Assembly (NCBI RefSeq): GCF_000238775.2
Contig: NZ_AFEJ02000001.1
Coordinates: 2,046,001-2,110,000 of the forward strand
From: Acaryochloris sp. CCMEE 5410
Lineage (GTDB): Bacteria > Cyanobacteriota > Cyanobacteriia > Thermosynechococcales > Thermosynechococcaceae
Direction: 5' to 3'
Length of the DNA: 64,000 bases
Shown piece after piece: positions 1 through 64,000 of this stretch (within the stretch, counting starts at the first letter, position 1; the number at the start of each line of letters is the position of its first letter). Under the pieces are notes generated by a model. That model had not been told where the DNA came from. It did not search any database and worked only from the letters and a program-made list of their open reading frames with translations. Both the position numbers and the translations under genes were made by a program.

Positions 1-3000
1 TATCGTTACGGTCAATCGGATGCGGATAATTCTCGATTTCAGGATGAAGAGTTAACCATCACTCGTATCGATGGGAATCGAGTGTATTTCACCAATAACG
101 ACATCACGGTTGGCGACAATACTGTACTTCGGTTTGACCATCAGTTTCCTGATATTGCCGAACAGGGACAGCTCAAACTGTATGTGGCCAATACGACCCG
201 GAACGTTACGTTCGAGACTGAGAATGCGGCTACCGTGCCTACTCAGCAGCGGGCTCACGTTATGTTTATGCATAATCCTGATGTTGTGGTAACCAATGCA
301 GGTTTCTACAACTTAGGGCGTTCAGATAAAAGCAAAGTGGTTGATGATCCTGGGACTAACGTAGATGGTTCATCAGGTGGGGGAGGCAATCGTCGTGGAC
401 GATATGGCCTACATTTTCATCGCACAGGTGCAGATGATATCACTGGTATTCCGGCTATAGCTCGTGGCAATGCTGTCGTCGGGACTCCTGGCTGGGGAAT
501 TGTCCACCATGATAGTCATGCTGTACTGGAAGACAATGTAGTATTTGATGTCGTGGGTGCCGGTATAGTCGCCGAATCGGGTAATGAAATCGGAGCCTGG
601 CGTAATAACCTCACCATTAAAACCACTGGAGCAGACTGGCGAACCCTGGGTCAAACCGTAAAAACGCGGGAGCGATTATTTGACTTTGGATTCAGAGGTG
701 AAGGCTTTTGGGTGCAAGGTGCAGCTCAAGTGGCCATGACCGACAATATTGCGATTAGTGCCAATGATGCAGGGATTTCTATCTTTGGCGATACGTTGCG
801 ACCTGACCAGGATTTTCGAGATAAAGATACGATCGCAGTGGCTTTATTGCCGCCAGCGATTCGAGCGTTGGTTGCTCCATCAGGGCAAACTGAAGTTGAT
901 GTCACAGATATTCCTCTGCGGCAGCTGACCGGTTTCCAAAGCTACAATACCCGAGATGGCATTAACCTATGGGCCCATAAGACTAATTTTGATGGACAGC
1001 TTTCGTTAGATAGTCCTTCCCCGCGAACGGCTCATAATTTACGCTCCACCATTGATGACTTTAAAGTGTGGGGAGTTCGGGACACGGGGGTGAAAGTTCA
1101 GTACAGCTCCTACACGGATATTAAAAATGGCTTGATCATCGGTAATCCTGATCAACCCCGTGGTAGAGGGATTTTTGAGAACCATGCCTCGTTTAATATC
1201 AACTTTAATCAGCTGCGAGTCAAAGGGTTTAATGAGGGGTTCAAAATTGAATTTCCCAATCACCACCAAGACTTTATTGCGTCTTCCCTCAACAATAGCT
1301 ATTTCAGTCAGAATAAATACAACATCTCAGCTATAGGTGGAGCACCCCTAGGTAATGGTACTCGCCCAGATGATTTTCCCAAAAATTTAAAAATCAACAA
1401 CACTCGTTTTATTGGTGCAGGTAATAATGCTTTGCCTGTGGCTTTATTCAATAGCAAGACCATCGGTGGTTTAGCATTGGCGTTTGATGCTGGTCCATCC
1501 TACGATACTGATCCCCTCAAGCCAGACGGTCAAGGGTTAACTAGGGACTTGGCGAGTAATGCAATTGCAGCCTACGGTTGGGATTTCAATAATGATGGCA
1601 AAATCGATAAATTTGGGCGGCAAGTCAGCCATCAGTTTGGTCAAGCCGGTACTCAAGCCGTTACCCTGACGGTGTGGGATAACCAGGGGGCCACTCATAC
1701 CCTTACGAAAACATTCAATGTTCAGAGGGCAAACTACCTCAACCCTTTTCAGAACAATGATTTTCGCTCAGGAACTGCATTTGGTGCTGCCTATCGAGGG
1801 AATAGTGCAGGTGCTGATTTAGGCTGGTTAGCCACTCCTGGCGTTCGACGAAATGCCTCAATCGGGAACGGTGCAGCGGTGCTATCGTCTCCCAATCACT
1901 ACGGAACAGGCCTCGCTCAAGTCATGTATGACCAACGCATCCGCCGGGGGATACAAACGCTGGGGCTTAAGCTCAAAAATACTGAAGGAGGCGGGAAACT
2001 CAACAATGATATTGACATTACCCTATGGGGAGTTAATGGTCAGTTTGAAAATAGCCTTTATTTAACCTCTGGCCCACAACGAGCAGGGACGTTGCCCATG
2101 CAACGGGTGAAGCTGGCGGACGTTACCCTCGGTGGTACTAATTTTGATTGGCAATCGTTTCGCTGGAATGTTGATCTCAAGCAGGGATATGACTTTCTAC
2201 TGTTTCAAGTGAATACCCGAGGAACGAAAGATCAGGGAGACTTTGTGGGGCTGGATGATGTGAGGTTGTTTGGCAACGGGATATCCACACCAACGCCTTC
2301 TCCCATTCCCAGTGGAGATAACCACTTTTTCCTTGATGGCACGGATGCCAATAACTGGATGCGAGGAAGCGATCGCAATCAGTATATGGAAGGACGGGGT
2401 GGGAATGACACGCTTCGAGGTGCAGGTGGCAACGACAGCCTTTATGGTGGCACCGGTAATGATCACTTGCATGGCGAGGTCGGTAACGATGATCTGTATG
2501 GGGGAGATGGCAACGACTTACTCGATGGTGGCACTGGCGATGACACGCTAAATAGCGGCAAAGATAATGACACCCTTGCAGGCCGGGATGGCAATGACAA
2601 TCTCTTTGGTGATGTTGGTCTGGATGTTTTATATGGGGGTAACGGCGATGACACCCTCAATGGTGGGGCAGGCAATGACACCCTCTGGGGAGATGCGGGA
2701 AATGATAGATTGTATGGCTTGGAGGGGGATGACCGCCTAGCAGGATCCACTGGCAACGATAACCTCAATGGTGGCGAAGGTAACGATACCCTTAGAGGTG
2801 GTGAGGGTAACGATCGCCTCTATGGGGACGTTGGTCAGGATCGACTCTTGGGCGAGGCCGGCGACGATACCCTGAATGGTGCTGGAGGGGATGATACCCT
2901 TGTAGGGAGTAACGGTAACGACAATCTGTATGGAGATAGTGGTCAGGACCAGTTATTCGGGGGCGAGGGAAACGATACCCTCAACGGTAGTTCAGGCAAT

Positions 3001-3963
3001 GATATGCTCCGTGGGGATGGAGGGAACGACTCCCTCTATGGCGGTGTTGATAATGATGCCCTTTACGGTGGTTCAGGCAATGACACCTTAAATGGAGGAC
3101 TGGGGGCTGATAGGTTAGTGGGGGAATATGGCAATGATACGCTCTATGGTGGTCAGGGGAATGACACTTTAGACGGTAGCCAAGGTGAAGATAGCCTGTA
3201 TGGATCTGAAGGGGATGACCTGATTCGAGGCGGAATGGGTCGAGACCAACTGTATGGCGAGGCTGGAAATGATGCCCTTTGGGGAGGTAATGGAGACGAC
3301 TACCTAGGAGGGGGCCTCGGTAACGACAGCCACTGGGGGGAAGATGGCAATGATCAAATTTGGGCTGCGGCTGGCAACGATCTTATCTATGGTGGAAAGG
3401 GACAAGATACCCTGGGCGGTGGCGCAGGTAATGACTCTCTCTATGGTGGGGATGGTAATGATCTGCTCTCTTCCCAAGACGGGAATGACTGGCTAATGGG
3501 TGATGCTGGCAACGATACCCTCAGAGGTGAAGGGGGCAACGATACCCTGACTGGAGGCCAAGGTAATGATTCCGTTGAGGGGGGGCATGGCAATGACTTG
3601 CTAATGGGGGTTGATGCAACCCAGGCCCAAGCCGGTCGAGGTGAGCAAGACATCCTCACAGCCTGGACTGGTGTCAATACCTTTGTATTGGGAGATGCCA
3701 GTCAAGCATTCTACAATGATGGCCAAAATAATACATTAGGGGCTGGAGATTATGCCCTGGTCAAAGGATTCAAACAATCTCGTGGGGATAAAATTCAACT
3801 CCACGGACAAGCCACTGACTATCGGTTGGGGGCAGCTCCGGCGGGTATGCAATCAGGAACAGCCATTTTCTTAAATACTCCTGGAGCAACTAGTGAACTC
3901 GTTGCTATTGTGGCCTATACCAATAACTTGACCTTGAACAGCAGTGCCTTCAACTTTGTCTAA
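1..3963 (+). CDS. Giant secreted beta-helix / PKD / RTX calcium-binding protein (5' end outside window)
   Basis: The frame is open from base 1, so the true start lies upstream; the GTG at 82 is only the first in-window start codon. The N-terminal two fifths look like a right-handed parallel beta-helix of the G8/CEMIP-like type, with His-rich and Asn-rich turns such as [11 protein letters not shown] and [20 protein letters not shown]-like domain follows (roughly bases 1570-1740, ending [19 protein letters not shown]), then a linker domain. About 40 or more RTX nonapeptides (GGxGNDxLx) fill roughly 2370-3600, followed by a C-terminal domain typical of cyanobacterial RTX proteins. RTX repeats bind calcium and fold after type I secretion, so an extracellular or surface role is expected. 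Carbohydrate binding or cleavage by the beta-helix is an inference. No secretion genes are adjacent in the window. Confidence 0.85.
2370..3600 (+). repeat. RTX nonapeptide-coding tandem repeats
   Basis: Degenerate 27-base units encode GGxGNDxLx, with frequent variants such as DNLFGDVG and EDSLYGSEG. They lie inside the RTX gene. Codon use varies between units, so the array is old at the DNA level but conserved as protein. This is a coding repeat and not a CRISPR array. Confidence 0.9.
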
Positions 3964-3998
3964 AGCTACGGACAGACTTTAAGTCTCCCTGAACAGTA

Positions 3999-6900
3999 TC
4001 AAGAGGAAGGATAATTTTGGGGCAATGATTTGCTCTCAATAATGCCTTCCGCTTGGTTGACTAAGGAGCGCAACTCCGATACCGTTTTTGGATCCGCCTG
4101 CTGCCACAGCCCTCGCTGATGGGCTTCCAGCAGGCGTTCTGCCATATCCCGCAAAGCCCAGGGGTTCTTTTCTTGGATAAATTCTTGCACCTGGGGATTA
4201 AATAGGTAGGAAGTCGCTACCCCTTGATACATATGGTCGGCCACACAATGGGTGGTGGCATCGTAGGCAAACAGGTAATCCACCGTCGCCGTCATTTCGA
4301 ATGCCCCCTTATAGCCGTGGCGCATCACCCCAGCAATCCACTTGGGATTCACCACCCGAGACCGATAGACCCGGGCAATCTCTTCTTGGAGTTTTCGCAC
4401 TTTAGGATTGCTGGGAACCGCATGATCACCAAAGTAGAGTTCAGGATTTTGTCCCTGAACGGACCGTACGGCTGTCGCTAAGCCTCCTTGAAACTGATAG
4501 TAATCATCGGAATCCAGCAGATCATGTTCGCGATTGTCTTGGTTATGGAGGACGATCTGCATTTGACTGAGGCGTTGGCTAAAGGCTTCTGGGGCAAATT
4601 GCTCAGTAGCTTCGGCAGATGAATTGGCGGATTGAGCCGTATAGGCATAACTGCTCCAGTTCATATAGGCCCGAGCTAAGTCCTGATCGTCGGTCCAGTT
4701 TTGGGATTCAATCAGGCCCTGTAAACCTGCCCCATAGGCACCGGGTTTGGAGCCAAAGATGCGGTAGCGCGATCGCACGTCTGCTACTTCAGCACTCAAC
4801 CCTTCCGCCAGCCAAAATTGCTGCTCTCGCTGAACTTGGGATATCAGGGGATTGAAATCATCGGGTTCATCCAAACTGGCCACTGCATTGACCGCCCGAT
4901 CAAATAAATCAATCAAATTGGGAAAGGCATCCCGAAAAAAGCCTGAGATCCGTAAGGTGACATCCACACGAGGACGACCGAGAAGAGAAAGGGGCAGGAT
5001 TTCAAAGTCAATGACCCGTCTTGATAGCCCTTCCCAAACGGGCTGTACTCCCAAAAGAGCGAGGGCTTGGGCCAAATCATCCCCACCCGTGCGCATGGTA
5101 GCGGTGCCCCACATGGATAGCCCCAGGGTGCGGGGATACTCACCGTGATCTTGGGTGTAGCGCTCCACTAAAACTTCAGCGGCTTTGCGGCCCACATCCC
5201 AAGCGCTTTCTGTGGGCAAAGCCCGAATATCCACAGAGTAAAAATTCCGCCCAGTGGGTAAAACGTCGGGTCGTCCTCGAGTCGGCGCACCGGAGGCTCC
5301 ACTCGGTACGTACCGTCCGTCTAACCCTTGTAGAAGATGGGTAATTTCTTGATCGGTTTGGTAAAGCCGAGGCAGTAGACTGTCGCGAATCCACGTTAGT
5401 TCTGCTTTTAGGTCCTCAGGATACTGAGATAGGTCAACGGGATCCGAGGCGAGGAGCTGTTCGACTAATACTGCTGCTTCCGTTTCAAGAAGTGCGATCG
5501 CATCGCCAATAATATGTAGGGCATCTGATTTTTTACCCAAAATAGCCTTCTGCCTGGGCGTGAGAGGCTGGGCCGGATCGGCGGTCAAGGGATCCAAGTC
5601 TAACTGCCAAGCCTGGGCTAAGGTGCGGGTCAGGCCCTGATGATGAGGGCTAGGTTGACGGGCTAAGGACACCACTAAGTCCCGTAACTGAATCTGCTCT
5701 GGGCAAGCACCAAAAATATGGAGTCCATCGCGAATTTGAGCTTCTTTTAGCTCACAGAGATAACCATCGGCTTGGGTGAGTAGGGCCTCTAATCCGCTTG
5801 GATCACCTGGAGAGAGGGCGATGCCCAGATCTTGATCGAGCTGTTCGGATTGCACAAGAGCTAGAATGCGATCGCGAATTACAGGCAGCCGACTGGGATC
5901 TAAACTCTGGGCATCGTAATATTCATCAATTAAGGCTTCCAGCTTTTGTAGGGGGCCATAGAGTTCGGCACGGGTGAGGGGTGGCGTCAGGTGATCGAGG
6001 ATGACTGCCTGGCCGCGACGTTTGGCCTGGGCCCCTTCCCCCGGATCATTAACGATAAAGGGATAGAGATGGGGCAAGGGACCAAGGGCAAGTTCGGGAT
6101 AGCAGGTGTTGGACAAGGCAATGCTTTTACCCGGTAGCCATTCCAGGTTGCCGTGCTTGCCCACATGAATCACCGCATGGGTCTGGAATTGCTGTCGTAG
6201 CCAGATGTAGAAGGCTAAATAACCGTGGGTGGGTTCTAAGTCCGGGGCATGGTAGTTCAGGCTGGGGTCAATATCATAGCCTCGGGCAGGCTGAATGCCG
6301 ATCAAGATATTGCCAAGCTGGATCCCTGCAATGGCAAAGTGGCCCTCTGGGGCGGATTGACTAGGGGGGCCCCAGCGAGCGCACATCTGCTCTTGCACCC
6401 CCAAGGGCAGTTGGGTAAATACGGCCTCATAATCCGCTAAAGAAAGTTGCTGATAGACCTTGCGCAAGGGCCAGCCTTCTGGATCATTGGTCACCCCAGT
6501 GGTGAGCCACTCAATCAGCTGATCGCCGTCGGTTGGCAATCCCTCTAAGGTATAACCAGCGGTCTGCATGGCTTGCAAAATGGCAATACAGCTGGCAGGG
6601 GTATCCAGTCCTACGCCATTGGCAAGGCGACCATCACGGGTGGGATAATTGGCCAAAATCAAGGCAATGCGTCGCTCAGATGGATGGCAGTGCCTTAATC
6701 TCACCCAGTTCGCTGCCAGCTCTGCCACAAACTGGATCCGATCTGCTACGGGCTGATAGCTGACCACATCGGTTTCGAGTTGAGCATTGTAGGTCTGAAC
6801 CGCCTTAAACGAGACGGCCCGACTGATAATCCGACCATCCACTTCTGGTAGGGCAACATTCATGGCCATATCTCGAGGTGCTAAGCCTCGCAGTTGAGTT

Positions 6901-7805
6901 TGCCATCCCTCGACAGTACCTCCGCTACAAATCACCTGGAGAACCGGTACATCCAGCTGCTGCCATAGGTCCAAGTTCAGGGTTTCTGCGGCCAGTTTTG
7001 CCAGGGAGAAGCTAGTGGTATTGAGCAGAAGACTAATACTCGGCTGGTCAGATGGGTTGAGCAATGCCACTAGTTCCGCCTGCACCGCTGGATCCTGGAG
7101 GGATTGCACAAAAATGGGAACGGGGGTGAGAGGGTGCTGGGTTAAGGCTTGGGAGAGGGATGCGATCGCATCCACGTTACCCGCTAAATAATGGGCTCGA
7201 TAAAAGAGCAAACCCACCCGAGGCGGAGATTCCAGACCGGGCTCGGGCACATGAATGGGGAACCGGCCAATACGGGGAACGGGTTGAGGAGGTAAGGGGT
7301 CCAATCTTGAGTCGAAATGATGACGGGCAATAAACTGTAATCCTTGTCCACAATTCTCAATTCCCCCTTCCGTAAAGTACTGCCAAAGCTGGTGTACAGC
7401 GGATAGCCCGACATTAGAATGGCTGATCAGATCCGGATCGGGGCGATCATCTCCTGGTAAAACATAGAGATAGGCCCCCGTCTGCGCAACCGTTTCTTTC
7501 ACCCGCTCCAAACCATAAGACCAATACGCCCGCCCGCCCAACAGCCGGACAATGATCACCTTGGCCTGGCTCAAAACCGACTCCACATAGTGATCGATAC
7601 TGAGCTGCTGTTGGAGCTGCAATAAGTTCGCAACTCGGATAGAAGGCGCTTGATCAGGCCGTCGAGCTTGCGCCTGGGCCAACACTTGAATATCCGTATC
7701 CGCTGCCGTCAGTACCACAATGGGCGCTGGAGTCTGCTCAACAAAAATCACTCCATCCGTTGAACCTGCCTCCCACCCCCCAGGCATAGCGGCCAGACGA
7801 TGCAT
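3999..7805 (-). CDS. cobN: Cobaltochelatase subunit CobN
   Basis: A protein of 1268 residues of the CobN/magnesium-chelatase H family, the large subunit that binds the corrin ring during ATP-driven metal insertion. Length and sequence fit CobN: an N-terminal LGGRAYWSYG region, a central HVGKHGNLEWLPGK block, a GGDDLAQALALLG block and C-terminal NPKWIAGVMRHGYKGA. The frame is open to 7874, but the ATG at 7805 is preferred because GGAAGGAGA lies about 8 bases upstream. In cyanobacteria CobN is thought to work with ChlI/ChlD-type AAA+ subunits; none are in this window. cbiD lies 4.7 kb away on the same strand and belongs to the same B12 pathway. A BchH/ChlH role is less likely given the CobN-type sequence, but I could not run a phylogeny. 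Confidence 0.88.
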   Translation of the reverse strand: MHRLAAMPGGWEAGSTDGVIFVEQTPAPIVVLTAADTDIQVLAQAQARRPDQAPSIRVANLLQLQQQLSIDHYVESVLSQAKVIIVRLLGGRAYWSYGLERVKETVAQTGAYLYVLPGDDRPDPDLISHSNVGLSAVHQLWQYFTEGGIENCGQGLQFIARHHFDSRLDPLPPQPVPRIGRFPIHVPEPGLESPPRVGLLFYRAHYLAGNVDAIASLSQALTQHPLTPVPIFVQSLQDPAVQAELVALLNPSDQPSISLLLNTTSFSLAKLAAETLNLDLWQQLDVPVLQVICSGGTVEGWQTQLRGLAPRDMAMNVALPEVDGRIISRAVSFKAVQTYNAQLETDVVSYQPVADRIQFVAELAANWVRLRHCHPSERRIALILANYPTRDGRLANGVGLDTPASCIAILQAMQTAGYTLEGLPTDGDQLIEWLTTGVTNDPEGWPLRKVYQQLSLADYEAVFTQLPLGVQEQMCARWGPPSQSAPEGHFAIAGIQLGNILIGIQPARGYDIDPSLNYHAPDLEPTHGYLAFYIWLRQQFQTHAVIHVGKHGNLEWLPGKSIALSNTCYPELALGPLPHLYPFIVNDPGEGAQAKRRGQAVILDHLTPPLTRAELYGPLQKLEALIDEYYDAQSLDPSRLPVIRDRILALVQSEQLDQDLGIALSPGDPSGLEALLTQADGYLCELKEAQIRDGLHIFGACPEQIQLRDLVVSLARQPSPHHQGLTRTLAQAWQLDLDPLTADPAQPLTPRQKAILGKKSDALHIIGDAIALLETEAAVLVEQLLASDPVDLSQYPEDLKAELTWIRDSLLPRLYQTDQEITHLLQGLDGRYVPSGASGAPTRGRPDVLPTGRNFYSVDIRALPTESAWDVGRKAAEVLVERYTQDHGEYPRTLGLSMWGTATMRTGGDDLAQALALLGVQPVWEGLSRRVIDFEILPLSLLGRPRVDVTLRISGFFRDAFPNLIDLFDRAVNAVASLDEPDDFNPLISQVQREQQFWLAEGLSAEVADVRSRYRIFGSKPGAYGAGLQGLIESQNWTDDQDLARAYMNWSSYAYTAQSANSSAEATEQFAPEAFSQRLSQMQIVLHNQDNREHDLLDSDDYYQFQGGLATAVRSVQGQNPELYFGDHAVPSNPKVRKLQEEIARVYRSRVVNPKWIAGVMRHGYKGAFEMTATVDYLFAYDATTHCVADHMYQGVATSYLFNPQVQEFIQEKNPWALRDMAERLLEAHQRGLWQQADPKTVSELRSLVNQAEGIIESKSLPQNYPSS

Positions 7806-8116
7806 CAGCTTTCTCCTTCCATCAATGAACTGTGAATCTGATCCGTAAACATGATTACGAAGGACTCTACGCAAATATTGCGAATAATTGAAAGCCTTAA
7901 AGAAATCAGTTGAACTTCCCCAATCTAGGCTAGTTCACGATAGAAACAGATTAGTCATGGCATTAAACCGTCATGATCTTATCTCTACTCGGTAAATTTA
8001 GGTTGGTGAATGTCGATAGCCACTTAAAGTCGTTCATGCCATAGAAAAAGTATCCACGAATTTGAAGAGCCATCAGGCTTCTCCGGGGGAAGCTGGATAC
8101 AAGTGCAGGAGACTGG
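7806..8116. other. Divergent intergenic region, cobN / histidine kinase
   Basis: About 310 bases between two divergent genes, so it should hold both promoters. I looked for a cobalamin riboswitch before cobN and did not find a convincing B12 box. No RNA gene or small ORF is evident. The plus-strand gene has a GCAGGAG ribosome binding site just before its ATG. Confidence 0.5.
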
Positions 8117-10324
8117 ATGATGCCTGTTTCAGCACCAGAAATATTTGAGCATACCTTGCCGCAGCACGTCTATCCGCAACTGAGCTTGTCTCTAGCAGAT
8201 ATGGTGCGGTCTGTTCCTGGTGTTGCCAAACTCCTTACCAGCGTGGAGGTTGGAGCAATGGTTCCGGAGACACAGCGGTTTACCGTCCTCACCTCAAAAA
8301 GCTTTAGTGCCTTGGTCTATGAAGCGGAGAAAGCTCAACTCAAGCTGACGTTTGAACCAATGGCCATTACGACATTCTTGGAGCGCCTCTACCAACATTG
8401 CCCTGCGGGGTCCCCGCTCCAACAGCGGATTACTGAAGTGCGAGAGCGTCAGTCTCGAAAAAATAATGATGCCAAACTTCAGGGGCAATTTACGCTGCTC
8501 TCCCTCGCGGCGATGTATCCAGGTCCTAGAGCAGAAGCGGTTCCCTTAGCCCCGGAGGTGACCCTCCACCCCACCGCGAATCAGGAACGTCTCAGCTCTC
8601 AAATTATCTCTCAGCTGAGCCAAGGGGTAGAATTACCCACCCTTTTGTCGATGGTGGTGGAAGAACTCCGCCATCTGCTCCAAGCCGATCGTCTACTGAT
8701 TTATCAACTGTCACCGACTGCTCCGCCTGGTAATGAGTCTCATCATCCGGTTTCTGCTCAATCAGGCTCCGTCGTCCATGAAGCCTTGGCCTCTTCTGAG
8801 TTGCCCTCTGTGTTATCTGATCAGGAACATCTGTGGAGCATCGCTTCATCTGAGTCTCTGCTCAAATATCAGCAAGGCTATACCTTAGCGATCCATGATG
8901 TTCTGCACAATGATTCTGTTTCTGAACCCTTAGCAAAGGTTTTAGACTCAATTCAAGTGAGAGCATTACTGGTGACCCCAATCTTGGTCAAGTCTGAACT
9001 CTGGGGCCTATTAATTGCTCATCAGTGTCTGCACCCCCGCCAATGGCAGGTTCAAGAACAAGATTTACTGAAGCGAACGGCTGAACATGTATCCATTGCC
9101 ATTCATCAGGCTGCTTTGCAGGATCAAGTTCGGCAACATAAGCAAACCTTAGATAAGCAGGTAGAGCAACGCACCCAAGAACTCCATGCTGCACTGCTCG
9201 CAGCACAATCTTCCAATCAGGCTAAAAGCGATTTCCTGGCCACCATGAGCCATGAATTACGCACACCGCTCACCTGTGTGATTGGCATGTCGGCTACTTT
9301 ATTGCGCTGGTCTTTAGGCCCCCTAACGGATAAGCAACGGAGCTGCCTACAAACGATTCATGACAGTGGAGAACATTTGCTGGAGTTGATCAATGACATT
9401 CTTGATTTCTCCCATGTTCAATCCGGTAAAGCCACCCTCAACGTCAGTGATTTTTCCCTCACTACCTTAGTTCAACAGCTTTTGCAAGTTATGCGAGATA
9501 AGGCGGATGCCCATCAAGTGCAGCTCAAGGCTAATTTGAAGATTCCCCCGGAGCGAGACCGATTTATTGCTGATTTACGGCGAGTTCAGCAAATTCTGAT
9601 CAGTCTAACGGATAACGCCATTAAATTTACACCCATGGGGGGGAAGGTGACGTTGCGCGTATGGGTAGAGACCAATACCGTTGTGTTTCAAGTAGAAGAT
9701 ACGGGCATTGGGATTTCTCCCAGTCAACTACCTCACCTGTTTGAAAAGTTTCAGCAACTAGATGGGTCCTACCATCGCACCTATGAAGGGGCTGGCTTGG
9801 GGCTGGCCTTAGCTCAGCAATGTGTGACCCTTCATCAGGGGTGGATCGATGTCAGCTCTGAGGAAGGACAAGGGTCGATTTTTACGGTGCAATTACCGAA
9901 TCAATCGGCTCTGTTTCAACAAGAGCCCTCGTCCCAACCCCTATCAGCCGGACGCATTGTGTTGATAGAAGGCCATGAAGAGGATGCGACCCTGCTGTGC
10001 GATATGTTGACGGCGGCGAACTATCAGGTGATTTGGATGGTTGAAGCGTCCGCTGCCATTGACCAAATACGCTTGTTGCAGCCCATTGCCGTGATCGTGG
10101 ATGCCCAATTGCCAGCCCAAGGCTGTCTGAGCTTAATTCGTCGATTGAGAGAGCTACCGGGTACAGATCAGATCAAAATCATCGTCCTGACTCAGGAAGG
10201 GATTTCCAAAGATCATCAACGGTATTTAAGTCTGGGGGCAGATGCTTACTTACTGAAGTCTCTGCAACCCGAAGATCTATTGCGCAAAGTGAATGTGTTA
10301 TTGAAGTCTGCGTCTGTGCTTTAG
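8117..10324 (+). CDS. Hybrid sensor histidine kinase (GAF - HisKA - HATPase - receiver)
   Basis: A soluble kinase of 735 residues without membrane segments. Residues 1-150 form an unrecognised N-terminal domain. A GAF-like domain follows at about 170-340, then a coiled-coil linker (LDKQVEQRTQELHAAL) and a HisKA domain with the phospho-acceptor His379 in SHELRTPL. The ATPase domain shows an N box (LTDNAIKFTPMGG), a G1 box (VEDTGIGIS) and GAGLGLAL. A C-terminal receiver spans about 610-733. It keeps the phosphorylatable Asp662 (VDAQLP), a Thr (VLT) and a Lys (LLKS), but the usual acidic pair is Glu-Gly, so its phosphorylation may be altered. The architecture resembles cyanobacterial phytochrome-like or CikA-like kinases, but the GAF has no obvious chromophore Cys. 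The start is ATG 8117 or 8120, with GCAGGAG upstream. The signal is unknown. Confidence 0.88.
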   Translation: MMPVSAPEIFEHTLPQHVYPQLSLSLADMVRSVPGVAKLLTSVEVGAMVPETQRFTVLTSKSFSALVYEAEKAQLKLTFEPMAITTFLERLYQHCPAGSPLQQRITEVRERQSRKNNDAKLQGQFTLLSLAAMYPGPRAEAVPLAPEVTLHPTANQERLSSQIISQLSQGVELPTLLSMVVEELRHLLQADRLLIYQLSPTAPPGNESHHPVSAQSGSVVHEALASSELPSVLSDQEHLWSIASSESLLKYQQGYTLAIHDVLHNDSVSEPLAKVLDSIQVRALLVTPILVKSELWGLLIAHQCLHPRQWQVQEQDLLKRTAEHVSIAIHQAALQDQVRQHKQTLDKQVEQRTQELHAALLAAQSSNQAKSDFLATMSHELRTPLTCVIGMSATLLRWSLGPLTDKQRSCLQTIHDSGEHLLELINDILDFSHVQSGKATLNVSDFSLTTLVQQLLQVMRDKADAHQVQLKANLKIPPERDRFIADLRRVQQILISLTDNAIKFTPMGGKVTLRVWVETNTVVFQVEDTGIGISPSQLPHLFEKFQQLDGSYHRTYEGAGLGLALAQQCVTLHQGWIDVSSEEGQGSIFTVQLPNQSALFQQEPSSQPLSAGRIVLIEGHEEDATLLCDMLTAANYQVIWMVEASAAIDQIRLLQPIAVIVDAQLPAQGCLSLIRRLRELPGTDQIKIIVLTQEGISKDHQRYLSLGADAYLLKSLQPEDLLRKVNVLLKSASVL

Positions 10325-10354
10325 CTGCTCCAGCGCTGGCCCCCCAAAAACCTA

Positions 10355-10666
10355 TTACTCCAGTTTTTGCGTGGCCTCTTCCGCATATAAATTGGCCATC
10401 AAAGATTTTAAGCGCATCCGAGGTATATAAGGCCATCCCCCCTCGGCTTCCATTTCCCGGAGCAACAAATGAAGGGCTTGTCGATTGGTGGGTAAAGTCT
10501 TGATAAATAAGTCTTCCCGAATGCGTTGATGCATGGATTCTAGCAAGCGCAGCAACTGTAGCAACTCAGCGGAATCACCTTCGGATCGCTGGGCCTGAGC
10601 ATAAACGATGCGTTGTATCTCGTCTAAGTAGTCACTCGATTGAGTTGTGGTTTCACCACTAGTCAT
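10355..10666 (-). CDS. Hypothetical 103-residue cyanobacterial protein
   Basis: A small, charged, probably helical protein of 103 residues, without a signal peptide or membrane segment. Leu-rich heptad-like stretches (LLQLLRLLESMHQRI and HLLLREMEAEGGWPYI) suggest a helical bundle. I do not recognise a named family. It lies 79 bases downstream of the guaA stop-side boundary on the same strand, so it would follow guaA in a transcript, and it converges with the kinase gene. An ATG start and protein-like composition support it as real. Confidence 0.6.
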   Translation of the reverse strand: MTSGETTTQSSDYLDEIQRIVYAQAQRSEGDSAELLQLLRLLESMHQRIREDLFIKTLPTNRQALHLLLREMEAEGGWPYIPRMRLKSLMANLYAEEATQKLE

Positions 10667-10745
10667 GTTCTATCGTGTCATTTTACTGAATAACACTATT
10701 ATCGGCCCTTGTGGCCAGGCTTGGCGAACATACCGTGAAGATGCC

Positions 10746-12371
10746 CTATTCCCATTCGATGGTCCCTGGGGGTTTGGAGGTGATATCGTAGGCAACTCGA
10801 TTGACGCCCTTCACTTCATTGACAATTCGGTTAGAAATCGTTTCTAGGAGTTCGTAGGGGGCACGGGACCAATCAGCGGTCATGCCATCTTCGCTGGAGA
10901 CAAACCGCAGGACAATGGGGTAGGCATAGGTGCGTTGATCTCCCATCACCCCGACGCTGCGGACGGGTAATAAAACGGCAAAGGCTTGCCAAAATTCACT
11001 GTAATTCCCGGACCGATTGACTTCTTGACGGACAATTAAATCAGCATCCCGCAAAATATTCAGGCGTTCTGCTGTGACTTCCCCAATAATCCGAATGGCT
11101 AAGCCGGGGCCTGGGAATGGATGACGGTTGACAATCTCTTCTGGCAACCCGAGGGAGCGGCCGACCTTACGGACTTCGTCTTTGAAGAGCTTCCGCAAGG
11201 GTTCGACCAACTTGAATCGTAGATCTTTCGGTAGTCCACCGACGTTGTGGTGACTCTTAATCTTGACGGCCACTCGCTCTCCTGTGGCTGGGTCGACATT
11301 GGTATCGGCAGATTCGATCACGTCGGGATAGAGGGTGCCCTGGGCGAGGTAGTCGAAGGGGCCTAACCGTCGGGATTCCTCTTCAAACACTTGGATAAAC
11401 TCATGGCCAATCCGTTTGCGCTTTTCTTCTGGATCGGTGATGCCATTCAGCCGTTCTAAAAACCGATCGCGAGCCATCACATATTCCACCGGAATGTGAA
11501 ACTGGTCCCGAAAGAGTTTGACGAGACGTTCAGGTTCCAGCTTGCGCATAAACCCTTGGTCAATAAACATACAGGTTAAGTTGTCGCCAATGGCCCTATG
11601 GAGAAGAAAGGCTAGGGTCGAAGAATCTACGCCACCGGAAAGAGCCAGTAGCACCCGCTTATTCCCGACCTTGGCCCGAACTTCGCGAATGGCCTCTTCC
11701 ACAAAAGCCTCTGTCGTCCAAGTCGGTTCACATTCGCAAATGTGATAGACAAAGTTACAGATCAGGGCCTGCCCCCCTTGAGAGTGAACCACTTCAGGGT
11801 GGAACTGGACGCCGTAGAGCTGACGGTCATGGTGGGCAACGGCAGCTTGAGGAGTGTTGGTGGTGTGAGCTAAAACTTTAAACCCTTCCGGTAAAGCGGT
11901 CACGGAATCTCCATGACTCATCCACATGGTGGTTTGATCTTCGACGTTGGTGAGTAAATCTGTAGGGTCATCAATGATCAGGGAGGCTTTCCCATATTCG
12001 GCTGCGTCAGAGGCTTCTACCTGCCCTCCCAACTGTTGCACCATCAGCTGCATGCCATAGCAAACGCCTAAAACGGGAATACCCAAATTCCAAATCTCGG
12101 GATCGCAGGCAGGAGCATGTTGGGCATAAACGGAATTAGGACCACCGGATAAGATAATGCCTTTGGGATTAAGCTGTCGTAGCTGCTCTATGGACGTGCG
12201 ATAAGACAATACTTCTGAATAGACTTGGGTCTCGCGAATGCGACGAGCGATAAGTTCAGAGTACTGGGAGCCAAAATCAAGAATGACAATCATTTGCCGG
12301 TCAACAGGGGTCTGGGCAAATGTGGAGTCTTGAGGATGAGCAGAGAGAGGTTGCTGGGTCTGAGAAGGCAC
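10746..12371 (-). CDS. guaA: GMP synthase (glutamine-hydrolysing)
   Basis: Converts XMP to GMP using glutamine and ATP, the last step of guanine nucleotide synthesis. It has 541 residues, including a short cyanobacterial N-terminal extension. The class I glutamine amidotransferase domain carries catalytic Cys104 (GVCYG) with His191 and Glu193 (HPEVV). The ATP-pyrophosphatase domain has the P-loop SGGVDSS at 245-251. The dimerisation domain ends in PPGTIEWE, the usual GuaA C-terminus. The start is a GTG at 12371 with AAAGGG about 9 bases upstream; an internal ATG before IVILDFGSQ is less likely. Confidence 0.97.
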
Positions 12372-12515
12372 GGAAGGTATCCCTTTGAGTGATGAGGGGG
12401 CAGGGTTTGGATAGAAAAGTTAAACAAAAAATCAGAAAACCCTAGAACCCGAAGTATGGATAACTAGCGATGAAAGAATATATTGTGGAGGCTTTGAAAA
12501 TAGGTATAAATATTT

Positions 12516-13664
12516 TTACAAGTTTAAGTCAATCTGGGGATTGCTGACAAAACGCTGCAGTAAATGGGTGCCGAAAGCGCTGACTGCAAACAGTTGGCGG
12601 TTGCGGTTAAAGAGTGCGGAACCCACTTGGACGGTGCGATCACAATGGGTATGGATATAGGTTTGCGATCGCACATCGATTCTTTGGGTTATGGCCCCAT
12701 AGACAGCATCCACCCAGCGATTCTGGGTTTGGTGATCGAAGTTCATTAAGAATTGCAGCGCTGCTTCGGCCGTTGGACTAGCAAATAGGGATTGAATCTG
12801 GGGGGAGGGCAGTCCTAAATTAGCGGCATAGGCCGTCAAAATTTCCAAGCGTGCATCCGCTAAATGGTGGTGAGTCTGAAAAATCCCCCCCGCCAGCTTC
12901 AGCAGTTTGCCATGATACCCCAGTAATAGAACAGAAGAGACGCCTTGAAAGCCAGATTCTACTAACAGCGGCCCCAACCAGTTGGCGGTTTTAATCTGAA
13001 CTTCACGAGGAATGCCCAAGGCACGGGCAATATCTAGACCATTCTCCCCCACACAAAACACCAGATGTTTCTGATCAATCGCTTTCTGTTGAAGCTCAAT
13101 TCGAAATTGATCTAACTGTTGAGGGGCACTCAAGGGCTGAGAGATCCCTGATGTTCCTAGCAAAGACAACCCTTCCACCACCCCAAATGCCTCATTGGAG
13201 GTGCGTTTGGCCAAGGCTCGCCCCTCGGGCAGGATCAGCGTGACCTGGATTCGGTCTCCTGGCTGGAGATGTTGCCCTAAGTTGATGTGCAGAAGCTGTT
13301 GGGCATAGCTGTAGATGGCAGCTTGATCGCCTTGGTTTCGATTGATGCCAATGCCCTCTCCCCCGAGTAGAACAATTGATTCAGTTTGGTCGGGTGCAGC
13401 CCATTCCACCAAGGCCCAGATCGGGGTATGACGCGTTAGGTCCAAATTATCGCCGGGATCGCTACGGGTAATCGCGAGGGCCTGACGAGGGCCTAATTTT
13501 GAGACCTGTTCAATGGGGATTTCAACAGACTGCGGAGGATTGATTAAATCCAGGGTCACCTGGAACCGCGCAATTGAGTCGTAGAGGTGATGCAGGGCTG
13601 CGATCGCAGCAGCGCAAGCAAAAACGGGTAAAGTATAGCCAGCGCGGGGTGGAGGAGTTGGCAT
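12516..13664 (-). CDS. cbiD: Cobalt-precorrin-5B C1-methyltransferase CbiD
   Basis: SAM-dependent methylation at C1 of the corrin ring in the early-cobalt (anaerobic) B12 pathway. Family marks are RAGYTLPVFACAAAIAAL near the N-terminus, a DPGDNLDLT block replacing the usual GDDPDVT, and a GGEGIGI-like segment (VLLGGEGIGINRN). Starting at ATG 13664 gives 382 residues. The frame also offers ATGs at 13679 and 13691, none with a good ribosome binding site, so the start is uncertain. It shares orientation and pathway with cobN, although guaA lies between them. psb27 is divergent, 132 bases away. Confidence 0.9.
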   Translation of the reverse strand: MPTPPPRAGYTLPVFACAAAIAALHHLYDSIARFQVTLDLINPPQSVEIPIEQVSKLGPRQALAITRSDPGDNLDLTRHTPIWALVEWAAPDQTESIVLLGGEGIGINRNQGDQAAIYSYAQQLLHINLGQHLQPGDRIQVTLILPEGRALAKRTSNEAFGVVEGLSLLGTSGISQPLSAPQQLDQFRIELQQKAIDQKHLVFCVGENGLDIARALGIPREVQIKTANWLGPLLVESGFQGVSSVLLLGYHGKLLKLAGGIFQTHHHLADARLEILTAYAANLGLPSPQIQSLFASPTAEAALQFLMNFDHQTQNRWVDAVYGAITQRIDVRSQTYIHTHCDRTVQVGSALFNRNRQLFAVSAFGTHLLQRFVSNPQIDLNL

Positions 13665-13796
13665 GAAGAAATGCCCCATTTGCCAGAGCATTCAGAACAG
13701 TAATGTTTTATCCTTTAAAACTGTGGACTTTTTGACAGGCCGGAGTCAATCAAAATCCCACGTCATTATTTTGTTATACGAGATCCCATAATCATT

Positions 13797-14207
13797 ATGA
13801 AGCGCTTTGTCTCCCGTCTACTCAGCTTAATGCTTGTAGCCTCGATGTTCTTAACTGGTTGCTCGCTTCTCTCTCCTGAGACCCTCCTATCGGGTGACTA
13901 TCAGCAAGACACCATCTATGTTATTGACAACCTCAGTAACGCGATCACCTTGCCTGATGATGATCCCAATAAAGCAGAAAATCAAGCAGCAGCCGGTGCG
14001 CTGATTAGTGAGTATGTATCTCGGTATCGCCGTAAGCCCAAATTAGCAGGATCTGCTTCCTTTATGACCATGGCAACGGCATTGAACGGCTTAGCTGGAC
14101 ACTATAACTCCTATCCCAACCGTCCTTTACCTCAAAGACTCAAAGATCGTTTGGAGCAAGAGTTCAAACAAGCTAAGATTGCCCTCAAACGGGAAAACGC
14201 TGCTTAA
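13797..14207 (+). CDS. psb27: Photosystem II assembly lipoprotein Psb27
   Basis: Psb27 binds CP43 on the lumenal side of photosystem II during assembly and repair. The 136-residue product has a basic N-terminus, a hydrophobic stretch and the lipobox LTGC with Cys22, so it should be lipid-anchored in the thylakoid lumen. Family marks include the GDYQQDTIYVIDNL segment, the RYRRKPKLAGSASF segment and the C-terminal four-helix pattern LPQRLKDRLEQEF. tatA follows 23 bases downstream on the same strand and may be co-transcribed. Confidence 0.95.
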   Translation: MKRFVSRLLSLMLVASMFLTGCSLLSPETLLSGDYQQDTIYVIDNLSNAITLPDDDPNKAENQAAAGALISEYVSRYRRKPKLAGSASFMTMATALNGLAGHYNSYPNRPLPQRLKDRLEQEFKQAKIALKRENAA

Positions 14208-14230
14208 CCCCCCCTTCAAGGAATCTGCAT

Positions 14231-14395
14231 ATGTTTGGTTTAGGTTGGTTGGAAGTCGGACTCATTGCCCTCGCGGCAGTTATCCTGTTTGGTCCCAAGA
14301 AATTACCTGAACTCGGTGCCTCATTAGGGAAATCCCTGAGAGGTTTTAAAGACGAATTACAGGGCGACTCAGAAGAAGAGCCAACTGAAGACTAG
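14231..14395 (+). CDS. tatA: Twin-arginine translocase subunit TatA
   Basis: A 54-residue protein read directly from the sequence. It begins MFGLGWLEVGLIALAAVI, a single N-terminal membrane helix. The hinge LFGPKKLPELG and an amphipathic helix (SLGKSLRGFKDEL) follow, and the tail is acidic (SEEEPTED). This is the complete TatA/E pattern; the F-G hinge is the family hallmark. AAGGA lies about 8 bases before the ATG. TatA forms the pore-like assembly that exports folded proteins across thylakoid and plasma membranes. Linkage to psb27 suggests shared transcription but no proven functional link. Confidence 0.94.
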   Translation: MFGLGWLEVGLIALAAVILFGPKKLPELGASLGKSLRGFKDELQGDSEEEPTED

Positions 14396-14431
14396 ATTCG
14401 CCCAGTAGCAATCCTTTCTGGGTTTAATCTA

Positions 14432-14470
14432 AATACCCCCCTTTTCTCGACTGGAGAGGAGGGGGGTATT
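14432..14470. terminator. Bidirectional terminator-like hairpin
   Basis: AATACCCCCC (14432-14441) and GGGGGGTATT (14461-14470) pair, with CTC/GAG pairs also available inside. It sits between the convergent tatA and tsaB genes. There is no long T tract. Confidence 0.6.
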
Positions 14471-14485
14471 GCGCATTGTGATGGG

Positions 14486-15127
14486 TTAGCGTGAGGGTGG
14501 ACTAGCTGCGAGGGAGCCATAGTAGGGCAGAATTTTCTGCCAGGTGGGTTGCTGCCCAGCCTGCCATCGTTGATGGGCTAAGGAAATCATGGCTTGGCAA
14601 ATGCCCTGGGGGTCAACGGTGTCGGGGTAAAGATGGTGGTAAATCTTCTCAGTGGATAGAAGATGTTGCCACACCTCTAGCTCAACGTACTGGAGGGTTT
14701 TATAGATCGATAACGCCTGAGTAGATGCGTCCCAAGTGAAAAGACTGCCATAGACTGATCCACGCTGCCCCGGATACTCCACCGCTATCAGCTCATCCTC
14801 ATTTACTTTTGATAGGCTACTTGCATAGGCATACGCTTGAGCCGTCAGGGTAGAAACACCGTAAAGAGGAATATTTAGCTGCTGGGCCAAGGTTCGTGCT
14901 GTTACCACTCCAATACGGGTACCAGTAAAGCTGCCAGGGCCTTGAGCAACTACTAGCCACCCCAAGTCAGACCAAGAGAGGGGCGCTAGGAAGTCCTTTA
15001 AATAGTGATGCAGGTGGATGGAAATATCACGGCCTAAATCCCAGGTTTGATAACGGTTAATTTGCGCAAAGTTGGAGATCCCTAAGGTTAACGCTGAGCT
15101 AGTCGTATCGAGGCCAAGAACGTGCAT
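14486..15127 (-). CDS. tsaB: tRNA threonylcarbamoyladenosine biosynthesis protein TsaB
   Basis: TsaB (YeaZ) is the partner that organises TsaD and TsaE in making t6A37 of ANN-decoding tRNAs. It is an actin/ASKHA-fold protein. The N-terminus MHVLGLDTTSSALTLGI and the block VVAQGPGSFTGTRIGV are diagnostic. ATG 15127 gives 213 residues and fits the family start; the frame runs on to a GTG at 15151 that has a poorly spaced GAGAAG. It is convergent with tatA and divergent from the DUF1361 gene. Confidence 0.92.
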   Translation of the reverse strand: MHVLGLDTTSSALTLGISNFAQINRYQTWDLGRDISIHLHHYLKDFLAPLSWSDLGWLVVAQGPGSFTGTRIGVVTARTLAQQLNIPLYGVSTLTAQAYAYASSLSKVNEDELIAVEYPGQRGSVYGSLFTWDASTQALSIYKTLQYVELEVWQHLLSTEKIYHHLYPDTVDPQGICQAMISLAHQRWQAGQQPTWQKILPYYGSLAASPPSR

Positions 15128-15230
15128 TTGGAACTTCGTGATAATGATCACCTTCTCATTCTAATAAGGCAGGGGATGATGGTTGCACGACCTTGCAGTT
15201 CGCAGTAGACAGGACAATCACAATAGGACT

Positions 15231-15887
15231 ATGGAACGCATTCTGGGCGAATATTTAGGAGAATTTAACGGATATAGCGGTTGGATTGTCTGGAATCTTT
15301 TTTTGGCCTTTATTCCCATGGCTTTAAGCTTTTGGCTGTTTCGATGGCCCCATCGGTCGCGAACCCTGGTCTGGTGGATTGCGTTAGTTTCATTTATTGC
15401 CTTTTTACCCAATGCCCCCTATCTGCTAACAGACATTATTCATCTGGTGGGGGCAGCGCGCAGTACCAATTCCATTTGGATTGTCACCTTGTTTTTTATC
15501 CCCCTCCATACCTTTGCGATTTTGGCAGGGTTTGAAGCCTATGTCGTCTCTTTGATTAATCAGGGACATTACCTCAAGAAACAGGGGGCAGGTCAGTTTG
15601 TGAAAGGGGCAGAGATCCTGGTGCATATTCTCTGTGCCATTGGCATTTATCTGGGGCGGTTTATCCGCTTCAACAGCTGGGATCTGATCACCAATCCCAA
15701 AAACGTCTTGCTGGTCAGCATGAATGAACTCACTTCAAAGTTTCCGGTTGTCGTGGTTCTAATTACTGTGGTGGTGCTAATTCTGTTCTATTGGATCATG
15801 AAACAAATTACCCTGGGTCTTGTGTTGAGGGTTCAGCATGTTCGCAGAGCGAACCGAGGTTTGGCGCCAGATCAAGATCTGTATTGA
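15231..15887 (+). CDS. DUF1361 integral membrane protein
   Basis: A 218-residue protein with about six membrane helices, matching the DUF1361 family by the block FLPNAPYLLTDIIHL and the later YLGRFIRFNSWDLITNP. The function of the family is unknown. The frame opens at a TTG at 15183, but ATG 15231 (MERILGEY) with AGGA just before it is preferred. Its 3' end is followed closely by the small gene at 15943. Confidence 0.8.
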   Translation: MERILGEYLGEFNGYSGWIVWNLFLAFIPMALSFWLFRWPHRSRTLVWWIALVSFIAFLPNAPYLLTDIIHLVGAARSTNSIWIVTLFFIPLHTFAILAGFEAYVVSLINQGHYLKKQGAGQFVKGAEILVHILCAIGIYLGRFIRFNSWDLITNPKNVLLVSMNELTSKFPVVVVLITVVVLILFYWIMKQITLGLVLRVQHVRRANRGLAPDQDLY

Positions 15888-15942
15888 ACCCTGGTTGGGA
15901 CATGCCAGAATAGGGGCATGCCCCCCATGTGGAGAATCAGTG

Positions 15943-16143
15943 ATGCCTTTAGAACGTCGATTGTCTCGGGATGCCTATTTGCAAAATGAGATTGTGATTC
16001 TGAAACAGCTTTGCCTAACGCCGAGCCAGATGTTTCAACCAGGGCGTTATAAGGTGAGTGAGCTGCCAGATGAAGCCTTCACTATGGGGCTAGTAGAACG
16101 GGCTCCCATTCCATCTGAAGAGAATCCCGATGATGCTGAATAA
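15943..16143 (+). CDS. Small conserved-looking hypothetical protein (66 aa)
   Basis: ATG 15943 has GGAGAA about 7 bases upstream; the longer frame from 15838 overlaps DUF1361 and is not needed. The 66-residue product (MPLERRLSRDAYLQNEIV at the start, acidic ENPDDAE at the end) is soluble and has no recognisable domain. Position 55 bases after the DUF1361 gene suggests one transcript. Confidence 0.6.
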   Translation: MPLERRLSRDAYLQNEIVILKQLCLTPSQMFQPGRYKVSELPDEAFTMGLVERAPIPSEENPDDAE

Positions 16144-16351
16144 AAGGAGAGAGCATGAGGCACCCAAAAAACCTCAGGGTCGAAAGCTTGAGCGTAAGTA
16201 GAAGTAGAAACCCTAGCCAAAAATAGCAGCTCTAGAACGGGGACCATATTACAGTCTGAGTAATGTTTGCGTGTGCTCATCAGTCGTTTGGCAGAGTCGT
16301 CCATAGCTGAACTTGGGAGTGTTCTTTTTCCTAACGGCCTAATCAGGTGAA

Positions 16352-16383
16352 ACGATTCATTCACTCCATGTAAGATGAATCGT
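16352..16383. repeat. Inverted repeat, 9-bp arms
   Basis: ACGATTCAT (16352-16360) pairs with ATGAATCGT (16375-16383) across a 14-base loop. It is upstream of aspS. It could be a terminator for the 15943 gene, part of a small RNA, or a binding site; no T tract follows. Confidence 0.45.
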
Positions 16384-16535
16384 ATTGAGATCTAGCGGTG
16401 ATTAAAAACTATGCCCTATTTCTCAGTGGTGCCAGGAACGTTGGCAATGAGAAGAGGTAGTTTTTACCCAAAGTCACCACTCCTATTTTGATCCTTGAGA
16501 AGCTAGGAAGTCCCAAGAAAATAACCTTTCTCATA

Positions 16536-16557
16536 GATTTAGATCCGGATCTAAATC
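16536..16557. repeat. Perfect 22-bp palindrome upstream of aspS
   Basis: The half-site GATTTAGATCC is followed directly by its exact reverse complement, with no loop. Such a spacer-free palindrome fits a dimeric protein operator better than an RNA hairpin. It lies about 107 bases before the aspS ATG. Confidence 0.5.
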
Positions 16558-16663
16558 CAAGGTTAATAGCTGCGATAATGGGTGAGTTTGCCAAGGTGCA
16601 ATGATAATTTCCTCCTGAGTTGGGGAATCTTGTTGTTTGAAGAGGGAGCTGGATCTATCAGGT

Positions 16664-18451
16664 ATGCGAACCCACTATTGCAGTGAATTACGAAATGATC
16701 ATGTGGGTGAACGGGTTACCCTCTGTGGCTGGGTAGACCGCCGTCGCGATCATGGTGGCGTGATTTTTTTGGACGTGCGCGATCGCACCGGTTTGATCCA
16801 AATTGTCAGTGACCCGGAACGGACTCCTGAAGCCTATCCCCAAGCCGATGCTCTCCGAAACGAGTATGTCGTTCGGATTCACGGTGAGGTCAGTCGTCGT
16901 CCGGACGATTCCCTCAATCCCCGTCTGCCTACCGGAGAAGTTGAAATCTACGCTGATCAGATTGAGCTGCTCAATGCAGTTCACCAGCAGTTGCCGTTTC
17001 AGGTCTCAACGGCTGATGTGGAATCGGTCAAAGAAGAGCTGCGCCTCAAGTATCGGTATTTGGATTTGCGACGCGATCGCATGCATCAAAACATCATGAT
17101 GCGGCATCGGTTAATTCAATCGATTCGTCGCTATTTGGAAGATCAGCAGAACTTCGTAGATATTGAAACCCCCGTCTTAACTCGCTCCACCCCTGAAGGC
17201 GCACGAGACTACTTGGTACCCAGTCGAGCCAATCCGGGAGAATGGTTTGCCCTGCCTCAGTCACCTCAGATTTTTAAGCAATTGCTGATGGTGTCTGGGT
17301 TTGATCGCTATTACCAAATTGCCCGCTGTTTCCGGGATGAGGACTTACGAGCCGACCGCCAACCTGAATTTACGCAGCTGGACATGGAAATGAGCTTCAT
17401 GTCCCAAGAGGAAATCATTCAGCTCAATGAAGACTTAATGCGGCATGTCTTCAAGGCCCTCAAAGATATTGACTTGCCGAAGACATTCCCACAGATGACC
17501 TATGCCGAAGCCATGGAACGCTATGGCACCGATCGTCCAGATACCCGGTTTGATCTGGAGTTAGTGAATGTCTCTGACTTACTGGCAGACTCAGGATTCA
17601 AGGTGTTCTCAGGGGCGATTAAAAAAGACGGACAAGTCAAAGTTCTACCCATTCCCGATGGCAATGCCAATATCTCCAACGTTCGCATCAAACCTGGTGG
17701 TGACCTGTTTTCTGAAGCCAGTGCGGGTGGAGCTAAAGGTCTAGCCTATATCCGGGTTAAAGATGATGGTGCGATTGATACGATTGGGGCCATTAAAGAC
17801 AATCTATCACCAGAGCAAACGGCTGAACTACTTGAACGAACGGGCGCTAAGCCAGGTCATTTACTCCTATTTGGCGCAGGTCCTACAGAAATTGTGAACG
17901 CCTCTCTCTCCCGATTACGATTGGCATTGGGGGCAGAAATGAAACTGATTGATCCGGACCAAATCGATCTACTGTGGATAACGGAATTCCCCATGTTTGA
18001 GTGGAATGCCGATGAAAAGCGGCTGGAAGCGCTGCACCATCCTTTTACTGCGCCTTACCCAGAAGATGAAGCAGATCTCAAAACGGCCCGTGCCCAGGCC
18101 TATGACTTGGTTTATAACGGCCTAGAAATTGGCGGAGGGAGCCTGAGAATTTATCAAGCTGACTTGCAACGGCGTGTGTTTGACGCCATTGGCCTATCAG
18201 AGAAAGAAGCTCAAGATAAATTTGGGTTCTTGCTCAATGCTTTTAACTTTGGTGCTCCCCCCCACGGCGGTATTGCCTATGGCATTGATCGCTTGGCGAT
18301 GCTTCTCAGCGGTGAAGAATCGATTCGTGACACAATTGCGTTTCCCAAAACCCAGCAGGCTCGCTGTTTGCTAACACAAGCACCTTCCAGTGTGGATCAG
18401 AAGCAGCTTAAAGAATTGCAGATCAAATCCACGGCTGAACCTAAAAAGTAG
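16664..18451 (+). CDS. aspS: Aspartyl-tRNA synthetase
   Basis: Charges tRNA-Asp (possibly also tRNA-Asn, if non-discriminating). It is a bacterial class IIb synthetase of 595 residues. It has an OB-fold anticodon domain ([21 protein letters not shown]), class II motif 2 ([23 protein letters not shown]) and motif 3 ([14 protein letters not shown]), with the bacterial GAD insertion between. ATG 16664 ([10 protein letters not shown]) matches the family start; the TTG at 16637 would add nine residues. A GGAG lies about 16 bases upstream, which is longer than ideal. Confidence 0.96.
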
Positions 18452-18637
18452 TGGTGATCCTGCTGCTCCAATCGTGAAAACCATCTGTAAGGGACGTCTC
18501 TTGATCCGCTTAAAATCCAAACGACCTGGCCTGAATTGAACCCTACTCCTTCTCTGCAAGTCTAAGCCTAGGTGAAACCCATTTAGGTGAGAGACTCAAG
18601 TCACCCAATTGTAAAAAGATGCAGAGGAGTCGCTGAT

Positions 18638-19624
18638 ATGAGGAGATTTGAACAAGCCGTTGGGTGTGGTGTTTGTGTAATGGCGTCATCCATTCTATTG
18701 TGTGTCGGATGCCAGGCCAGTTCTGTAACTCCCCCAAACTCAAAGATCCATTCTGCAAAAAGCCTGACGGAACGGGTTAGGCATGAAGGCATCCAGCGAA
18801 CCTATCATATTTACTTACCTGAAGGGTTTAACCGACAGAAGTCACTGCCATTGGTATTGGCCCTGCATGGAGGAGGTGGAACAGGACGCCAGTTTGATCA
18901 AGCGCTTTCTCAAGGCCAGTTCAAGACCATTGCGAATCAGCGAGGAGTTATTTTAGTTTTCCCAGATGGTATGAATCGCCAATGGAGTGATGGGCGAACG
19001 CAGCATCTGAAGCGCAATAAATCCTACGATGATGTTGGTTTTATTTCCAAAGTCATTGACCGCATGATAGATGACTATGGCGTTGATGCCCAACGGGTCT
19101 ACGTTACTGGCATTTCCAACGGTGGGTTTATGTCTGTACGCTTGGCGTTAGATCTATCGGACAAAATCGCTGCGATCGCACCTGTAACTGCACAACTTCC
19201 CCTCGCCCTGCAGCATAAGACTTCTAATCAGCCGATTTCAGTCATGATCATCAACGGAACTGAGGATCCGATTGTGCCTTATCAGGGTGGGCATGTTCGT
19301 CTGTTTAAGTTTGGCCGCAGTCGTGGTGAAATACTCTCCACGGCCGAAACCATTGAGCATTTTCGTCTTCGCAATAACTGTCGCGCTAAGCCCAAAAAAA
19401 CATTACTCCCAAATAAGGATCCTAACGACGATACAAGGGTTGAGATGGCGCAATATACGGGGTGTGCTGATCAGACTGAGGTGACGCTTGTAAAAGTTAT
19501 TGGTGGGGGGCACACTTGGCCTGGTGGTGCGCAGTACCTGAAACCCAAATTGATTGGCAGGGTGTCGAAGGATATCAATGCAAGTGCCATGATTATTGAC
19601 TTTTTCCTCAAACATTCGCGGTAA
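18638..19624 (+). CDS. Lipoprotein esterase of the PHB-depolymerase / LpqC family
   Basis: An alpha/beta hydrolase of 328 residues. The N-terminal lipobox LCVGC puts Cys25 as the lipidation site, so it should be anchored outside the cytoplasm. The fold marks are LALHGGGGTG (oxyanion region) and the nucleophile Ser160 in GISNGG. Asp210 (NGTEDPIVP) and His292 (GGGHTWPGG) complete a catalytic triad. Family members cleave polyhydroxybutyrate, feruloyl or other esters; the substrate here is unknown. ATG 18638 is chosen because AGAGGAG lies 8 bases upstream; the frame is open from 18587. It is followed by a gene-poor region. Confidence 0.87.
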   Translation: MRRFEQAVGCGVCVMASSILLCVGCQASSVTPPNSKIHSAKSLTERVRHEGIQRTYHIYLPEGFNRQKSLPLVLALHGGGGTGRQFDQALSQGQFKTIANQRGVILVFPDGMNRQWSDGRTQHLKRNKSYDDVGFISKVIDRMIDDYGVDAQRVYVTGISNGGFMSVRLALDLSDKIAAIAPVTAQLPLALQHKTSNQPISVMIINGTEDPIVPYQGGHVRLFKFGRSRGEILSTAETIEHFRLRNNCRAKPKKTLLPNKDPNDDTRVEMAQYTGCADQTEVTLVKVIGGGHTWPGGAQYLKPKLIGRVSKDINASAMIIDFFLKHSR

Positions 19625-20666
19625 GTAAGAACGAGCGAAAATTCACGCTTAAGCGATTGCTGCTGATGATGATGATCAAACTATTCTTGTTTTCTGGTTA
19701 ATGATGGCTTTTGGCCGGACGGATCAGCATACGCCTAAAGTTAAAGGAAAAGGATTACGCGCAGTAGTACAGTCTGGGCTGGTCGAAAATCACTTCATAA
19801 TCTATGACAGGAAACTTTCCATTACTCATCGACTTCTATGACTTCGCTGGGAAACATTAGAGTGTCTTTGTACCGAAGTCCAAAAAGTACTTTATACGCC
19901 TGAATCGACAAGTACGATACCAACACTGGAGATTTGGGTGAATAATTATAAGAAGTATCCCATTCCGGCAAGCTATCGAACGACTTAGCGCTGAACTGGG
20001 GTTAAGTAGCCTATTAGATGTAGACTCACAGATTGAAGATACAAACACGGTCACAGGGAATTTCTAGGACTACGGTATTTCGATATTGAAAGACTCTTCC
20101 AAAGGATTTCTCTCGACCTCAATGGGTATCAGACATTTGATGAGACCTAAACACTATATCTAGCGGCTACCACGCTAATTCCCGGAGAGCCAATATTGAC
20201 TACATTTTTGCTTGAGCATCTATTTTATTCCTGTAACTATTTTTACTTATCCTCAGAAAGTTGCCTTTCAGATTGACCTATCATTGTGACCAATGGCGAA
20301 ATCTATAAACTCGATGCTCAATCTCAGTTTACGGGCTAGACATCTGCCCTATTTTGGACAGCAGATGAGCTGACATTTATGGTAGCCGTTTTAATCGGCT
20401 TTTCCGAAACTATACATAGTAGCCGGTAGCCCCTGACCTCCGGTAACCGTTAGTTTATAGGCAGGCAGTATATCGCACTTCGATATGCTTCTAAATAACC
20501 TAATATCTATCCACACTTATCCCTTGAGATTAGGTCCCTGCACGTGACAAACTATAGAGTTTATTACTATTTTGTTAACAAAGAAATCCCGCTCTTCATT
20601 CCTTAATAGTGAGATTTCAAGCTCACAGATGAGAAGGATCACAGACTTAGGAGGAGAGAAAATAGC
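19625..20666. other. About 1 kb of decayed sequence without an intact gene
   Basis: No ORF here looks intact. Short protein-like stretches appear in different plus-strand frames: MAFGRTDQHTPKVKGKG from 19704 ending at 19838, IPTLEIWVNNYKKYP near 19920, and AIERLSAELGLSSLLD near 19975-20066 in a shifted frame. This pattern suggests one or more pseudogenes, but I cannot name the ancestor. An ORF of 65 codons on the minus strand (19857-20054) does not look like a gene. An IS remnant lies 700 bases further on. Confidence 0.4.
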
Positions 20667-20780
20667 ATGTCTCCAGAAGAAGAGAGTTTTATTAGTGAGC
20701 AGCCCAAGATATCATTTATTTTCTTTATAAAACTCGCCACGACTGTTATTCTCGCATTTTTTCTAAATTTTGATAGATAA
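20667..20780 (+). CDS. Small single-helix membrane protein (37 aa)
   Basis: The ATG at 20667 follows AGGAGGAG by about 9-11 bases, a strong ribosome binding site. The 37-residue product starts with an acidic stretch (MSPEEESFISEQPK) and continues into one hydrophobic helix (ISFIFFIKLATTVILAFF), ending NFDR. It resembles the small subunits that stabilise photosynthetic or respiratory complexes, but I do not recognise it. It sits 153 bases before the cyAbrB gene in the same direction. Confidence 0.5.
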   Translation: MSPEEESFISEQPKISFIFFIKLATTVILAFFLNFDR

Positions 20781-20933
20781 TCATCGCCGCATCTCATTCA
20801 AGTCAAGGGGGGAAACTATGCATTTGGTCTAAAAAAATTTTAGCGATTCCATTTGTGCTTTATTGATGACAAGAAGCAGCATATATTATGCTTGTCTCAA
20901 CAGGTGATATTGCAGAATAGGATTGATTAACTC

Positions 20934-21326
20934 ATGGCTAAAAAGCAAAAACAAGGTAAGACGCCTTTAAGCGGACAAGCCTTAGTTGAGAAGGTCAAAC
21001 AACTTGAGGACCTAAGTCGTGAAGAAAAGGCGAAAGAATGCGGTTACTTTACCCTAAATGAGGATGGGTCAGAACGCATTAGCATGATGAAATTTCTCAA
21101 TGCGTTGATTGATGCTGAAGGCGTAGAATTAGATGGCAAAAGCCAAAATGGCAATGGTCGGGGCGGTCGCAATGCTAGTTACCGAATCAGCGTTCAATCT
21201 AATGGAAATTTGCTGATTGGGTCTACCTATACCAAGCAGATGGAGTTGGCTCCTGGCGACGAGTTTGAAATTTCCCTTGGACGAAAGCATATCCATTTAA
21301 AACAGATTACCGATGATGAAGACTAG
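20934..21326 (+). CDS. cyAbrB-family transcription regulator
   Basis: A 130-residue cyanobacterial AbrB-like regulator. The N-terminal half carries the family-specific segment (GQALVEKVKQLEDLSREEKA, ECGYFTLNEDGSERISMM). The C-terminal DNA-binding half reads YRISVQSNGNLLIGSTY, then MELAPGDEFEISLGRKHIHL, near residues 79-126. In Synechocystis the homologues (Sll0359 and Sll0822) affect carbon/nitrogen balance, hydrogenase and stress genes. Which of the two paralogue groups this belongs to needs a tree. Its 3' neighbour is a degenerate IS630 element 39 bases away. Confidence 0.92.
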   Translation: MAKKQKQGKTPLSGQALVEKVKQLEDLSREEKAKECGYFTLNEDGSERISMMKFLNALIDAEGVELDGKSQNGNGRGGRNASYRISVQSNGNLLIGSTYTKQMELAPGDEFEISLGRKHIHLKQITDDED

Positions 21327-21364
21327 GACGCAATTGCCTAAATCTATGTCAGAGGCACGGCAAT

Positions 21365-22507
21365 TATACTGCGGACGACTAGTGGCTTAACATTGTAGCG
21401 GAGAGATTTGGCACACTGGGAGTATCCCCCAACCGACTCTCCTACTCGCATGATTAAAATTGATTTCACCGCAGAGGAAATCCAACACCTCAACTACGAG
21501 CGCTATCATCATCCTCACCCACGGGTGCAGCGACGGATGGAAGTCCTCTACTTAAAGAGTCAAGGTCTTGCCCATGCCCAGATCTGCCAGCTTTGTCAGA
21601 TTAGCCGTCCGACCTTAGCCAAAACCCTTCGTTTGTATCAACAAGGAGGAATTGAAGGACTGAAGACCCTGGAATATAAAGGTCAACCCAGTTCACTCAA
21701 CGCTCATAGCGATAGTGTGAGAGCCTATTTGAGCAACACCCGCCCCGCACCAGTGCAGAAGCTCAAGCAGTCATTGAACAATTGACGGGCATTAAACGTA
21801 GTCCAACCCAGATCAAAGCTTTCCTCAAACGCATCGGTTGTCGCTATCGAAAAGTGGGGTATGTGCCGGGAAAGTCGAGTCTACCCGAGAAAATTGAGGA
21901 GCAAGAGCAGTTCCGAAAACTTGCCTTGAACCCTTATTAGAGGGAGCTCAACGCCAAGAGCGTCTTGTCTTTTTGTAGATGCTGCTCATTTTGTTCATCA
22001 GGCTTATCTGGGGTTTCTCTGGTGCATCCGTCGGATCTTCATCCCCTCTCCTTCCGGTCGTCAACGATTCAATGTTCTCGGGGCGCTCAACGCCGTCACT
22101 AAAGATATCATCAGCATCACCAACCACACCTACATCAACTCTCATAGCATGTGTTTGTTGCTAGCCAAGCTTGCTCTACTCGACCCTGTCATACCCATCA
22201 GCGTGATTTAGACAATGCTCGATATCAAAAATGCCAGCTTGTGACAGACTTTGCTGAGATCGTCGATATTGAGTTAGTCTACTTGCCCTCTTATTCACCC
22301 CATTTGAATTTAATTGAGCGGCTCTGGCGCTTTGTGCGCAAAGAATGTCTCTACTCAAAGTATTATGCTGATTTCCCCGCCTTTAAGGGAGCCATTCAAC
22401 AGTGCCTCGACCAGTGCAATGGTGAGCATAAGGCGAAACTCACAAGCCTGCTATCACTCAAGTTTCAGTCTTTTAAAAAAGTTAATATCTTAGCCGTCTA
22501 GAGTATA
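21365..22507 (+). mobile_element. Degenerate IS630-family insertion sequence
   Basis: Imperfect terminal inverted repeats can be aligned: TATACTGCGGACGACTA (21365-21381) against the reverse complement of TAGCCGTCTAGAGTATA (22491-22507), 13 of 17 matching. Both ends carry TA, the target used by IS630/Tc1-type elements. The only gene inside is a broken transposase. The element is about 1.14 kb, a normal IS630 size. Confidence 0.8.
21450..22501 (+). pseudogene. IS630 transposase, four frame breaks
   Basis: Read across frames, this is a complete IS630 transposase of about 350 residues. It has an N-terminal helix-turn-helix segment (HPRVQRRMEVLYLKSQGL), then the DDE domain. The catalytic residues are still encoded: Asp in FVDAAHFV, Asp in LDNARYQ, and Glu in PHLNLIERLWRF. 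The frame changes near 21731, 21937, 21973 and 22207. Each change is in the same sense and fits a single-base deletion, and internal stops result. It cannot make a full transposase by ordinary translation; four programmed shifts would be unprecedented. The N-terminal piece 21450-21785 and the C-terminal piece 22151-22501 are the longest open parts. Confidence 0.88.
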
Positions 22508-22652
22508 GGTTTGTAATTACTTTCTAAGACTGCTCCAGCACCATTGATGTGCGCTTAGCTACTTATCAATATCAATGCGTCTTTTAGTTTGAGAACGACA
22601 GCTACTTCGGAGACGCTGGTAGGATAATGGGATTAATTAAGCCAATAGCCCA

Positions 22653-23549
22653 ATGGTGCTAAAGCAAAATCGATATTGGAAACGGTTGTCACAAGGAGTA
22701 ACCTATGCACTCCTTGGGGTCATTGCCTTGGCTATGTTATTGCCTTTATTATGGCTGGTTAGTACAGCCTTCAAAGGCCAGGAAGACAATATTTTCCCCG
22801 TCGCGGCGTCGAAAGATTTGTCTTTATCTCCCCTGGAGAATATTGTTTTCTTCTTAAAGCAGTTATTTCCTATCCATCCCACTGGACACAATTTTGTCTC
22901 TGTTTGGCAACAACAGCCTTTTGGGCAGTATTTTCTCAATAGTCTATTCGTTTCATCTCTCACTGTAACCCTCAACGTTTTGTTCAGTTCTCTAGCTGCT
23001 TATCCTCTGGCTAGACTGAACTTTAAGGGTAAGGATTTTATTTTTGCGGTCGTGGTCTCCACAATTATGATTCCTTTCCAAATTGTGATGATCCCGCTTT
23101 ACGTCTTAGCGGTTGAGTTGGGGCTCAAAAATACCTATCTGGGCGTGATTTTTCCTGCGATCGCATCTGCGTTTGGTATCTTTCTGCTCCGGCAGGCCTT
23201 CCAAGGGGTTCCAAAAGAACTAGAAGAAGCTGCACGCATCGACGGCTGTACAGATCTAGGGATTTGGTGGCATATTATGTTGCCATCGGTTAGACCCGCC
23301 CTAGTTACCCTGGCAATATTCGTTTTCATTGGCTCTTGGGGAGAATTTTTATGGCCCCTCATCATTCTGGATCAGCCCGAGTATTACACCCTTCCCCTCG
23401 CAGTGTCCAATCTGTTTAGTGCCTTTGGGCTCAATTGGCGTTTAATTGCCGCAGGTTCAGTGATTTCCATCGCTCCAGTCTTACTATTTTTCTTGATTAT
23501 GCAACGGTATATTGTTCCTTCTGAAGCTGGGAGCGGATTAAAAGGGTAG
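22653..23549 (+). CDS. Sugar ABC transporter permease (MalG/GgtD type)
   Basis: An inner-membrane permease of 298 residues with six predicted helices. The cytoplasmic EAA loop is clear (ELEEAARIDGCTDLGIWWHI, then MLPSVRPAL), which contacts the ATPase. Sequence fits the CUT1 carbohydrate group, including MalG-like and cyanobacterial glucosylglycerol transporter subunits. The partner permease, binding protein and ATPase are not next to it, so they must be elsewhere, or the gene is an orphan left by rearrangement near the IS remnant. The substrate cannot be read from the sequence. Confidence 0.87.
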   Translation: MVLKQNRYWKRLSQGVTYALLGVIALAMLLPLLWLVSTAFKGQEDNIFPVAASKDLSLSPLENIVFFLKQLFPIHPTGHNFVSVWQQQPFGQYFLNSLFVSSLTVTLNVLFSSLAAYPLARLNFKGKDFIFAVVVSTIMIPFQIVMIPLYVLAVELGLKNTYLGVIFPAIASAFGIFLLRQAFQGVPKELEEAARIDGCTDLGIWWHIMLPSVRPALVTLAIFVFIGSWGEFLWPLIILDQPEYYTLPLAVSNLFSAFGLNWRLIAAGSVISIAPVLLFFLIMQRYIVPSEAGSGLKG

Positions 23550-23664
23550 TGCCCCCCATGCCTCTCCTATCCTTCTACTTCTCTAGAAATCTTCACAAGA
23601 TCTACAGTTCCTGTTCCCTCTGAGCATGCTTTCATAACAAATGAAGATATTCCTTGAAGGATCA

Positions 23665-23862
23665 ATGCAGATGAACCTCTCTCTCCTTCAGTCCAGCCTC
23701 AATTTGCTCAACCACAACCTCTGGATTGCTCAACAATTTGAAGATAATCTCGGTTCTTCTTTCCAATCTACTTGGGATAACTTTATCCAATCGGGACAGG
23801 TATGGGCCCTGATCATCGGTTTTATTGTTGGCTATGTGTTCCGCAGCATTACATCCTATTAA
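23665..23862 (+). CDS. Small membrane protein, unknown
   Basis: A product of about 65 residues with one C-terminal membrane helix (VWALIIGFIVGYVFRSI) and an amphipathic N-terminal part. GAAGGA precedes the ATGs at 23665 and 23671; either could be the start, and the frame is open from an ATG at 23641. No family recognised. It lies between the ABC permease and argH on the same strand. Confidence 0.55.
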   Translation: MQMNLSLLQSSLNLLNHNLWIAQQFEDNLGSSFQSTWDNFIQSGQVWALIIGFIVGYVFRSITSY

Positions 23863-23899
23863 CAGCGACTGAATCTCTATTATTTCGGACCTGAATATA

Positions 23900-25330
23900 T
23901 TGGCATCTTCTCCCGTACCTCCTGCAAACAGCTCTGACTCTTCTGACCCCAAAGTTTGGAGTCAAAGATTTGAATCTGCCTTAAACCCTGTGATTGCTGC
24001 CTTTAATGCCAGCATTCATTTCGACATCGCCTTAATTGAATATGATCTAACGGGTTCACAAGCTCACGTGCAGATGTTGGCCCACAGTGGCATTATTTCT
24101 CAAGCAGAAGCCGATGCCATTGATCAAGGACTAGAGGCCATCCGGCAAGAATATCGCCAAGGTCAATTTCAGCCTGGTATTGAAGCGGAAGACATCCATT
24201 TTGCCGTCGAAAACCGCTTAATTGAACTGATCGGTGACACAGGCAAAAAACTGCATACGGGGCGTTCGCGGAATGACCAAGTAGGTACCGATCTTCGTCT
24301 CTATTTACATGATCAAATTCTACAAGTTCAAACCCTGATTCGGAACTGGCAACGAGCGCTCGTTACCTTAGCCAGCGAACATGTGCAGACACTCATTCCT
24401 GGATATACCCATTTACAGCGAGCTCAGCCGATCAGCTTAGCCCACCACTTGTTGGCCTACTTTGAAATGGCTGAACGAGATTGGCAGCGTCTGAAAGAAA
24501 TCGATCAGCGAGTGAATGTTTCGCCTTTAGGTTTGGGAGCCTTAGCCGGAACGCCTTTCCCCATCGATCGCCAGTACACTGCCGACAAGCTAGGGTTTGT
24601 CGATCTGTATCGCAATAGTTTGGATGGTGTCAGCGATCGCGATTTTGCCATTGAGTTTCTCTGTGCAGCCAGTCTCATCATGGTGCATCTCAGCCGCTTT
24701 TCAGAAGAAGTCATCCTTTGGGCCTCGGAAGAGTTTGGATTCATCAAACTGAAGGATAGCTGTGCGACAGGCTCCAGCATTATGCCCCAAAAGAAAAATC
24801 CTGATGTTCCCGAATTAGTACGGGGCAAATCAGGGCGGGTTTTTGGGCATTTACAAAGCTTACTGGTTGTCATGAAAGGACTGCCCTTAGCCTATAACAA
24901 GGATCTACAAGAAGATAAAGAAGCCATTTTTGATGGTGTGACAACGATTAAGGCTTGTTTAGAGGCCATGACTATTTTGGTGGCAGAGGGCCTAGAATTC
25001 CAAACCCCACGTCTTGAATCTGCAGTGGGCGAAGATTTTTCCAATGCCACGGATGTCGCAGACTATTTATCCAAGCAAGGAGTGCCCTTTCGGGAAGCCT
25101 ACAATATCGTTGGTGCTGTGGTGAAAACATGTCTCTCCCAAAACAAGCTACTCAAAGACTTAACGCTAGTGGAATGGCAGCAGTTTCATCCCCAGTTCGC
25201 TGACGATATCTATTCAGCCATTTCGCCCCGACAAGTCGTTGCCGTCCGCAATAGCTTTGGTGGAACAGGATTCACTCAAGTGCAAAACGCACTCAAACAG
25301 GCTCAATCTCTGTTAGCAGAATCACAGTAG
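23900..25330 (+). CDS. argH: Argininosuccinate lyase
   Basis: Cleaves argininosuccinate to arginine and fumarate, the last step of arginine synthesis. The 476-residue frame carries the fumarase/aspartase-superfamily signature [12 protein letters not shown] at about residues 290-301, the [13 protein letters not shown] block and the [11 protein letters not shown] block. No ATG lies before the conserved N-terminal domain, so the TTG at 23900 is the best start seen. A small membrane-protein gene ends 38 bases upstream. Confidence 0.95.
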
Positions 25331-25388
25331 GCCCTCAACTTCAGAACAAAGTTCTCAGGATCCAGTAGCAGCGTTCAAAGCTCTCTCT

Positions 25389-25697
25389 TTAGCGCACATC
25401 AAAAGGGGTAGACCCTTTCCAAGGGATGCGCTTAACCGCTGTCAAGGCATCAGTGACTGCTGCTGTAATATCACCCTGATGCTCCCGTTGAGCACGTTCA
25501 TACTGGAGCGCCACCCCTTCTTGACTAGACGCATAAAGAGGAGGCAAGTGATTGAGGGCATGGGCGGCCACCTCAATACGGTTAATCCGTTGAGCCTCCT
25601 CTAAAGACCAAGCACAAGTTTGCTGATCGATTTCTTCGTCAACCAGAATTTCCATAATGTTTTTGTAGCTATTGGCTATGTCATAGCTGGGTACCAT
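25389..25697 (-). CDS. ComFB-family protein
   Basis: A 102-residue soluble protein. The core (NIMEILVDEEIDQQ, EVAAHALNHLPPLYASSQEG, and C-terminal DALTAVKRIPW) matches the late-competence ComFB family. Cyanobacterial members of this family have been reported as cyclic-di-nucleotide receptors (CdgR/Slr1970 type) affecting cell size and motility or competence; that role is transferred from family knowledge. It is convergent with argH and divergent from pyrR. Confidence 0.8.
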   Translation of the reverse strand: MVPSYDIANSYKNIMEILVDEEIDQQTCAWSLEEAQRINRIEVAAHALNHLPPLYASSQEGVALQYERAQREHQGDITAAVTDALTAVKRIPWKGSTPFDVR

Positions 25698-25862
25698 AGC
25701 AACTCAAAGGGTAAAGGACAACAAGTTTGTGCACATAATCTAGGAATATCAAGTTTTAGGCATGTTCGCTTCCGCAAAAATGCGTAAAATCAACGCAGTA
25801 CTATACTATTCTCCATCACAATGAGGCCCTCAACGTGATGATACTGCGCGGATTCTATATCC

Positions 25863-26405
25863 ATGTCCTCTAATATTGTTGAAATTCTGTCGGCTCAAGA
25901 CCTACGCCGGACGATCACACGGCTAGCGTCAGAAGTGATTGAACGAGTCGGCACCCTAGATCATCTGGTACTGTTAGGCATCCCGACACGGGGCGTTCCT
26001 CTAGCCTATGCCTTAGCCCAGCAGATAGAGTTATTAGAACAGATCAAAGTCCCGGTGGGTAGCTTAGACATTACGTTTTACCGCGATGATTTAGACCGAA
26101 TTACCGTCAGGACACCTGGAAAAACTGACTTACCGACGGATCTCTCCCAGAAAACTGTTCTCCTGGTTGATGATGTCATTTTCAGTGGTCGCACGATACG
26201 AGCTGCCCTCAATGCCGTCCATGACTATGGTCGGCCAACGCTGACTCAATTACTGGTCCTAATTGACCGGGGCCATCGAGAGCTGCCGATTCACCCTGAC
26301 TTTACGGGCAAGGCATTGCCAACGGCACGGGAAGAACTGGTCAACGTCTATCTTGATGCGACCGATCAGCGGGATGGAGTGGAATTAGTCACCCGAGATC
26401 ATTAG
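25863..26405 (+). CDS. pyrR: PyrR: pyr regulator / uracil phosphoribosyltransferase
   Basis: A 180-residue PRTase-fold protein. The PRPP-binding motif [17 protein letters not shown] lies at about residues 99-115, with the PyrR-type PTRGVPLA and DITFYRDDL blocks. In Firmicutes PyrR binds pyr mRNA and controls attenuation; in cyanobacteria the enzymatic role is the safer assignment, since I see no pyr leader here. ATG start at 25863. Confidence 0.92.
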
Positions 26406-26460
26406 CAACCAAGCATTGAACGCCTCTCAGCATGGGTTCTACAGCAACTTGAGCACTTGA

Positions 26461-26476
26461 GTTCGGGAACCCGTAC
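26461..26476 (+). promoter_or_regulatory. K-box-like element upstream of groESL
   Basis: GTTCGGGAACCCGTAC fits the pattern GTTCGG-NNAN-CCNNAC that I recall for the cyanobacterial groE K-box, linked to light and heat induction. It sits 39 bases before CIRCE and just upstream of the likely -35 box. Confidence 0.65.
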
Positions 26477-26486
26477 AGTCAAAAGA

Positions 26487-26516
26487 TTGAATTTGGTCAA
26501 TTACCTCAGATAGATT
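26487..26516 (+). promoter_or_regulatory. Probable sigma-70 promoter of groESL
   Basis: TTGAAT (26487-26492) as -35 and TAGATT (26511-26516) as -10, 18 bases apart. The -10 overlaps the first CIRCE arm, as expected for a repressed promoter. Confidence 0.5.
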
Positions 26517-26541
26517 AGCACTCGGGAGTCGAGAGTGCTAA
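26515..26541 (+). promoter_or_regulatory. CIRCE element (HrcA operator)
   Basis: TTAGCACTC (26515-26523), a 9-base spacer, then GAGTGCTAA (26533-26541): a perfect match to the CIRCE consensus. It lies 37 bases before the groES start. HrcA is expected to repress groESL from here; hrcA itself is not in the window. Confidence 0.96.
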
Positions 26542-26577
26542 ATCCCAGTAACCACTATCTAGTTTGGAGGAGCCGGT

Positions 26578-26889
26578 ATGGCAGCTATTTCCTTAAGCGT
26601 CTCTACAGTCAAGCCTTTAGGTGATCGCGTATTCGTCAAAGTCAGTGCTGCAGAAGAGCAAACTGCAGGTGGCATTATTTTGCCCGATGCGGCCAAAGAG
26701 AAGCCTCAGGTAGGTGAAATTACCGCTGTTGGCCCAGGTAAGCGGGGTGACGATGGATCTCGCCAAGCCTTAGATGTCAAAGAAGGCGACAAAGTTCTGT
26801 ATTCCAAGTACGCCGGTACAGATGTCAAGCTCGGCGGTGAAGAGTATGTACTGCTTTCTGAAAAAGATATTTTGGCGATCGTCAACTAG
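26578..26889 (+). CDS. groES: Co-chaperonin GroES
   Basis: A 103-residue lid subunit of the GroEL chaperonin. It shows the PLGDRVFVK start and the mobile-loop region [19 protein letters not shown], as well as [19 protein letters not shown] near the C-terminus. The GGAGGAGCCGGT-like leader includes TGGAGGAG about 7 bases before the ATG. It is the first gene of the CIRCE-controlled groES-groEL operon. Confidence 0.98.
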
Positions 26890-26991
26890 ACAAGCGTAAT
26901 ATCATCCTTCGATTCGTTCTGCCCATTCAACTGGGCAATTTTATTTTGTCTAACTTCGCTGTTACTCCTTTAAGTTTGAGGTTGAGCTTCC

Positions 26992-28623
26992 ATGGCTAAA
27001 CGCATTATTTATAACGAGAATGCTCGTCGCGCCCTTGAGAAAGGGATGGATATCCTATGTGAATCTGTTGCGGTGACATTAGGCCCTAAAGGTCGCAATG
27101 TTGTTCTAGAAAAGAAATTTGGTGCCCCTCAGATCGTCAATGATGGCGTCACCATTGCTAAGGAAATTGAACTAGAAGACAACATTGAGAACACAGGGGT
27201 TGCCTTGATTCGTCAAGCGGCTTCCAAAACGAATGATGCCGCAGGAGATGGCACCACAACAGCTACGGTCCTTGCCCATGCCATGGTCAAAGAAGGGATG
27301 CGCAACGTAGTTGCGGGTGCGAATGCAATTTCCCTCAAGCGTGGCATTGAGAAAGCTGCTGGCTTTCTCGTAGAGAAAATCGCTGAGAATGCTCGCTCTG
27401 TTGAAGATTCCACTGCCATTGCTCAAGTGGGAACGATTTCTGCTGGTAACGACGATGAAGTCGGCCAAATGATTGCCAATGCGATGGATAAAGTCGGCAA
27501 AGAAGGCGTTATTTCCCTAGAAGAAGGCAAGTCCATGACCACCGAATTGGAGGTCACTGAAGGGATGCGCTTTGAGAAAGGCTATATTTCTCCTTATTTC
27601 GCGACTGACACAGAGCGGATGGAAGCTGTGCTAGACGAGCCCTACATCCTACTGACCGACAAGAAAATCACCCTCGTGCAAGATTTAGTGCCTGTACTCG
27701 AGCAGGCTGCACGGGCAGGTAAGCCCTTGTTGGTGATTGCTGAGGATATTGAGAAAGAAGCCTTAGCCACCCTCGTCGTCAACCGTTTACGGGGCGTGTT
27801 GAATGTAGCTGCCGTAAAAGCACCTGGCTTCGGCGATCGTCGTAAAGCCATGCTGGAAGATATTGCAGTCTTGACTGGTGGTCAGGTGATTACCGAAGAT
27901 GCGGGTCTCAAACTAGAGACTGCCAAGCTAGAAATGATGGGACAAGCTCGTCGCATCACTATCACGAAAGACACCACTACCCTTGTTGCCGAAGGGAATG
28001 AGGCCGACGTCCAAGCTCGCTGCGAGCAAATTCGTCGTCAAATGGATGAAACCGAATCTTCCTACGATAAAGAAAAGCTGCAAGAGCGCTTGGCTAAATT
28101 GGCCGGTGGTGTTGCCGTGATCAAAGTGGGTGCTGCAACTGAAACTGAAATGAAGGATCGGAAGCTCCGCCTAGAAGATGCCATCAACTCCACTAAAGCC
28201 GCTGTTGAAGAAGGGATTGTTCCCGGTGGCGGGACCACTTTGGCTCATCTTGGTCCTCAACTTGCAAGTTGGGCTGCAGATAACTTAACTGGCGAAGAGC
28301 TGATTGGTGCCACTATCGTTGAACGGGCCTTAACTGCACCTCTAAAGCGCATTGCGGAGAATGCTGGCCAAAATGGTGCCGTTATCGCTGAACGCGTTCG
28401 CGAAAAAGAGTTCAATGTTGGTTTCGATGCGTCAGTGAATGAGTTCACGGATATGTTTGCCGCTGGCATTGTCGATCCTGCAAAGGTGACTCGTTCTGCG
28501 CTGCAAAATGCTGCTTCTATTGCTGGCATGGTCCTCACTACTGAGTGCATTATTTCTGATAAGCCTGAGCCCAAGGAAAATGCTCCTGCTGGCGCTGGCA
28601 TGGGCGGAGACTTCGACTACTAG
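26992..28623 (+). CDS. groEL: Chaperonin GroEL (operon copy, GroEL1 type)
   Basis: A 543-residue chaperonin with the ATP-binding blocks [14 protein letters not shown] and [15 protein letters not shown] and the signature [14 protein letters not shown]. It lies 102 bases after groES in the same operon. Its tail is short (AGMGGDFDY) and lacks the long GGM repeat of E. coli GroEL. Cyanobacteria usually carry a second groEL elsewhere; this linked copy is the one expected to work with GroES. Confidence 0.98.
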
Positions 28624-28650
28624 AATTCCAAGCCTAATTTATAAGACCCA

Positions 28651-28678
28651 GAGGGCGGTGTTTACCGCCCTCTTTTTT
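28651..28678 (+). terminator. Rho-independent terminator of groESL
   Basis: GAGGGCGGT (28651-28659), GTTT loop, ACCGCCCTC, then TTTTTT. It starts 27 bases after the groEL stop. Confidence 0.93.
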
Positions 28679-28699
28679 GTTCTTGACTCAGAGATTCGG

Positions 28700-29308
28700 T
28701 TATTGGAAATAAAAGGCCACAAAAATGTGAAACCCAAGCATGACAGAAAACATACTGACCAGGATAATGTGGGTTGATAACCAAATCGCACGCAGTTTGC
28801 GAATGAGAGGCCCCTTTGAAACCTTGGGGAACCGCTTAGCTAAACCCTGCCAGCTTTGAGGCACCAACCCAAAGTATTTCTGGGAAGATTCTAAAATACC
28901 CGTTTCTGCAACCACGCCCACTAGGGCCGATAGGGCAACACCAAAGAACACCCAGAGAAAGAGTGCATTAAAGTTATCGCCAACCGCACCACCGGTATGG
29001 AGCAAAACAGTGGCTACTAAAGCGACACCAACAAAAATATGCAAGCTGCGCCACAACAGAATAGAACCTGGCACTGCAATTTTCCACCGGCGCCCTCGTT
29101 TACGCAGTGCGAGGGCCAGTTCAAAGAAGACAAGGGCCAGAACGACAAACCCCGTAATCAGCTTGTACAGATCCGTTTGTAGAACGATCAAGGCATTGAA
29201 GTTGCGATCGCGCAGCAACGGAATATAAACCCCACTTAATGCAAAGGGGGTCAAAATAGCTGCGACCACTAACGTCAGAATAATAAGAGTTGAAAACCTA
29301 GGCTTCAT
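28700..29308 (-). CDS. Membrane di-haem b-type cytochrome-like protein
   Basis: A 202-residue protein with about five membrane helices. Two helices each carry a His pair 14 residues apart: His90 with His104 (SLHIFVGVALVATVLLH) and His180 with His194 (STHIILVSMFSVMLGFH). That spacing is the classic pattern for two stacked b haems in a four-helix bundle, as in cytochrome b561 or ferric-reductase-like quinol oxidising modules. No exact family is recognised. It ends the run of cytochrome genes, so it may pass electrons between the quinone pool and the multihaem cytochromes encoded upstream; this is inference. A terminator-like hairpin separates it from the preceding gene, so expression may be partly independent. 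Confidence 0.75.
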   Translation of the reverse strand: MKPRFSTLIILTLVVAAILTPFALSGVYIPLLRDRNFNALIVLQTDLYKLITGFVVLALVFFELALALRKRGRRWKIAVPGSILLWRSLHIFVGVALVATVLLHTGGAVGDNFNALFLWVFFGVALSALVGVVAETGILESSQKYFGLVPQSWQGLAKRFPKVSKGPLIRKLRAIWLSTHIILVSMFSVMLGFHIFVAFYFQ

Positions 29309-29366
29309 AGCTTAACTAGGGTGATAGGACTTTGGAGCATCGGTTCACCCCCTCGAAGTCGGAAAA

Positions 29367-29417
29367 ATGCTCTATAGGGATCGACTGGTGGCGCGATCCC
29401 TTTCCCCCATAGAGCAT
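29367..29417 (-). terminator. Two-part hairpin with T tract (terminator or attenuator)
   Basis: ATGCTCTAT (29367-29375) pairs with ATAGAGCAT (29409-29417), and AGGGATCG (29376-29383) pairs with CGATCCCT (29394-29401), with a small bulge. On the minus strand the outer stem is followed by TTTTT. It lies between the monohaem lipoprotein gene and the b-type cytochrome gene. Confidence 0.75.
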
Positions 29418-29446
29418 CACTTACCTTTGGGTAGTGCTATTGCGAC

Positions 29447-30100
29447 CTAAGCACCTTCCAAAGGAATATTGATCATGATGCCGCCCATCACGTCATCCAT
29501 TTTGAAGACCTTATCGGGATAGCGTTCTTTGTGTACAGGGTGGGTGTTATGACAAGTAATACAGGCTTCTGCTACTGCCTTATCGGGATAGAGGGCCGAA
29601 AAATATTTCTTACCCCCTACTTCCTGGAACTCCTTGAAAGGTTCTCCCGTTTTCTCAACCTCTTGAATGGCTTTTTTCTCAAAATCATTTTTAGGACCTT
29701 GAGCGTCGTTAATATACCAAGTTGAGATCAGGTTATAGGTAAAAGCAGTGTCTGCTTCGGAGGCAATTTCAGACCCGAGCCGAAACATTTGTGCAGGCAG
29801 GGGAATACCATCACTGCTTTCCCAACCTTCGGTCGCTTCTATTGCCAGAACACCATCAGCTTTGGGCTTACCTTCGAGTTTTTTGGCTCGGTTAACCACA
29901 TGCTTGGTGTAGGCCGTTCGGTCTGAAGCTAAAGCAGTATGGATATAATCAGCTACTAATTCAGGCTTTACCCCCCCAGTGGCTTGGGATTCGGCACCCC
30001 CACTACAGGCCACAGCGGTGAAACAAATGGCTGCAGCCAGAGCAAAAAAGGCGAGGGTTCTGGAACGCAACGTTCTGAACCAATTTCGTGTCAAATTCAT
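29447..30100 (-). CDS. Tll0287-like (DUF3365) monohaem c-type lipoprotein
   Basis: A 217-residue exported protein. The N-terminus is basic and hydrophobic and ends in the lipobox TAVAC, giving Cys32 as the lipid anchor. One c-haem site, CITCH, lies at Cys180-His184. The fold matches the Tll0287/DUF3365 domain, a PAS-like haem domain found alone or in sensors. ATG 30100 is chosen because GAGGAG lies about 9 bases upstream; the frame is open to 30127. It sits 70 bases downstream of the hexahaem cytochrome gene, so it is likely in the same transcript and may be an electron carrier or redox sensor on the outer face of the membrane. Confidence 0.85.
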   Translation of the reverse strand: MNLTRNWFRTLRSRTLAFFALAAAICFTAVACSGGAESQATGGVKPELVADYIHTALASDRTAYTKHVVNRAKKLEGKPKADGVLAIEATEGWESSDGIPLPAQMFRLGSEIASEADTAFTYNLISTWYINDAQGPKNDFEKKAIQEVEKTGEPFKEFQEVGGKKYFSALYPDKAVAEACITCHNTHPVHKERYPDKVFKMDDVMGGIMINIPLEGA

Positions 30101-30170
30101 CTTGTGTCTCCTCTCAATGAGATGCATCTGATTCGTTTTGATGGGATAGATTAGTCTTCGATGGGATAGA

Positions 30171-30953
30171 TTACTCTGATTTGGAATTGCCCGACCGTTG
30201 TTGTTCTAGCGCACGCACCATTTTCAGAGTGTCCATCGATAAGGTAGGGGGTCGGGCAAAATTCGATTCCACTAAGTCATCATCAAAAATGCTGTTGTAG
30301 GCAAATTCCATGCCGTGGCAATTCATACAGACCTCTTTCACCATGCGATCGCGGGGCAGTAACGTGAAGGTATTGTTGTGGTTGACCATTACCGTCCCCG
30401 ATGCCGATGTTTGTCGGGGCAGGTGGCAAGTGGCACAAGTGGTTGAAGCAGTGGAAGGGCGGGGAAGTGCCCCCTCTTCTTGCAGTAATTGAGCATGCCG
30501 GGAGTTCTGATAATTCAGCGAATGGGTGTCCTTGTGGCAGGTCAAACAAGAATCAACCGAGGCGGGTAATGTCTTCACTGAATGAACATCATGACAAGCA
30601 TTACAGTTCATCTGTTTATCATGGGCGGCTGCCTGCATCGGCAGGTGGGCCAAAGCAGGGGTGAGTGCCGTTTGTCCTTCTAGTAAGCGAATACCATGTT
30701 TACCCAGCAAAAAGGTATCCACTTGCGCTTCATGGCAAGATTGACAGCTTTCATGATTGGGTCGCTGCAGCACCTGTTTCGTGGATTTATTCTGGTGACA
30801 GCTCGAACAGTTGACATCGGCTAAGGCATGGGCACTTTGGGACCAGCTTTGGTTAATAGACTGAAGCTGAGCCTGATCCACCGCCCAGGCAGAAACCGTC
30901 AACCCATTCCAAAGCAGCAATAACAACACCCCTCTTAGAAGCCAACTCCTCAT
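30171..30953 (-). CDS. Hexahaem c-type cytochrome
   Basis: A 260-residue exported protein with a signal peptide (cleavage probably after SAWA near residue 24). Six CXXCH sites are visible: Cys49 CSSCH, Cys70 CQSCH, Cys117 CNACH, Cys136 CLTCH, Cys173 CATCH, Cys209 CMNCH. Extra His residues (for example NHES, KHGIR, HDVHS, SRHAQ) could be distal ligands. The C-terminal part around CMNCHGMEFAYN recalls octahaem hydroxylamine-oxidoreductase-like proteins, but this resemblance is by eye. Its ATG overlaps the TGA of the pentahaem gene by 4 bases (ATGA), so the two are translationally coupled. It could be an electron shuttle or a small reductase; no catalytic haem with a non-His ligand is evident. 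Confidence 0.87.
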   Translation of the reverse strand: MRSWLLRGVLLLLLWNGLTVSAWAVDQAQLQSINQSWSQSAHALADVNCSSCHQNKSTKQVLQRPNHESCQSCHEAQVDTFLLGKHGIRLLEGQTALTPALAHLPMQAAAHDKQMNCNACHDVHSVKTLPASVDSCLTCHKDTHSLNYQNSRHAQLLQEEGALPRPSTASTTCATCHLPRQTSASGTVMVNHNNTFTLLPRDRMVKEVCMNCHGMEFAYNSIFDDDLVESNFARPPTLSMDTLKMVRALEQQRSGNSKSE

Positions 30954-31597
30954 GCTCGCCCTCCAAGAAGCTCTTTCCCCAAGTCAGGCTGAGGCGGTGC
31001 CGTCAGTTCAGGCTTAACGGTACGGGCTGGTAATACTGGCTTCGGCAACATATCCGCCTGACCCATACTCTGACGTAAAAAGCCCGTTGAAATACTGCGA
31101 TGGTCGTGGAAATTATGACAACCAGCTGTCCAACATCCATCCGGTGAGAACCCTTTATGACTGGCCAATTCCCCTTGAATAATGCCTTCATGGCAAATCA
31201 TGCAGAGATCTGGTTTGAGATGCACCCCGCGATCAAACATATGCACATGTTCGTTGTGGCAAGTGGTGCACGTTAATACCTCCAATTTCTCTAATTCAGC
31301 AGCCCAGCGCAGATCTCGGAACTTTTTGGGGCCATGGGCATCAGTGGCCATTTCGGCCTCATGGCAGCGCATGCACGTGTCATTACTCACCGGTTTAAAC
31401 CCTTCATGACACGAGGCACAGGACGCCTCAAATAGGAGATGCCCATTAGACGTTACGCCCGGCAGAAAGATCGTTTTGTGGTCTAAAGCAAAGGCAGCCC
31501 CCAACCAACCCATCAAAATTAAACACAGCACAATCACGGTATTTCTGACATTAAATAGAGCCGATAGACTCAAAAAAGATTTTTTCGTTTTGGCCAC
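30950..31597 (-). CDS. Pentahaem c-type cytochrome with one CX4CH site
   Basis: A membrane helix (TVIVLCLILMGWLGAAFAL) near residues 20-38 anchors or exports a haem domain. Counting from a GTG start at 31597, haem sites are Cys60 CASCH, Cys75 CMRCH, Cys110 CTTCH, Cys132 CMICH, and Cys155 CWTAGCH, a CX4CH site as in some tetrahaem cytochromes c3. The frame runs on to 31651, overlapping the globin gene; the GTG at 31597, 20 bases after the globin stop with AGGG before it, is preferred and gives 215 residues. The C-terminal tail is Pro-rich (KPVLPARTVKPELTAPPQPD). It is coupled to the hexahaem gene by an ATGA overlap. NapC/NrfH-like or c7-like folds are possible. Confidence 0.85.
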   Translation of the reverse strand: MAKTKKSFLSLSALFNVRNTVIVLCLILMGWLGAAFALDHKTIFLPGVTSNGHLLFEASCASCHEGFKPVSNDTCMRCHEAEMATDAHGPKKFRDLRWAAELEKLEVLTCTTCHNEHVHMFDRGVHLKPDLCMICHEGIIQGELASHKGFSPDGCWTAGCHNFHDHRSISTGFLRQSMGQADMLPKPVLPARTVKPELTAPPQPDLGKELLGGRA

Positions 31598-31616
31598 TAC
31601 AATTGCCCTAAAAAAT

Positions 31617-33086
31617 TTAGACCAGCAAGATAGCGATAATGACCGCAACAATGCCGCCCCCCGCCAGTCCTAATAACAGTCCTGTTGGCCGATCCGTTTC
31701 CGCCGCCTCACTAGAGAAGCTGCTCGGTGAGGAGGATGCGGGGGGAGCTGAATTCAAATCTAAATCGGCTTGGGAATAGTCAGCACCATCTAACATGATG
31801 GTGCTGATGGCCCCATAGGCATCCACCCAGGCTTGTTTGACCTCATCAGTCCACGCTGAGCCCAGAAATTCCTCAAAGGTTTTGAGGAGTGTATTACCCA
31901 CCAACGGGTAATGCTCCGGTAAGGCCCCATATTTCACATGTCGAGCACCCAGCCCCGTAAGGGCATCCCCCAAGGCGTCTGGCTTCCGCAAGTTTTCAAC
32001 GACCAGAACCAGAGATTGCAAGAGCTTCTTGCTTTGTTGCTTTATATCCGTATTCGCGAATAAGGGTTGGGCAGCCGGGTAATCGGTAAACAAGTTTTCG
32101 TAAAAGCGATCGGCAAACTCATTGGCCACGGGCTTCACTTGAGCAAAGCTCGTTTCCAGTAGCTCAACTTGCAAGCCAGAATCATCAGGCGACGCTGGCG
32201 TTTCGGGTTCGAGCTGAATATCTGCTTCGGAATAATCTGCTCCATCCAACATAATCGTGCTAATCGCACCATAGGCATCTACCCAAGCCTGCTGGACCTC
32301 ATCTGTCCAAGCCGGTCCTAAAAATTGCCCAAAGGTCTTGAGCAGGGTATTACCCACCAATGGGTAATGCTCAGGTAAGGCTCCATATTGGACATGACGA
32401 GCCCCCAGGCCGGTGAGAGCGTCTCCTAGGGCATCTGGCTTGCGCAGATTCTCCACCACTAGAACCAGGGATTGCAGGAGCTTCTTGCTTTGTTGCTTTA
32501 TATCCGTATTCGCAAATAAGGGTTGAGCAGCCGGGTAATCGGTAAATAAATTCTCATAGAAGCGATCGGCAAATTCATTGGCGACCGGCTTGACTTGGGC
32601 AAAGCTCGTTTCTAATAGCTCAACTTGTAACCCAGAATCATTAGGTGGCGCTTCGGGTTTGAGTTGAACGTCAGCCTCTGAATAATCGGCACCGTCCAAC
32701 ATGATGGTGGTAATTGCACCATAGGCATCTACCCAGGCGGTTTGAACCTCCTCAGTCCATGCATCCCCTAAGTATTCATCAAAGGTTTTGAGTAAGGTCG
32801 CCCCCACCAATGGGTAATGTTCGGGTAAAGCCCCATATTTCACATGTCGGGCCCCCAGCCCTTTGAGGGCATTACTCAACGCATCCGGTTTGCGCAAATT
32901 CTCAATTACTAGCACCAAAGATTGTAAAAGTTTGCCCCCTTGCTTCTCCATATCTGTCCCCTCGAAAAGGGGTTTGGCCTCTGGGTAATCTGTGAATAAG
33001 TGGTTATAAAAACTTGAAACAAATTCATTAGCTTGAGGTTTTATTTTCTCGAAGCTACTTTCAAGGATTTCAACTTGTAAGGTCAT
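31617..33086 (-). CDS. Tail-anchored protein with three tandem globin domains
   Basis: A 489-residue protein made of three globin domains (about 1-138, 153-288, 304-440), a Ser/Pro-rich linker and a C-terminal membrane helix (LLLGLAGGGIVAVIIAILLV). Each domain keeps proximal His (81, 231, 383), B10 Tyr (27, 177, 329) and E7 Gln (49, 199, 351). This Tyr/Gln distal pair is that of flavohaemoglobins and single-domain globins, which turn over NO with O2. No reductase domain is present. There is no signal peptide, so the globins should face the cytoplasm. Domains 2 and 3 are almost identical in protein but differ at many synonymous sites. ATG 33086 has AGGT upstream; the frame is open to 33164. 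It precedes the two multihaem genes, 20 bases apart. Confidence 0.9.
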   Translation of the reverse strand: MTLQVEILESSFEKIKPQANEFVSSFYNHLFTDYPEAKPLFEGTDMEKQGGKLLQSLVLVIENLRKPDALSNALKGLGARHVKYGALPEHYPLVGATLLKTFDEYLGDAWTEEVQTAWVDAYGAITTIMLDGADYSEADVQLKPEAPPNDSGLQVELLETSFAQVKPVANEFADRFYENLFTDYPAAQPLFANTDIKQQSKKLLQSLVLVVENLRKPDALGDALTGLGARHVQYGALPEHYPLVGNTLLKTFGQFLGPAWTDEVQQAWVDAYGAISTIMLDGADYSEADIQLEPETPASPDDSGLQVELLETSFAQVKPVANEFADRFYENLFTDYPAAQPLFANTDIKQQSKKLLQSLVLVVENLRKPDALGDALTGLGARHVKYGALPEHYPLVGNTLLKTFEEFLGSAWTDEVKQAWVDAYGAISTIMLDGADYSQADLDLNSAPPASSSPSSFSSEAAETDRPTGLLLGLAGGGIVAVIIAILLV

Positions 33087-33651
33087 AGATTTACCTATTG
33101 AGGATATGGGGCTCAGAGGCTCATGCAAAAGATTAAAGCAATCGATCGATAAAGCTACACTCAAAGCCTGGATATTTAGTGAATGAATTTAGCTCAACCA
33201 TCTCTCCCTTAAGGGAATAAGGGAACAGTTGTTTATTCTGTCTAAGGTTGCAAAAAAGAGTAATTATGCACCTCTTAAAAACATTGATTTCAATTTTGGC
33301 TAGGTCGTTTTGGCATTCCTCAGAAAAGAGATAGAAAGCTAAATGTACAAGATGCGATCGCAACACTCATTCTCATCAGTCTCGCAGCGATATCAAAACC
33401 ACAACAAGCGTGACAACGCCTTCACCCAAAGCGCTGTATTGTTGAAATTTTGACATTCATAAACAGCATTAAGCTGCAGATTCAAAATATGCCTTCAAAG
33501 GTAAAAAATAATTACCACTGGAGTCGTATCAATTAATACAATTAACACTATCTAAAAGTCGATAATTACATAATTTCAATGCAAAAATTACATTGAAAAT
33601 TACGGCTTCTTTAGCAAAGAATGAGTCCAACAAAAAGTATAAAAATATACA
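33087..33651. other. 565-base AT-rich region between globin and pentapeptide genes
   Basis: No ORF looks like a gene. It should hold the globin-operon promoter. Notable sites are the TAAGGGAA repeats (33205-33225) and an inverted repeat TTTCAATG / CATTGAAA (33574-33581 and 33591-33598), which may end the pentapeptide transcript. One HIP1 octamer lies near 33354. Confidence 0.5.
33205..33225. promoter_or_regulatory. Candidate operator upstream of the globin gene
   Basis: A 12-bp perfect palindrome TCCCTTAAGGGA (33205-33216) overlaps two direct copies of TAAGGGAA (33210-33217 and 33218-33225). It lies about 120 bases before the globin start. It could bind a regulator of the cytochrome-globin genes; I do not recognise the motif. 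Confidence 0.35.
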
Positions 33652-34578
33652 TTATTTAGGGACATTTAAAGCCCCCCGCTTTCGCAGTAGTACTTTCTGC
33701 TCACTGGATAATCCTTGAGCATCAGTAAAGATTGCGCCAGAGACAATGGCACTAGAAAAGTCCACGTTGTGAAGTTGAGTGTTTTCCAAATTTGCATCCC
33801 GAAAATCTGTCTGCTCTACTTGAGCACCGGTTAAGTCAACCTGCTCTAAATGAGCACTATAGAAAGAGGCATGGTTCAATCGGGCATCGCGCATACAGGT
33901 TTGCCCTAAGAACACATGATCAAAACTGGCCTGCTGTAGTTGGGCTTCCTGCAAATTGACCTGCTCTAAGTTACTGCCAATGACATCAGCACCCGTAAAA
34001 TCTGCTTTTTGCAAGTTGGACTGGACAAAGCGAGATCGTTCTAAGCGGGCGTGGGCGAAAATGGCTTCTGAGAATTGCCCCTGACTCAAATTGGCATCAT
34101 TGAGCTTCGCCCGGCTGAAGTTAGCCCCCTTGAAATCCCCCTGAGACAGATCAGCTCTGATTAAAATGGCATCTCGGAAGGAGGCATATTGGCCAGTGGC
34201 TTCTGCCAAATCCACCGACTCCAAAATGGCTGTGGCCGCATTCGCTTGATTCAAATGGGCACCATGCAATTTGAGCTTAACCCCATGAATCCCCATCAAA
34301 TTAGCCGAGTCCAGGCGCGCAGAGGTAAATTGAGCTTCCGTTAGAAAAGCATCCTGCAAGCTAATTCCCGTCAGCGTCGCAAAGATTAAGATCGCTTCCG
34401 TAAAATCGGCTCGATTACAGGAGGCCTCGGATAAATTTGCCACCCGTAAATAGGCTTGAGGGAAATGACCATCATCCAGGGAGAATCCCTGCAAATTGAT
34501 ATTGCTGAGTTCTGCTCCTTGTAAAGAAATGCCTTGTTGAACTTTCGTTTGCACCTCTTCCGGTGTGAGAACGGCCAT
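33652..34578 (-). CDS. Pentapeptide-repeat protein
   Basis: A 308-residue protein built almost wholly of A(D/N)LxX-type pentapeptides (for example ANLSEASCNRADFTEA, ADLSQGDFKGANFSRA), which form a four-sided right-handed beta-helix. No signal peptide or membrane segment, so it is probably cytoplasmic. The function of most cyanobacterial members is unknown. It starts 39 bases after the ccsA stop on the same strand and is likely co-transcribed with ccs1-ccsA. Confidence 0.9.
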   Translation of the reverse strand: MAVLTPEEVQTKVQQGISLQGAELSNINLQGFSLDDGHFPQAYLRVANLSEASCNRADFTEAILIFATLTGISLQDAFLTEAQFTSARLDSANLMGIHGVKLKLHGAHLNQANAATAILESVDLAEATGQYASFRDAILIRADLSQGDFKGANFSRAKLNDANLSQGQFSEAIFAHARLERSRFVQSNLQKADFTGADVIGSNLEQVNLQEAQLQQASFDHVFLGQTCMRDARLNHASFYSAHLEQVDLTGAQVEQTDFRDANLENTQLHNVDFSSAIVSGAIFTDAQGLSSEQKVLLRKRGALNVPK

Positions 34579-34617
34579 CGTTTAGTTTTCCAATTGGTGG
34601 GTATAAGGGGGGGAGCA

Positions 34618-36318
34618 CTAAGCATCAGCAGTTTGCACTTCAGACACCGAGGGAGAAGCGCTGCGATGCTGCTGAGAACGATAGCGGAGAATGGTTGCCA
34701 GCACAAATAAGCTATCCATGCCGACCAAACCGGCGATCAGCACTGCAGAACCGCCCGTACCAAATCCATAGCTATGTAATCCTGTTCCCAGCACAAAATT
34801 AACGCCATACCAAGCCATCAGTACGGCATTAAACCCTAAGACACTGGCCACATTCATACCAAATTGTCCTAACCAACCCGCTAAACGACCATGAACAGGC
34901 GCTAAATAGCAAAGCAAGGCAATTAAAGCCCAGGTCTCTTTTGGATCCCAACCCCAAAATCGCCCCCAGGAAAAATGCGCCCAGATGCCGCCCAAAATAA
35001 TGCCTGTCGTTAGCAGCAATATCCCCACTTGAATGACGCGAGTATTAAGCCGGGACAGGGCGCTGGCGGTTGACCCTCCCTGGGGATGTCGCCAATATTG
35101 CACCAATGCCAAATGCCCTAATCCCATGGCCAAGGCAAAGCTGGCATAGCTAAGAGTAATCGTGGGGACGTGGATACTAAGCCAAAAGTTATCTCGCAAT
35201 ACGGGCACTAAGGGCTCAATACTGGGGTCCAAAACTGCAGGTAAACTATCGGCCAGCAGCAGGCACACAACGGCAAGGGGAGCCGCCGCGTACAGATAGG
35301 AACGGGCTCGGGTCTGTAGCTCAAAACAAAAGGCTAGGGCGGCAATCCCAAAGCCCACCCAAACCACGGATTCATACATATTGGTAACGGGGGGACGGCC
35401 TGCAATTTGCATGCGCAGACCAAAGCCAAAGGCTTGGATCAAGATGCCTCCGAGAAAGGTTCCCATGCCAGTCCAATACAAGTTAAAGCTGGGAACGAGT
35501 TGGCTCGTGAGGAGGGCCAGAAATGCGATTCCATATAGTTTCCAAGCTTTACCAAAAGGATGGAAGTGATTGAAAAAAGCTTCCCGTTGCAACGTGGCCA
35601 TCGCTGGATAAATCTCAGGACTTAGGTCTGCTAGGGACTGCTGCAATAGGGTCGCAGGCTCCGCCAAAGACTCTAAATCATCTCCCTGGGCTTGATACTG
35701 CTGGTTGAGCTGTTCAAAATGGGTCTGAATCTTGGCTGCCATCTCAGGCGGATAAAGTTGTTCAGCATCCGCAATGCCGACCCAAGTCCCTTTGATATCC
35801 ATGGGATGGGGCACCAGAGGCAAAGTTTGGCTGCCAACCGTATCCAACATTAAATTGAGGCGATCTTCGAGGGTTAATGCTTCTCGTTCATCTCGTGTCA
35901 GGGGTTGCTCTTGCAGCTGTTTGGTATGGGCTTGTTGCAAGATCAGACCCAAATCAGAATTGATCAGGGTAGAAAAGCTAAAGTGCTTTTGCTCCAAGGG
36001 CAGTCCCAATTGGGCCTTGAGGGGGCGATAGTTGACCAGCACAAAGGGCTCGTCATTCCAATCCCGGCTGTTGAGCCACAAAGACCAATAGGTTTGTGGC
36101 GCATCTAAAACCTCACCACTGGCCAGTTGATATCGCGATGACCCATGAATCGTGGCGACGGTTTCCCGGGCCACCGTATCTAAAGGTTTTTTGCGACCAT
36201 CCAGCTGAACAGCCAGGGTATCAATCGCTGTTTGGGTTGGGGGTTGCCATTGACTGATAGGGGTGACCGCCAAAGCCAACGCCAGACAGAGTCCCCATAA
36301 AAATTTCAGTTGATTCAT
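34618..36318 (-). CDS. ccsA: Enlarged CcsA-type cytochrome c haem-attachment protein
   Basis: System II haem delivery and attachment protein, 566 residues. The C-terminal 280 residues are the CcsA core with the haem-handling WWD motif (WGRFWGWDPKETWALI) and conserved His residues in LSIHVPTITLSY, IWAHFSWG and GTGLHSYG. The N-terminal half is an extra region: a signal-like helix followed by about 220 extracytoplasmic residues (DGRKKPLDTVARETVA). Ordinary cyanobacterial CcsA has only about 320-350 residues; the long form resembles CcsA of some anaerobic or multihaem-rich bacteria. Its ATG overlaps the ResB stop (TAATG), so the two are coupled. Position beside multihaem genes suggests a dedicated maturation role. 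Confidence 0.88.
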   Translation of the reverse strand: MNQLKFLWGLCLALALAVTPISQWQPPTQTAIDTLAVQLDGRKKPLDTVARETVATIHGSSRYQLASGEVLDAPQTYWSLWLNSRDWNDEPFVLVNYRPLKAQLGLPLEQKHFSFSTLINSDLGLILQQAHTKQLQEQPLTRDEREALTLEDRLNLMLDTVGSQTLPLVPHPMDIKGTWVGIADAEQLYPPEMAAKIQTHFEQLNQQYQAQGDDLESLAEPATLLQQSLADLSPEIYPAMATLQREAFFNHFHPFGKAWKLYGIAFLALLTSQLVPSFNLYWTGMGTFLGGILIQAFGFGLRMQIAGRPPVTNMYESVVWVGFGIAALAFCFELQTRARSYLYAAAPLAVVCLLLADSLPAVLDPSIEPLVPVLRDNFWLSIHVPTITLSYASFALAMGLGHLALVQYWRHPQGGSTASALSRLNTRVIQVGILLLTTGIILGGIWAHFSWGRFWGWDPKETWALIALLCYLAPVHGRLAGWLGQFGMNVASVLGFNAVLMAWYGVNFVLGTGLHSYGFGTGGSAVLIAGLVGMDSLFVLATILRYRSQQHRSASPSVSEVQTADA

Positions 36319-38063
36319 TATCCATCCTGAGGTGCAAGGGGCAGGGGAGATGGTTCAGCCGCGATCGGCTCAGTGGGTTGCTCCAACACCGCTGCCCGTT
36401 TTTTGAATAGGGTCGGGCCATAAAACATAACGCCAACCCCTAATACGGTCAGTAAGGCGCCACTCCAGGTCAAAGCAGTTACCCATAGGGGTTCCCGTTT
36501 AACTTGCAGAGTAGACTGGTTCAAATCGCCAGGATTCCAGGAGGCTTGGGCAATTTTCCATCCCTGATACCAGGTAGGATGATTCATCCAGACTGACCGT
36601 TTTTGAGCAGAGTCTCCCTGAAGATCTTCAATACGGATTTGGCTTGTCCACATGGCCACCGAATCGGTACCTTCATTCCGTTCAACAACAAACTCATCCA
36701 AACTCACCCGAAAGGGTAAAGCCAGCATGCGGGGGCCAAAGGCCGCCATTTTAGGGTGCGAACCATCGGCAATCAGTACTGAGTCTCCCCAGGTCAGCCA
36801 TTGCTGCCCATCCGCTGAAGCCACTTGCAACGCCGGAACTCCCTCAACACCAGGTAGAGCGGGAAGGCGCTCTTGGATCCGCTGTGCATGGGGAAGCCAG
36901 TCTGCCAGGGTGATTTTAAAGTCTGCCCAGCCCGGCTGAATCATTTGATCCATCTCCAAAGGCCCTGAGGTAAAAGACTTAGAGGAGCGGGCTGCATAAT
37001 AGAGCTTTTGATCGGCCACCACGACTCGGAAGTAATCGCTAGCCGGGGGCGGTGGGACTTGATATTCCCAGTCTAAATCCAGTAAGGCTTTATCCCCCGC
37101 TAAGATCGGCCCGGCTTGAGCAAAGACAAACCAACGTTCTTGCAGATCGGCCTGCTTCACTTCTACTTCTAAGGCTGGATTTCGCCAATCCTGAGACGTC
37201 GTGATCGGCTGATTCTGGTCATCTAAGCGAAAATCGGGCCACACGTTCAGTAGGTGAACCTGGATATCGTTAATAACGGCATCCTGACGACGTAAGTCAT
37301 CAATGGCCAACGGGGTATCTACGTCTCCCACCTTCATCAGCAGGGTTCCAGATTGGCGGGCTTGCCTTTGAGCTGGATCGGCCAAGAGCTGCTGGAGATC
37401 GGTTTGATTTACGGCTTGCCGCAGTTCCAGTTGGGCTGGCCCTAAATCCACCGTTTCAGCCATGGGCGATAACCACTGATCGAAGGTTTGACCCATGCGA
37501 TCGCTACTCAATACCAACCGCACAGCAGGATTATCTGAAACATTTCCTGCCCGATACTCAACAGTTTCAACAGAATTGTCGCTGTAGTCCAACAAGGTCA
37601 ACCCAGCAAATTGATGGGGTGAAATGACCTGGCCGGGTTTCACCATCACCGCCGCCTGCTGAACTTGACCTTGATCATCCATCACTTCTAAGAGTTCACC
37701 CTCGACCCGCACCAAATGGTTAGCAGGTTGATCTGTGCGCACCAGCAAGAGTCCTTCCACACCCAGGTGAATCACCGCCGCAGACCCTGCAATCAGTACA
37801 ATCAACCCCAAATGAGTCAGGGCAAAACCCACTTTTCGCGCCCCGCGCCAGGGATAACGGGAAAGGGTAGAGACGCCCAGATTGACCGCGAGCAGAAACA
37901 TCAAGGCCCCAAACCAAGGACTCTTATAGATCTGCTGCTGAACCACCAGCGATCCAACTTTACTTTCATAAAAGGTGGCCCAGATTAAAATACTTGCGAT
38001 CGCACCCAGTACTGGGACGGCCAGCTTAATAGAGCCCAAGAAGCGGACAAGTTTGGTGAGCAT
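36318..38063 (-). CDS. ccs1: Ccs1/ResB-family cytochrome c biogenesis protein
   Basis: A 581-residue membrane protein of the ResB/Ccs1 family, partner of CcsA in system II. N-terminal helices (IKLAVPVLGAIASILIWATF and WFGALMFLLAVNLGVSTL) are followed by a third (GFALTHLGLIVLIAGSAAVI), a large extracytoplasmic domain and a last helix near 540 (WVTALTWSGALLTVLGVGVM). GAGG lies 5 bases before the ATG. Canonical cyanobacterial Ccs1 genes are usually unlinked to ccsA, so this coupled pair may be an additional set; a genome search would settle that. Confidence 0.85.
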   Translation of the reverse strand: MLTKLVRFLGSIKLAVPVLGAIASILIWATFYESKVGSLVVQQQIYKSPWFGALMFLLAVNLGVSTLSRYPWRGARKVGFALTHLGLIVLIAGSAAVIHLGVEGLLLVRTDQPANHLVRVEGELLEVMDDQGQVQQAAVMVKPGQVISPHQFAGLTLLDYSDNSVETVEYRAGNVSDNPAVRLVLSSDRMGQTFDQWLSPMAETVDLGPAQLELRQAVNQTDLQQLLADPAQRQARQSGTLLMKVGDVDTPLAIDDLRRQDAVINDIQVHLLNVWPDFRLDDQNQPITTSQDWRNPALEVEVKQADLQERWFVFAQAGPILAGDKALLDLDWEYQVPPPPASDYFRVVVADQKLYYAARSSKSFTSGPLEMDQMIQPGWADFKITLADWLPHAQRIQERLPALPGVEGVPALQVASADGQQWLTWGDSVLIADGSHPKMAAFGPRMLALPFRVSLDEFVVERNEGTDSVAMWTSQIRIEDLQGDSAQKRSVWMNHPTWYQGWKIAQASWNPGDLNQSTLQVKREPLWVTALTWSGALLTVLGVGVMFYGPTLFKKRAAVLEQPTEPIAAEPSPLPLAPQDG

Positions 38064-38301
38064 TTAGACCTCAAATCATCGAGAACCTGTCCCCATTTAG
38101 TCTTAATCGGTCTGTAGAAAATGTAGTGGATGTATCAAATTAGGCAGGGTAAACGCATAGGTTATTGAGTAACTACATAGATTTCATGCAAAAAAAGAAT
38201 ATTGCTTGCCCCATAGATTTGGCCCAACTTCTCCCCAACCGCCTTCAGTACAGCCCTTAGCAAATCCAAAGTTCAAGATCTACGGTGATTCATGCTTGAG
38301 G

Positions 38302-38445
38302 TCATGCATATCTATCCTTGGCCGCAACGATTCTAAGGATGGCAGCAACCAATGTCACCACCAACAGGATGGTGATTACTACTTCATAGATGTCATCACC
38401 GAATGACTCGATTCCCCCAGCATCTCTGTATTGAGACGCTGCCAT
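38302..38445 (-). CDS. Possible small single-helix membrane protein (47 aa)
   Basis: On the minus strand an ATG at 38445 opens a 47-residue frame: a polar acidic N-terminus (MAASQYRDAGGIESFGDD), one hydrophobic helix (VVITILLVVTLVAAILRIVA) and a basic end (AKDRYA). The composition looks like a real membrane peptide. No ribosome binding site is visible, which weakens the call. It lies 238 bases upstream of ccs1 in the same direction and could belong to that locus. The plus-strand frame over the same bases looks less protein-like. Confidence 0.35.
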   Translation of the reverse strand: MAASQYRDAGGIESFGDDIYEVVITILLVVTLVAAILRIVAAKDRYA

Positions 38446-38467
38446 CTACAATATCTGAGGAGCATCG

Positions 38468-38986
38468 ATGGCTATATTTGCAGGAACCTTTAAACCCCCT
38501 GTGATTGGGACCGACGAAATACCAATCAAAATCACCGGTTCGGGACAGTGTGAGTTAACATCCGATGGGCTCAACATTCAGGGATTCAAACATACACCCA
38601 AGTTGAATAGTTCTTTATTGTTCATTCTCTTCTTTGTAGCTGTTTTCGGGGCAATGTTGCTAAAAGCGGTCTGGCCTGAGATCCCGACTTGGCTCACTCT
38701 ATCCCTCTTCGGTATATTCATTCTCCCCTATCTACAGGGTCAGGGCAGCGATCATCAAGGTGAAACCATTGAACTCTTGATTCCTTGGACATATGTAGTC
38801 GGTGCCAAGTTAGATAAGATTTCTCCTGCGGTCATTATCCGCATCAAAAAATACCGATACAAAAACGAAAGGTATAAAGGTGCACTGTATTTTCATCCAG
38901 CCCATGATTCAGAAGAGTTTCTTAAAGCATTTCAAAATTACGGGGCAAGCCTTAAGTCAAGCTCCCTTAAAGCTCATCAACAGTGA
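38468..38986 (+). CDS. Hypothetical membrane protein (172 aa)
   Basis: Two adjacent membrane helices (LLFILFFVAVFGAMLL and WLTLSLFGIFILPYL) lie between soluble N- and C-terminal parts. The C-terminal part is basic (IRIKKYRYKNERYKG). GAGGAG lies about 6 bases before the ATG. No family recognised. It overlaps the convergent 38967-39467 gene by 20 bases at the 3' ends. Confidence 0.65.
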   Translation: MAIFAGTFKPPVIGTDEIPIKITGSGQCELTSDGLNIQGFKHTPKLNSSLLFILFFVAVFGAMLLKAVWPEIPTWLTLSLFGIFILPYLQGQGSDHQGETIELLIPWTYVVGAKLDKISPAVIIRIKKYRYKNERYKGALYFHPAHDSEEFLKAFQNYGASLKSSSLKAHQQ

Positions 38987-39467
38987 CGGTATAGCGAAAT
39001 TGTTGCCCTCTTTCAAATGTCCCCACCCAAATGGAATACTTCCCTGCTGGCAGTTGGTTCGCAATCCAACCTGCATCTTTCCCTTTGGATGAGTCATCCA
39101 GGCAATACAGACGACTTCCCGGTCCTTTAACCAATAGTGTTGTATCTCGGCTACTGTTGACCTGTAACTTCAGCTTGTTGACATTTTTCTTTAAAACCAA
39201 AACATGGTCTGGGCTGGGCGAGCCATACCCTAAGCACATGTTTCTCTGCATATCTCGCTCCCCCACAATTCGATGAAGAGCGATTGCCCCTTTGGCATAG
39301 CCTTTTACAGTTTTAGAACTGAATCCAGGCGATAAGCTGAGACTCGCAAAATTAGCAGGATTAGCTTCCACATCAGGCCCTCTGCCAAACAGCCCTACCA
39401 TCAACAATAAAGCGGTTATAGGAATCTGCCACCGCCCCCATGGCCACCCTTTTCTACGATTCTTCAT
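38967..39467 (-). CDS. Exported hypothetical protein
   Basis: A 166-residue protein with an N-terminal signal (basic MKNRRKGWPWGRW, then ITALLLMVGLF). The mature part has two Cys residues that could pair (NMCLGYG and LYCLDD) and ends in a beta-rich segment (AGKYSIWVGTFERGQQFRYT), like pre-peptidase C-terminal or similar sandwich domains. ATG 39467 has AAGGTG upstream; the frame is open to 39566. Function unknown. Confidence 0.65.
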   Translation of the reverse strand: MKNRRKGWPWGRWQIPITALLLMVGLFGRGPDVEANPANFASLSLSPGFSSKTVKGYAKGAIALHRIVGERDMQRNMCLGYGSPSPDHVLVLKKNVNKLKLQVNSSRDTTLLVKGPGSRLYCLDDSSKGKDAGWIANQLPAGKYSIWVGTFERGQQFRYTVTVDEL

Positions 39468-39675
39468 AACTTGCACCTTAACACCCACGTCTAGGGCGTC
39501 ATTTGAGTTGGGTAGACGTGCACACTTTGGAAAAGTTGCTCCATATTTCAAGCGTGCCCAGATCATCCCCCTATTCTGTGGGTTTAGTTTATAAATCGTC
39601 AGAATATCCAGAGTTTATTTAGAGTGACCGCAGTCGAACTCAAGCCCATTACAAACTCAATTCTGTGGCCTTAAC

Positions 39676-40011
39676 TTATGCCGACAAGCTCCCTGAGCTG
39701 AGGGGAATCAATACCCCTTCTGTTGTTAATCCCAGTTGAATAGGCTCTTGAGAGCGAATCGCTTTACCTGTTAAGGCACAACGGGTGTCTGTTTGAGCTG
39801 TAGCAGGAAATGATGCAGAGATCTGTGACCGTTCAACGGTTGGGGTAAATTCTCCCGACTTTTGCTGAACATAGTTCCAAAGAATATCGCGAATCAGTGC
39901 CTGATAGCCCTGGTGGCCAGAGAGGTTCTTTAGTTTATCCTTCAATTCTCGCTCCAACCGAATACTGGTGACTTGCATCTCAGTGGTAGGGACGGAATGA
40001 GTGACAGACAT
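39676..40011 (-). CDS. Ribbon-helix-helix (CopG-like) regulator
   Basis: A 111-residue protein. Residues 12-50 read as a ribbon-helix-helix domain: a beta strand (QVTSIRLERELKDKL) and two helices ending IRDILWNYVQQ. The C-terminal part (CALTGKAIRSQEPIQLGL) resembles a short Cys-containing or zinc-ribbon-like fold, but only one Cys is present. An inverted repeat lies 42 bases before its start and may be its own operator. The divergent neighbour at 40227 may be a target. Confidence 0.75.
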   Translation of the reverse strand: MSVTHSVPTTEMQVTSIRLERELKDKLKNLSGHQGYQALIRDILWNYVQQKSGEFTPTVERSQISASFPATAQTDTRCALTGKAIRSQEPIQLGLTTEGVLIPLSSGSLSA

Positions 40012-40052
40012 TTACAGTTCCTCTAAATAAGCTAAACAACGTAGACAAATTG

Positions 40053-40068
40053 TACTACGATTGTAGTA
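40053..40068. promoter_or_regulatory. Candidate RHH operator (inverted repeat)
   Basis: TACTAC (40053-40058), GATT, GTAGTA (40063-40068). A further GTAG at 40041-40044 gives repeated half-sites. It lies between the divergent RHH gene and the 40227 gene. Ribbon-helix-helix proteins bind short repeats like this near their own promoters. Confidence 0.4.
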
Positions 40069-40226
40069 TATTTGACCTGATTACCGCATTAGGCTACAAG
40101 TGAATGTTAAAAAGCATCTACATGCTGAGTTTAATAAAGTTAAACGTTTAGGGTTAGCCCTAATAATAGTCAGTTTTCGATCAGTTTCAGGGAGTTGGGT
40201 TATCCATTTAGCGGGGACTATAGGGC

Positions 40227-40652
40227 ATGTTGAAATTTAACTATGGTAAGCAAGGCACTGTTTTAGAGTCCGTTGCCGATCCAATTGAAGACGTGATCAA
40301 TCGACGCGTTGTCCTGGCCATGCGATCTGCCCAGCCCATCCATATGGAACCTAGCTTTGTCTCTTTGATTGTGCCTTCTGAGATTCCCGAGGTTCGAGCG
40401 TTGGCTTTTGAACTGACTCAAGGGAATTGTGATGCAGTTTCTCTAAGCACCCAAGAGTCCCTCTCAGATTTATCTAGAGAATCAATAGCGCCTTCAGATT
40501 TCATCAACCATGATATCGAAGTCATTATGCGGGGTGTTTGGTTGACCCACCATCCTGATGCCGAGGAAGGTGTATTTTTCACCTCCCTCACTACTGAAAT
40601 TGAAGAGCAAATTGAAGAGCTATGGACTTACCAACCCGTTGCCTCACCCTAG
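40227..40652 (+). CDS. Conserved-looking cyanobacterial protein, unknown function
   Basis: A soluble 141-residue acidic protein. GGGGAC and AGGG lie within 15 bases before the ATG. No named domain was recognised. The sequence has a compact mixed alpha/beta look (SFVSLIVPSEIPEVRALAFE, then FFTSLTTEIEEQIEELW). It is followed after 78 bases by a DUF3177 gene on the same strand. Confidence 0.65.
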   Translation: MLKFNYGKQGTVLESVADPIEDVINRRVVLAMRSAQPIHMEPSFVSLIVPSEIPEVRALAFELTQGNCDAVSLSTQESLSDLSRESIAPSDFINHDIEVIMRGVWLTHHPDAEEGVFFTSLTTEIEEQIEELWTYQPVASP

Positions 40653-40730
40653 AAGTCCCCCCAGCCGATTGACTTTTAAGGGACCAATTCTGGGTAGAGT
40701 AGATATGCTGAACCAACGTTTGAGAAATTT

Positions 40731-41321
40731 ATGTCCATTGAAATGTTACGAACGCTAGTATGGACAGATTGCCGACTGGCGCTCGTCTTTTTAGTGTTTT
40801 TCCCTTTTGGTTTACTGGTTTGGGCCATTATTGAAAATGCTCAACCCATTAGCCGACTTTTGGTCATCTACTGGCGAGTTGCCAGTTTATTACTCATCAC
40901 CATGTATTTAATGATGGCTCAAGTCCCCCTCAGTTTTGTGACGCTTTTTCTAGCTTTGCTGTTGGTTCCAGCCAGTCTCTGGTTTTGGGTGGATTTGAAT
41001 GAAGAAATTGATGACCGCCGCGGCAAGTTAAAGCTAGCCCTAACTTCATGGCGCTGGGCAACCACCCTATTTTGCCTGATCTCTGCAGCAGCATTATCGC
41101 CATCTTTAGGCTGTGCAGGTTCCAAAACTGCGATCGCAACGGATCAATGCCAAGTTTGGCTAGAGCCTGCCTATGGATTTTCATCGATTGTCCATGCTAG
41201 CTCTGGTGTCAGCCGAATTAACATCTTAGCGACCCTCGCGTTAATTCTCTACGGCTTTTATTTTGGCTATTTTTTGCTCTTCCGCCTGTCCAAACAGGGT
41301 CGTTCCGCCACAGGTTATTGA
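40731..41321 (+). CDS. DUF3177-family membrane protein
   Basis: A 196-residue membrane protein with five or six helices (for example LALVFLVFFPFGLLVWAII, ILATLALILYGFYFGYFLL) and a conserved-looking cytoplasmic loop WFWVDLNEEIDDRRGK. The pattern fits DUF3177, a cyanobacterial family of unknown function. A lumenal or periplasmic loop carries two Cys (LGCAG and DQCQVW). It is followed 20 bases later by the 41342 gene and probably co-transcribed. Confidence 0.75.
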   Translation: MSIEMLRTLVWTDCRLALVFLVFFPFGLLVWAIIENAQPISRLLVIYWRVASLLLITMYLMMAQVPLSFVTLFLALLLVPASLWFWVDLNEEIDDRRGKLKLALTSWRWATTLFCLISAAALSPSLGCAGSKTAIATDQCQVWLEPAYGFSSIVHASSGVSRINILATLALILYGFYFGYFLLFRLSKQGRSATGY

Positions 41322-41341
41322 TCCCATTCTGACGCGTAGCT

Positions 41342-41635
41342 ATGACTATCGGGGATAGGTTAGAACAATATACCCTTCAACATCCTCAAGAGGTATTGAT
41401 TGTCAAAGCCGAAGTTGCCGGCGAGTCGGATGAAATCGCCATTTTTAGAGGCTTTTCCAGTTCACTAATGCGACCCACTGCATTTGATATTGATATCCCT
41501 GTCTTGCCTGCGGATGCCAATATTCTCTCGATTGACCGACTACAGGGTCCCTACGATCCAGCTAACCCACAATATTTACAGCAGGATCTGTCTTGGGAAG
41601 ACTTTCTGAAGCACTTAACAGAACTAGGTTTATAG
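41342..41635 (+). CDS. Small conserved cyanobacterial protein (97 aa)
   Basis: A soluble 97-residue protein (EVLIVKAEVAGESDEIAIFRGF, then VLPADANILSIDRLQGPYDP). I recall related small proteins throughout cyanobacteria and in plastid-bearing eukaryotes, of unknown function. It lies 20 bases after the DUF3177 gene on the same strand. Confidence 0.7.
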   Translation: MTIGDRLEQYTLQHPQEVLIVKAEVAGESDEIAIFRGFSSSLMRPTAFDIDIPVLPADANILSIDRLQGPYDPANPQYLQQDLSWEDFLKHLTELGL

Positions 41636-41897
41636 CCTCGAATGAATCTTGGGACCATTACAGCCTCACTCCTTCGTCGATGTTACAAAATGTGGCTCTC
41701 ATGATGCTCACATCTACACTTCACAGAGCTGATGTAACCTTGTAAAAATACAGACCTGGCCTTATTTTGAGGCACCATAGCTCCACTCATCTATCCCTAT
41801 CTACCTCACCCCCTTCACAGATACAAGATAATTGATGAGTTTGATAGTCTGGAAAGATATCAAGACTGTATCAAGGAACTGTTGAAATCAAACGACA

Positions 41898-42482
41898 ATG
41901 GATAATTCTTTAGCAACCCTCTATTTGACACTTTTCTTAGTCTTACTCTGCTTCGCAGGGTGGTTTGTGTTTCGCCAAGTCCTCAGAACACGCAAGAATG
42001 AACTCACCATTTCCAAGCTCGAAACCAAATTCAAAAAAGATATTGGTACGGTCGAAGAATATTTCGAGCTAGGCAGTATCTATTTACAGAAAAAACTTTT
42101 CGTCCAAGCGGTTACTCAACTCAAAAAGGCACTGAAGGCGGCTGAAGATGAACTTGGCGCTCTTCCTTCAGAGGAAGACGATACTGAGACAACAGACAAC
42201 TCCCCTATCATAGAACCTTTGGCTCCGTTATATAACGCTCTGGGCTATGCCTACTTCGGCCAAGAACAGTTTGATTTAGCCATTCGGAACTATAAAGAAG
42301 CCCTGAAGTGTAAAGCAGATTATCTAGTGGCCATGAATAACCTGGCCCATGCCTATGAACGCAAAAAGCTGATGCGCCAAGCCCTAGATACTTATGATGA
42401 GGTATTATCCCAAGATCCGAAAAACGATACAGCCAAGCGCCGTTCTCGATCTCTCCGTAAGCAAGTTGCGGTTTCGGGATAA
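41898..42482 (+). CDS. ycf37: Ycf37-like TPR protein (photosystem I assembly)
   Basis: A 194-residue protein with an N-terminal membrane helix (TLYLTLFLVLLCFAGWFVF) and about three tetratricopeptide repeats (EEYFELGSIYLQKKLFVQAV; ALGYAYFGQEQFDLAIRNY; NLAHAYERKKLMRQALDTY). Size, anchor and repeat order fit Ycf37, a thylakoid protein that supports photosystem I assembly or stability. An acidic insert (SEEDDTETTD) lies between repeats. The CRR7-like gene starts 5 bases after its stop. Confidence 0.82.
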   Translation: MDNSLATLYLTLFLVLLCFAGWFVFRQVLRTRKNELTISKLETKFKKDIGTVEEYFELGSIYLQKKLFVQAVTQLKKALKAAEDELGALPSEEDDTETTDNSPIIEPLAPLYNALGYAYFGQEQFDLAIRNYKEALKCKADYLVAMNNLAHAYERKKLMRQALDTYDEVLSQDPKNDTAKRRSRSLRKQVAVSG

Positions 42483-42487
42483 GTCTA

Positions 42488-42748
42488 ATGCCTGATCCCA
42501 TCATGTATGGCGATGATGATATGTACGTCGTTCTGGAAACTAATCAGCCAGAACAGTTTTTAACAGCGGCAGAATTACTCGCCAAACTAGAGTCCGTGTT
42601 GTCCACTCAGCAAGCGGACCTTCCTCAAGATCTGCAAAACATTTCCGGCATTTCTGAACAAGCAAAGCATCTGGCATCTACTGGATGTGAGCTTGATTTA
42701 GGTCCAGGTGAATTTTTGCAGTGGTATGTTGTTCGTTTAGAAAAATAG
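42488..42748 (+). CDS. CRR7-like protein (NDH-1 assembly)
   Basis: An 86-residue protein matching the chlororespiratory-reduction-7 family: YVVLETNQPEQFLTAAELLA at the start and CELDLGPGEFLQWYVVRLEK at the end. In plants CRR7 is needed for assembly of the chloroplast NDH complex; the cyanobacterial homologue is assumed to act on NDH-1. It sits 5 bases after ycf37, which suggests translational linkage of two thylakoid-complex assembly factors. Confidence 0.85.
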   Translation: MPDPIMYGDDDMYVVLETNQPEQFLTAAELLAKLESVLSTQQADLPQDLQNISGISEQAKHLASTGCELDLGPGEFLQWYVVRLEK

Positions 42749-42752
42749 ACAA

Positions 42753-42783
42753 ATGACCCAGCAGAACCACTCTGCTGGGTCAT
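42753..42783. terminator. Strong hairpin after the CRR7-like gene
   Basis: ATGACCCAGCAGA (42753-42765) pairs fully with TCTGCTGGGTCAT (42771-42783) around a 5-base loop. It lies between convergent genes; no T tract follows. Confidence 0.7.
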
Positions 42784-42829
42784 TGATTCAGTCGGTTTAG
42801 AACCTCGCTTATGCTAAGCGGGCTGATTA

Positions 42830-43432
42830 CTACAGCTTTTGACTAATAGAGCCTCGCTGAGCACGATGCATCGCTCGAAGTACGGCAGCTGGATCCACAA
42901 GCTTGCCTTGGTATTTGAGCGTCCAATGAAGGTGGGGACCCGTCGTCCGTCCGGTCATACCAACCCGGCCAATGCGTTGGCCAGCTTTTACCGTTTGTCC
43001 TTGGCGAATTCGCAATCCACCATCAACAACGTAAGGGCCTCCGCTATCTCTGGCAACATAGCCTTTCATATGGCAATAGACATGGACCCAAGAGCCAGAC
43101 TGCACACGAACAGAAGTGCCACAAGCCGTATTGTCTGACACTCTGATCACACGTCCAGACCACCAGTTGCGAATATAGCTACCATTGGGCGCTGCAAAAT
43201 CAAGGCCGGTATGAAATTCTGTTGAATAACCACCCGTTGGCGATGAGCGATAGCCAAATGGAGACGTATATCCCTGGAAATTTTCCACCGGGAAAGAGCC
43301 ATTGCGCCAGATCGAAGTACCCACTGCAACTTGAGGGGGCTGATTACCTACAGCTTTTGGCCCCATAGCGGCTAATACATTTAATCCAACGACACTTGCA
43401 CCAACGGCGAATAACCAGCGGTTGCGTTTCAT
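42830..43432 (-). CDS. M23 (LytM-type) metallopeptidase, exported
   Basis: A 200-residue cell-wall endopeptidase candidate. A signal sequence at the N-terminus (MKRNRWLFAVGASVVGLNVLA) precedes the LytM domain. Zinc ligands are His74 and Asp78 (FHTGLDFA) and His169 in HLHW, with His167 also in the HxH motif. ATG 43432 is preferred: AAAGGAG lies 7 bases upstream, whereas the frame is open to 43450. It likely trims peptidoglycan cross-links or acts as a divisome or septum factor. Two Cys (NTACGTS and VYCHMK) may form a disulphide. Confidence 0.88.
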   Translation of the reverse strand: MKRNRWLFAVGASVVGLNVLAAMGPKAVGNQPPQVAVGTSIWRNGSFPVENFQGYTSPFGYRSSPTGGYSTEFHTGLDFAAPNGSYIRNWWSGRVIRVSDNTACGTSVRVQSGSWVHVYCHMKGYVARDSGGPYVVDGGLRIRQGQTVKAGQRIGRVGMTGRTTGPHLHWTLKYQGKLVDPAAVLRAMHRAQRGSISQKL

Positions 43433-43550
43433 TGCGGAACTCCTTTGCAAATGACCCCAACTTGCCCAACCGGCAATGGTCTACTAATGAACAATAACAA
43501 TAAAGAAAACATGAACTCTCTTATAGCGTCATGCCTAGCATCTGTCAATA

Positions 43551-43574
43551 TTGGTCAGCCCAATTGCTGACCAA
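43551..43574. repeat. Inverted repeat, 9-bp perfect arms
   Basis: TTGGTCAGC (43551-43559), CCAATT, GCTGACCAA (43566-43574). Symmetry and spacing suit a dimeric regulator; it is about 120 bases upstream of the M23 start. Confidence 0.45.
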
Positions 43575-43753
43575 ATGACACAAATACAACCTTTCTTGGA
43601 TGACTTTGAGCCAGACCTTCGATTTAATGACTACTCTAATGAGTACCCAGTTCCGTCTTGTCTCAAGCTTGATTCAGTATGCACTTCTTCTTAGAGAATA
43701 TTGCAATCCTAAGGATCCCATCCCCAGAGACGTCCTCCATACTCGGAAATAGT

Positions 43754-43778
43754 CGGTCTTTTGTGAAGTAAAAGACCG
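43754..43778. repeat. Hairpin just before the ABC exporter gene
   Basis: CGGTCTTTT (43754-43762), 7-base loop, AAAAGACCG (43770-43778). It ends 19 bases before the ATG at 43798, so in mRNA it could affect ribosome access, or it could be an operator. Confidence 0.45.
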
Positions 43779-43797
43779 GCAAGGTTAGACTGAAGCA

Positions 43798-45558
43798 ATG
43801 GCTAAGACAACCGGTAAGTATTCTCGACTCCACAAGTTAGTTCAATATCTTCAACCCCATTGGCAGAGTGTCTTCTTGGGCATTTTGGCTCTGTTTATTG
43901 TCAATGGCCTAGGGACTTACTTACCCCTGCTGATCCGCAATGCCATTGATGACTTAGAGATTGCCTTTAGCTTTGGTCCCATCCTTCGCAACATTTTAGT
44001 CATTGCGGGTCTCGCTTCAATTATGTGGTGTTTCCGCATGGCCTCCCGAATTCTGTTATTTGGGACAGGCCGGCAAGTCGAATTCGATCTAAAGCAGCGA
44101 ATGTTTGAACATCTCCTATCTTTGGAGCCGTCTTACTTCGCCGAAAACACTGCAGGTGACCTCATCAACCGCGCCACCAGCGACGTGGATAATATTCGTC
44201 GTCTAGTGGGCTTCGCGGTCCTAAGCTTGGCCAACACCTTATTTGCCTATGCCTTACGGCTGCCAGTCATGCTGGCAATCGACCCAGTGTTGAGTCTGAC
44301 TGCCATCGCTGTGTATCCCCTGATCATGCTGTTAGTGCAATTCTTTAGCCATCGTCTACGTAGTGAGCAATTAGCCGTGCAACAGGCACTCTCCAATATG
44401 AGTGAGCTGGTTCAGGAAGATATGAGTGGCATTTCTCTCATTAAAATTTATGCCCAAGAAACCAATGAACAGTCCGAGTTTCAACATTTGAATCAAGCCT
44501 TATTAACTGCCAATCTAAAGCTAGCCAAGACCCGGAATATTCTATTTCCTGTTTTAGGAGGCATGGCCAGTATTAGTTTGCTAGTGCTTTTGGCGTTTGG
44601 AAGTCGGGCGATTCCATCTGGTGGGATTAGCGTCGGTGACTTTGTCGCCCTGCTGCTCTATGTTGAGCAGCTCATTTTCCCCACAGCCCTTTTGGGCTTC
44701 ACCATTACTGCTTACCAACGGGGAGAAGTCAGTATCGACCGCATTGAAACTATTCTGGGGGTAGAACCTCATATTCAAAATACAGACCAATCCCAACGGT
44801 TAGATCAAGAACATGTTCAAGGCAAATTAACTGCAAAAAATCTAACCTTTAACTATCCCGGCGCGGCTACTCCTTCTTTAAAACAGGTCAGCTTTCAAAT
44901 TCAGCCCGGAGAGACCGTCGCCATTGTCGGCCCCGTGGGCTCAGGGAAATCGACCCTGGCGAACGCCTTACCCCGTCTATTAGATATTTCGGCTGGGCAA
45001 CTCTTTGTCGATGGTCATGATGTCACTCAAGTCCATTTGCGCGACTTGCGGAATGCAATTGCCTATGTGCCCCAAGATAGTTTCCTCTTCAGTACGAGTC
45101 TCAAAAACAACATTCGCTATGGCAATCCCCTTAGTGATGCGTCCGAGGTGGAATATGTGGCCAAACAAGCACAAATCCATGATGAGGTTTTGAACTTTCC
45201 CCAGCGGTATAAGACGATTGTGGGGGAGCGGGGCATTACGTTATCTGGAGGACAGCGCCAGCGAACGGCCCTATCGCGAGCATTGTTAGTAGATGCTCCT
45301 ATTCTGATTTTGGATGATGCCCTGTCTAGTGTGGACAATCAAACGGCCACGGAAATCCTGAATAACCTATCAAGCGGCACTCAGCGCAAGACCGTGGTGT
45401 TTATTTCTCATCAATTGTCAGCTGCTGCGATCGCAGATCAGATCTTGGTGATGGATCAAGGCGAGATTGTCCAAATCGGCACTCATAATCATCTCGTCCA
45501 AGAACCGGGTCTGTACCAAACCCTATGGAATAAGCAGAAACTGGAAGAGCAGCTGTAA
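43798..45558 (+). CDS. ABC exporter, fused membrane and ATPase domains (MsbA/multidrug type)
   Basis: A 586-residue half-transporter that should dimerise. Six membrane helices fill residues 1-310. The ATPase has Walker A GPVGSGKST at about 378, the ABC signature LSGGQRQRTALSRAL at about 482, Walker B ILILDDALSS at about 502 and the H-loop ISHQ at about 537. Sequence is closest by eye to the MdlB/MsbA-like multidrug or lipid exporters. The substrate is unknown. No accessory genes sit beside it. Confidence 0.92.
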   Translation: MAKTTGKYSRLHKLVQYLQPHWQSVFLGILALFIVNGLGTYLPLLIRNAIDDLEIAFSFGPILRNILVIAGLASIMWCFRMASRILLFGTGRQVEFDLKQRMFEHLLSLEPSYFAENTAGDLINRATSDVDNIRRLVGFAVLSLANTLFAYALRLPVMLAIDPVLSLTAIAVYPLIMLLVQFFSHRLRSEQLAVQQALSNMSELVQEDMSGISLIKIYAQETNEQSEFQHLNQALLTANLKLAKTRNILFPVLGGMASISLLVLLAFGSRAIPSGGISVGDFVALLLYVEQLIFPTALLGFTITAYQRGEVSIDRIETILGVEPHIQNTDQSQRLDQEHVQGKLTAKNLTFNYPGAATPSLKQVSFQIQPGETVAIVGPVGSGKSTLANALPRLLDISAGQLFVDGHDVTQVHLRDLRNAIAYVPQDSFLFSTSLKNNIRYGNPLSDASEVEYVAKQAQIHDEVLNFPQRYKTIVGERGITLSGGQRQRTALSRALLVDAPILILDDALSSVDNQTATEILNNLSSGTQRKTVVFISHQLSAAAIADQILVMDQGEIVQIGTHNHLVQEPGLYQTLWNKQKLEEQL

Positions 45559-45607
45559 TAGATCCCAGCCCTTGGCTCAACCCATCCGGCTAGCCTATTG
45601 CGTTCCC

Positions 45608-46162
45608 CTACAAAAGGGATTGTTTTGATTTCAATTTGATTAATTCTTTGAGAGTCGGAATGGGAAATAGCTGCGCCACTTGTTTATAGGGAGCAGTGAT
45701 ACCATCTGGCCCCACAACATAGTGGGTATCATCTTTATAAACACTATCAACCACCACACCCGCTTGGTAAGCCAAGGGATACCATTTTTCAAACTGGCGA
45801 TCAATTAAGACCAAAGTACCTTGAGCATTGACTTGATAGGCTTTGCCCACATACCCTGCAGTGTCATAAAAGATCTGGTGGATATGTTGATCTAATTGGA
45901 CTTCATCTGGGATTTGCGGTCGGTAAAACGCTTTAATTTCTGCTTCAACATCCAGTTCCTGTAGGCGAGTATGTAAGCCCTGCTTATCATCAGAGAAATA
46001 AGCTTCTCGAGCCCGCCCATCTTGCAAAAACTTAAGAATAATCCCCACAGGAACACCCTGCACGGTCAGAGAAGGACCCAACACAATCGCTGTCAGCACG
46101 GTAACGACCGTTAGACCTGCGCCTAGTTTGAGAAGAGTCGCTCGGATGGTTTTCTTAGCCAT
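45608..46162 (-). CDS. Hypothetical membrane-anchored protein (184 aa)
   Basis: An N-terminal helix (LGAGLTVVTVLTAIVLGPSL) follows a basic start (MAKKTIRATLLK), so the rest (about 150 residues) should face the lumen or periplasm. The soluble part is mixed alpha/beta (DEVQLDQHIHQIFYDTAGYV, DGITAPYKQVAQLFPIPTL). No family recognised. It lies 107 bases downstream of tpiA's start-distal boundary on the opposite side of the ABC gene, sharing strand with tpiA; tpiA is upstream, so co-transcription would give tpiA second only if reversed, which it is not. Confidence 0.6.
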   Translation of the reverse strand: MAKKTIRATLLKLGAGLTVVTVLTAIVLGPSLTVQGVPVGIILKFLQDGRAREAYFSDDKQGLHTRLQELDVEAEIKAFYRPQIPDEVQLDQHIHQIFYDTAGYVGKAYQVNAQGTLVLIDRQFEKWYPLAYQAGVVVDSVYKDDTHYVVGPDGITAPYKQVAQLFPIPTLKELIKLKSKQSLL

Positions 46163-46269
46163 ACCCCTAGTCTAGCGACTCAAAATCAAATGACCGGTAT
46201 CTTCAATGCCCAGATAGAGATGACTCCGGATATCTGGAGAGCAATACCATGCCTTTCAACCCCTGATCC

Positions 46270-46995
46270 TTAGTGATAATTAACGATCCGCGCGAACCCG
46301 TCTCCCGCCAAACTAGCACCACCCACTAGGGCACCGTCTATCTCTGGCTGGGCCATGATTTCATCCACGTTATCCGGTTTAACCGAACCGCCATATTGAA
46401 TGGTGACATCAGAGTTGGTTAAACGAGAACGGATTAAGCCAATCACCCGATTGGCCTCACTACTGGCGCAGGTGTCTCCTGTACCAATAGCCCAAATGGG
46501 TTCATAGGCAATAATTAAGTTCTGTTGATCAACCCCCACCAGACCTTTTTCAAGCTGCTCAAAGATAACCGCTTCGGTCTCGTTGGCATCCCGCTGCGCC
46601 TTTGATTCACCAACACAGAGAATGGGAGTCAGGCGATGATTTTGAGCGGCCTTGAGTCGCTGATTCACGGTGGCATCCGTTTCACCAAAAAACTGGCGAC
46701 GCTCACTATGACCGATAACGACATAACGAACCCCAGTTTCCAGCAGCATCGGCCCAGAGATTTCGCCCGTAAAAGCACCGGTGTCTTCCCAGTGGATATT
46801 TTGCGCCCCGACTTGCACCCGACTGCCATGTAAGTTCTTAGAGAGGGCCGTCAATGTGGTGAAAGGTGCACAGAGAATCACATCTCGATCTTCAGGGGTA
46901 TCTTGTAGCAGGGGTAGAAAGGTTTGCAAAAATTCCAGGGCCTCTGCCTGGGTTTTGTGCATTTTCCAGTTGCCTGCGATCACAATTTTTCGCAC
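46270..46995 (-). CDS. tpiA: Triosephosphate isomerase
   Basis: Interconverts dihydroxyacetone phosphate and glyceraldehyde-3-phosphate in glycolysis and the Calvin cycle. It has 241 residues. The catalytic set is complete: Lys11 in GNWKMHK, His96 in IGHSERR and Glu165 in [11 protein letters not shown]. The phosphate-gripping YGGSVKPDN is present. ATG 46995 ([11 protein letters not shown]) is the family-typical start. Confidence 0.97.
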
Positions 46996-47401
46996 GGTAG
47001 TTTTATCTAAGTTTCGATTAAAGTTAATGCACTATTAAGTGTAAGGGCTTGGGTGACGCATTACTAGGACTGAGGGATCGAACCCTTACCCGGCTGCATA
47101 TGGACCGTTGTGTTCCTGTATGGTCTTAGCCATTATTTCCGTGGCAGGCACCAGATGAATCTGCCTAAGACATAGGCAGCCAATGCTGCTGTTCCAGTCA
47201 ACAGGATCTGCTCCAGCATTATGGCAGACATCCCAAATAAGACGCTCAACATTCAGCCATCCGTCCACTTTCGAACGATGCCTAAAGCCATATGGGAATT
47301 CACTTTCGCTAAAAAGAATACCGAAGTTGTATCGTTTCTTACCGAATAGCCGGGCCAAATTCGTTACTGTGCTCTCATGACTGTAATCTAGACTACACTT
47401 C
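46996..47401. other. 406-base divergent region, tpiA / LysR regulator
   Basis: It must hold the promoters of both genes. A minus-strand frame of 105 codons (47086-47403) fills much of it but is not convincing (see rejected list). No tRNA was found, although GGGTTCGATCCCT on the minus strand near 47070-47085 resembles a T-arm. Confidence 0.45.
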
Positions 47402-48331
47402 ATGCGGCTCGAGCAACTGCAAGCATTTTTATCGGTAGCCCAAACAGGGAGTTTCCAACAAGCGGCTAAGAAATGTGGGGTGACCCAATCAACCGTGAGT
47501 CGGCAAATTCAAGGACTGGAATCTGAACTAGGGCTCCCCCTCTTACATCGCGGTGCTCAAAGCAAACTCACTTTGGCAGGGGATCAGCTCCTCCCCCATG
47601 TGCGTAAAATTTTGACCGAATGGCAAGATGCCACCCAGGAGATCAATGATCTCCGAGCCGGTAAACAGCCTGAACTCTGCGTTGCGGCAATTCATTCCGT
47701 CTGTGCCCATTACTTACCGCCGGTGCTCCAGAAATTTTGCCAGCTCTATCCGGAAGTCCAATTGAGGGTCACTTCCTTGGGGAGCGACCGTTCTTTGAAA
47801 GTTCTCCAGGATGGTTTGGTTGACTTAGCCATTGTGATGAATAATCCGTTACTCACAAGCCGCTCAGAAAATGTTGTTGACTGGTTGTACAACGAACCCA
47901 TTCAAGTTCTGATGTCTTCAGAACATCCTTTAGCATCTCACGGCGTTGTGCCTTGGCCTGAGTTAGCCAAATTCCCTCAAGTCATGTTCAAAGATGGGTA
48001 TGGGATGCAGCGGTTGGTGCAGGATCAGTTCAAAAGCCAAGGTCTAGATCTGAAAGCGGTCCTTGAACTCAATACCCTAGATGCCTTTCGAGGCGTCATT
48101 CGCCAAGGAGAAATGATTTCTCTATTACCTAGGGGGGCTTTAGTCGATTCTCTCAACGATCCCTCCCTGGCGATTCGAGACTTGGCTGCCCCTGAAGCCA
48201 AGGATATGGATCCACCATTAAACCTGACTCGCGAAGTTGTGATGGTGACCACTCAGGACCGCTTGTTAATTCCACCTATTGCTAATTTTCGACGTTTAGT
48301 TCATGATTCATTCATCTCCAATATTCCATAA
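47402..48331 (+). CDS. LysR-type regulator, PacR-like
   Basis: A 309-residue LTTR. The N-terminal winged helix (LEQLQAFLSVAQTGSFQQAA, then VTQSTVSRQIQGLE) is followed by a two-lobed effector domain. Sequence blocks such as GKQPELCVAAIHSVCAHYLPP and VTSLGSDRSLKVL recall the cyanobacterial PacR group, which controls carbon assimilation and photosynthesis genes; this is by memory and needs a tree against CmpR, NdhR and RbcR. It precedes the trpD2-mobA-narM run by 83 bases in the same direction. Confidence 0.85.
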   Translation: MRLEQLQAFLSVAQTGSFQQAAKKCGVTQSTVSRQIQGLESELGLPLLHRGAQSKLTLAGDQLLPHVRKILTEWQDATQEINDLRAGKQPELCVAAIHSVCAHYLPPVLQKFCQLYPEVQLRVTSLGSDRSLKVLQDGLVDLAIVMNNPLLTSRSENVVDWLYNEPIQVLMSSEHPLASHGVVPWPELAKFPQVMFKDGYGMQRLVQDQFKSQGLDLKAVLELNTLDAFRGVIRQGEMISLLPRGALVDSLNDPSLAIRDLAAPEAKDMDPPLNLTREVVMVTTQDRLLIPPIANFRRLVHDSFISNIP

Positions 48332-48414
48332 AGCCCATTAAGAGGAGATGTGGGTAAATTGCTACGCAAGTATCAAGGTGACCCTTGATTCTAGAGTTGG
48401 CAAAGTAAACAGCC

Positions 48415-49467
48415 ATGAGTCAGATTTTTAGAGAATTTTTAAAAAAAGTCGGCAGTGGGAGGCATACCAGTAAAGATTTAACCAGAATCGAAGCCCAAAC
48501 CGCCCTGGCGATGATGTTGCAGCAAGAAGCCACACCTGCTCAAATTGGGGCTTTTTTGATTGCGCACCGCATTAAACGACCCACGGGAATTGAGTTAGCC
48601 GGTTTTTTGGACGCCTATGAACAGCTCGGTCCGACCCTACCCGCTGTATCTGCGTCCTCTCCCGTGATCGTGTTTAGCGTTCCCTACGATGGGCGCTCCC
48701 GCACGGCTCCCGTCTTACCCATAACTGCCCTGGTTCTGGCCGCCTCTGGCTGTCCGGTGTTGCTGCATGGTGGAGATCGGATGCCCACCAAGTATGGCGT
48801 ACCATTGGTGGATCTGTGGCAGGGATTAGGAGTGGATTGGTCCCATCGATATCTGTCTCAAATCCATCATGTTCTATCCAAATGTGGCCTCGGTTTTATC
48901 TATCTGCCGGAGCAGTTTCCGTTAGCCCAAGGCATGGTGGAGTTTAGGGATCAAGTGGGGAAGCGTCCGCCTCTAGCGACCACGGAGCTACTCTGGCAGC
49001 CCTACCTAGGGGAACATCATTTGATTACAGGTTTTGTCCATCCCCCTACGGAAAATATGATGCGGGAGGCTTTGGCCTTGAGAGGGATGGACCATTTCAC
49101 CACGGTCAAGGGATTGGAAGGGAGTTGTGATTTGCCCCGCGATCGCAAAGCAATACTCGGTCTCAATCACCCCTCATCCGAACTAAACTGGCAACGCTTA
49201 ATCCTCTCGGCTCGAGATTATGATCTCGGAGGACCTGAAATCCCCTACACTTCCACTGAAGCACTGCTAGAACAACTACATGCCGTCTTAAACGGCCAAA
49301 CCTGCGAATTGATGCCTGCCGTCTTATGGAATGCAGGCTTCTATCTTTGGCATGTGGGGATTAGCTCCAGCTTGAATGACGGACTGCAAGCAGCAGAAAA
49401 CCTATTAACCAATGGGACAGCCAAACAAACCCTTACCCAAGTCCAGGCATTCCTAGCAGACCTGTAA
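48415..49467 (+). CDS. Anthranilate phosphoribosyltransferase-like (TrpD2-type) protein
   Basis: A 350-residue member of the TrpD/DeoA nucleoside-phosphorylase-like fold, with the N-terminal helical domain (ARIEAQ-like TRIEAQTALAMMLQQEATPAQ) and a VPYDGRSRTAPVLP block in place of the glycine-rich PRPP loop of true TrpD. It is therefore probably not the tryptophan enzyme; TrpD2-type proteins have been linked with nucleic-acid binding in other bacteria. In this window it leads into mobA (59 bases later) and narM, so a link to nitrate-reductase or molybdenum-cofactor metabolism is possible but only by context. Confidence 0.82.
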   Translation: MSQIFREFLKKVGSGRHTSKDLTRIEAQTALAMMLQQEATPAQIGAFLIAHRIKRPTGIELAGFLDAYEQLGPTLPAVSASSPVIVFSVPYDGRSRTAPVLPITALVLAASGCPVLLHGGDRMPTKYGVPLVDLWQGLGVDWSHRYLSQIHHVLSKCGLGFIYLPEQFPLAQGMVEFRDQVGKRPPLATTELLWQPYLGEHHLITGFVHPPTENMMREALALRGMDHFTTVKGLEGSCDLPRDRKAILGLNHPSSELNWQRLILSARDYDLGGPEIPYTSTEALLEQLHAVLNGQTCELMPAVLWNAGFYLWHVGISSSLNDGLQAAENLLTNGTAKQTLTQVQAFLADL

Positions 49468-49526
49468 AAGAATGGAGAAATTTTTCTCCCCTCCATCATC
49501 ATCGGTTTTGCCCCATTCAAAACGCT

Positions 49527-50132
49527 ATGAACCAGCCAACATCCCTCACGCAACAGAATTATATTGTTGGTCTAGTCTTGGCAGGGGGACGAAGTCGACG
49601 CATGGGGTCGGATAAAGCGTTGCTCTATTGGCAGGGTGTCCCAATGCTCCAGCGAGTTTGTCGCGCTGCCCTGCAGTGCTGCGATCTCGTTTATGTACTC
49701 ACCCCTTGGCCTGAACGCTATCAACCCGTGATACCGTCTTCCTGCATTGTTTTACAGGAACACCCACCTGACCAAGGCCCCTTAGTAGCACTATTAGCAG
49801 GCTTGAATCAACTCCAAACAACATGGGTACTTCTGCTAGCATGTGATTTGCCCCTCCTCCGTCCAGATATTCTCAGGGAATGGTTAACCTTATTGCCGGA
49901 TACCCAAGCTTTAGCGCTAGTCCCCCATCAGCCTGAGCAATGGCAGCCCCTGTGTGGGTTCTACCATTATCAAAGCCGGTCATCTTTGCAGTCCTTTATC
50001 CAACAAGGCGGGCAATCTTTCCAGGATTGGCTATCCCGTCTTCCAGCCCAGAAAATTGCCCTAGATGCCCAATCCCAAGCCATGTTATGGAATTGCAACA
50101 CTCCCCACGATTTAATCCCATCTGAGGTTTAG
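49527..50132 (+). CDS. mobA: Molybdenum cofactor guanylyltransferase
   Basis: Attaches GMP to molybdopterin to form the MGD cofactor used by nitrate reductase. The 201-residue protein has the nucleotide-binding signature LAGGRSRRMGSDKALL near residue 18, QGPLVALLAGL and the metal-binding ACDLPLL. ATG 49527 start. narM follows after 4 bases, which ties the cofactor step to nitrate reductase. Confidence 0.93.
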   Translation: MNQPTSLTQQNYIVGLVLAGGRSRRMGSDKALLYWQGVPMLQRVCRAALQCCDLVYVLTPWPERYQPVIPSSCIVLQEHPPDQGPLVALLAGLNQLQTTWVLLLACDLPLLRPDILREWLTLLPDTQALALVPHQPEQWQPLCGFYHYQSRSSLQSFIQQGGQSFQDWLSRLPAQKIALDAQSQAMLWNCNTPHDLIPSEV

Positions 50133-50136
50133 TACC

Positions 50137-50619
50137 ATGTCTACGTCACCAGACTTTCCTGCCGAAGATAGTCTCTTTTTTCAGTTTGAGCAAGAGTTTA
50201 TCGATGATTTACGCTGTATCCCCATGGCTGTCCGCTTCAAGCTTGACACCTGTGGCATCAAACTCAAGCTTGCCCAGTGGAATCAATTTAGTGAAGATGA
50301 ACGAGAACAATTCACCTTTCAGCCCTGTTCCTCTGAAGATGAGATCGAGGACTATCGGGAATTTCTCCAAGATTTGATCTTTATGTATTCAGAAACAGAA
50401 GCTGCTGAAGTCCCGGTTGATGAAAATCCACCCTGGCTCGATGAAACCAAGATCCCATCTGATCTAGTTGCAAAAGCCAAATCCTGCAAGGCCACCATTA
50501 GCCTCAAACAGTGGAAAGGTCTCAGTCCCCTGCAGCGATTTGCTTTAATCAAGCTCAGTCGCCCCAGCCATGAGAACAAAAACTTCGAGCCAGCTTTAAA
50601 GGAATTCCAATTGGCCTAG
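50137..50619 (+). CDS. narM: Nitrate reductase-associated protein NarM
   Basis: A 160-residue protein of the cyanobacterial NarM family (FEQEFIDDLRCIPMAVRFKLDT, then CGIKLKLAQW and later KAKSCKATISLKQWKGL). NarM is needed for active nitrate reductase NarB in cyanobacteria that use it. narB, nirA and nitrate transporters are not in this window. It is translationally close to mobA. Confidence 0.88.
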   Translation: MSTSPDFPAEDSLFFQFEQEFIDDLRCIPMAVRFKLDTCGIKLKLAQWNQFSEDEREQFTFQPCSSEDEIEDYREFLQDLIFMYSETEAAEVPVDENPPWLDETKIPSDLVAKAKSCKATISLKQWKGLSPLQRFALIKLSRPSHENKNFEPALKEFQLA

Positions 50620-50623
50620 CCCC

Positions 50624-51805
50624 CTACTGATCTGCAATCAATACCACTTGTTCGATGGGACGATCTCGTAATAGTCGCTTGGGCACCCCGCCTGGATGGG
50701 TCGCATAAATAGCGCTGCCATTGGTATAAACCACACCGCCATTAGCATCAACATCATAGGAGATGACCCCATCTCCAATTACCTGAACCTCACCATCTGG
50801 GCGCTGACAGACCAGTTGCCAAGATCGGGGTACGAGGGCAGGTGAGTCTTGATCTCCAAATCGGCGATTTTTCTCTGCTTCGGCTTCAGTATTGATGATA
50901 TTGCCCCAAATCAGCAAGTCTTGTTTTGCCTGTATTTTGGGCTGACCGGGCTTGACTAATGGCTTCCCCGTATAGGTCTGGGTAAAGACATTGAGCCATT
51001 CATAAAGCGCCTGAATGAGTCGAAACGGCATCAGAAGAATATCTTTGAGCAGGGTCAAGATATTCAACCGCTTTTGGCTAGTTTGATAGGGGCGCCGAAT
51101 GTAATACAGCGAGCCATCCGCTACCATCTTGGGAGCGAGCAAATCAAATTGGTCACTCTCTGCTACCGTGGTCATTTCTCCTGACTGAAAATCCAATTGT
51201 TCAATCGAAAAAGGACTTTGCTCTAGGACGAACCCTTCTGAGTTGCGGGCAATACCGGCAGACTGAAAAACCAACGCTTTTTGAGCCCCAGGCAGCCATT
51301 GGGGTGCCAAATCAATAGAGTCACCGGCAGTGATCTCTTTGGGTCTGGCCCCATCAATCGGCATCACTGCGATATTGGCAGAACCATCTTTGTGCATAAC
51401 GGTACAAGCAAACTCATCTTTTTGGGGATGAACGTTCAAATGCTGAACCGCAAAATCGGAATTATGAAATAGACGCTGTTCTTGGTCTTGCGCAGCATCT
51501 AAGGTAAACACACCAGTCACATCCCCCACGGCCAGAGTATAAAGCAATTGACCTGGGCTGCAAGGACTGACGGATCGGATGGCAACGGGGAGTTTGGCCT
51601 CTCCCATCGCTTCCATTTGTTGTAAGAACGCTTGGGGAATCATGCCTGCCATAGGATTTTTATCCTTCCAAGCATTTCGCTGCTGACGTTTTAGGGTCCG
51701 GTCCTGTACCTCTTGCCCAAATTGGCTATCAATCGTTCGAACAGGGTCATCGCCTAATTTGAGGTGTAATTTACCACCTGCAAGGTATGCAAAGTTAAGG
51801 CTCAT
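50624..51805 (-). CDS. Beta-propeller-like (TolB/PD40-type) protein
   Basis: A 393-residue protein without a signal peptide, made of repeating beta-blade-like units (GKLHLKLGDDPV; LNVHPQKDEFACTV; IDLAPQWLPGAQKALVFQSA; GGVVYTNGSAIYATHPGG). It resembles WD40-like/TolB propellers that read as a cytosolic scaffold or sensor. A helical, hydrophobic segment (LLKDILLMPFRLIQALYEWL) near residues 255-275 interrupts the repeats and may touch the membrane. Function unknown. It is convergent with narM, 4 bases apart. Confidence 0.68.
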   Translation of the reverse strand: MSLNFAYLAGGKLHLKLGDDPVRTIDSQFGQEVQDRTLKRQQRNAWKDKNPMAGMIPQAFLQQMEAMGEAKLPVAIRSVSPCSPGQLLYTLAVGDVTGVFTLDAAQDQEQRLFHNSDFAVQHLNVHPQKDEFACTVMHKDGSANIAVMPIDGARPKEITAGDSIDLAPQWLPGAQKALVFQSAGIARNSEGFVLEQSPFSIEQLDFQSGEMTTVAESDQFDLLAPKMVADGSLYYIRRPYQTSQKRLNILTLLKDILLMPFRLIQALYEWLNVFTQTYTGKPLVKPGQPKIQAKQDLLIWGNIINTEAEAEKNRRFGDQDSPALVPRSWQLVCQRPDGEVQVIGDGVISYDVDANGGVVYTNGSAIYATHPGGVPKRLLRDRPIEQVVLIADQ

Positions 51806-52163
51806 AGGTGCAGGAATGAAATGTGGTGAATATCTACGATAGCAATTTTATTGACAACTCAATCAGTCTTTGTCCTTGGGGACTGCAGCTACACCTCAGC
51901 CGTTGATCCTCAAAGAAAGAAGATTGCAAGGAATACTAAAGCCTGAAGGATAGTGTTGACCTACATCCGTAGATGACACACTTATCCTTGGGAACTAGAA
52001 TCGGCTCTCTGCTTATCCTTATGGGATAGCTTGAGAATAGGGCTATAGCCCCACTAAGAGATTGGTACTACTGTCCCTGTCCCGTTGAACAGGTTATCCC
52101 TGAGTACCTAGTATTTCAGCCAAGCATCAGGGATAACGGTCAACGAAAGCGAGTGAAACTGGA
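51806..52163. other. 358-base intergenic region
   Basis: Lies between the start of the propeller gene and the end of the lipoprotein gene, both minus strand. A short palindrome GGGCTATAGCCC is visible near 52038-52049. No gene, RNA or clear terminator was recognised. Confidence 0.45.
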
Positions 52164-53378
52164 TTAGCTTTTTGCCTTAGCCAACATCAAGTTGGACTCA
52201 TTTGGCCCAAAGTTATAGCCAATACCAAAATTGAGCCGCTGAATATTGGCATTCTTCTGATAAATCTGATTGAGATCTGTCTGGTATTCTTCCGCCGTAA
52301 AGGGCGCTCGAGGTGCAGTGTAATTCCCGTAAAACGTTAGATTCCACTTATTATCCTCAAACACTCGCACTGGCATGCCCGAATCATCCTGTAATAAATT
52401 CGTGGCCTTTGACAAGGTTAACTCTCGAATTTGTTTGAAGGCTGAGTCATAGTGCATCAAATAAGACGCGGCTTTTAGGTAAGTATTCGGTTGATCCAGA
52501 TTGTTGACAAACTGAGCCAACTGAGGGGTTTTCTTGAGACCATCATCCGAGAGATCGGTCGAGAAATAGTACAAAGTCCGAGGCTTTTCCTCATTTGCTG
52601 CGGTGAACGTCACCTTTACTCCAGGGACCATCCCCTTAGCTTTCTCATCGGTGGGTTGAACCGTCCCACTGCTATCAATGCCAATGTATTCCACATCCAA
52701 TACTCGGTTCTGGGTTCGAGCGAGAAATACCAATAAAACCGGTAACACCCCTTGTTTCTGCAAATCCACCTTCATATCGTTGGTGCGAAAGAAACTATAT
52801 TGCAGGATGGCAAATAACGAATTCTTAGCCTCTAAAAGCTTCAAGTTTTGCTGGTCGGGGGATAACTGAGAAAAATCAGGCAGCGGCCCTACGGGTTCCA
52901 ACGCAATCAACACATATTCTTCGGCCTTGGGGAAAAAGGTGTTGGCATAGAGAATATCAGGGCCACTAAAGGGGTAAAACAACGGTTGGGTGGAGTTATG
53001 CAAATCAGCAATCTCCGTAGCTGCCCATTGCCGAACCTTGGACAGCTGTTGATTTTCTAGCTTACCGAAGGCATCTTCTAAAAAGTTGTGGTGACTTATC
53101 CAGGTGGGCCGGTTTTGCACCTCACTAAACTCACTATCATCACCGACTTTCATCCCTGCCAATAGCTTGGAAATATCCGTCCAACGCGCTGCTTTGGCTT
53201 CATCAATTTGAGGCGTAGTCGGTGTTTCCCCTGGTGAGCCTTCGGGAGAGGTTGAAGGGGCCGAAGCGGTTTCTGTTTTCGCCGCGGTGGTGGACTGATT
53301 AGCGGAATCACAGGACTGGAGTCCTCCGCCCAATAGTAGGGCTGCCGTTAAGAGTAGGGATAAGCGCATATTTTTCAT
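52164..53378 (-). CDS. Lipoprotein of unknown function
   Basis: A 404-residue protein with the lipobox LQSC (Cys23), then a low-complexity Ser/Thr/Pro/Glu linker to about residue 60. The folded part (about 65-400) is not recognised; it is alpha/beta and ends in FGIGYNFGPNESNLML. It should be anchored outside the cytoplasm. It starts 14 bases after the APC permease stop on the same strand, so the two form an operon; a substrate-binding or accessory role is possible but not shown. Confidence 0.7.
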   Translation of the reverse strand: MKNMRLSLLLTAALLLGGGLQSCDSANQSTTAAKTETASAPSTSPEGSPGETPTTPQIDEAKAARWTDISKLLAGMKVGDDSEFSEVQNRPTWISHHNFLEDAFGKLENQQLSKVRQWAATEIADLHNSTQPLFYPFSGPDILYANTFFPKAEEYVLIALEPVGPLPDFSQLSPDQQNLKLLEAKNSLFAILQYSFFRTNDMKVDLQKQGVLPVLLVFLARTQNRVLDVEYIGIDSSGTVQPTDEKAKGMVPGVKVTFTAANEEKPRTLYYFSTDLSDDGLKKTPQLAQFVNNLDQPNTYLKAASYLMHYDSAFKQIRELTLSKATNLLQDDSGMPVRVFEDNKWNLTFYGNYTAPRAPFTAEEYQTDLNQIYQKNANIQRLNFGIGYNFGPNESNLMLAKAKS

Positions 53379-53392
53379 AATGGTTGAGAGGT

Positions 53393-54760
53393 CTATGCCA
53401 GTTTCTGCTTAGAGGCAATGAAATAGAGCGGGAGGCCTAAAAGAATCGTCCCTAAGCCTGCCAAGGATTCCATCGGTTTTTGCTGGAGTAAAAACACTAG
53501 AACCCATACACTCATTGCGAGGAAGATTAAAGGGGTAATGGGATAGCCCCAGGTTTTGTAAGGTCGGGGTAAGTCTGGGAACCGAAAGCGAGACACAAAT
53601 ACACCTAACACGGTCAAAAAAGAAGACAGGATCAGCGTAAATTCTAAGTAGGTCAACACTGTTTCAAACTGCTTCATAATCACTAAAGCAATCACGATAG
53701 CGAGCTGAAGTAAGAGCGCATAGTAGGGAACGCCACTGCGATTCTTCTTGGCCAAGACTTGAAAGAAAGGAATATCTTCTCCAATCGATTGGGTTACCCT
53801 TGGCCCCGCCCATACCATCGAGCTAATGGAAGAGATTAAACCCAAGGAGATAAATAGAGCCATCAGCTCAGCGCCAGGAAACCCCAAAATGGGATTGCCC
53901 TTAAAGATTTGATCGGCAGCAATATAGCCGACTTCTAGCTTCCCGGCCATCAAATCGATGGGGGTGGTGTAGAGAAAAATAAAGTTAATCAGTAGGTATA
54001 AAACCATAACAATGGCAGTTCCCAACAAAAGAGAACGGGGTAGGTTCTTCTCTGGGGATTTGACTTCACTGGCTAGGTACACCGCTGAGTTCCATCCTGA
54101 GTAGGAGTAGGTGACATACACCAAAGAAATGGCAAAGGGGGCACTCATAACTTGAGATAGGTCTGCTTGGGTGGGTGCGAAATTGATCTCTTGGCCCGTC
54201 CCCAACGCAAACCCGGCGACAACTAGAAACACAATCAGCAGGACTTTGAGCAAGGTGAAGATCTGCTGAAAAGAGCTACCCAATTTGAGATTTTGGGAGT
54301 GAATCAAGGTCACGAGAAGAACTACAGCCAAGCCAATAATGGTGGGATCCGCTGTAGGAAATACTTTGGCAAAATAGGTGCCTAAGGCAATCGCCATCAG
54401 GGCAATCGGTGCAGCAAAGCCAACGGTCACCGAGACCCAACCGGACAAGAAACCTATGACCGGATGGTAAATCTGGGAAAGGAAATGATACTCACCGCCA
54501 GACCGAGGCATGGATGCACCGAGTTCTCCATAAGCAAGAGCACCACAAAGGGCATAGACGCCTCCTGCTAACCACAGAAAAAGTAATGAAAACCCCGATT
54601 GAATGCCTGCGACTTGAAATCCGAGACTGGTGAAAACCCCAATCCCAATCATATTGGCAATGACCAAGCACGTTGCCGTAAACAGGGTGACTTGCCTGGA
54701 TGTCTCTGGGGCCGCGACAGGCGCGCTGTCGACAGGGTGAGATGGATTGAATCCGGTCAT
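53393..54760 (-). CDS. APC-family amino acid permease
   Basis: A 455-residue membrane protein with about 12 helices of the amino acid-polyamine-organocation family. The first helix carries ANMIGIGVFTSLGF, the unwound glycine-rich substrate motif, and helix 3 has SGGEYHFLSQIYHP. Related transporters take up or exchange amino acids by proton or substrate antiport; the substrate is not readable. The 305-base leader has hairpins that may regulate it. A lipoprotein gene follows in the operon. Confidence 0.9.
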   Translation of the reverse strand: MTGFNPSHPVDSAPVAAPETSRQVTLFTATCLVIANMIGIGVFTSLGFQVAGIQSGFSLLFLWLAGGVYALCGALAYGELGASMPRSGGEYHFLSQIYHPVIGFLSGWVSVTVGFAAPIALMAIALGTYFAKVFPTADPTIIGLAVVLLVTLIHSQNLKLGSSFQQIFTLLKVLLIVFLVVAGFALGTGQEINFAPTQADLSQVMSAPFAISLVYVTYSYSGWNSAVYLASEVKSPEKNLPRSLLLGTAIVMVLYLLINFIFLYTTPIDLMAGKLEVGYIAADQIFKGNPILGFPGAELMALFISLGLISSISSMVWAGPRVTQSIGEDIPFFQVLAKKNRSGVPYYALLLQLAIVIALVIMKQFETVLTYLEFTLILSSFLTVLGVFVSRFRFPDLPRPYKTWGYPITPLIFLAMSVWVLVFLLQQKPMESLAGLGTILLGLPLYFIASKQKLA

Positions 54761-55065
54761 AAATATCAGAAAAACTTGTCAGTAGATAGAAATCTTTTAC
54801 AAGCTAGCGAACGCTACTTGCCCCGAACATTCACCGTTTGTCTGGTGTTAACGGTGATCCGGGTCAGAGTTCTGACAAAGCGTACCCATCTGTATGGGCG
54901 GATCTGACAATGCTTGTAGGAAGATTTTTACCGTAGTCACAAATTAAGGATTTGGCGATTCATTTCTACCGCTCTCCCCTCAATTTTTAAGGTCTGGATT
55001 TCAAGGCCAAGAGACCATTAAGAAGATTCTAATCGTTGAATATAGTGAAAAATGGAAGTTTGGGG
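54761..55065 (-). promoter_or_regulatory. Structured 5' leader of the APC permease
   Basis: On the minus strand before the ATG, TCACCGTT (54850-54857 as read) pairs with AACGGTGA (54831-54838 as read) around an 11-base loop, followed by a GGGGCAAGTAGCG segment and a second AGCG-TT-CGCT hairpin near 54803-54816. The layout looks like an RNA leader, but I could not match it to a known riboswitch class. It also holds the promoter. Confidence 0.4.
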
Positions 55066-56244
55066 TCAGATCTTAAAGAACCACTGCTGTCGATAAAGGA
55101 TATAGGCCACAATCCACCAAAAACAGAGGGTCAGAAATGCAAAAAGGAACGACCCAAGATCTGGACTCGCCCACGTCAAGAATAGATGTTGAAATAACCA
55201 CGTAAAGGCGTTGATAGCATCCTCTCCAGATCCCAGTTTGGTGAGGACTAAGACTTTAATTACCAACACCGATGCCATAAACACTGCAATGGAATTGAGA
55301 CCTAGAACCTCAAAAGGCTTGCTCCAGAGACGGATGCGTCGGACTTCGATCAACTCATAGCAGACCGCTAGCAGAATCAGGGCAATGCCGACGGTAAACA
55401 AGACATAGGAACTCGTCCATAGCTTTTTGTTAATGGGGAACCAAATACTCCATAACAGTCCCAAGCCTGTGCTGAACAAACCATAGGAGGCCAGGGCCAA
55501 GCTTTGGCGACTGGTTTTAATCTTGAGACCGCTACCTCGTTTCCGAATCCAGTCTCCCGCAAAATAGCCCAGTAGCACGGTTGCGATCGCAGGCAAAGTA
55601 CTAAACAAGCCTTCTGGATCACCCATGGAATTAAACTGATCCCCCACGTATAGGTGGGACGAACCAATAATCAGACGGTCAATATAGGCTCCAAAATTAC
55701 CCGTACGGGTCAAGTTCCCAGGTCCAAATTCTGGCACCGGGATAAACGAAAGTGCCAGCCAATATCCCACCAGTAGCAGCCCTGTTAGACCCCATTGGCT
55801 CTTTCGGGGCAGCTTTAAGATGACGAATGCAGAGGCTAAATAGGTCAAGCTAATCCGCTGCAGAATTCCCATCACCCGCAGCGTACTGAAGTTAAAGGAC
55901 CAAAACCCATTGAGAAATAACCCCAATCCAAACAGCACAGCGCTACGTCGGAGGATTTTTAGGTAGACAGCCCGTTTAGGTTGAGTCAAGGAAGCTGTGT
56001 GTCTGGCCATGGAAAACGCCATTGATGCACCCAGAACAACTAAGAAGAAAGGGAACACCAAATCTGCCAAAGTCCAGCCATGCCAATCGGCATGGAGGAG
56101 TTGAGGATAGGCTTCTTTGACTAAACCTGATTTATTGACCAAAAGCATGCCAGCAATGGCGATCCCCCGAAACACATCCAGGGAACTAAAGCGTGACGAG
56201 GAAGAAGAATAGGTCATAGATCGTCGGGTAGCCGTCTCCATCAT
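55066..56244 (-). CDS. HGSNAT/NagX-like membrane acyltransferase (DUF5009)
   Basis: A 392-residue membrane protein with about ten helices. The N-terminal FSSLDVFRGIAIAGMLLVN and GILQRISLTYL blocks fit the heparan-alpha-glucosaminide N-acetyltransferase-like family, which moves acyl groups across membranes onto sugars. His42-like DWHGWTLADLVFPFFLV carries the conserved helix-2 region. The start may be ATG 56244, 56241 or 56217; no clear ribosome binding site helps. A role in acetylating surface glycans is an inference. Confidence 0.8.
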   Translation of the reverse strand: MMETATRRSMTYSSSSSRFSSLDVFRGIAIAGMLLVNKSGLVKEAYPQLLHADWHGWTLADLVFPFFLVVLGASMAFSMARHTASLTQPKRAVYLKILRRSAVLFGLGLFLNGFWSFNFSTLRVMGILQRISLTYLASAFVILKLPRKSQWGLTGLLLVGYWLALSFIPVPEFGPGNLTRTGNFGAYIDRLIIGSSHLYVGDQFNSMGDPEGLFSTLPAIATVLLGYFAGDWIRKRGSGLKIKTSRQSLALASYGLFSTGLGLLWSIWFPINKKLWTSSYVLFTVGIALILLAVCYELIEVRRIRLWSKPFEVLGLNSIAVFMASVLVIKVLVLTKLGSGEDAINAFTWLFQHLFLTWASPDLGSFLFAFLTLCFWWIVAYILYRQQWFFKI

Positions 56245-56637
56245 GATCTAGCAGGTGGAGCAGTAGGGGCAATATTTACACGTTGAGAGACATCCTACTG
56301 GTATTCGTTCCTGCTCTAGACAAAGAGAGTCACATTCTTTAAGGATTTCTGCCCTATAGCCTAGAACCATTCTGCAGTAGTGATCATTCTTAAGGAACAG
56401 TGAAGATCTCAGATTAGTTCTAGCCCCCCTAAAGTAGACTCGCTACGATGGAAGCGAGGCTATCCATTTTTTTATAAAAGAAGGAAATAGAAGAGTCATT
56501 TACATAGTTGTTTAGGGAAAAATGGATTTGAAGGTGAAACGCCAGCCACATTGAACGTCCAGTCGTTACCGATCGAGTTCTAACTGACGGTTTACCTATG
56601 GTTTGGCTTTATCTAAGGGTTTGCAGTTAATCAAGTA
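56245..56637. other. 393-base divergent intergenic region
   Basis: Between the acyltransferase-like gene and the polysaccharide deacetylase gene, so both promoters should be here. A GCGAGG/CTCGC inverted pair (near 56430-56458) is visible. No gene recognised. Confidence 0.45.
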
Positions 56638-57513
56638 ATGTTTGGTAAAAATTTAAGAGTCCGTGTCGTCAACCGACAGTACGCAGGGTTGGCGGCAGCT
56701 TGTTTGTGCCTTGGTGTTGGCTCCCTCATTCTTCAAACAACGTTGAATCAGGTTTCCATTGGGGGCATTCCAGAAGATATCAGTGGGTTGGAAGAGAATA
56801 CGTTGATCACGGAGTCTGATTCAGGATTTCGTCTCGCCTTGAAAAAGATAGACGACATGGATCGTAAACAACGTCGCCATTATCACCCCCCAGTTAAATT
56901 TCAGGGACTAACTATTAATGGAGTAAGACTGCCCACCAACAAAAAAGTGATTGCCCTAACCTTTGATGATGGCCCTTGGCCCAAAACAACAGCCAAGATG
57001 CTGGATATCCTCAAAGAACATGATGTAGAAGCCACATTTTTTGTCTTAGGTAGTAATGTCAGCCGTTTTCCCAAGTTACTGAAGCGAGTTGCCAAGGAAG
57101 GCCATGCCATTGGCAATCACACCTGGAGTCATAAATATGGTTATCACCCGCCAGCGCTAGCTCAACGCGAGATTCAACGGACTGCTGAGGAAATAGAGAA
57201 ACATACCGGATTTAGAACCTCTCTCTTCCGCCCACCGGGTGGCTTCCTGCACAATGGACTCGTGGCCCATGTTCGCGCCCAAAAGTATGTCACGCTTATG
57301 TGGACGGTGGACGATACCTATCGAGGTACGGTTGACCAAGCCATTGATAACGTTGTCAAGAATGCTTCACCGGGAGGCATTGTGCTGATGCATGATGGCG
57401 GTGGCGATCGAAAGCTAATGATCCAAGCATTGCCTCATATCATCACTCGCCTCAGACAGCAGGGCTATCGGCTAGTGACCATTCCCCAATTGTTAGAAAT
57501 GGCAAAAAAATAA
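56638..57513 (+). CDS. Polysaccharide deacetylase (NodB family), membrane-anchored
   Basis: A 291-residue protein. An N-terminal helix (GLAAACLCLGVGSLILQ) exports or anchors it. The NodB domain has catalytic Asp pair in LTFDDGPWP, metal ligands in HTWSH (GNHTWSHKYGY), the RPPGG motif (FRPPGGFLHNG) and C-terminal VLMHDGGGDR. It should remove N-acetyl groups from peptidoglycan or surface glycan. Start ATG 56638; no strong ribosome binding site. The divergent acyltransferase-like gene suggests linked glycan modification. Confidence 0.88.
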   Translation: MFGKNLRVRVVNRQYAGLAAACLCLGVGSLILQTTLNQVSIGGIPEDISGLEENTLITESDSGFRLALKKIDDMDRKQRRHYHPPVKFQGLTINGVRLPTNKKVIALTFDDGPWPKTTAKMLDILKEHDVEATFFVLGSNVSRFPKLLKRVAKEGHAIGNHTWSHKYGYHPPALAQREIQRTAEEIEKHTGFRTSLFRPPGGFLHNGLVAHVRAQKYVTLMWTVDDTYRGTVDQAIDNVVKNASPGGIVLMHDGGGDRKLMIQALPHIITRLRQQGYRLVTIPQLLEMAKK

Positions 57514-57621
57514 TTTGGGACTTGGATAGTCACTGATAACCCCTTCCTGTTGCCCAGAATCTTGCAGGTTGAGCAATAGTAGATTGATATACTACGCTCA
57601 CCCCCAGCGATTTATCATCTC

Positions 57622-59919
57622 TTGGTAATTGATTTAGAGCAAAAAATAGCTAAATTACGGGCTTCTCTCAGGCCTGGGCAGCAAGAATTAGCAGATTGGC
57701 AAGCCGGTCCGCTTGCTGTTTCTGCTGTCCCAGGCGCAGGGAAATCCTATGGCATGGCGGTAGCTGCAGCGATTACCCTTGGGCGTAAAAACCTCAACCG
57801 TGCCCAACAGCTCGTAATTGTTACTTTCACTCGCTCAGCGGCAACACATCTCAAACAACAGGTTCGTAAACATTTACGCGAGCTACAGCTGCCCTTAGGT
57901 GGGTTTACCGTGCAAACCTTACATGGGTTAGCCCTCAATATTGCCTCCCGTCATCCCCAACTTTCGGGGATTCATTTAGACCAAGTCACCCTGATTACCC
58001 CCAACCGCCACCATCGCCTCTTGCGCCAATGCGTCGAACAATGGGTGGCGGATCATCCTCAGGCGTACCAAGAGCTTCTGGTTCGAGGAGCCTTTGACGG
58101 AGAAGAAACAGAGCGGTTACGTCGGCAGTCAGTGTTGAGATCGGATTGTTTGCCGGAGTTGGCTGCGATCGCAATTCGTGAAGCCAAAAGTTCGGGACTC
58201 AGCCCTCAGCAGCTCTATGCTTTAGCCGAACAGGTGCAAGATGAGGTATCTGTACTTGCCATTGCCGCTGGTCTTTACGAACGATACCAACGACTACTCG
58301 AAGCTCAACAGCTCATTGACTATGACGATATGATCCTAGCGGCTTTGCAGGTGCTCGATAACCAGAGCGCTCGCCAAGTCTGGCAAAAACAAGTCTTTGC
58401 CGTATTCGAAGACGAAGCCCAGGATTCAACCCCACTCCAATTCCGTTTACTGAACGGATTAGCTAGTCACGAGGCCTCCAAAGCAAAACCCAATCTAGTC
58501 CGCGTTGGCGATCCCAACCAAGCCATCAACTCCACCTTTACCCCTGCCGATCCCATTTTCTTCCGAGACTTCTGTCAACAGAGCCAGGCTCAACAGCGAT
58601 TAGCAACCATGAATCAGGCCGGACGCAGCTCTGCCATCATCATTCAGGCTGCTAATTTTATGCTGGACTGGATCAATCAGTCTCAGTTAGCAGGACAAGA
58701 ACAACCCTTTCAACCTCAGACGATTCAAACGGTGACCAAGCACGATCCTCAAGCCAACGCAAATCCAGCTCATGAAGGACGAGGACTAGAGATATACACA
58801 CCTGAAGATGTTTACCAAACGGCTGATCTCATCGGCCAGCGGGTCTGCCAACTGCTGACGGATCACCCAGACGCAAATGCAGCCATCCTAGTTCGGGAAA
58901 ATAAACAAGGGAGCTTTCTAGCAGAGCGTCTTAATCACCCGGATCAAATGGTGACTCTAGCCGCTCATGGCATTGAAATCCTCGATGTGGGAGGTGGCAG
59001 CCGCCAGACGCAAGTTCCCTTTGAAATGCTGACCATTTTGCAGTTTTTGGCCCGTCCCCATTCTCCCAACACCCTCAAAGCAGCCCTGCAAATTTTCGTC
59101 GATCGGCAACTCATCCCAGCCCAAGAGGTCCATCCTTTAGCCAGTCAACCTGAAATTTTCCTCTATCCAGGCCCGTTAGATCCACCCCAGTCGGAGCAGG
59201 TGCAGGAAGCCAGTAGTTTTTGCTGCAAGCTGTTGCGATCGCGGTGGGAATTGCCCCATTATCGGCTGATTTCTTTTTTAGCCCTATCCCTGAAATACAA
59301 TCCCGCCGAGCTAGCCACTGCCGATAAATTAGCAGCACGACTCGCACAACAAACCCAAGGGGCACCGTCGATGACAACGACCTTGCCCATTTTGCAAGAA
59401 CTCATCAGTGCCGAACGGTTCGATCCCGTTGACGTCGAAGATGTTGAGTCTCAATATTTGCGCCCTCGCCAACTCACAATCATTACCATGCACAAAGCTA
59501 AGGGGCTGGATTGGGATTTTGTATTTCTGCCGTTTCTACATGCCCGCATTATTCCAGGGGAACTAAGAATTCCTGCCCCTAGCCAATTCCTTGGTCCTTT
59601 CAGTTTGGCAGAAGTGGCTCGCGCACAAATCCGAGCTAATGTCCACAAGCAGTTTCCACTACCGAATATGGAAGAGGCATGGCAACGGGCTAGCGATCTT
59701 AAACGTGCAGAAGAATTTCGTCTACTCTATGTTGCCATGACCCGAGCCAAACGACTGTTATGGATGTCTGCAGCCCAACAAGCCCCCTACAATTGGAACT
59801 GGTTTGACTGGCAACGCCAAACTAAGCTAGACAAGCAGACTCCTTGTCCTGTCCTGAGGCCCTTACAGGCTCAATTCCAATCCGATCACCCCCCTAACTC
59901 AACGCCGTCCAGGATTTGA
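57622..59919 (+). CDS. UvrD/Rep-like superfamily 1 helicase
   Basis: A 765-residue SF1 helicase. Motif I (SAVPGAGKSY) is at about 34-43, motif Ia (VTFTRSAATHLKQQV) follows, motif II is EDEAQDST at about 263-270, and motif III/IV region reads VRVGDPNQAINSTF. Motif V (ITMHKAKGLDWDFVFLP) and motif VI (LLYVAMTRAKRLL) are intact. All ATPase motifs are present, so it should translocate on DNA. No nuclease domain is visible. The start is a TTG at 57622; no ATG lies upstream in frame near it. It differs from housekeeping PcrA by several insertions, so the exact role is open. Confidence 0.88.
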   Translation: MVIDLEQKIAKLRASLRPGQQELADWQAGPLAVSAVPGAGKSYGMAVAAAITLGRKNLNRAQQLVIVTFTRSAATHLKQQVRKHLRELQLPLGGFTVQTLHGLALNIASRHPQLSGIHLDQVTLITPNRHHRLLRQCVEQWVADHPQAYQELLVRGAFDGEETERLRRQSVLRSDCLPELAAIAIREAKSSGLSPQQLYALAEQVQDEVSVLAIAAGLYERYQRLLEAQQLIDYDDMILAALQVLDNQSARQVWQKQVFAVFEDEAQDSTPLQFRLLNGLASHEASKAKPNLVRVGDPNQAINSTFTPADPIFFRDFCQQSQAQQRLATMNQAGRSSAIIIQAANFMLDWINQSQLAGQEQPFQPQTIQTVTKHDPQANANPAHEGRGLEIYTPEDVYQTADLIGQRVCQLLTDHPDANAAILVRENKQGSFLAERLNHPDQMVTLAAHGIEILDVGGGSRQTQVPFEMLTILQFLARPHSPNTLKAALQIFVDRQLIPAQEVHPLASQPEIFLYPGPLDPPQSEQVQEASSFCCKLLRSRWELPHYRLISFLALSLKYNPAELATADKLAARLAQQTQGAPSMTTTLPILQELISAERFDPVDVEDVESQYLRPRQLTIITMHKAKGLDWDFVFLPFLHARIIPGELRIPAPSQFLGPFSLAEVARAQIRANVHKQFPLPNMEEAWQRASDLKRAEEFRLLYVAMTRAKRLLWMSAAQQAPYNWNWFDWQRQTKLDKQTPCPVLRPLQAQFQSDHPPNSTPSRI

Positions 59920-60056
59920 ACTCCACCTATGCTGAATCAAATGCTGCTTCTACAGACAGCATAAATGAGGATCGTTGTTCTTGTTATACTTCTTCGTAGT
60001 ACATTGAAGCATAGAAGCCATACTATTCCTCTTCAACATCTGTAAATCAGTTCTCT

Positions 60057-60740
60057 ATGGCAATACAGCTAAACTCTGTGGTCCCCTTTGGGCGCTCACG
60101 GAATGAATACATCAAAATGTTTAATCTCACGGCGGCTGATTTAAGCCGTTCAATGCTAGGGGCGGGAGATGGTCCTGCAAGTTTTAATGCTGAGTCCACT
60201 CCCCTGGGGAGCAAAATTATTTCTGTCGATCCGATCTATGAATTGAGCGGTGCAGCCATTCAGCAGAGATTTGAAACCGTTCTAGATGACATTATCAATC
60301 AGGTCAAAGCAACGTCTCAAGATTGGGTTTGGTCCTATCATTCATCTCCCGAAGACCTCCGTCACAATCGTATTCAAGCCATGCAGACTTTCCTGCAAGA
60401 TTATGAGCTGGGAAAACAACAAGGTCGGTATCAAACTGCAGCATTACCCACACTGCCATTTCCTGATCAAACCTTTGAACTCGCATTGTGTTCCCATTTT
60501 CTCTTCTTATATTCCCAGCAGTATGATGTGGCTTTTCATCTAGCGTCCATTCGTGAACTGCTGCGAATCAGCGCTGAAGTGCGCATCTTTCCTTTGCTAA
60601 CGTTGATGCTGGAACCCTCGCCCTACCTCCAACCTATTATTCAAGCTTGTCAAGATTGGGGATATGCTACCTCCATTGAAACCGTTGGTTATGAGTTACA
60701 GAAAGGGGGGAATCAAATGCTGGTCATCCATGCCCCCTAG
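60057..60740 (+). CDS. Methyltransferase-like protein
   Basis: A 227-residue soluble protein with a Rossmann methyltransferase look: the glycine-rich loop LGAGDGPASFNAES, an acidic strand end (IISVDPIY) and a post-loop motif FELALCSHFLFLYS. The usual SAM-binding GxGxG is GAGDG, so binding is plausible. The substrate is unknown. Related uncharacterised cyanobacterial proteins have a similar length. Confidence 0.65.
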   Translation: MAIQLNSVVPFGRSRNEYIKMFNLTAADLSRSMLGAGDGPASFNAESTPLGSKIISVDPIYELSGAAIQQRFETVLDDIINQVKATSQDWVWSYHSSPEDLRHNRIQAMQTFLQDYELGKQQGRYQTAALPTLPFPDQTFELALCSHFLFLYSQQYDVAFHLASIRELLRISAEVRIFPLLTLMLEPSPYLQPIIQACQDWGYATSIETVGYELQKGGNQMLVIHAP

Positions 60741-60921
60741 CTGGACTCAACACACCACTACCCAATCCCTGGGCTCCAAGCAGTCTTGTTCAACACGATG
60801 CCAACAGCCTATGGTCAGCAGAAAAAATCCCAAATGATTGAAATCTCAGTCAAGCCAACAGAATTTTGCATAATTAAGAGAGCTTCCGGTCACAAAGCCA
60901 GAGATTGGTTCTGCCCGGTTG

Positions 60922-61998
60922 ATGTCTTATCTCTTTCCTATGCGAGTGACTTCTACTTCCCCCAATACTGATGAGGCCATCAAAACCCGTAAGGCCGACC
61001 ATCTCCGCATCTGTTTAGATGACAAAGTCCAGTGCAAATCAATCACCACTGGTTTTGAACAGTACCGTTTCCAACACTGCTGCTTACCAGAGTTAGCTCT
61101 GGAAGATATCCAGTTATCTACAACCTTTTTAGGTAAGCCTTTGGGAGCACCGCTGTTGATCTCATCCATGACAGGGGGAACTGAGCTAGCCAAAACCATT
61201 AATCAGCGGTTAGCGATCGTTGCTCAAGAGTTCAAGATTGCCATGGGCGTGGGATCACAACGAGTGGCTATGGAACATCCTCAAGTTGCGGATACCTTTG
61301 CCGTGCGATCCCATGCACCAGACATTCCCCTATTTGCCAACTTAGGAGCAGTCCAGCTTAACTATGGCTATAACTTAGATGCCTGCCGCCGCAGCATTGA
61401 TTTACTAGAAGCCGATGCCTTAATTTTGCACCTCAATCCTCTCCAAGAATGCATTCAAAGTCGCGGCGATACCAACTTCCGCAATCTGTTTACGCAAATT
61501 GGCAAACTCTGCCAACAGCTCCCTGTTCCTGTCATTGTCAAAGAAGTTGGCAACGGTATTTCTGCTCCTTTAGCCATACGCTTAGTGGAAGTTGGTGTCG
61601 CGGCTATTGATGTAGCCGGTGCGGGCGGCACGTCCTGGGCCAAAGTCGAAGGAGAACGGGCAGAAGATATCCGTCAGCGTCGACTCGGCCAAACCTTCTC
61701 AGATTGGGGTTTACCCACCGCAGAATGTGTGGCGTCCATTTTTCAAGCCAATTCTAAGATCCCATTAATTGCCTCTGGTGGCCTACGCAATGGCCTCGAT
61801 GCTGCTAAAGCACTGGCCCTAGGAGCTGATATAGCAGGAATGGCTTATCCATTCTTACAAGCTGCCCATGAATCAGAAGCCGCTTTACACACTCTTATGG
61901 ACATGCTCATTGCTGAGTTAGAAACGGTACTCTTTTGCACCGGGAATGCAACGATAGCAGACTTACAAGCCTCTCCATGCCTGCTCCAAAGCCCATAA
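60922..61998 (+). CDS. fni: Type 2 isopentenyl-diphosphate isomerase
   Basis: Interconverts IPP and DMAPP using FMN and NADPH, feeding carotenoid, chlorophyll and quinone synthesis. It has about 358 residues. Family marks are RKADHLRIC at the start, [19 protein letters not shown], the LHLNPLQE block, VKEVGNGIS and the FMN-binding [14 protein letters not shown]. The start may be ATG 60922 or 60940; a TTG at 60919 precedes the first. Cyanobacteria use this form in place of type 1 Idi. Confidence 0.94.
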
Positions 61999-62030
61999 CC
62001 AACAGATAATGCCTCCCTTTGGATGTCTTT

Positions 62031-63758
62031 TTATATCCCAAACAAGATCTGAATACGGCGACGGATCCAGATAAAAGGATCGTCTCCCGCCGATTCTGAT
62101 GGATTAATCTGCGTCAAGCCCAATTCTTCAAGCACTTGCTGCCTCTGAGAGAGAGACTTTGCAATCTCTTCGGCTAACGCTTTGTAATTCTGGAGTAATT
62201 TTTGTAACGCTTGTCGATCGACTACAAATAAGGTTGTCGCTTCAAGAACTCGCATGGTTGCCGTTCGTGGTGCCCCGGTTAATAAAGAAATCTCACCAAA
62301 AAAGTCACCAACACCTAAGATGGCGATTTGGCGATTGAGTTTTTGAGAATAGACTTCTACTTGGCCTGAAAGGATAACGTAAAAGGACTCACCTGATTCA
62401 TTTTCCCGAAAAATCACTTGCTCAGGAGCATAAAACTGTCGATATCCTTGTTCAATTAATACTCTCAATTGAGCATTCGTACAGTTTTCAAAATAGCTGA
62501 CCTTACGCAGTAAGACCCGTAAGGTGCTGTTCTTAGTGACTTTAATTCCCGTCTTTAGTTTGAGCCCCTCCCCGCTAGCAACCGTTGGCAGTGGAGCAGC
62601 AGCCTCTGGTTTAGGTTGTAAAGCCTGGGCCAACGCTTCAGGATTCTTTAACCACAGCTCTCGTTGGGGAAAAGGAATTTGGATGTTCTTACGATTTAAT
62701 TCTTGTTCAATCAAAAAATTGAGCGAACTCTTGATGGGTTCAAAATCACAAGGTTGGTTTATCCATGCTAATAATTCAAATTTATAAGCATCATCTCCAA
62801 AAGATTTGAACCATACCTGCGGAGGAGGGTACTTTAAGACTCGCGATTCTGACCGCGCTGCGATCAATAAGGCTTCTGTCACTAAAACCGTATCGGTACC
62901 ATAGGCAACACTCACAGGAATATGCAAGCGACTTTCTGGCGTTTGGTAAGTCCAATTGATGACGTTTTTAGCAAAAAACCGTTGATTAGGCACTACAACA
63001 AACAGCCGATCTTGAGTCCGAACAATCGTCGAACGAATCGAAATTCGCTCAATAGTCCCTAACAAACCATCTACTTCTACAAAATCTCCGACCCGGATTT
63101 GCTGTTCCAGTAATAGGGTCAAACCACTCACGAAGTTACTGGCTAGCTCTTGCAAACCAAAACCTAAACCTAAACCCAAAACACCAGCAATAACAGCCAA
63201 TGAGCTCAGATCTATCCCTACCGATTGGAGAAGAATGATGAAGCCAATCAGACCAAAGGTATAGCTGATGATGGTAGAGATGGCGGCTTGTGCTCCCCGC
63301 TCCATACGAGTCTGGGGAAGAATGCTCTTCTTAAGCCACTGACCACATAACCGAGCGCCCACAAAAACCAAAACAGTTATTGAGACAAAGATGATGAGCG
63401 TCAACAAGGAGATCGGATTCTTCCGTTCTCCGACATCCGTAAAAGGGGTATTCAACGCTCCCCAAAACTTGTCAGGAAAAGCTGCCAGACCAGTGATAAA
63501 CAACTGTCTGATAGGTTGGAGGGCAGGGATGAGCGTCAAGATATTGTAAAAGGCGACTAGCCAAATCCCGAGTCTTAATCCAAACAGCAAACACCGTTGT
63601 AAAAGGGGGTAAATCGCTCGACCTTTTTTGGGGACCGTTCTCAAACGCCCCTGCATCCAGCGCCCCATCAACCCATCTGAGATCGCAGCTCCTCCCAAGA
63701 TCCCCACAACAATGAATAGGTTCTTGAGGAAATGAACATCAACAGCGAATAGAGTCAT
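62031..63758 (-). CDS. MscS-type channel fused to a cyclic-nucleotide-binding domain
   Basis: A 575-residue protein. Several N-terminal helices (LFIVVGILGGAAISDGLMG; LRLGIWLVAFYNILTLIPAL; LLTLIIFVSITVLVFVGARL) lead to the MscS pore helix and beta domain (SSLAVIAGVLGLGLGFGLQELASNFVSG, then RVGDFVEVDGLLGTIE). A cNMP-binding domain fills about 430-550 (PEQVIFRENESGESFYVILS, FGEISLLTGAPRTATM). Such MscS-cNMP fusions are called bCNG channels, which may open or close in response to cAMP or cGMP. ATG 63758 is preferred over GTG 63782; a GAGG lies close upstream. Confidence 0.88.
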   Translation of the reverse strand: MTLFAVDVHFLKNLFIVVGILGGAAISDGLMGRWMQGRLRTVPKKGRAIYPLLQRCLLFGLRLGIWLVAFYNILTLIPALQPIRQLFITGLAAFPDKFWGALNTPFTDVGERKNPISLLTLIIFVSITVLVFVGARLCGQWLKKSILPQTRMERGAQAAISTIISYTFGLIGFIILLQSVGIDLSSLAVIAGVLGLGLGFGLQELASNFVSGLTLLLEQQIRVGDFVEVDGLLGTIERISIRSTIVRTQDRLFVVVPNQRFFAKNVINWTYQTPESRLHIPVSVAYGTDTVLVTEALLIAARSESRVLKYPPPQVWFKSFGDDAYKFELLAWINQPCDFEPIKSSLNFLIEQELNRKNIQIPFPQRELWLKNPEALAQALQPKPEAAAPLPTVASGEGLKLKTGIKVTKNSTLRVLLRKVSYFENCTNAQLRVLIEQGYRQFYAPEQVIFRENESGESFYVILSGQVEVYSQKLNRQIAILGVGDFFGEISLLTGAPRTATMRVLEATTLFVVDRQALQKLLQNYKALAEEIAKSLSQRQQVLEELGLTQINPSESAGDDPFIWIRRRIQILFGI

Positions 63759-63797
63759 TTGCCTCAATAATTTAGATCGCACAAATTATAGACAGCA

Positions 63798-63826
63798 GAA
63801 AGGGGTGAGCTCAACTCACCCCTTTC
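63798..63826. terminator. Strong hairpin terminator
   Basis: GAAAGGGGTGAG (63798-63809), a 5-base loop, CTCACCCCTTTC (63815-63826), then TTTA. It sits between the end of the right-edge minus-strand gene and the start of the MscS gene, so on the minus strand it would end the right-edge gene's transcript. Confidence 0.8.
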
Positions 63827-63881
63827 TTTAGGATTATGCAGTTGAATAGCGCTGTAGGCACTGGATTAAACTGAAATAAAG

Positions 63882-64000
63882 TTAGGACACCTTAGCTGCT
63901 TCAGGAACGCTACGCATGCTAGAAGGTTCCGAGGTTCCAGCCGCTTCATCTTCACCTTGCAAAAACTGCTTGGACGCACTCACACTTTGGTGTAAGCGCA
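63882..64000 (-). CDS. 3' end of a gene cut by the window edge
   Basis: An open minus-strand frame enters from the right edge and stops with TAA at 63882-63884. The visible C-terminal tail is 38 residues, polar and Ser/Glu-rich (SASKQFLQGEDEAAG, SMRSVPEAAKVS). Too little is visible to name it. The hairpin at 63798-63826 follows it at a terminator distance. Confidence 0.55.
   Translation of the reverse strand, partial: RLHQSVSASKQFLQGEDEAAGTSEPSSMRSVPEAAKVS

Follow-up and report, generated by a model that had tools for sequence, protein, structure and literature searches.

A conserved cyanobacterial cytochrome–globin cassette with its own haem-attachment pair and an NtcA-type promoter

Genes and haem sites of the cassette

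The window analysed here is a 64,000-nucleotide stretch of DNA from Acaryochloris sp. CCMEE 5410. Eight open reading frames, all on the minus strand, were confirmed at the coordinates given by the original prediction. In order of transcription they encode a Ccs1/ResB-type partner of a split CCS system II (36318..38063), a long CcsA that corresponds to the C-terminal part of CcsBA made as a protein of its own, with an N-terminal region and a WWD domain (34618..36318), a pentapeptide-repeat protein of 308 aa (33652..34578), a protein with three globin domains and a C-terminal membrane tail (31617..33086), a pentahaem cytochrome c with an N-terminal hydrophobic segment (30950..31597), a hexahaem cytochrome c that is predicted to be exported (30171..30953), a monohaem Tll0287-like lipoprotein (29447..30127) and a b-type membrane protein (28700..29308). 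The Pfam scan returned ResB (E 2.6e-15), Cytochrom_C_asm (E 1.3e-31), Pentapeptide, three Globin stretches (E 1.3e-57), multihaem c families in both cytochromes and the Tll0287-like domain. The most likely start of the globin gene is the ATG at 33086 (489 aa; the longest frame begins at 33164), and the pentahaem protein likely starts with the GTG at 31597 (215 aa, the same as in locus L033; the longest frame begins at 31651). The pentahaem and hexahaem genes do overlap in an ATGA. Immediately downstream of the cassette, the opposite strand carries a groES-groEL pair (26578-28623), and groEL adjoins the cassette in the close relatives L033 and L034 too.

The pentahaem protein carries four CXXCH motifs and one CX4CH motif (CWTAGCH), the hexahaem protein six CXXCH motifs and the lipoprotein a single one, giving 12 c haems. 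Together with three globin haems and two b haems, the latter counted from four invariant histidines, this bore out the haem tally originally claimed for the locus. Homologues from other genomes have motif counts identical to those of the window (34/34 pentahaem, 33/33 hexahaem and 32/33 lipoprotein sequences, the single exception being cut by a contig end), and the haem-motif pattern is therefore far beyond chance. Five further histidines are invariant, along with the five motifs, in 56 pentahaem sequences; the 54 hexahaem sequences share the six CXXCH motifs and exactly six further histidines. The haems of both proteins look bis-His-ligated and electron-transferring, which would leave the globins, and perhaps the haem-Cache lipoprotein, as open sites. 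An AF2 model of the hexahaem protein was too poor for use (mean pLDDT 60).

The lipoprotein contains a PF11845 domain (E 5.8e-21; 75.9 bits against a cut-off of 24.1) with a CXXCH motif and belongs by these features to the Tll0287-like (sCache_heme) class. Its lipobox cysteine (C41) and its CXXCH are invariant, and no other cysteine is conserved. Tll0287/DUF3365 domains are Cache-type, and their fusions to signalling modules have NO-sensor properties (PMC12889525). This background, together with the linked pentapeptide-repeat protein, would suit a gas- or redox-sensing complex in which the haem-Cache protein and the globins act as detectors of NO or O2, the cytochromes fix the redox state and the output passes through protein contacts. 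We hold such a complex to be very unlikely, as the conserved cassette genes include no kinase, cyclase or regulator, a sensor would not need as many as 11 multihaem haems, and stand-alone haem-Cache domains looked redox-like, not NO-binding (PMC12889525).

For the b-type membrane protein, the original count of four histidine pairs held for the number of histidines and not for that of pairs: H90, H104, H180 and H194, invariant in 56 sequences, make two haem-ligating pairs (H90/H104 and H180/H194) with 14 residues between the partners. Each pair lies inside one long helix of the AF2 model (mean pLDDT 82.6). The window protein matched no Pfam or NCBIfam family above cut-off; weak matches to DUF4405 were found in 42 of 53 members (best 7e-6), and there were weak matches to Ni_hydr_CYTB too. 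Foldseek searches with the model gave nothing below E 0.2. The VIA-align matches were for the most part talin-like or other generic helical bundles, with cytochrome b561 at Z 8.9, and the fold search is thus uninformative. No solved relative of the protein was found by sequence.

TyrB10, GlnE7, HisF8 and PheCD1 are invariant in 105/105 globin domains from 57 loci, which is the residue set of flavohaemoglobin-type globins, and the structures closest to the globin are those of Hell's Gate globins, VHb and flavohaemoglobin. This NO-dioxygenase-type pocket fits NO chemistry; because the multihaem haems look bis-His-ligated, the globins would be the likeliest site of ligand chemistry. The number of globin domains in relatives ranges from one to five, and a hydrophobic C-terminal tail is present in 43/56. 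From this tail and from the lack of a signal peptide by eye we infer that the globins face the cytoplasm. Domains 2 and 3 of the window protein are 94% identical in protein and about 83% in DNA.

Distribution, gene order and co-inheritance

The pentahaem cytochrome, the b protein and the long CcsA, the last searched with its N-terminal region as query, are each present in 35 of 390 cyanobacterial genomes. The idea of a single system depended on homologues co-occurring elsewhere, and they do: 30 genomes have all three (pairwise overlaps 32, 33 and 32; union 38). Pairwise Fisher tests gave p ~1e-40 over the 390 genomes, a value that overstates the case because the genomes are related and not independent. 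Most of the mismatches trace to contig ends, and one to a locus that insertion sequences have wrecked. Scanning the GTDB species genomes for the pentahaem protein gave 56 cyanobacterial loci and weak matches only elsewhere. The maps of the non-cyanobacterial matches (L122-L129; 24-36% identity) lack the cassette, and the b-protein profile had zero matches in four genomes with such weak pentahaem matches; a search of plasmids for the b protein likewise gave zero. The acidobacterial loci L124, L125 and L126 differ from the cassette: they contain clusters of several multihaem proteins, which have 4 to 10 CXXCH motifs. In the scan with the pentahaem protein, Acaryochloris sp. IP29b is the closest, at 97%.

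Cassette hosts include Acaryochloris, Moorena, Leptolyngbya, Roseofilum, Xenococcus, Prochloron, Spirulina, Hyella and others, many of which are mat, reef or symbiont genera as judged from record titles. Such habitats, and the weak matches of the multihaem proteins to MtrC/MtrF- and DmsE-type families, would agree with extracellular electron exchange, in which cells in mats would trade electrons with their surroundings through the multihaem proteins and the globins would be accessory gas scavengers. This explanation appears unlikely to us: no beta-barrel porin gene for an Mtr-type outer-membrane conduit recurred among the conserved neighbours at the cassette loci, the globin is the fixed first gene, and the nitrogen control suggested by the promoter (see below) does not predict it. 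A porin for such a conduit could also be encoded elsewhere.

The 34 loci of the class search and the 56 loci of the scan keep one fixed gene order, namely globin, pentahaem, hexahaem, haem-Cache lipoprotein and b protein; the two sets overlap in part, and contig ends cut some of their loci. Many of these loci derive from draft MAGs, and the gene calls in the locus maps are mechanical. Ccs1 and CcsA usually adjoin the cassette, often divergently, and are side by side in most complete loci. A pentapeptide protein of near 308-aa length is linked to the cassette in most loci with sufficient flank. All eight predicted members are present in the window, but the prediction had missed three proteins found in relatives: a thioredoxin-like membrane protein (26/34 loci), a Rieske protein with a twin-arginine signal and a lipobox (19/34) and a ChaN haem-binding protein (11/34). 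In the window genus, Rieske homologues and a thioredoxin-like homologue sit elsewhere in the genome, outside the cassette. A separate single-domain globin occurs near the b-protein or thioredoxin gene at L042, L045 and L046, and also at L083, L086, L087 and L121; some loci of the Leptolyngbya/Halomicronema type are those with this extra globin.

Every one of the 23 cassette genomes searched has two CcsA genes and no more, the canonical gene and the cassette copy. As the normal CcsA is retained throughout, the cassette Ccs1–CcsA constitutes a private second pair. The cassette CcsA aligns to residues 405-925 of Helicobacter CcsBA (7s9y; E 1.5e-45), its WWD tryptophans and several histidines being invariant or nearly so in 45 homologues; His and Trp positions are also conserved in 46 Ccs1 homologues. 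The pair thus has the ResB and Cytochrom_C_asm domains, the WWD motif and the conserved histidines of a CCS system II haem lyase (CcsBA/ResBC). In genome G150 (locus L156), transposases occupy the place of the globin-to-lipoprotein genes, the pentapeptide gene is disrupted and an in-frame stop is found in CcsA, while the thioredoxin-like and b proteins are retained. This is joint decay of a cassette that is being lost. Near-perfect co-occurrence, fixed gene order, the second CcsA in 23/23 genomes and joint decay together give strong support to the proposal of one redox system with its own haem-attachment pair.

An NtcA-type promoter upstream of the globin gene

An NtcA-type box, GTATTAATTGATAC, lies upstream of the globin gene at 33526..33539 on the minus strand, in a position at which such boxes are conserved across the group, and is followed after N22 by a -10 box motif, TACCTT (33503-33498, minus strand). 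The canonical NtcA-activated promoter consists of GTA-N8-TAC and a -10 box about 22 nt downstream (PMC3898017), and the sequence signature of the NtcA regulon, with a TAN3T -10 box at that distance, is present here. In 39 of 56 de-duplicated loci, GTA-N8-TAC occurs in the 450 bp that precede the globin gene, where shuffling predicts 7.3 such loci; with the whole intergenic region taken, the count is 45/56 against 12 expected. These counts are non-independent owing to kinship among the loci. Unlabelled ORFs of the same loci, used as control, gave 27/306 against 30 expected. Only the N8 half-site spacing is enriched (other spacings 0-4), and the TAN3T box peaks at N22 (19 loci); both elements together precede 26/56 globin genes and 6/296 control ORFs. 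The testing of five motifs in the region preceding the globin gene does not put the enrichment in doubt. The window overall contains 10 GTA-N8-TAC matches against 5.2 expected, and therefore it is conservation, and not a lone site, that counts as evidence. A second box, GTATATTTTTATAC, just 3' of the pentapeptide gene (33637..33650, minus strand), is a single match that could be chance; it is common to the window and its close relative L033. The main transcription unit of the cassette probably starts at the NtcA-type promoter.

Sites of the FNR, CRP or Fur type did not reach appreciable counts in the region before the globin gene (FNR-like dyad, 2/56 against 0.7 expected), and no site for an NO-specific regulator stood out. 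Given the NtcA-type promoter, a role connected with nitrogen is more likely than oxygen sensing or extracellular electron exchange. The promoter could also serve the protection of nitrogenase from oxygen, and a globin of Nostoc, GlbN, has a link to nitrogen fixation. We regard this role as highly improbable and disfavour it for want of an association with nifD, which occurs in 17 of 38 cassette genomes versus 130 of 390 overall (p 0.15) and has no match in the window genome.

Proposed role and relation to known systems

We propose, at somewhat less than even confidence, that the cassette encodes a conserved, nitrogen-controlled cyanobacterial electron-transfer system in which a cytochrome wire feeds NO-dioxygenating globins. 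A more specific version, which we offer tentatively, is a membrane-wired NO dioxygenase that is induced by nitrogen limitation, has a transmembrane b/c chain in place of the flavin reductase and recaptures NO as nitrate. NtcA would activate the cassette when the cell has little combined nitrogen or has it in oxidised form. Together, the c-type proteins would form an extracytoplasmic electron pool, the b protein would move electrons across the membrane, and these electrons would keep the globins on the cytoplasmic face ferrous. The globins would then convert NO and O2 to nitrate for re-assimilation by the cell. The net result would be a flavohaemoglobin whose flavin reductase has been swapped for a membrane cytochrome wire. 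The split CcsBA-type lyase serves the cassette and is joined in most relatives by a thioredoxin-like protein and a Rieske lipoprotein. The function originally suggested, with quinol electrons passing through the b protein and NO or O2 handled at the globins, is plausible. We infer the electron path, the direction of electron flow and the NO chemistry from the gene set and its motifs.

Several observations count against this model. A cytoplasmic globin would draw its electrons from the opposite side of the membrane. The upstream region lacks a recognisable NO-specific regulator site, and NtcA also controls genes without a nitrogen-oxide role. In addition, we count against it the redox-like character of stand-alone haem-Cache proteins (PMC12889525) and the location of the Rieske and thioredoxin-like genes outside the cassette in the window genus. 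The NtcA-type promoter would also fit an electron safety valve, by which an over-reduced photosynthetic or respiratory chain under nitrogen limitation discharges through the cytochromes and the b protein to globin-bound O2; a transmembrane b protein, many redox haems, a Rieske protein in relatives and a globin pocket that suits O2 as well all agree with it. We judge it fairly improbable, as the conserved set has no proton-pumping or oxidase subunit and globins of this type are not known to be efficient O2-reducing terminal oxidases.

If the wired-globin proposal is true, the cassette would represent a new way of powering globin chemistry and would link nitrogen status to gas detoxification or salvage. 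Multihaem redox chains are not something for which oxygenic cyanobacteria are known, and this one, complete with haem-attachment machinery of its own and a nitrogen-control promoter, recurs in many genera of benthic and reef habitats. Its parts belong to known families, and no prior description of a system combining them was found in the open-access literature.

The b protein resembles diheme b-type proteins (DUF4405, Ni_hydr_CYTB, cytochrome b561) in its transmembrane bundle, four invariant histidines and weak profile matches, and differs from them in the lack of a Pfam match above cut-off for the window protein and in having two histidines 14 apart in each of two helices. The lipoprotein is like Tll0287 and DUF3365 haem-Cache proteins in its stand-alone PF11845 domain with CXXCH; unlike Tll0287, it has no conserved cysteine for Cys/His ligation as a distal haem ligand and sits in a cytochrome cassette. 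With Alternative Complex III the cassette shares membrane-associated multihaem electron carriers, and the hexahaem profile weakly matches ActA (E 2e-4); this identity was rejected, as neither ActB nor NrfD-like ActC/ActF subunits occur among the conserved neighbours. NrfA was rejected for the pentahaem protein, which lacks the CX2CK active-site haem (four CXXCH and one CX4CH in 34/34) and scores far below the cut-offs of NrfA models; some NrfA proteins have five CXXCH motifs (PMC12285233). Wolinella has dedicated CcsBA-type haem lyases, NrfI, CcsA1 and CcsA2, and the cassette resembles these isoenzymes in having a second CCS synthase for particular multihaem proteins, one of them with an unusual motif (PMC12285233). 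Unlike in Wolinella, CcsB and CcsA are split, and the unusual motif is CX4CH, with no CX2CK or CX15CH site. The cassette globins cannot be assigned to flavohaemoglobin, since Pfam detects no FAD/NAD reductase domain and the NO-inducible flavohemoprotein model covers the globin part only (228 against a cut-off of 432); NO dioxygenase activity is possible for single-domain globins that are paired with a native electron donor (PMC3820574). They share the globin family and the distal pocket (TyrB10, GlnE7, HisF8) with Hmp, VHb, Campylobacter Cgb and Hell's Gate globins. Unlike flavohaemoglobin and single-domain NO dioxygenases, they come as one to five tandem domains without the reductase, usually carry a membrane tail and are gene-linked to cytochromes.
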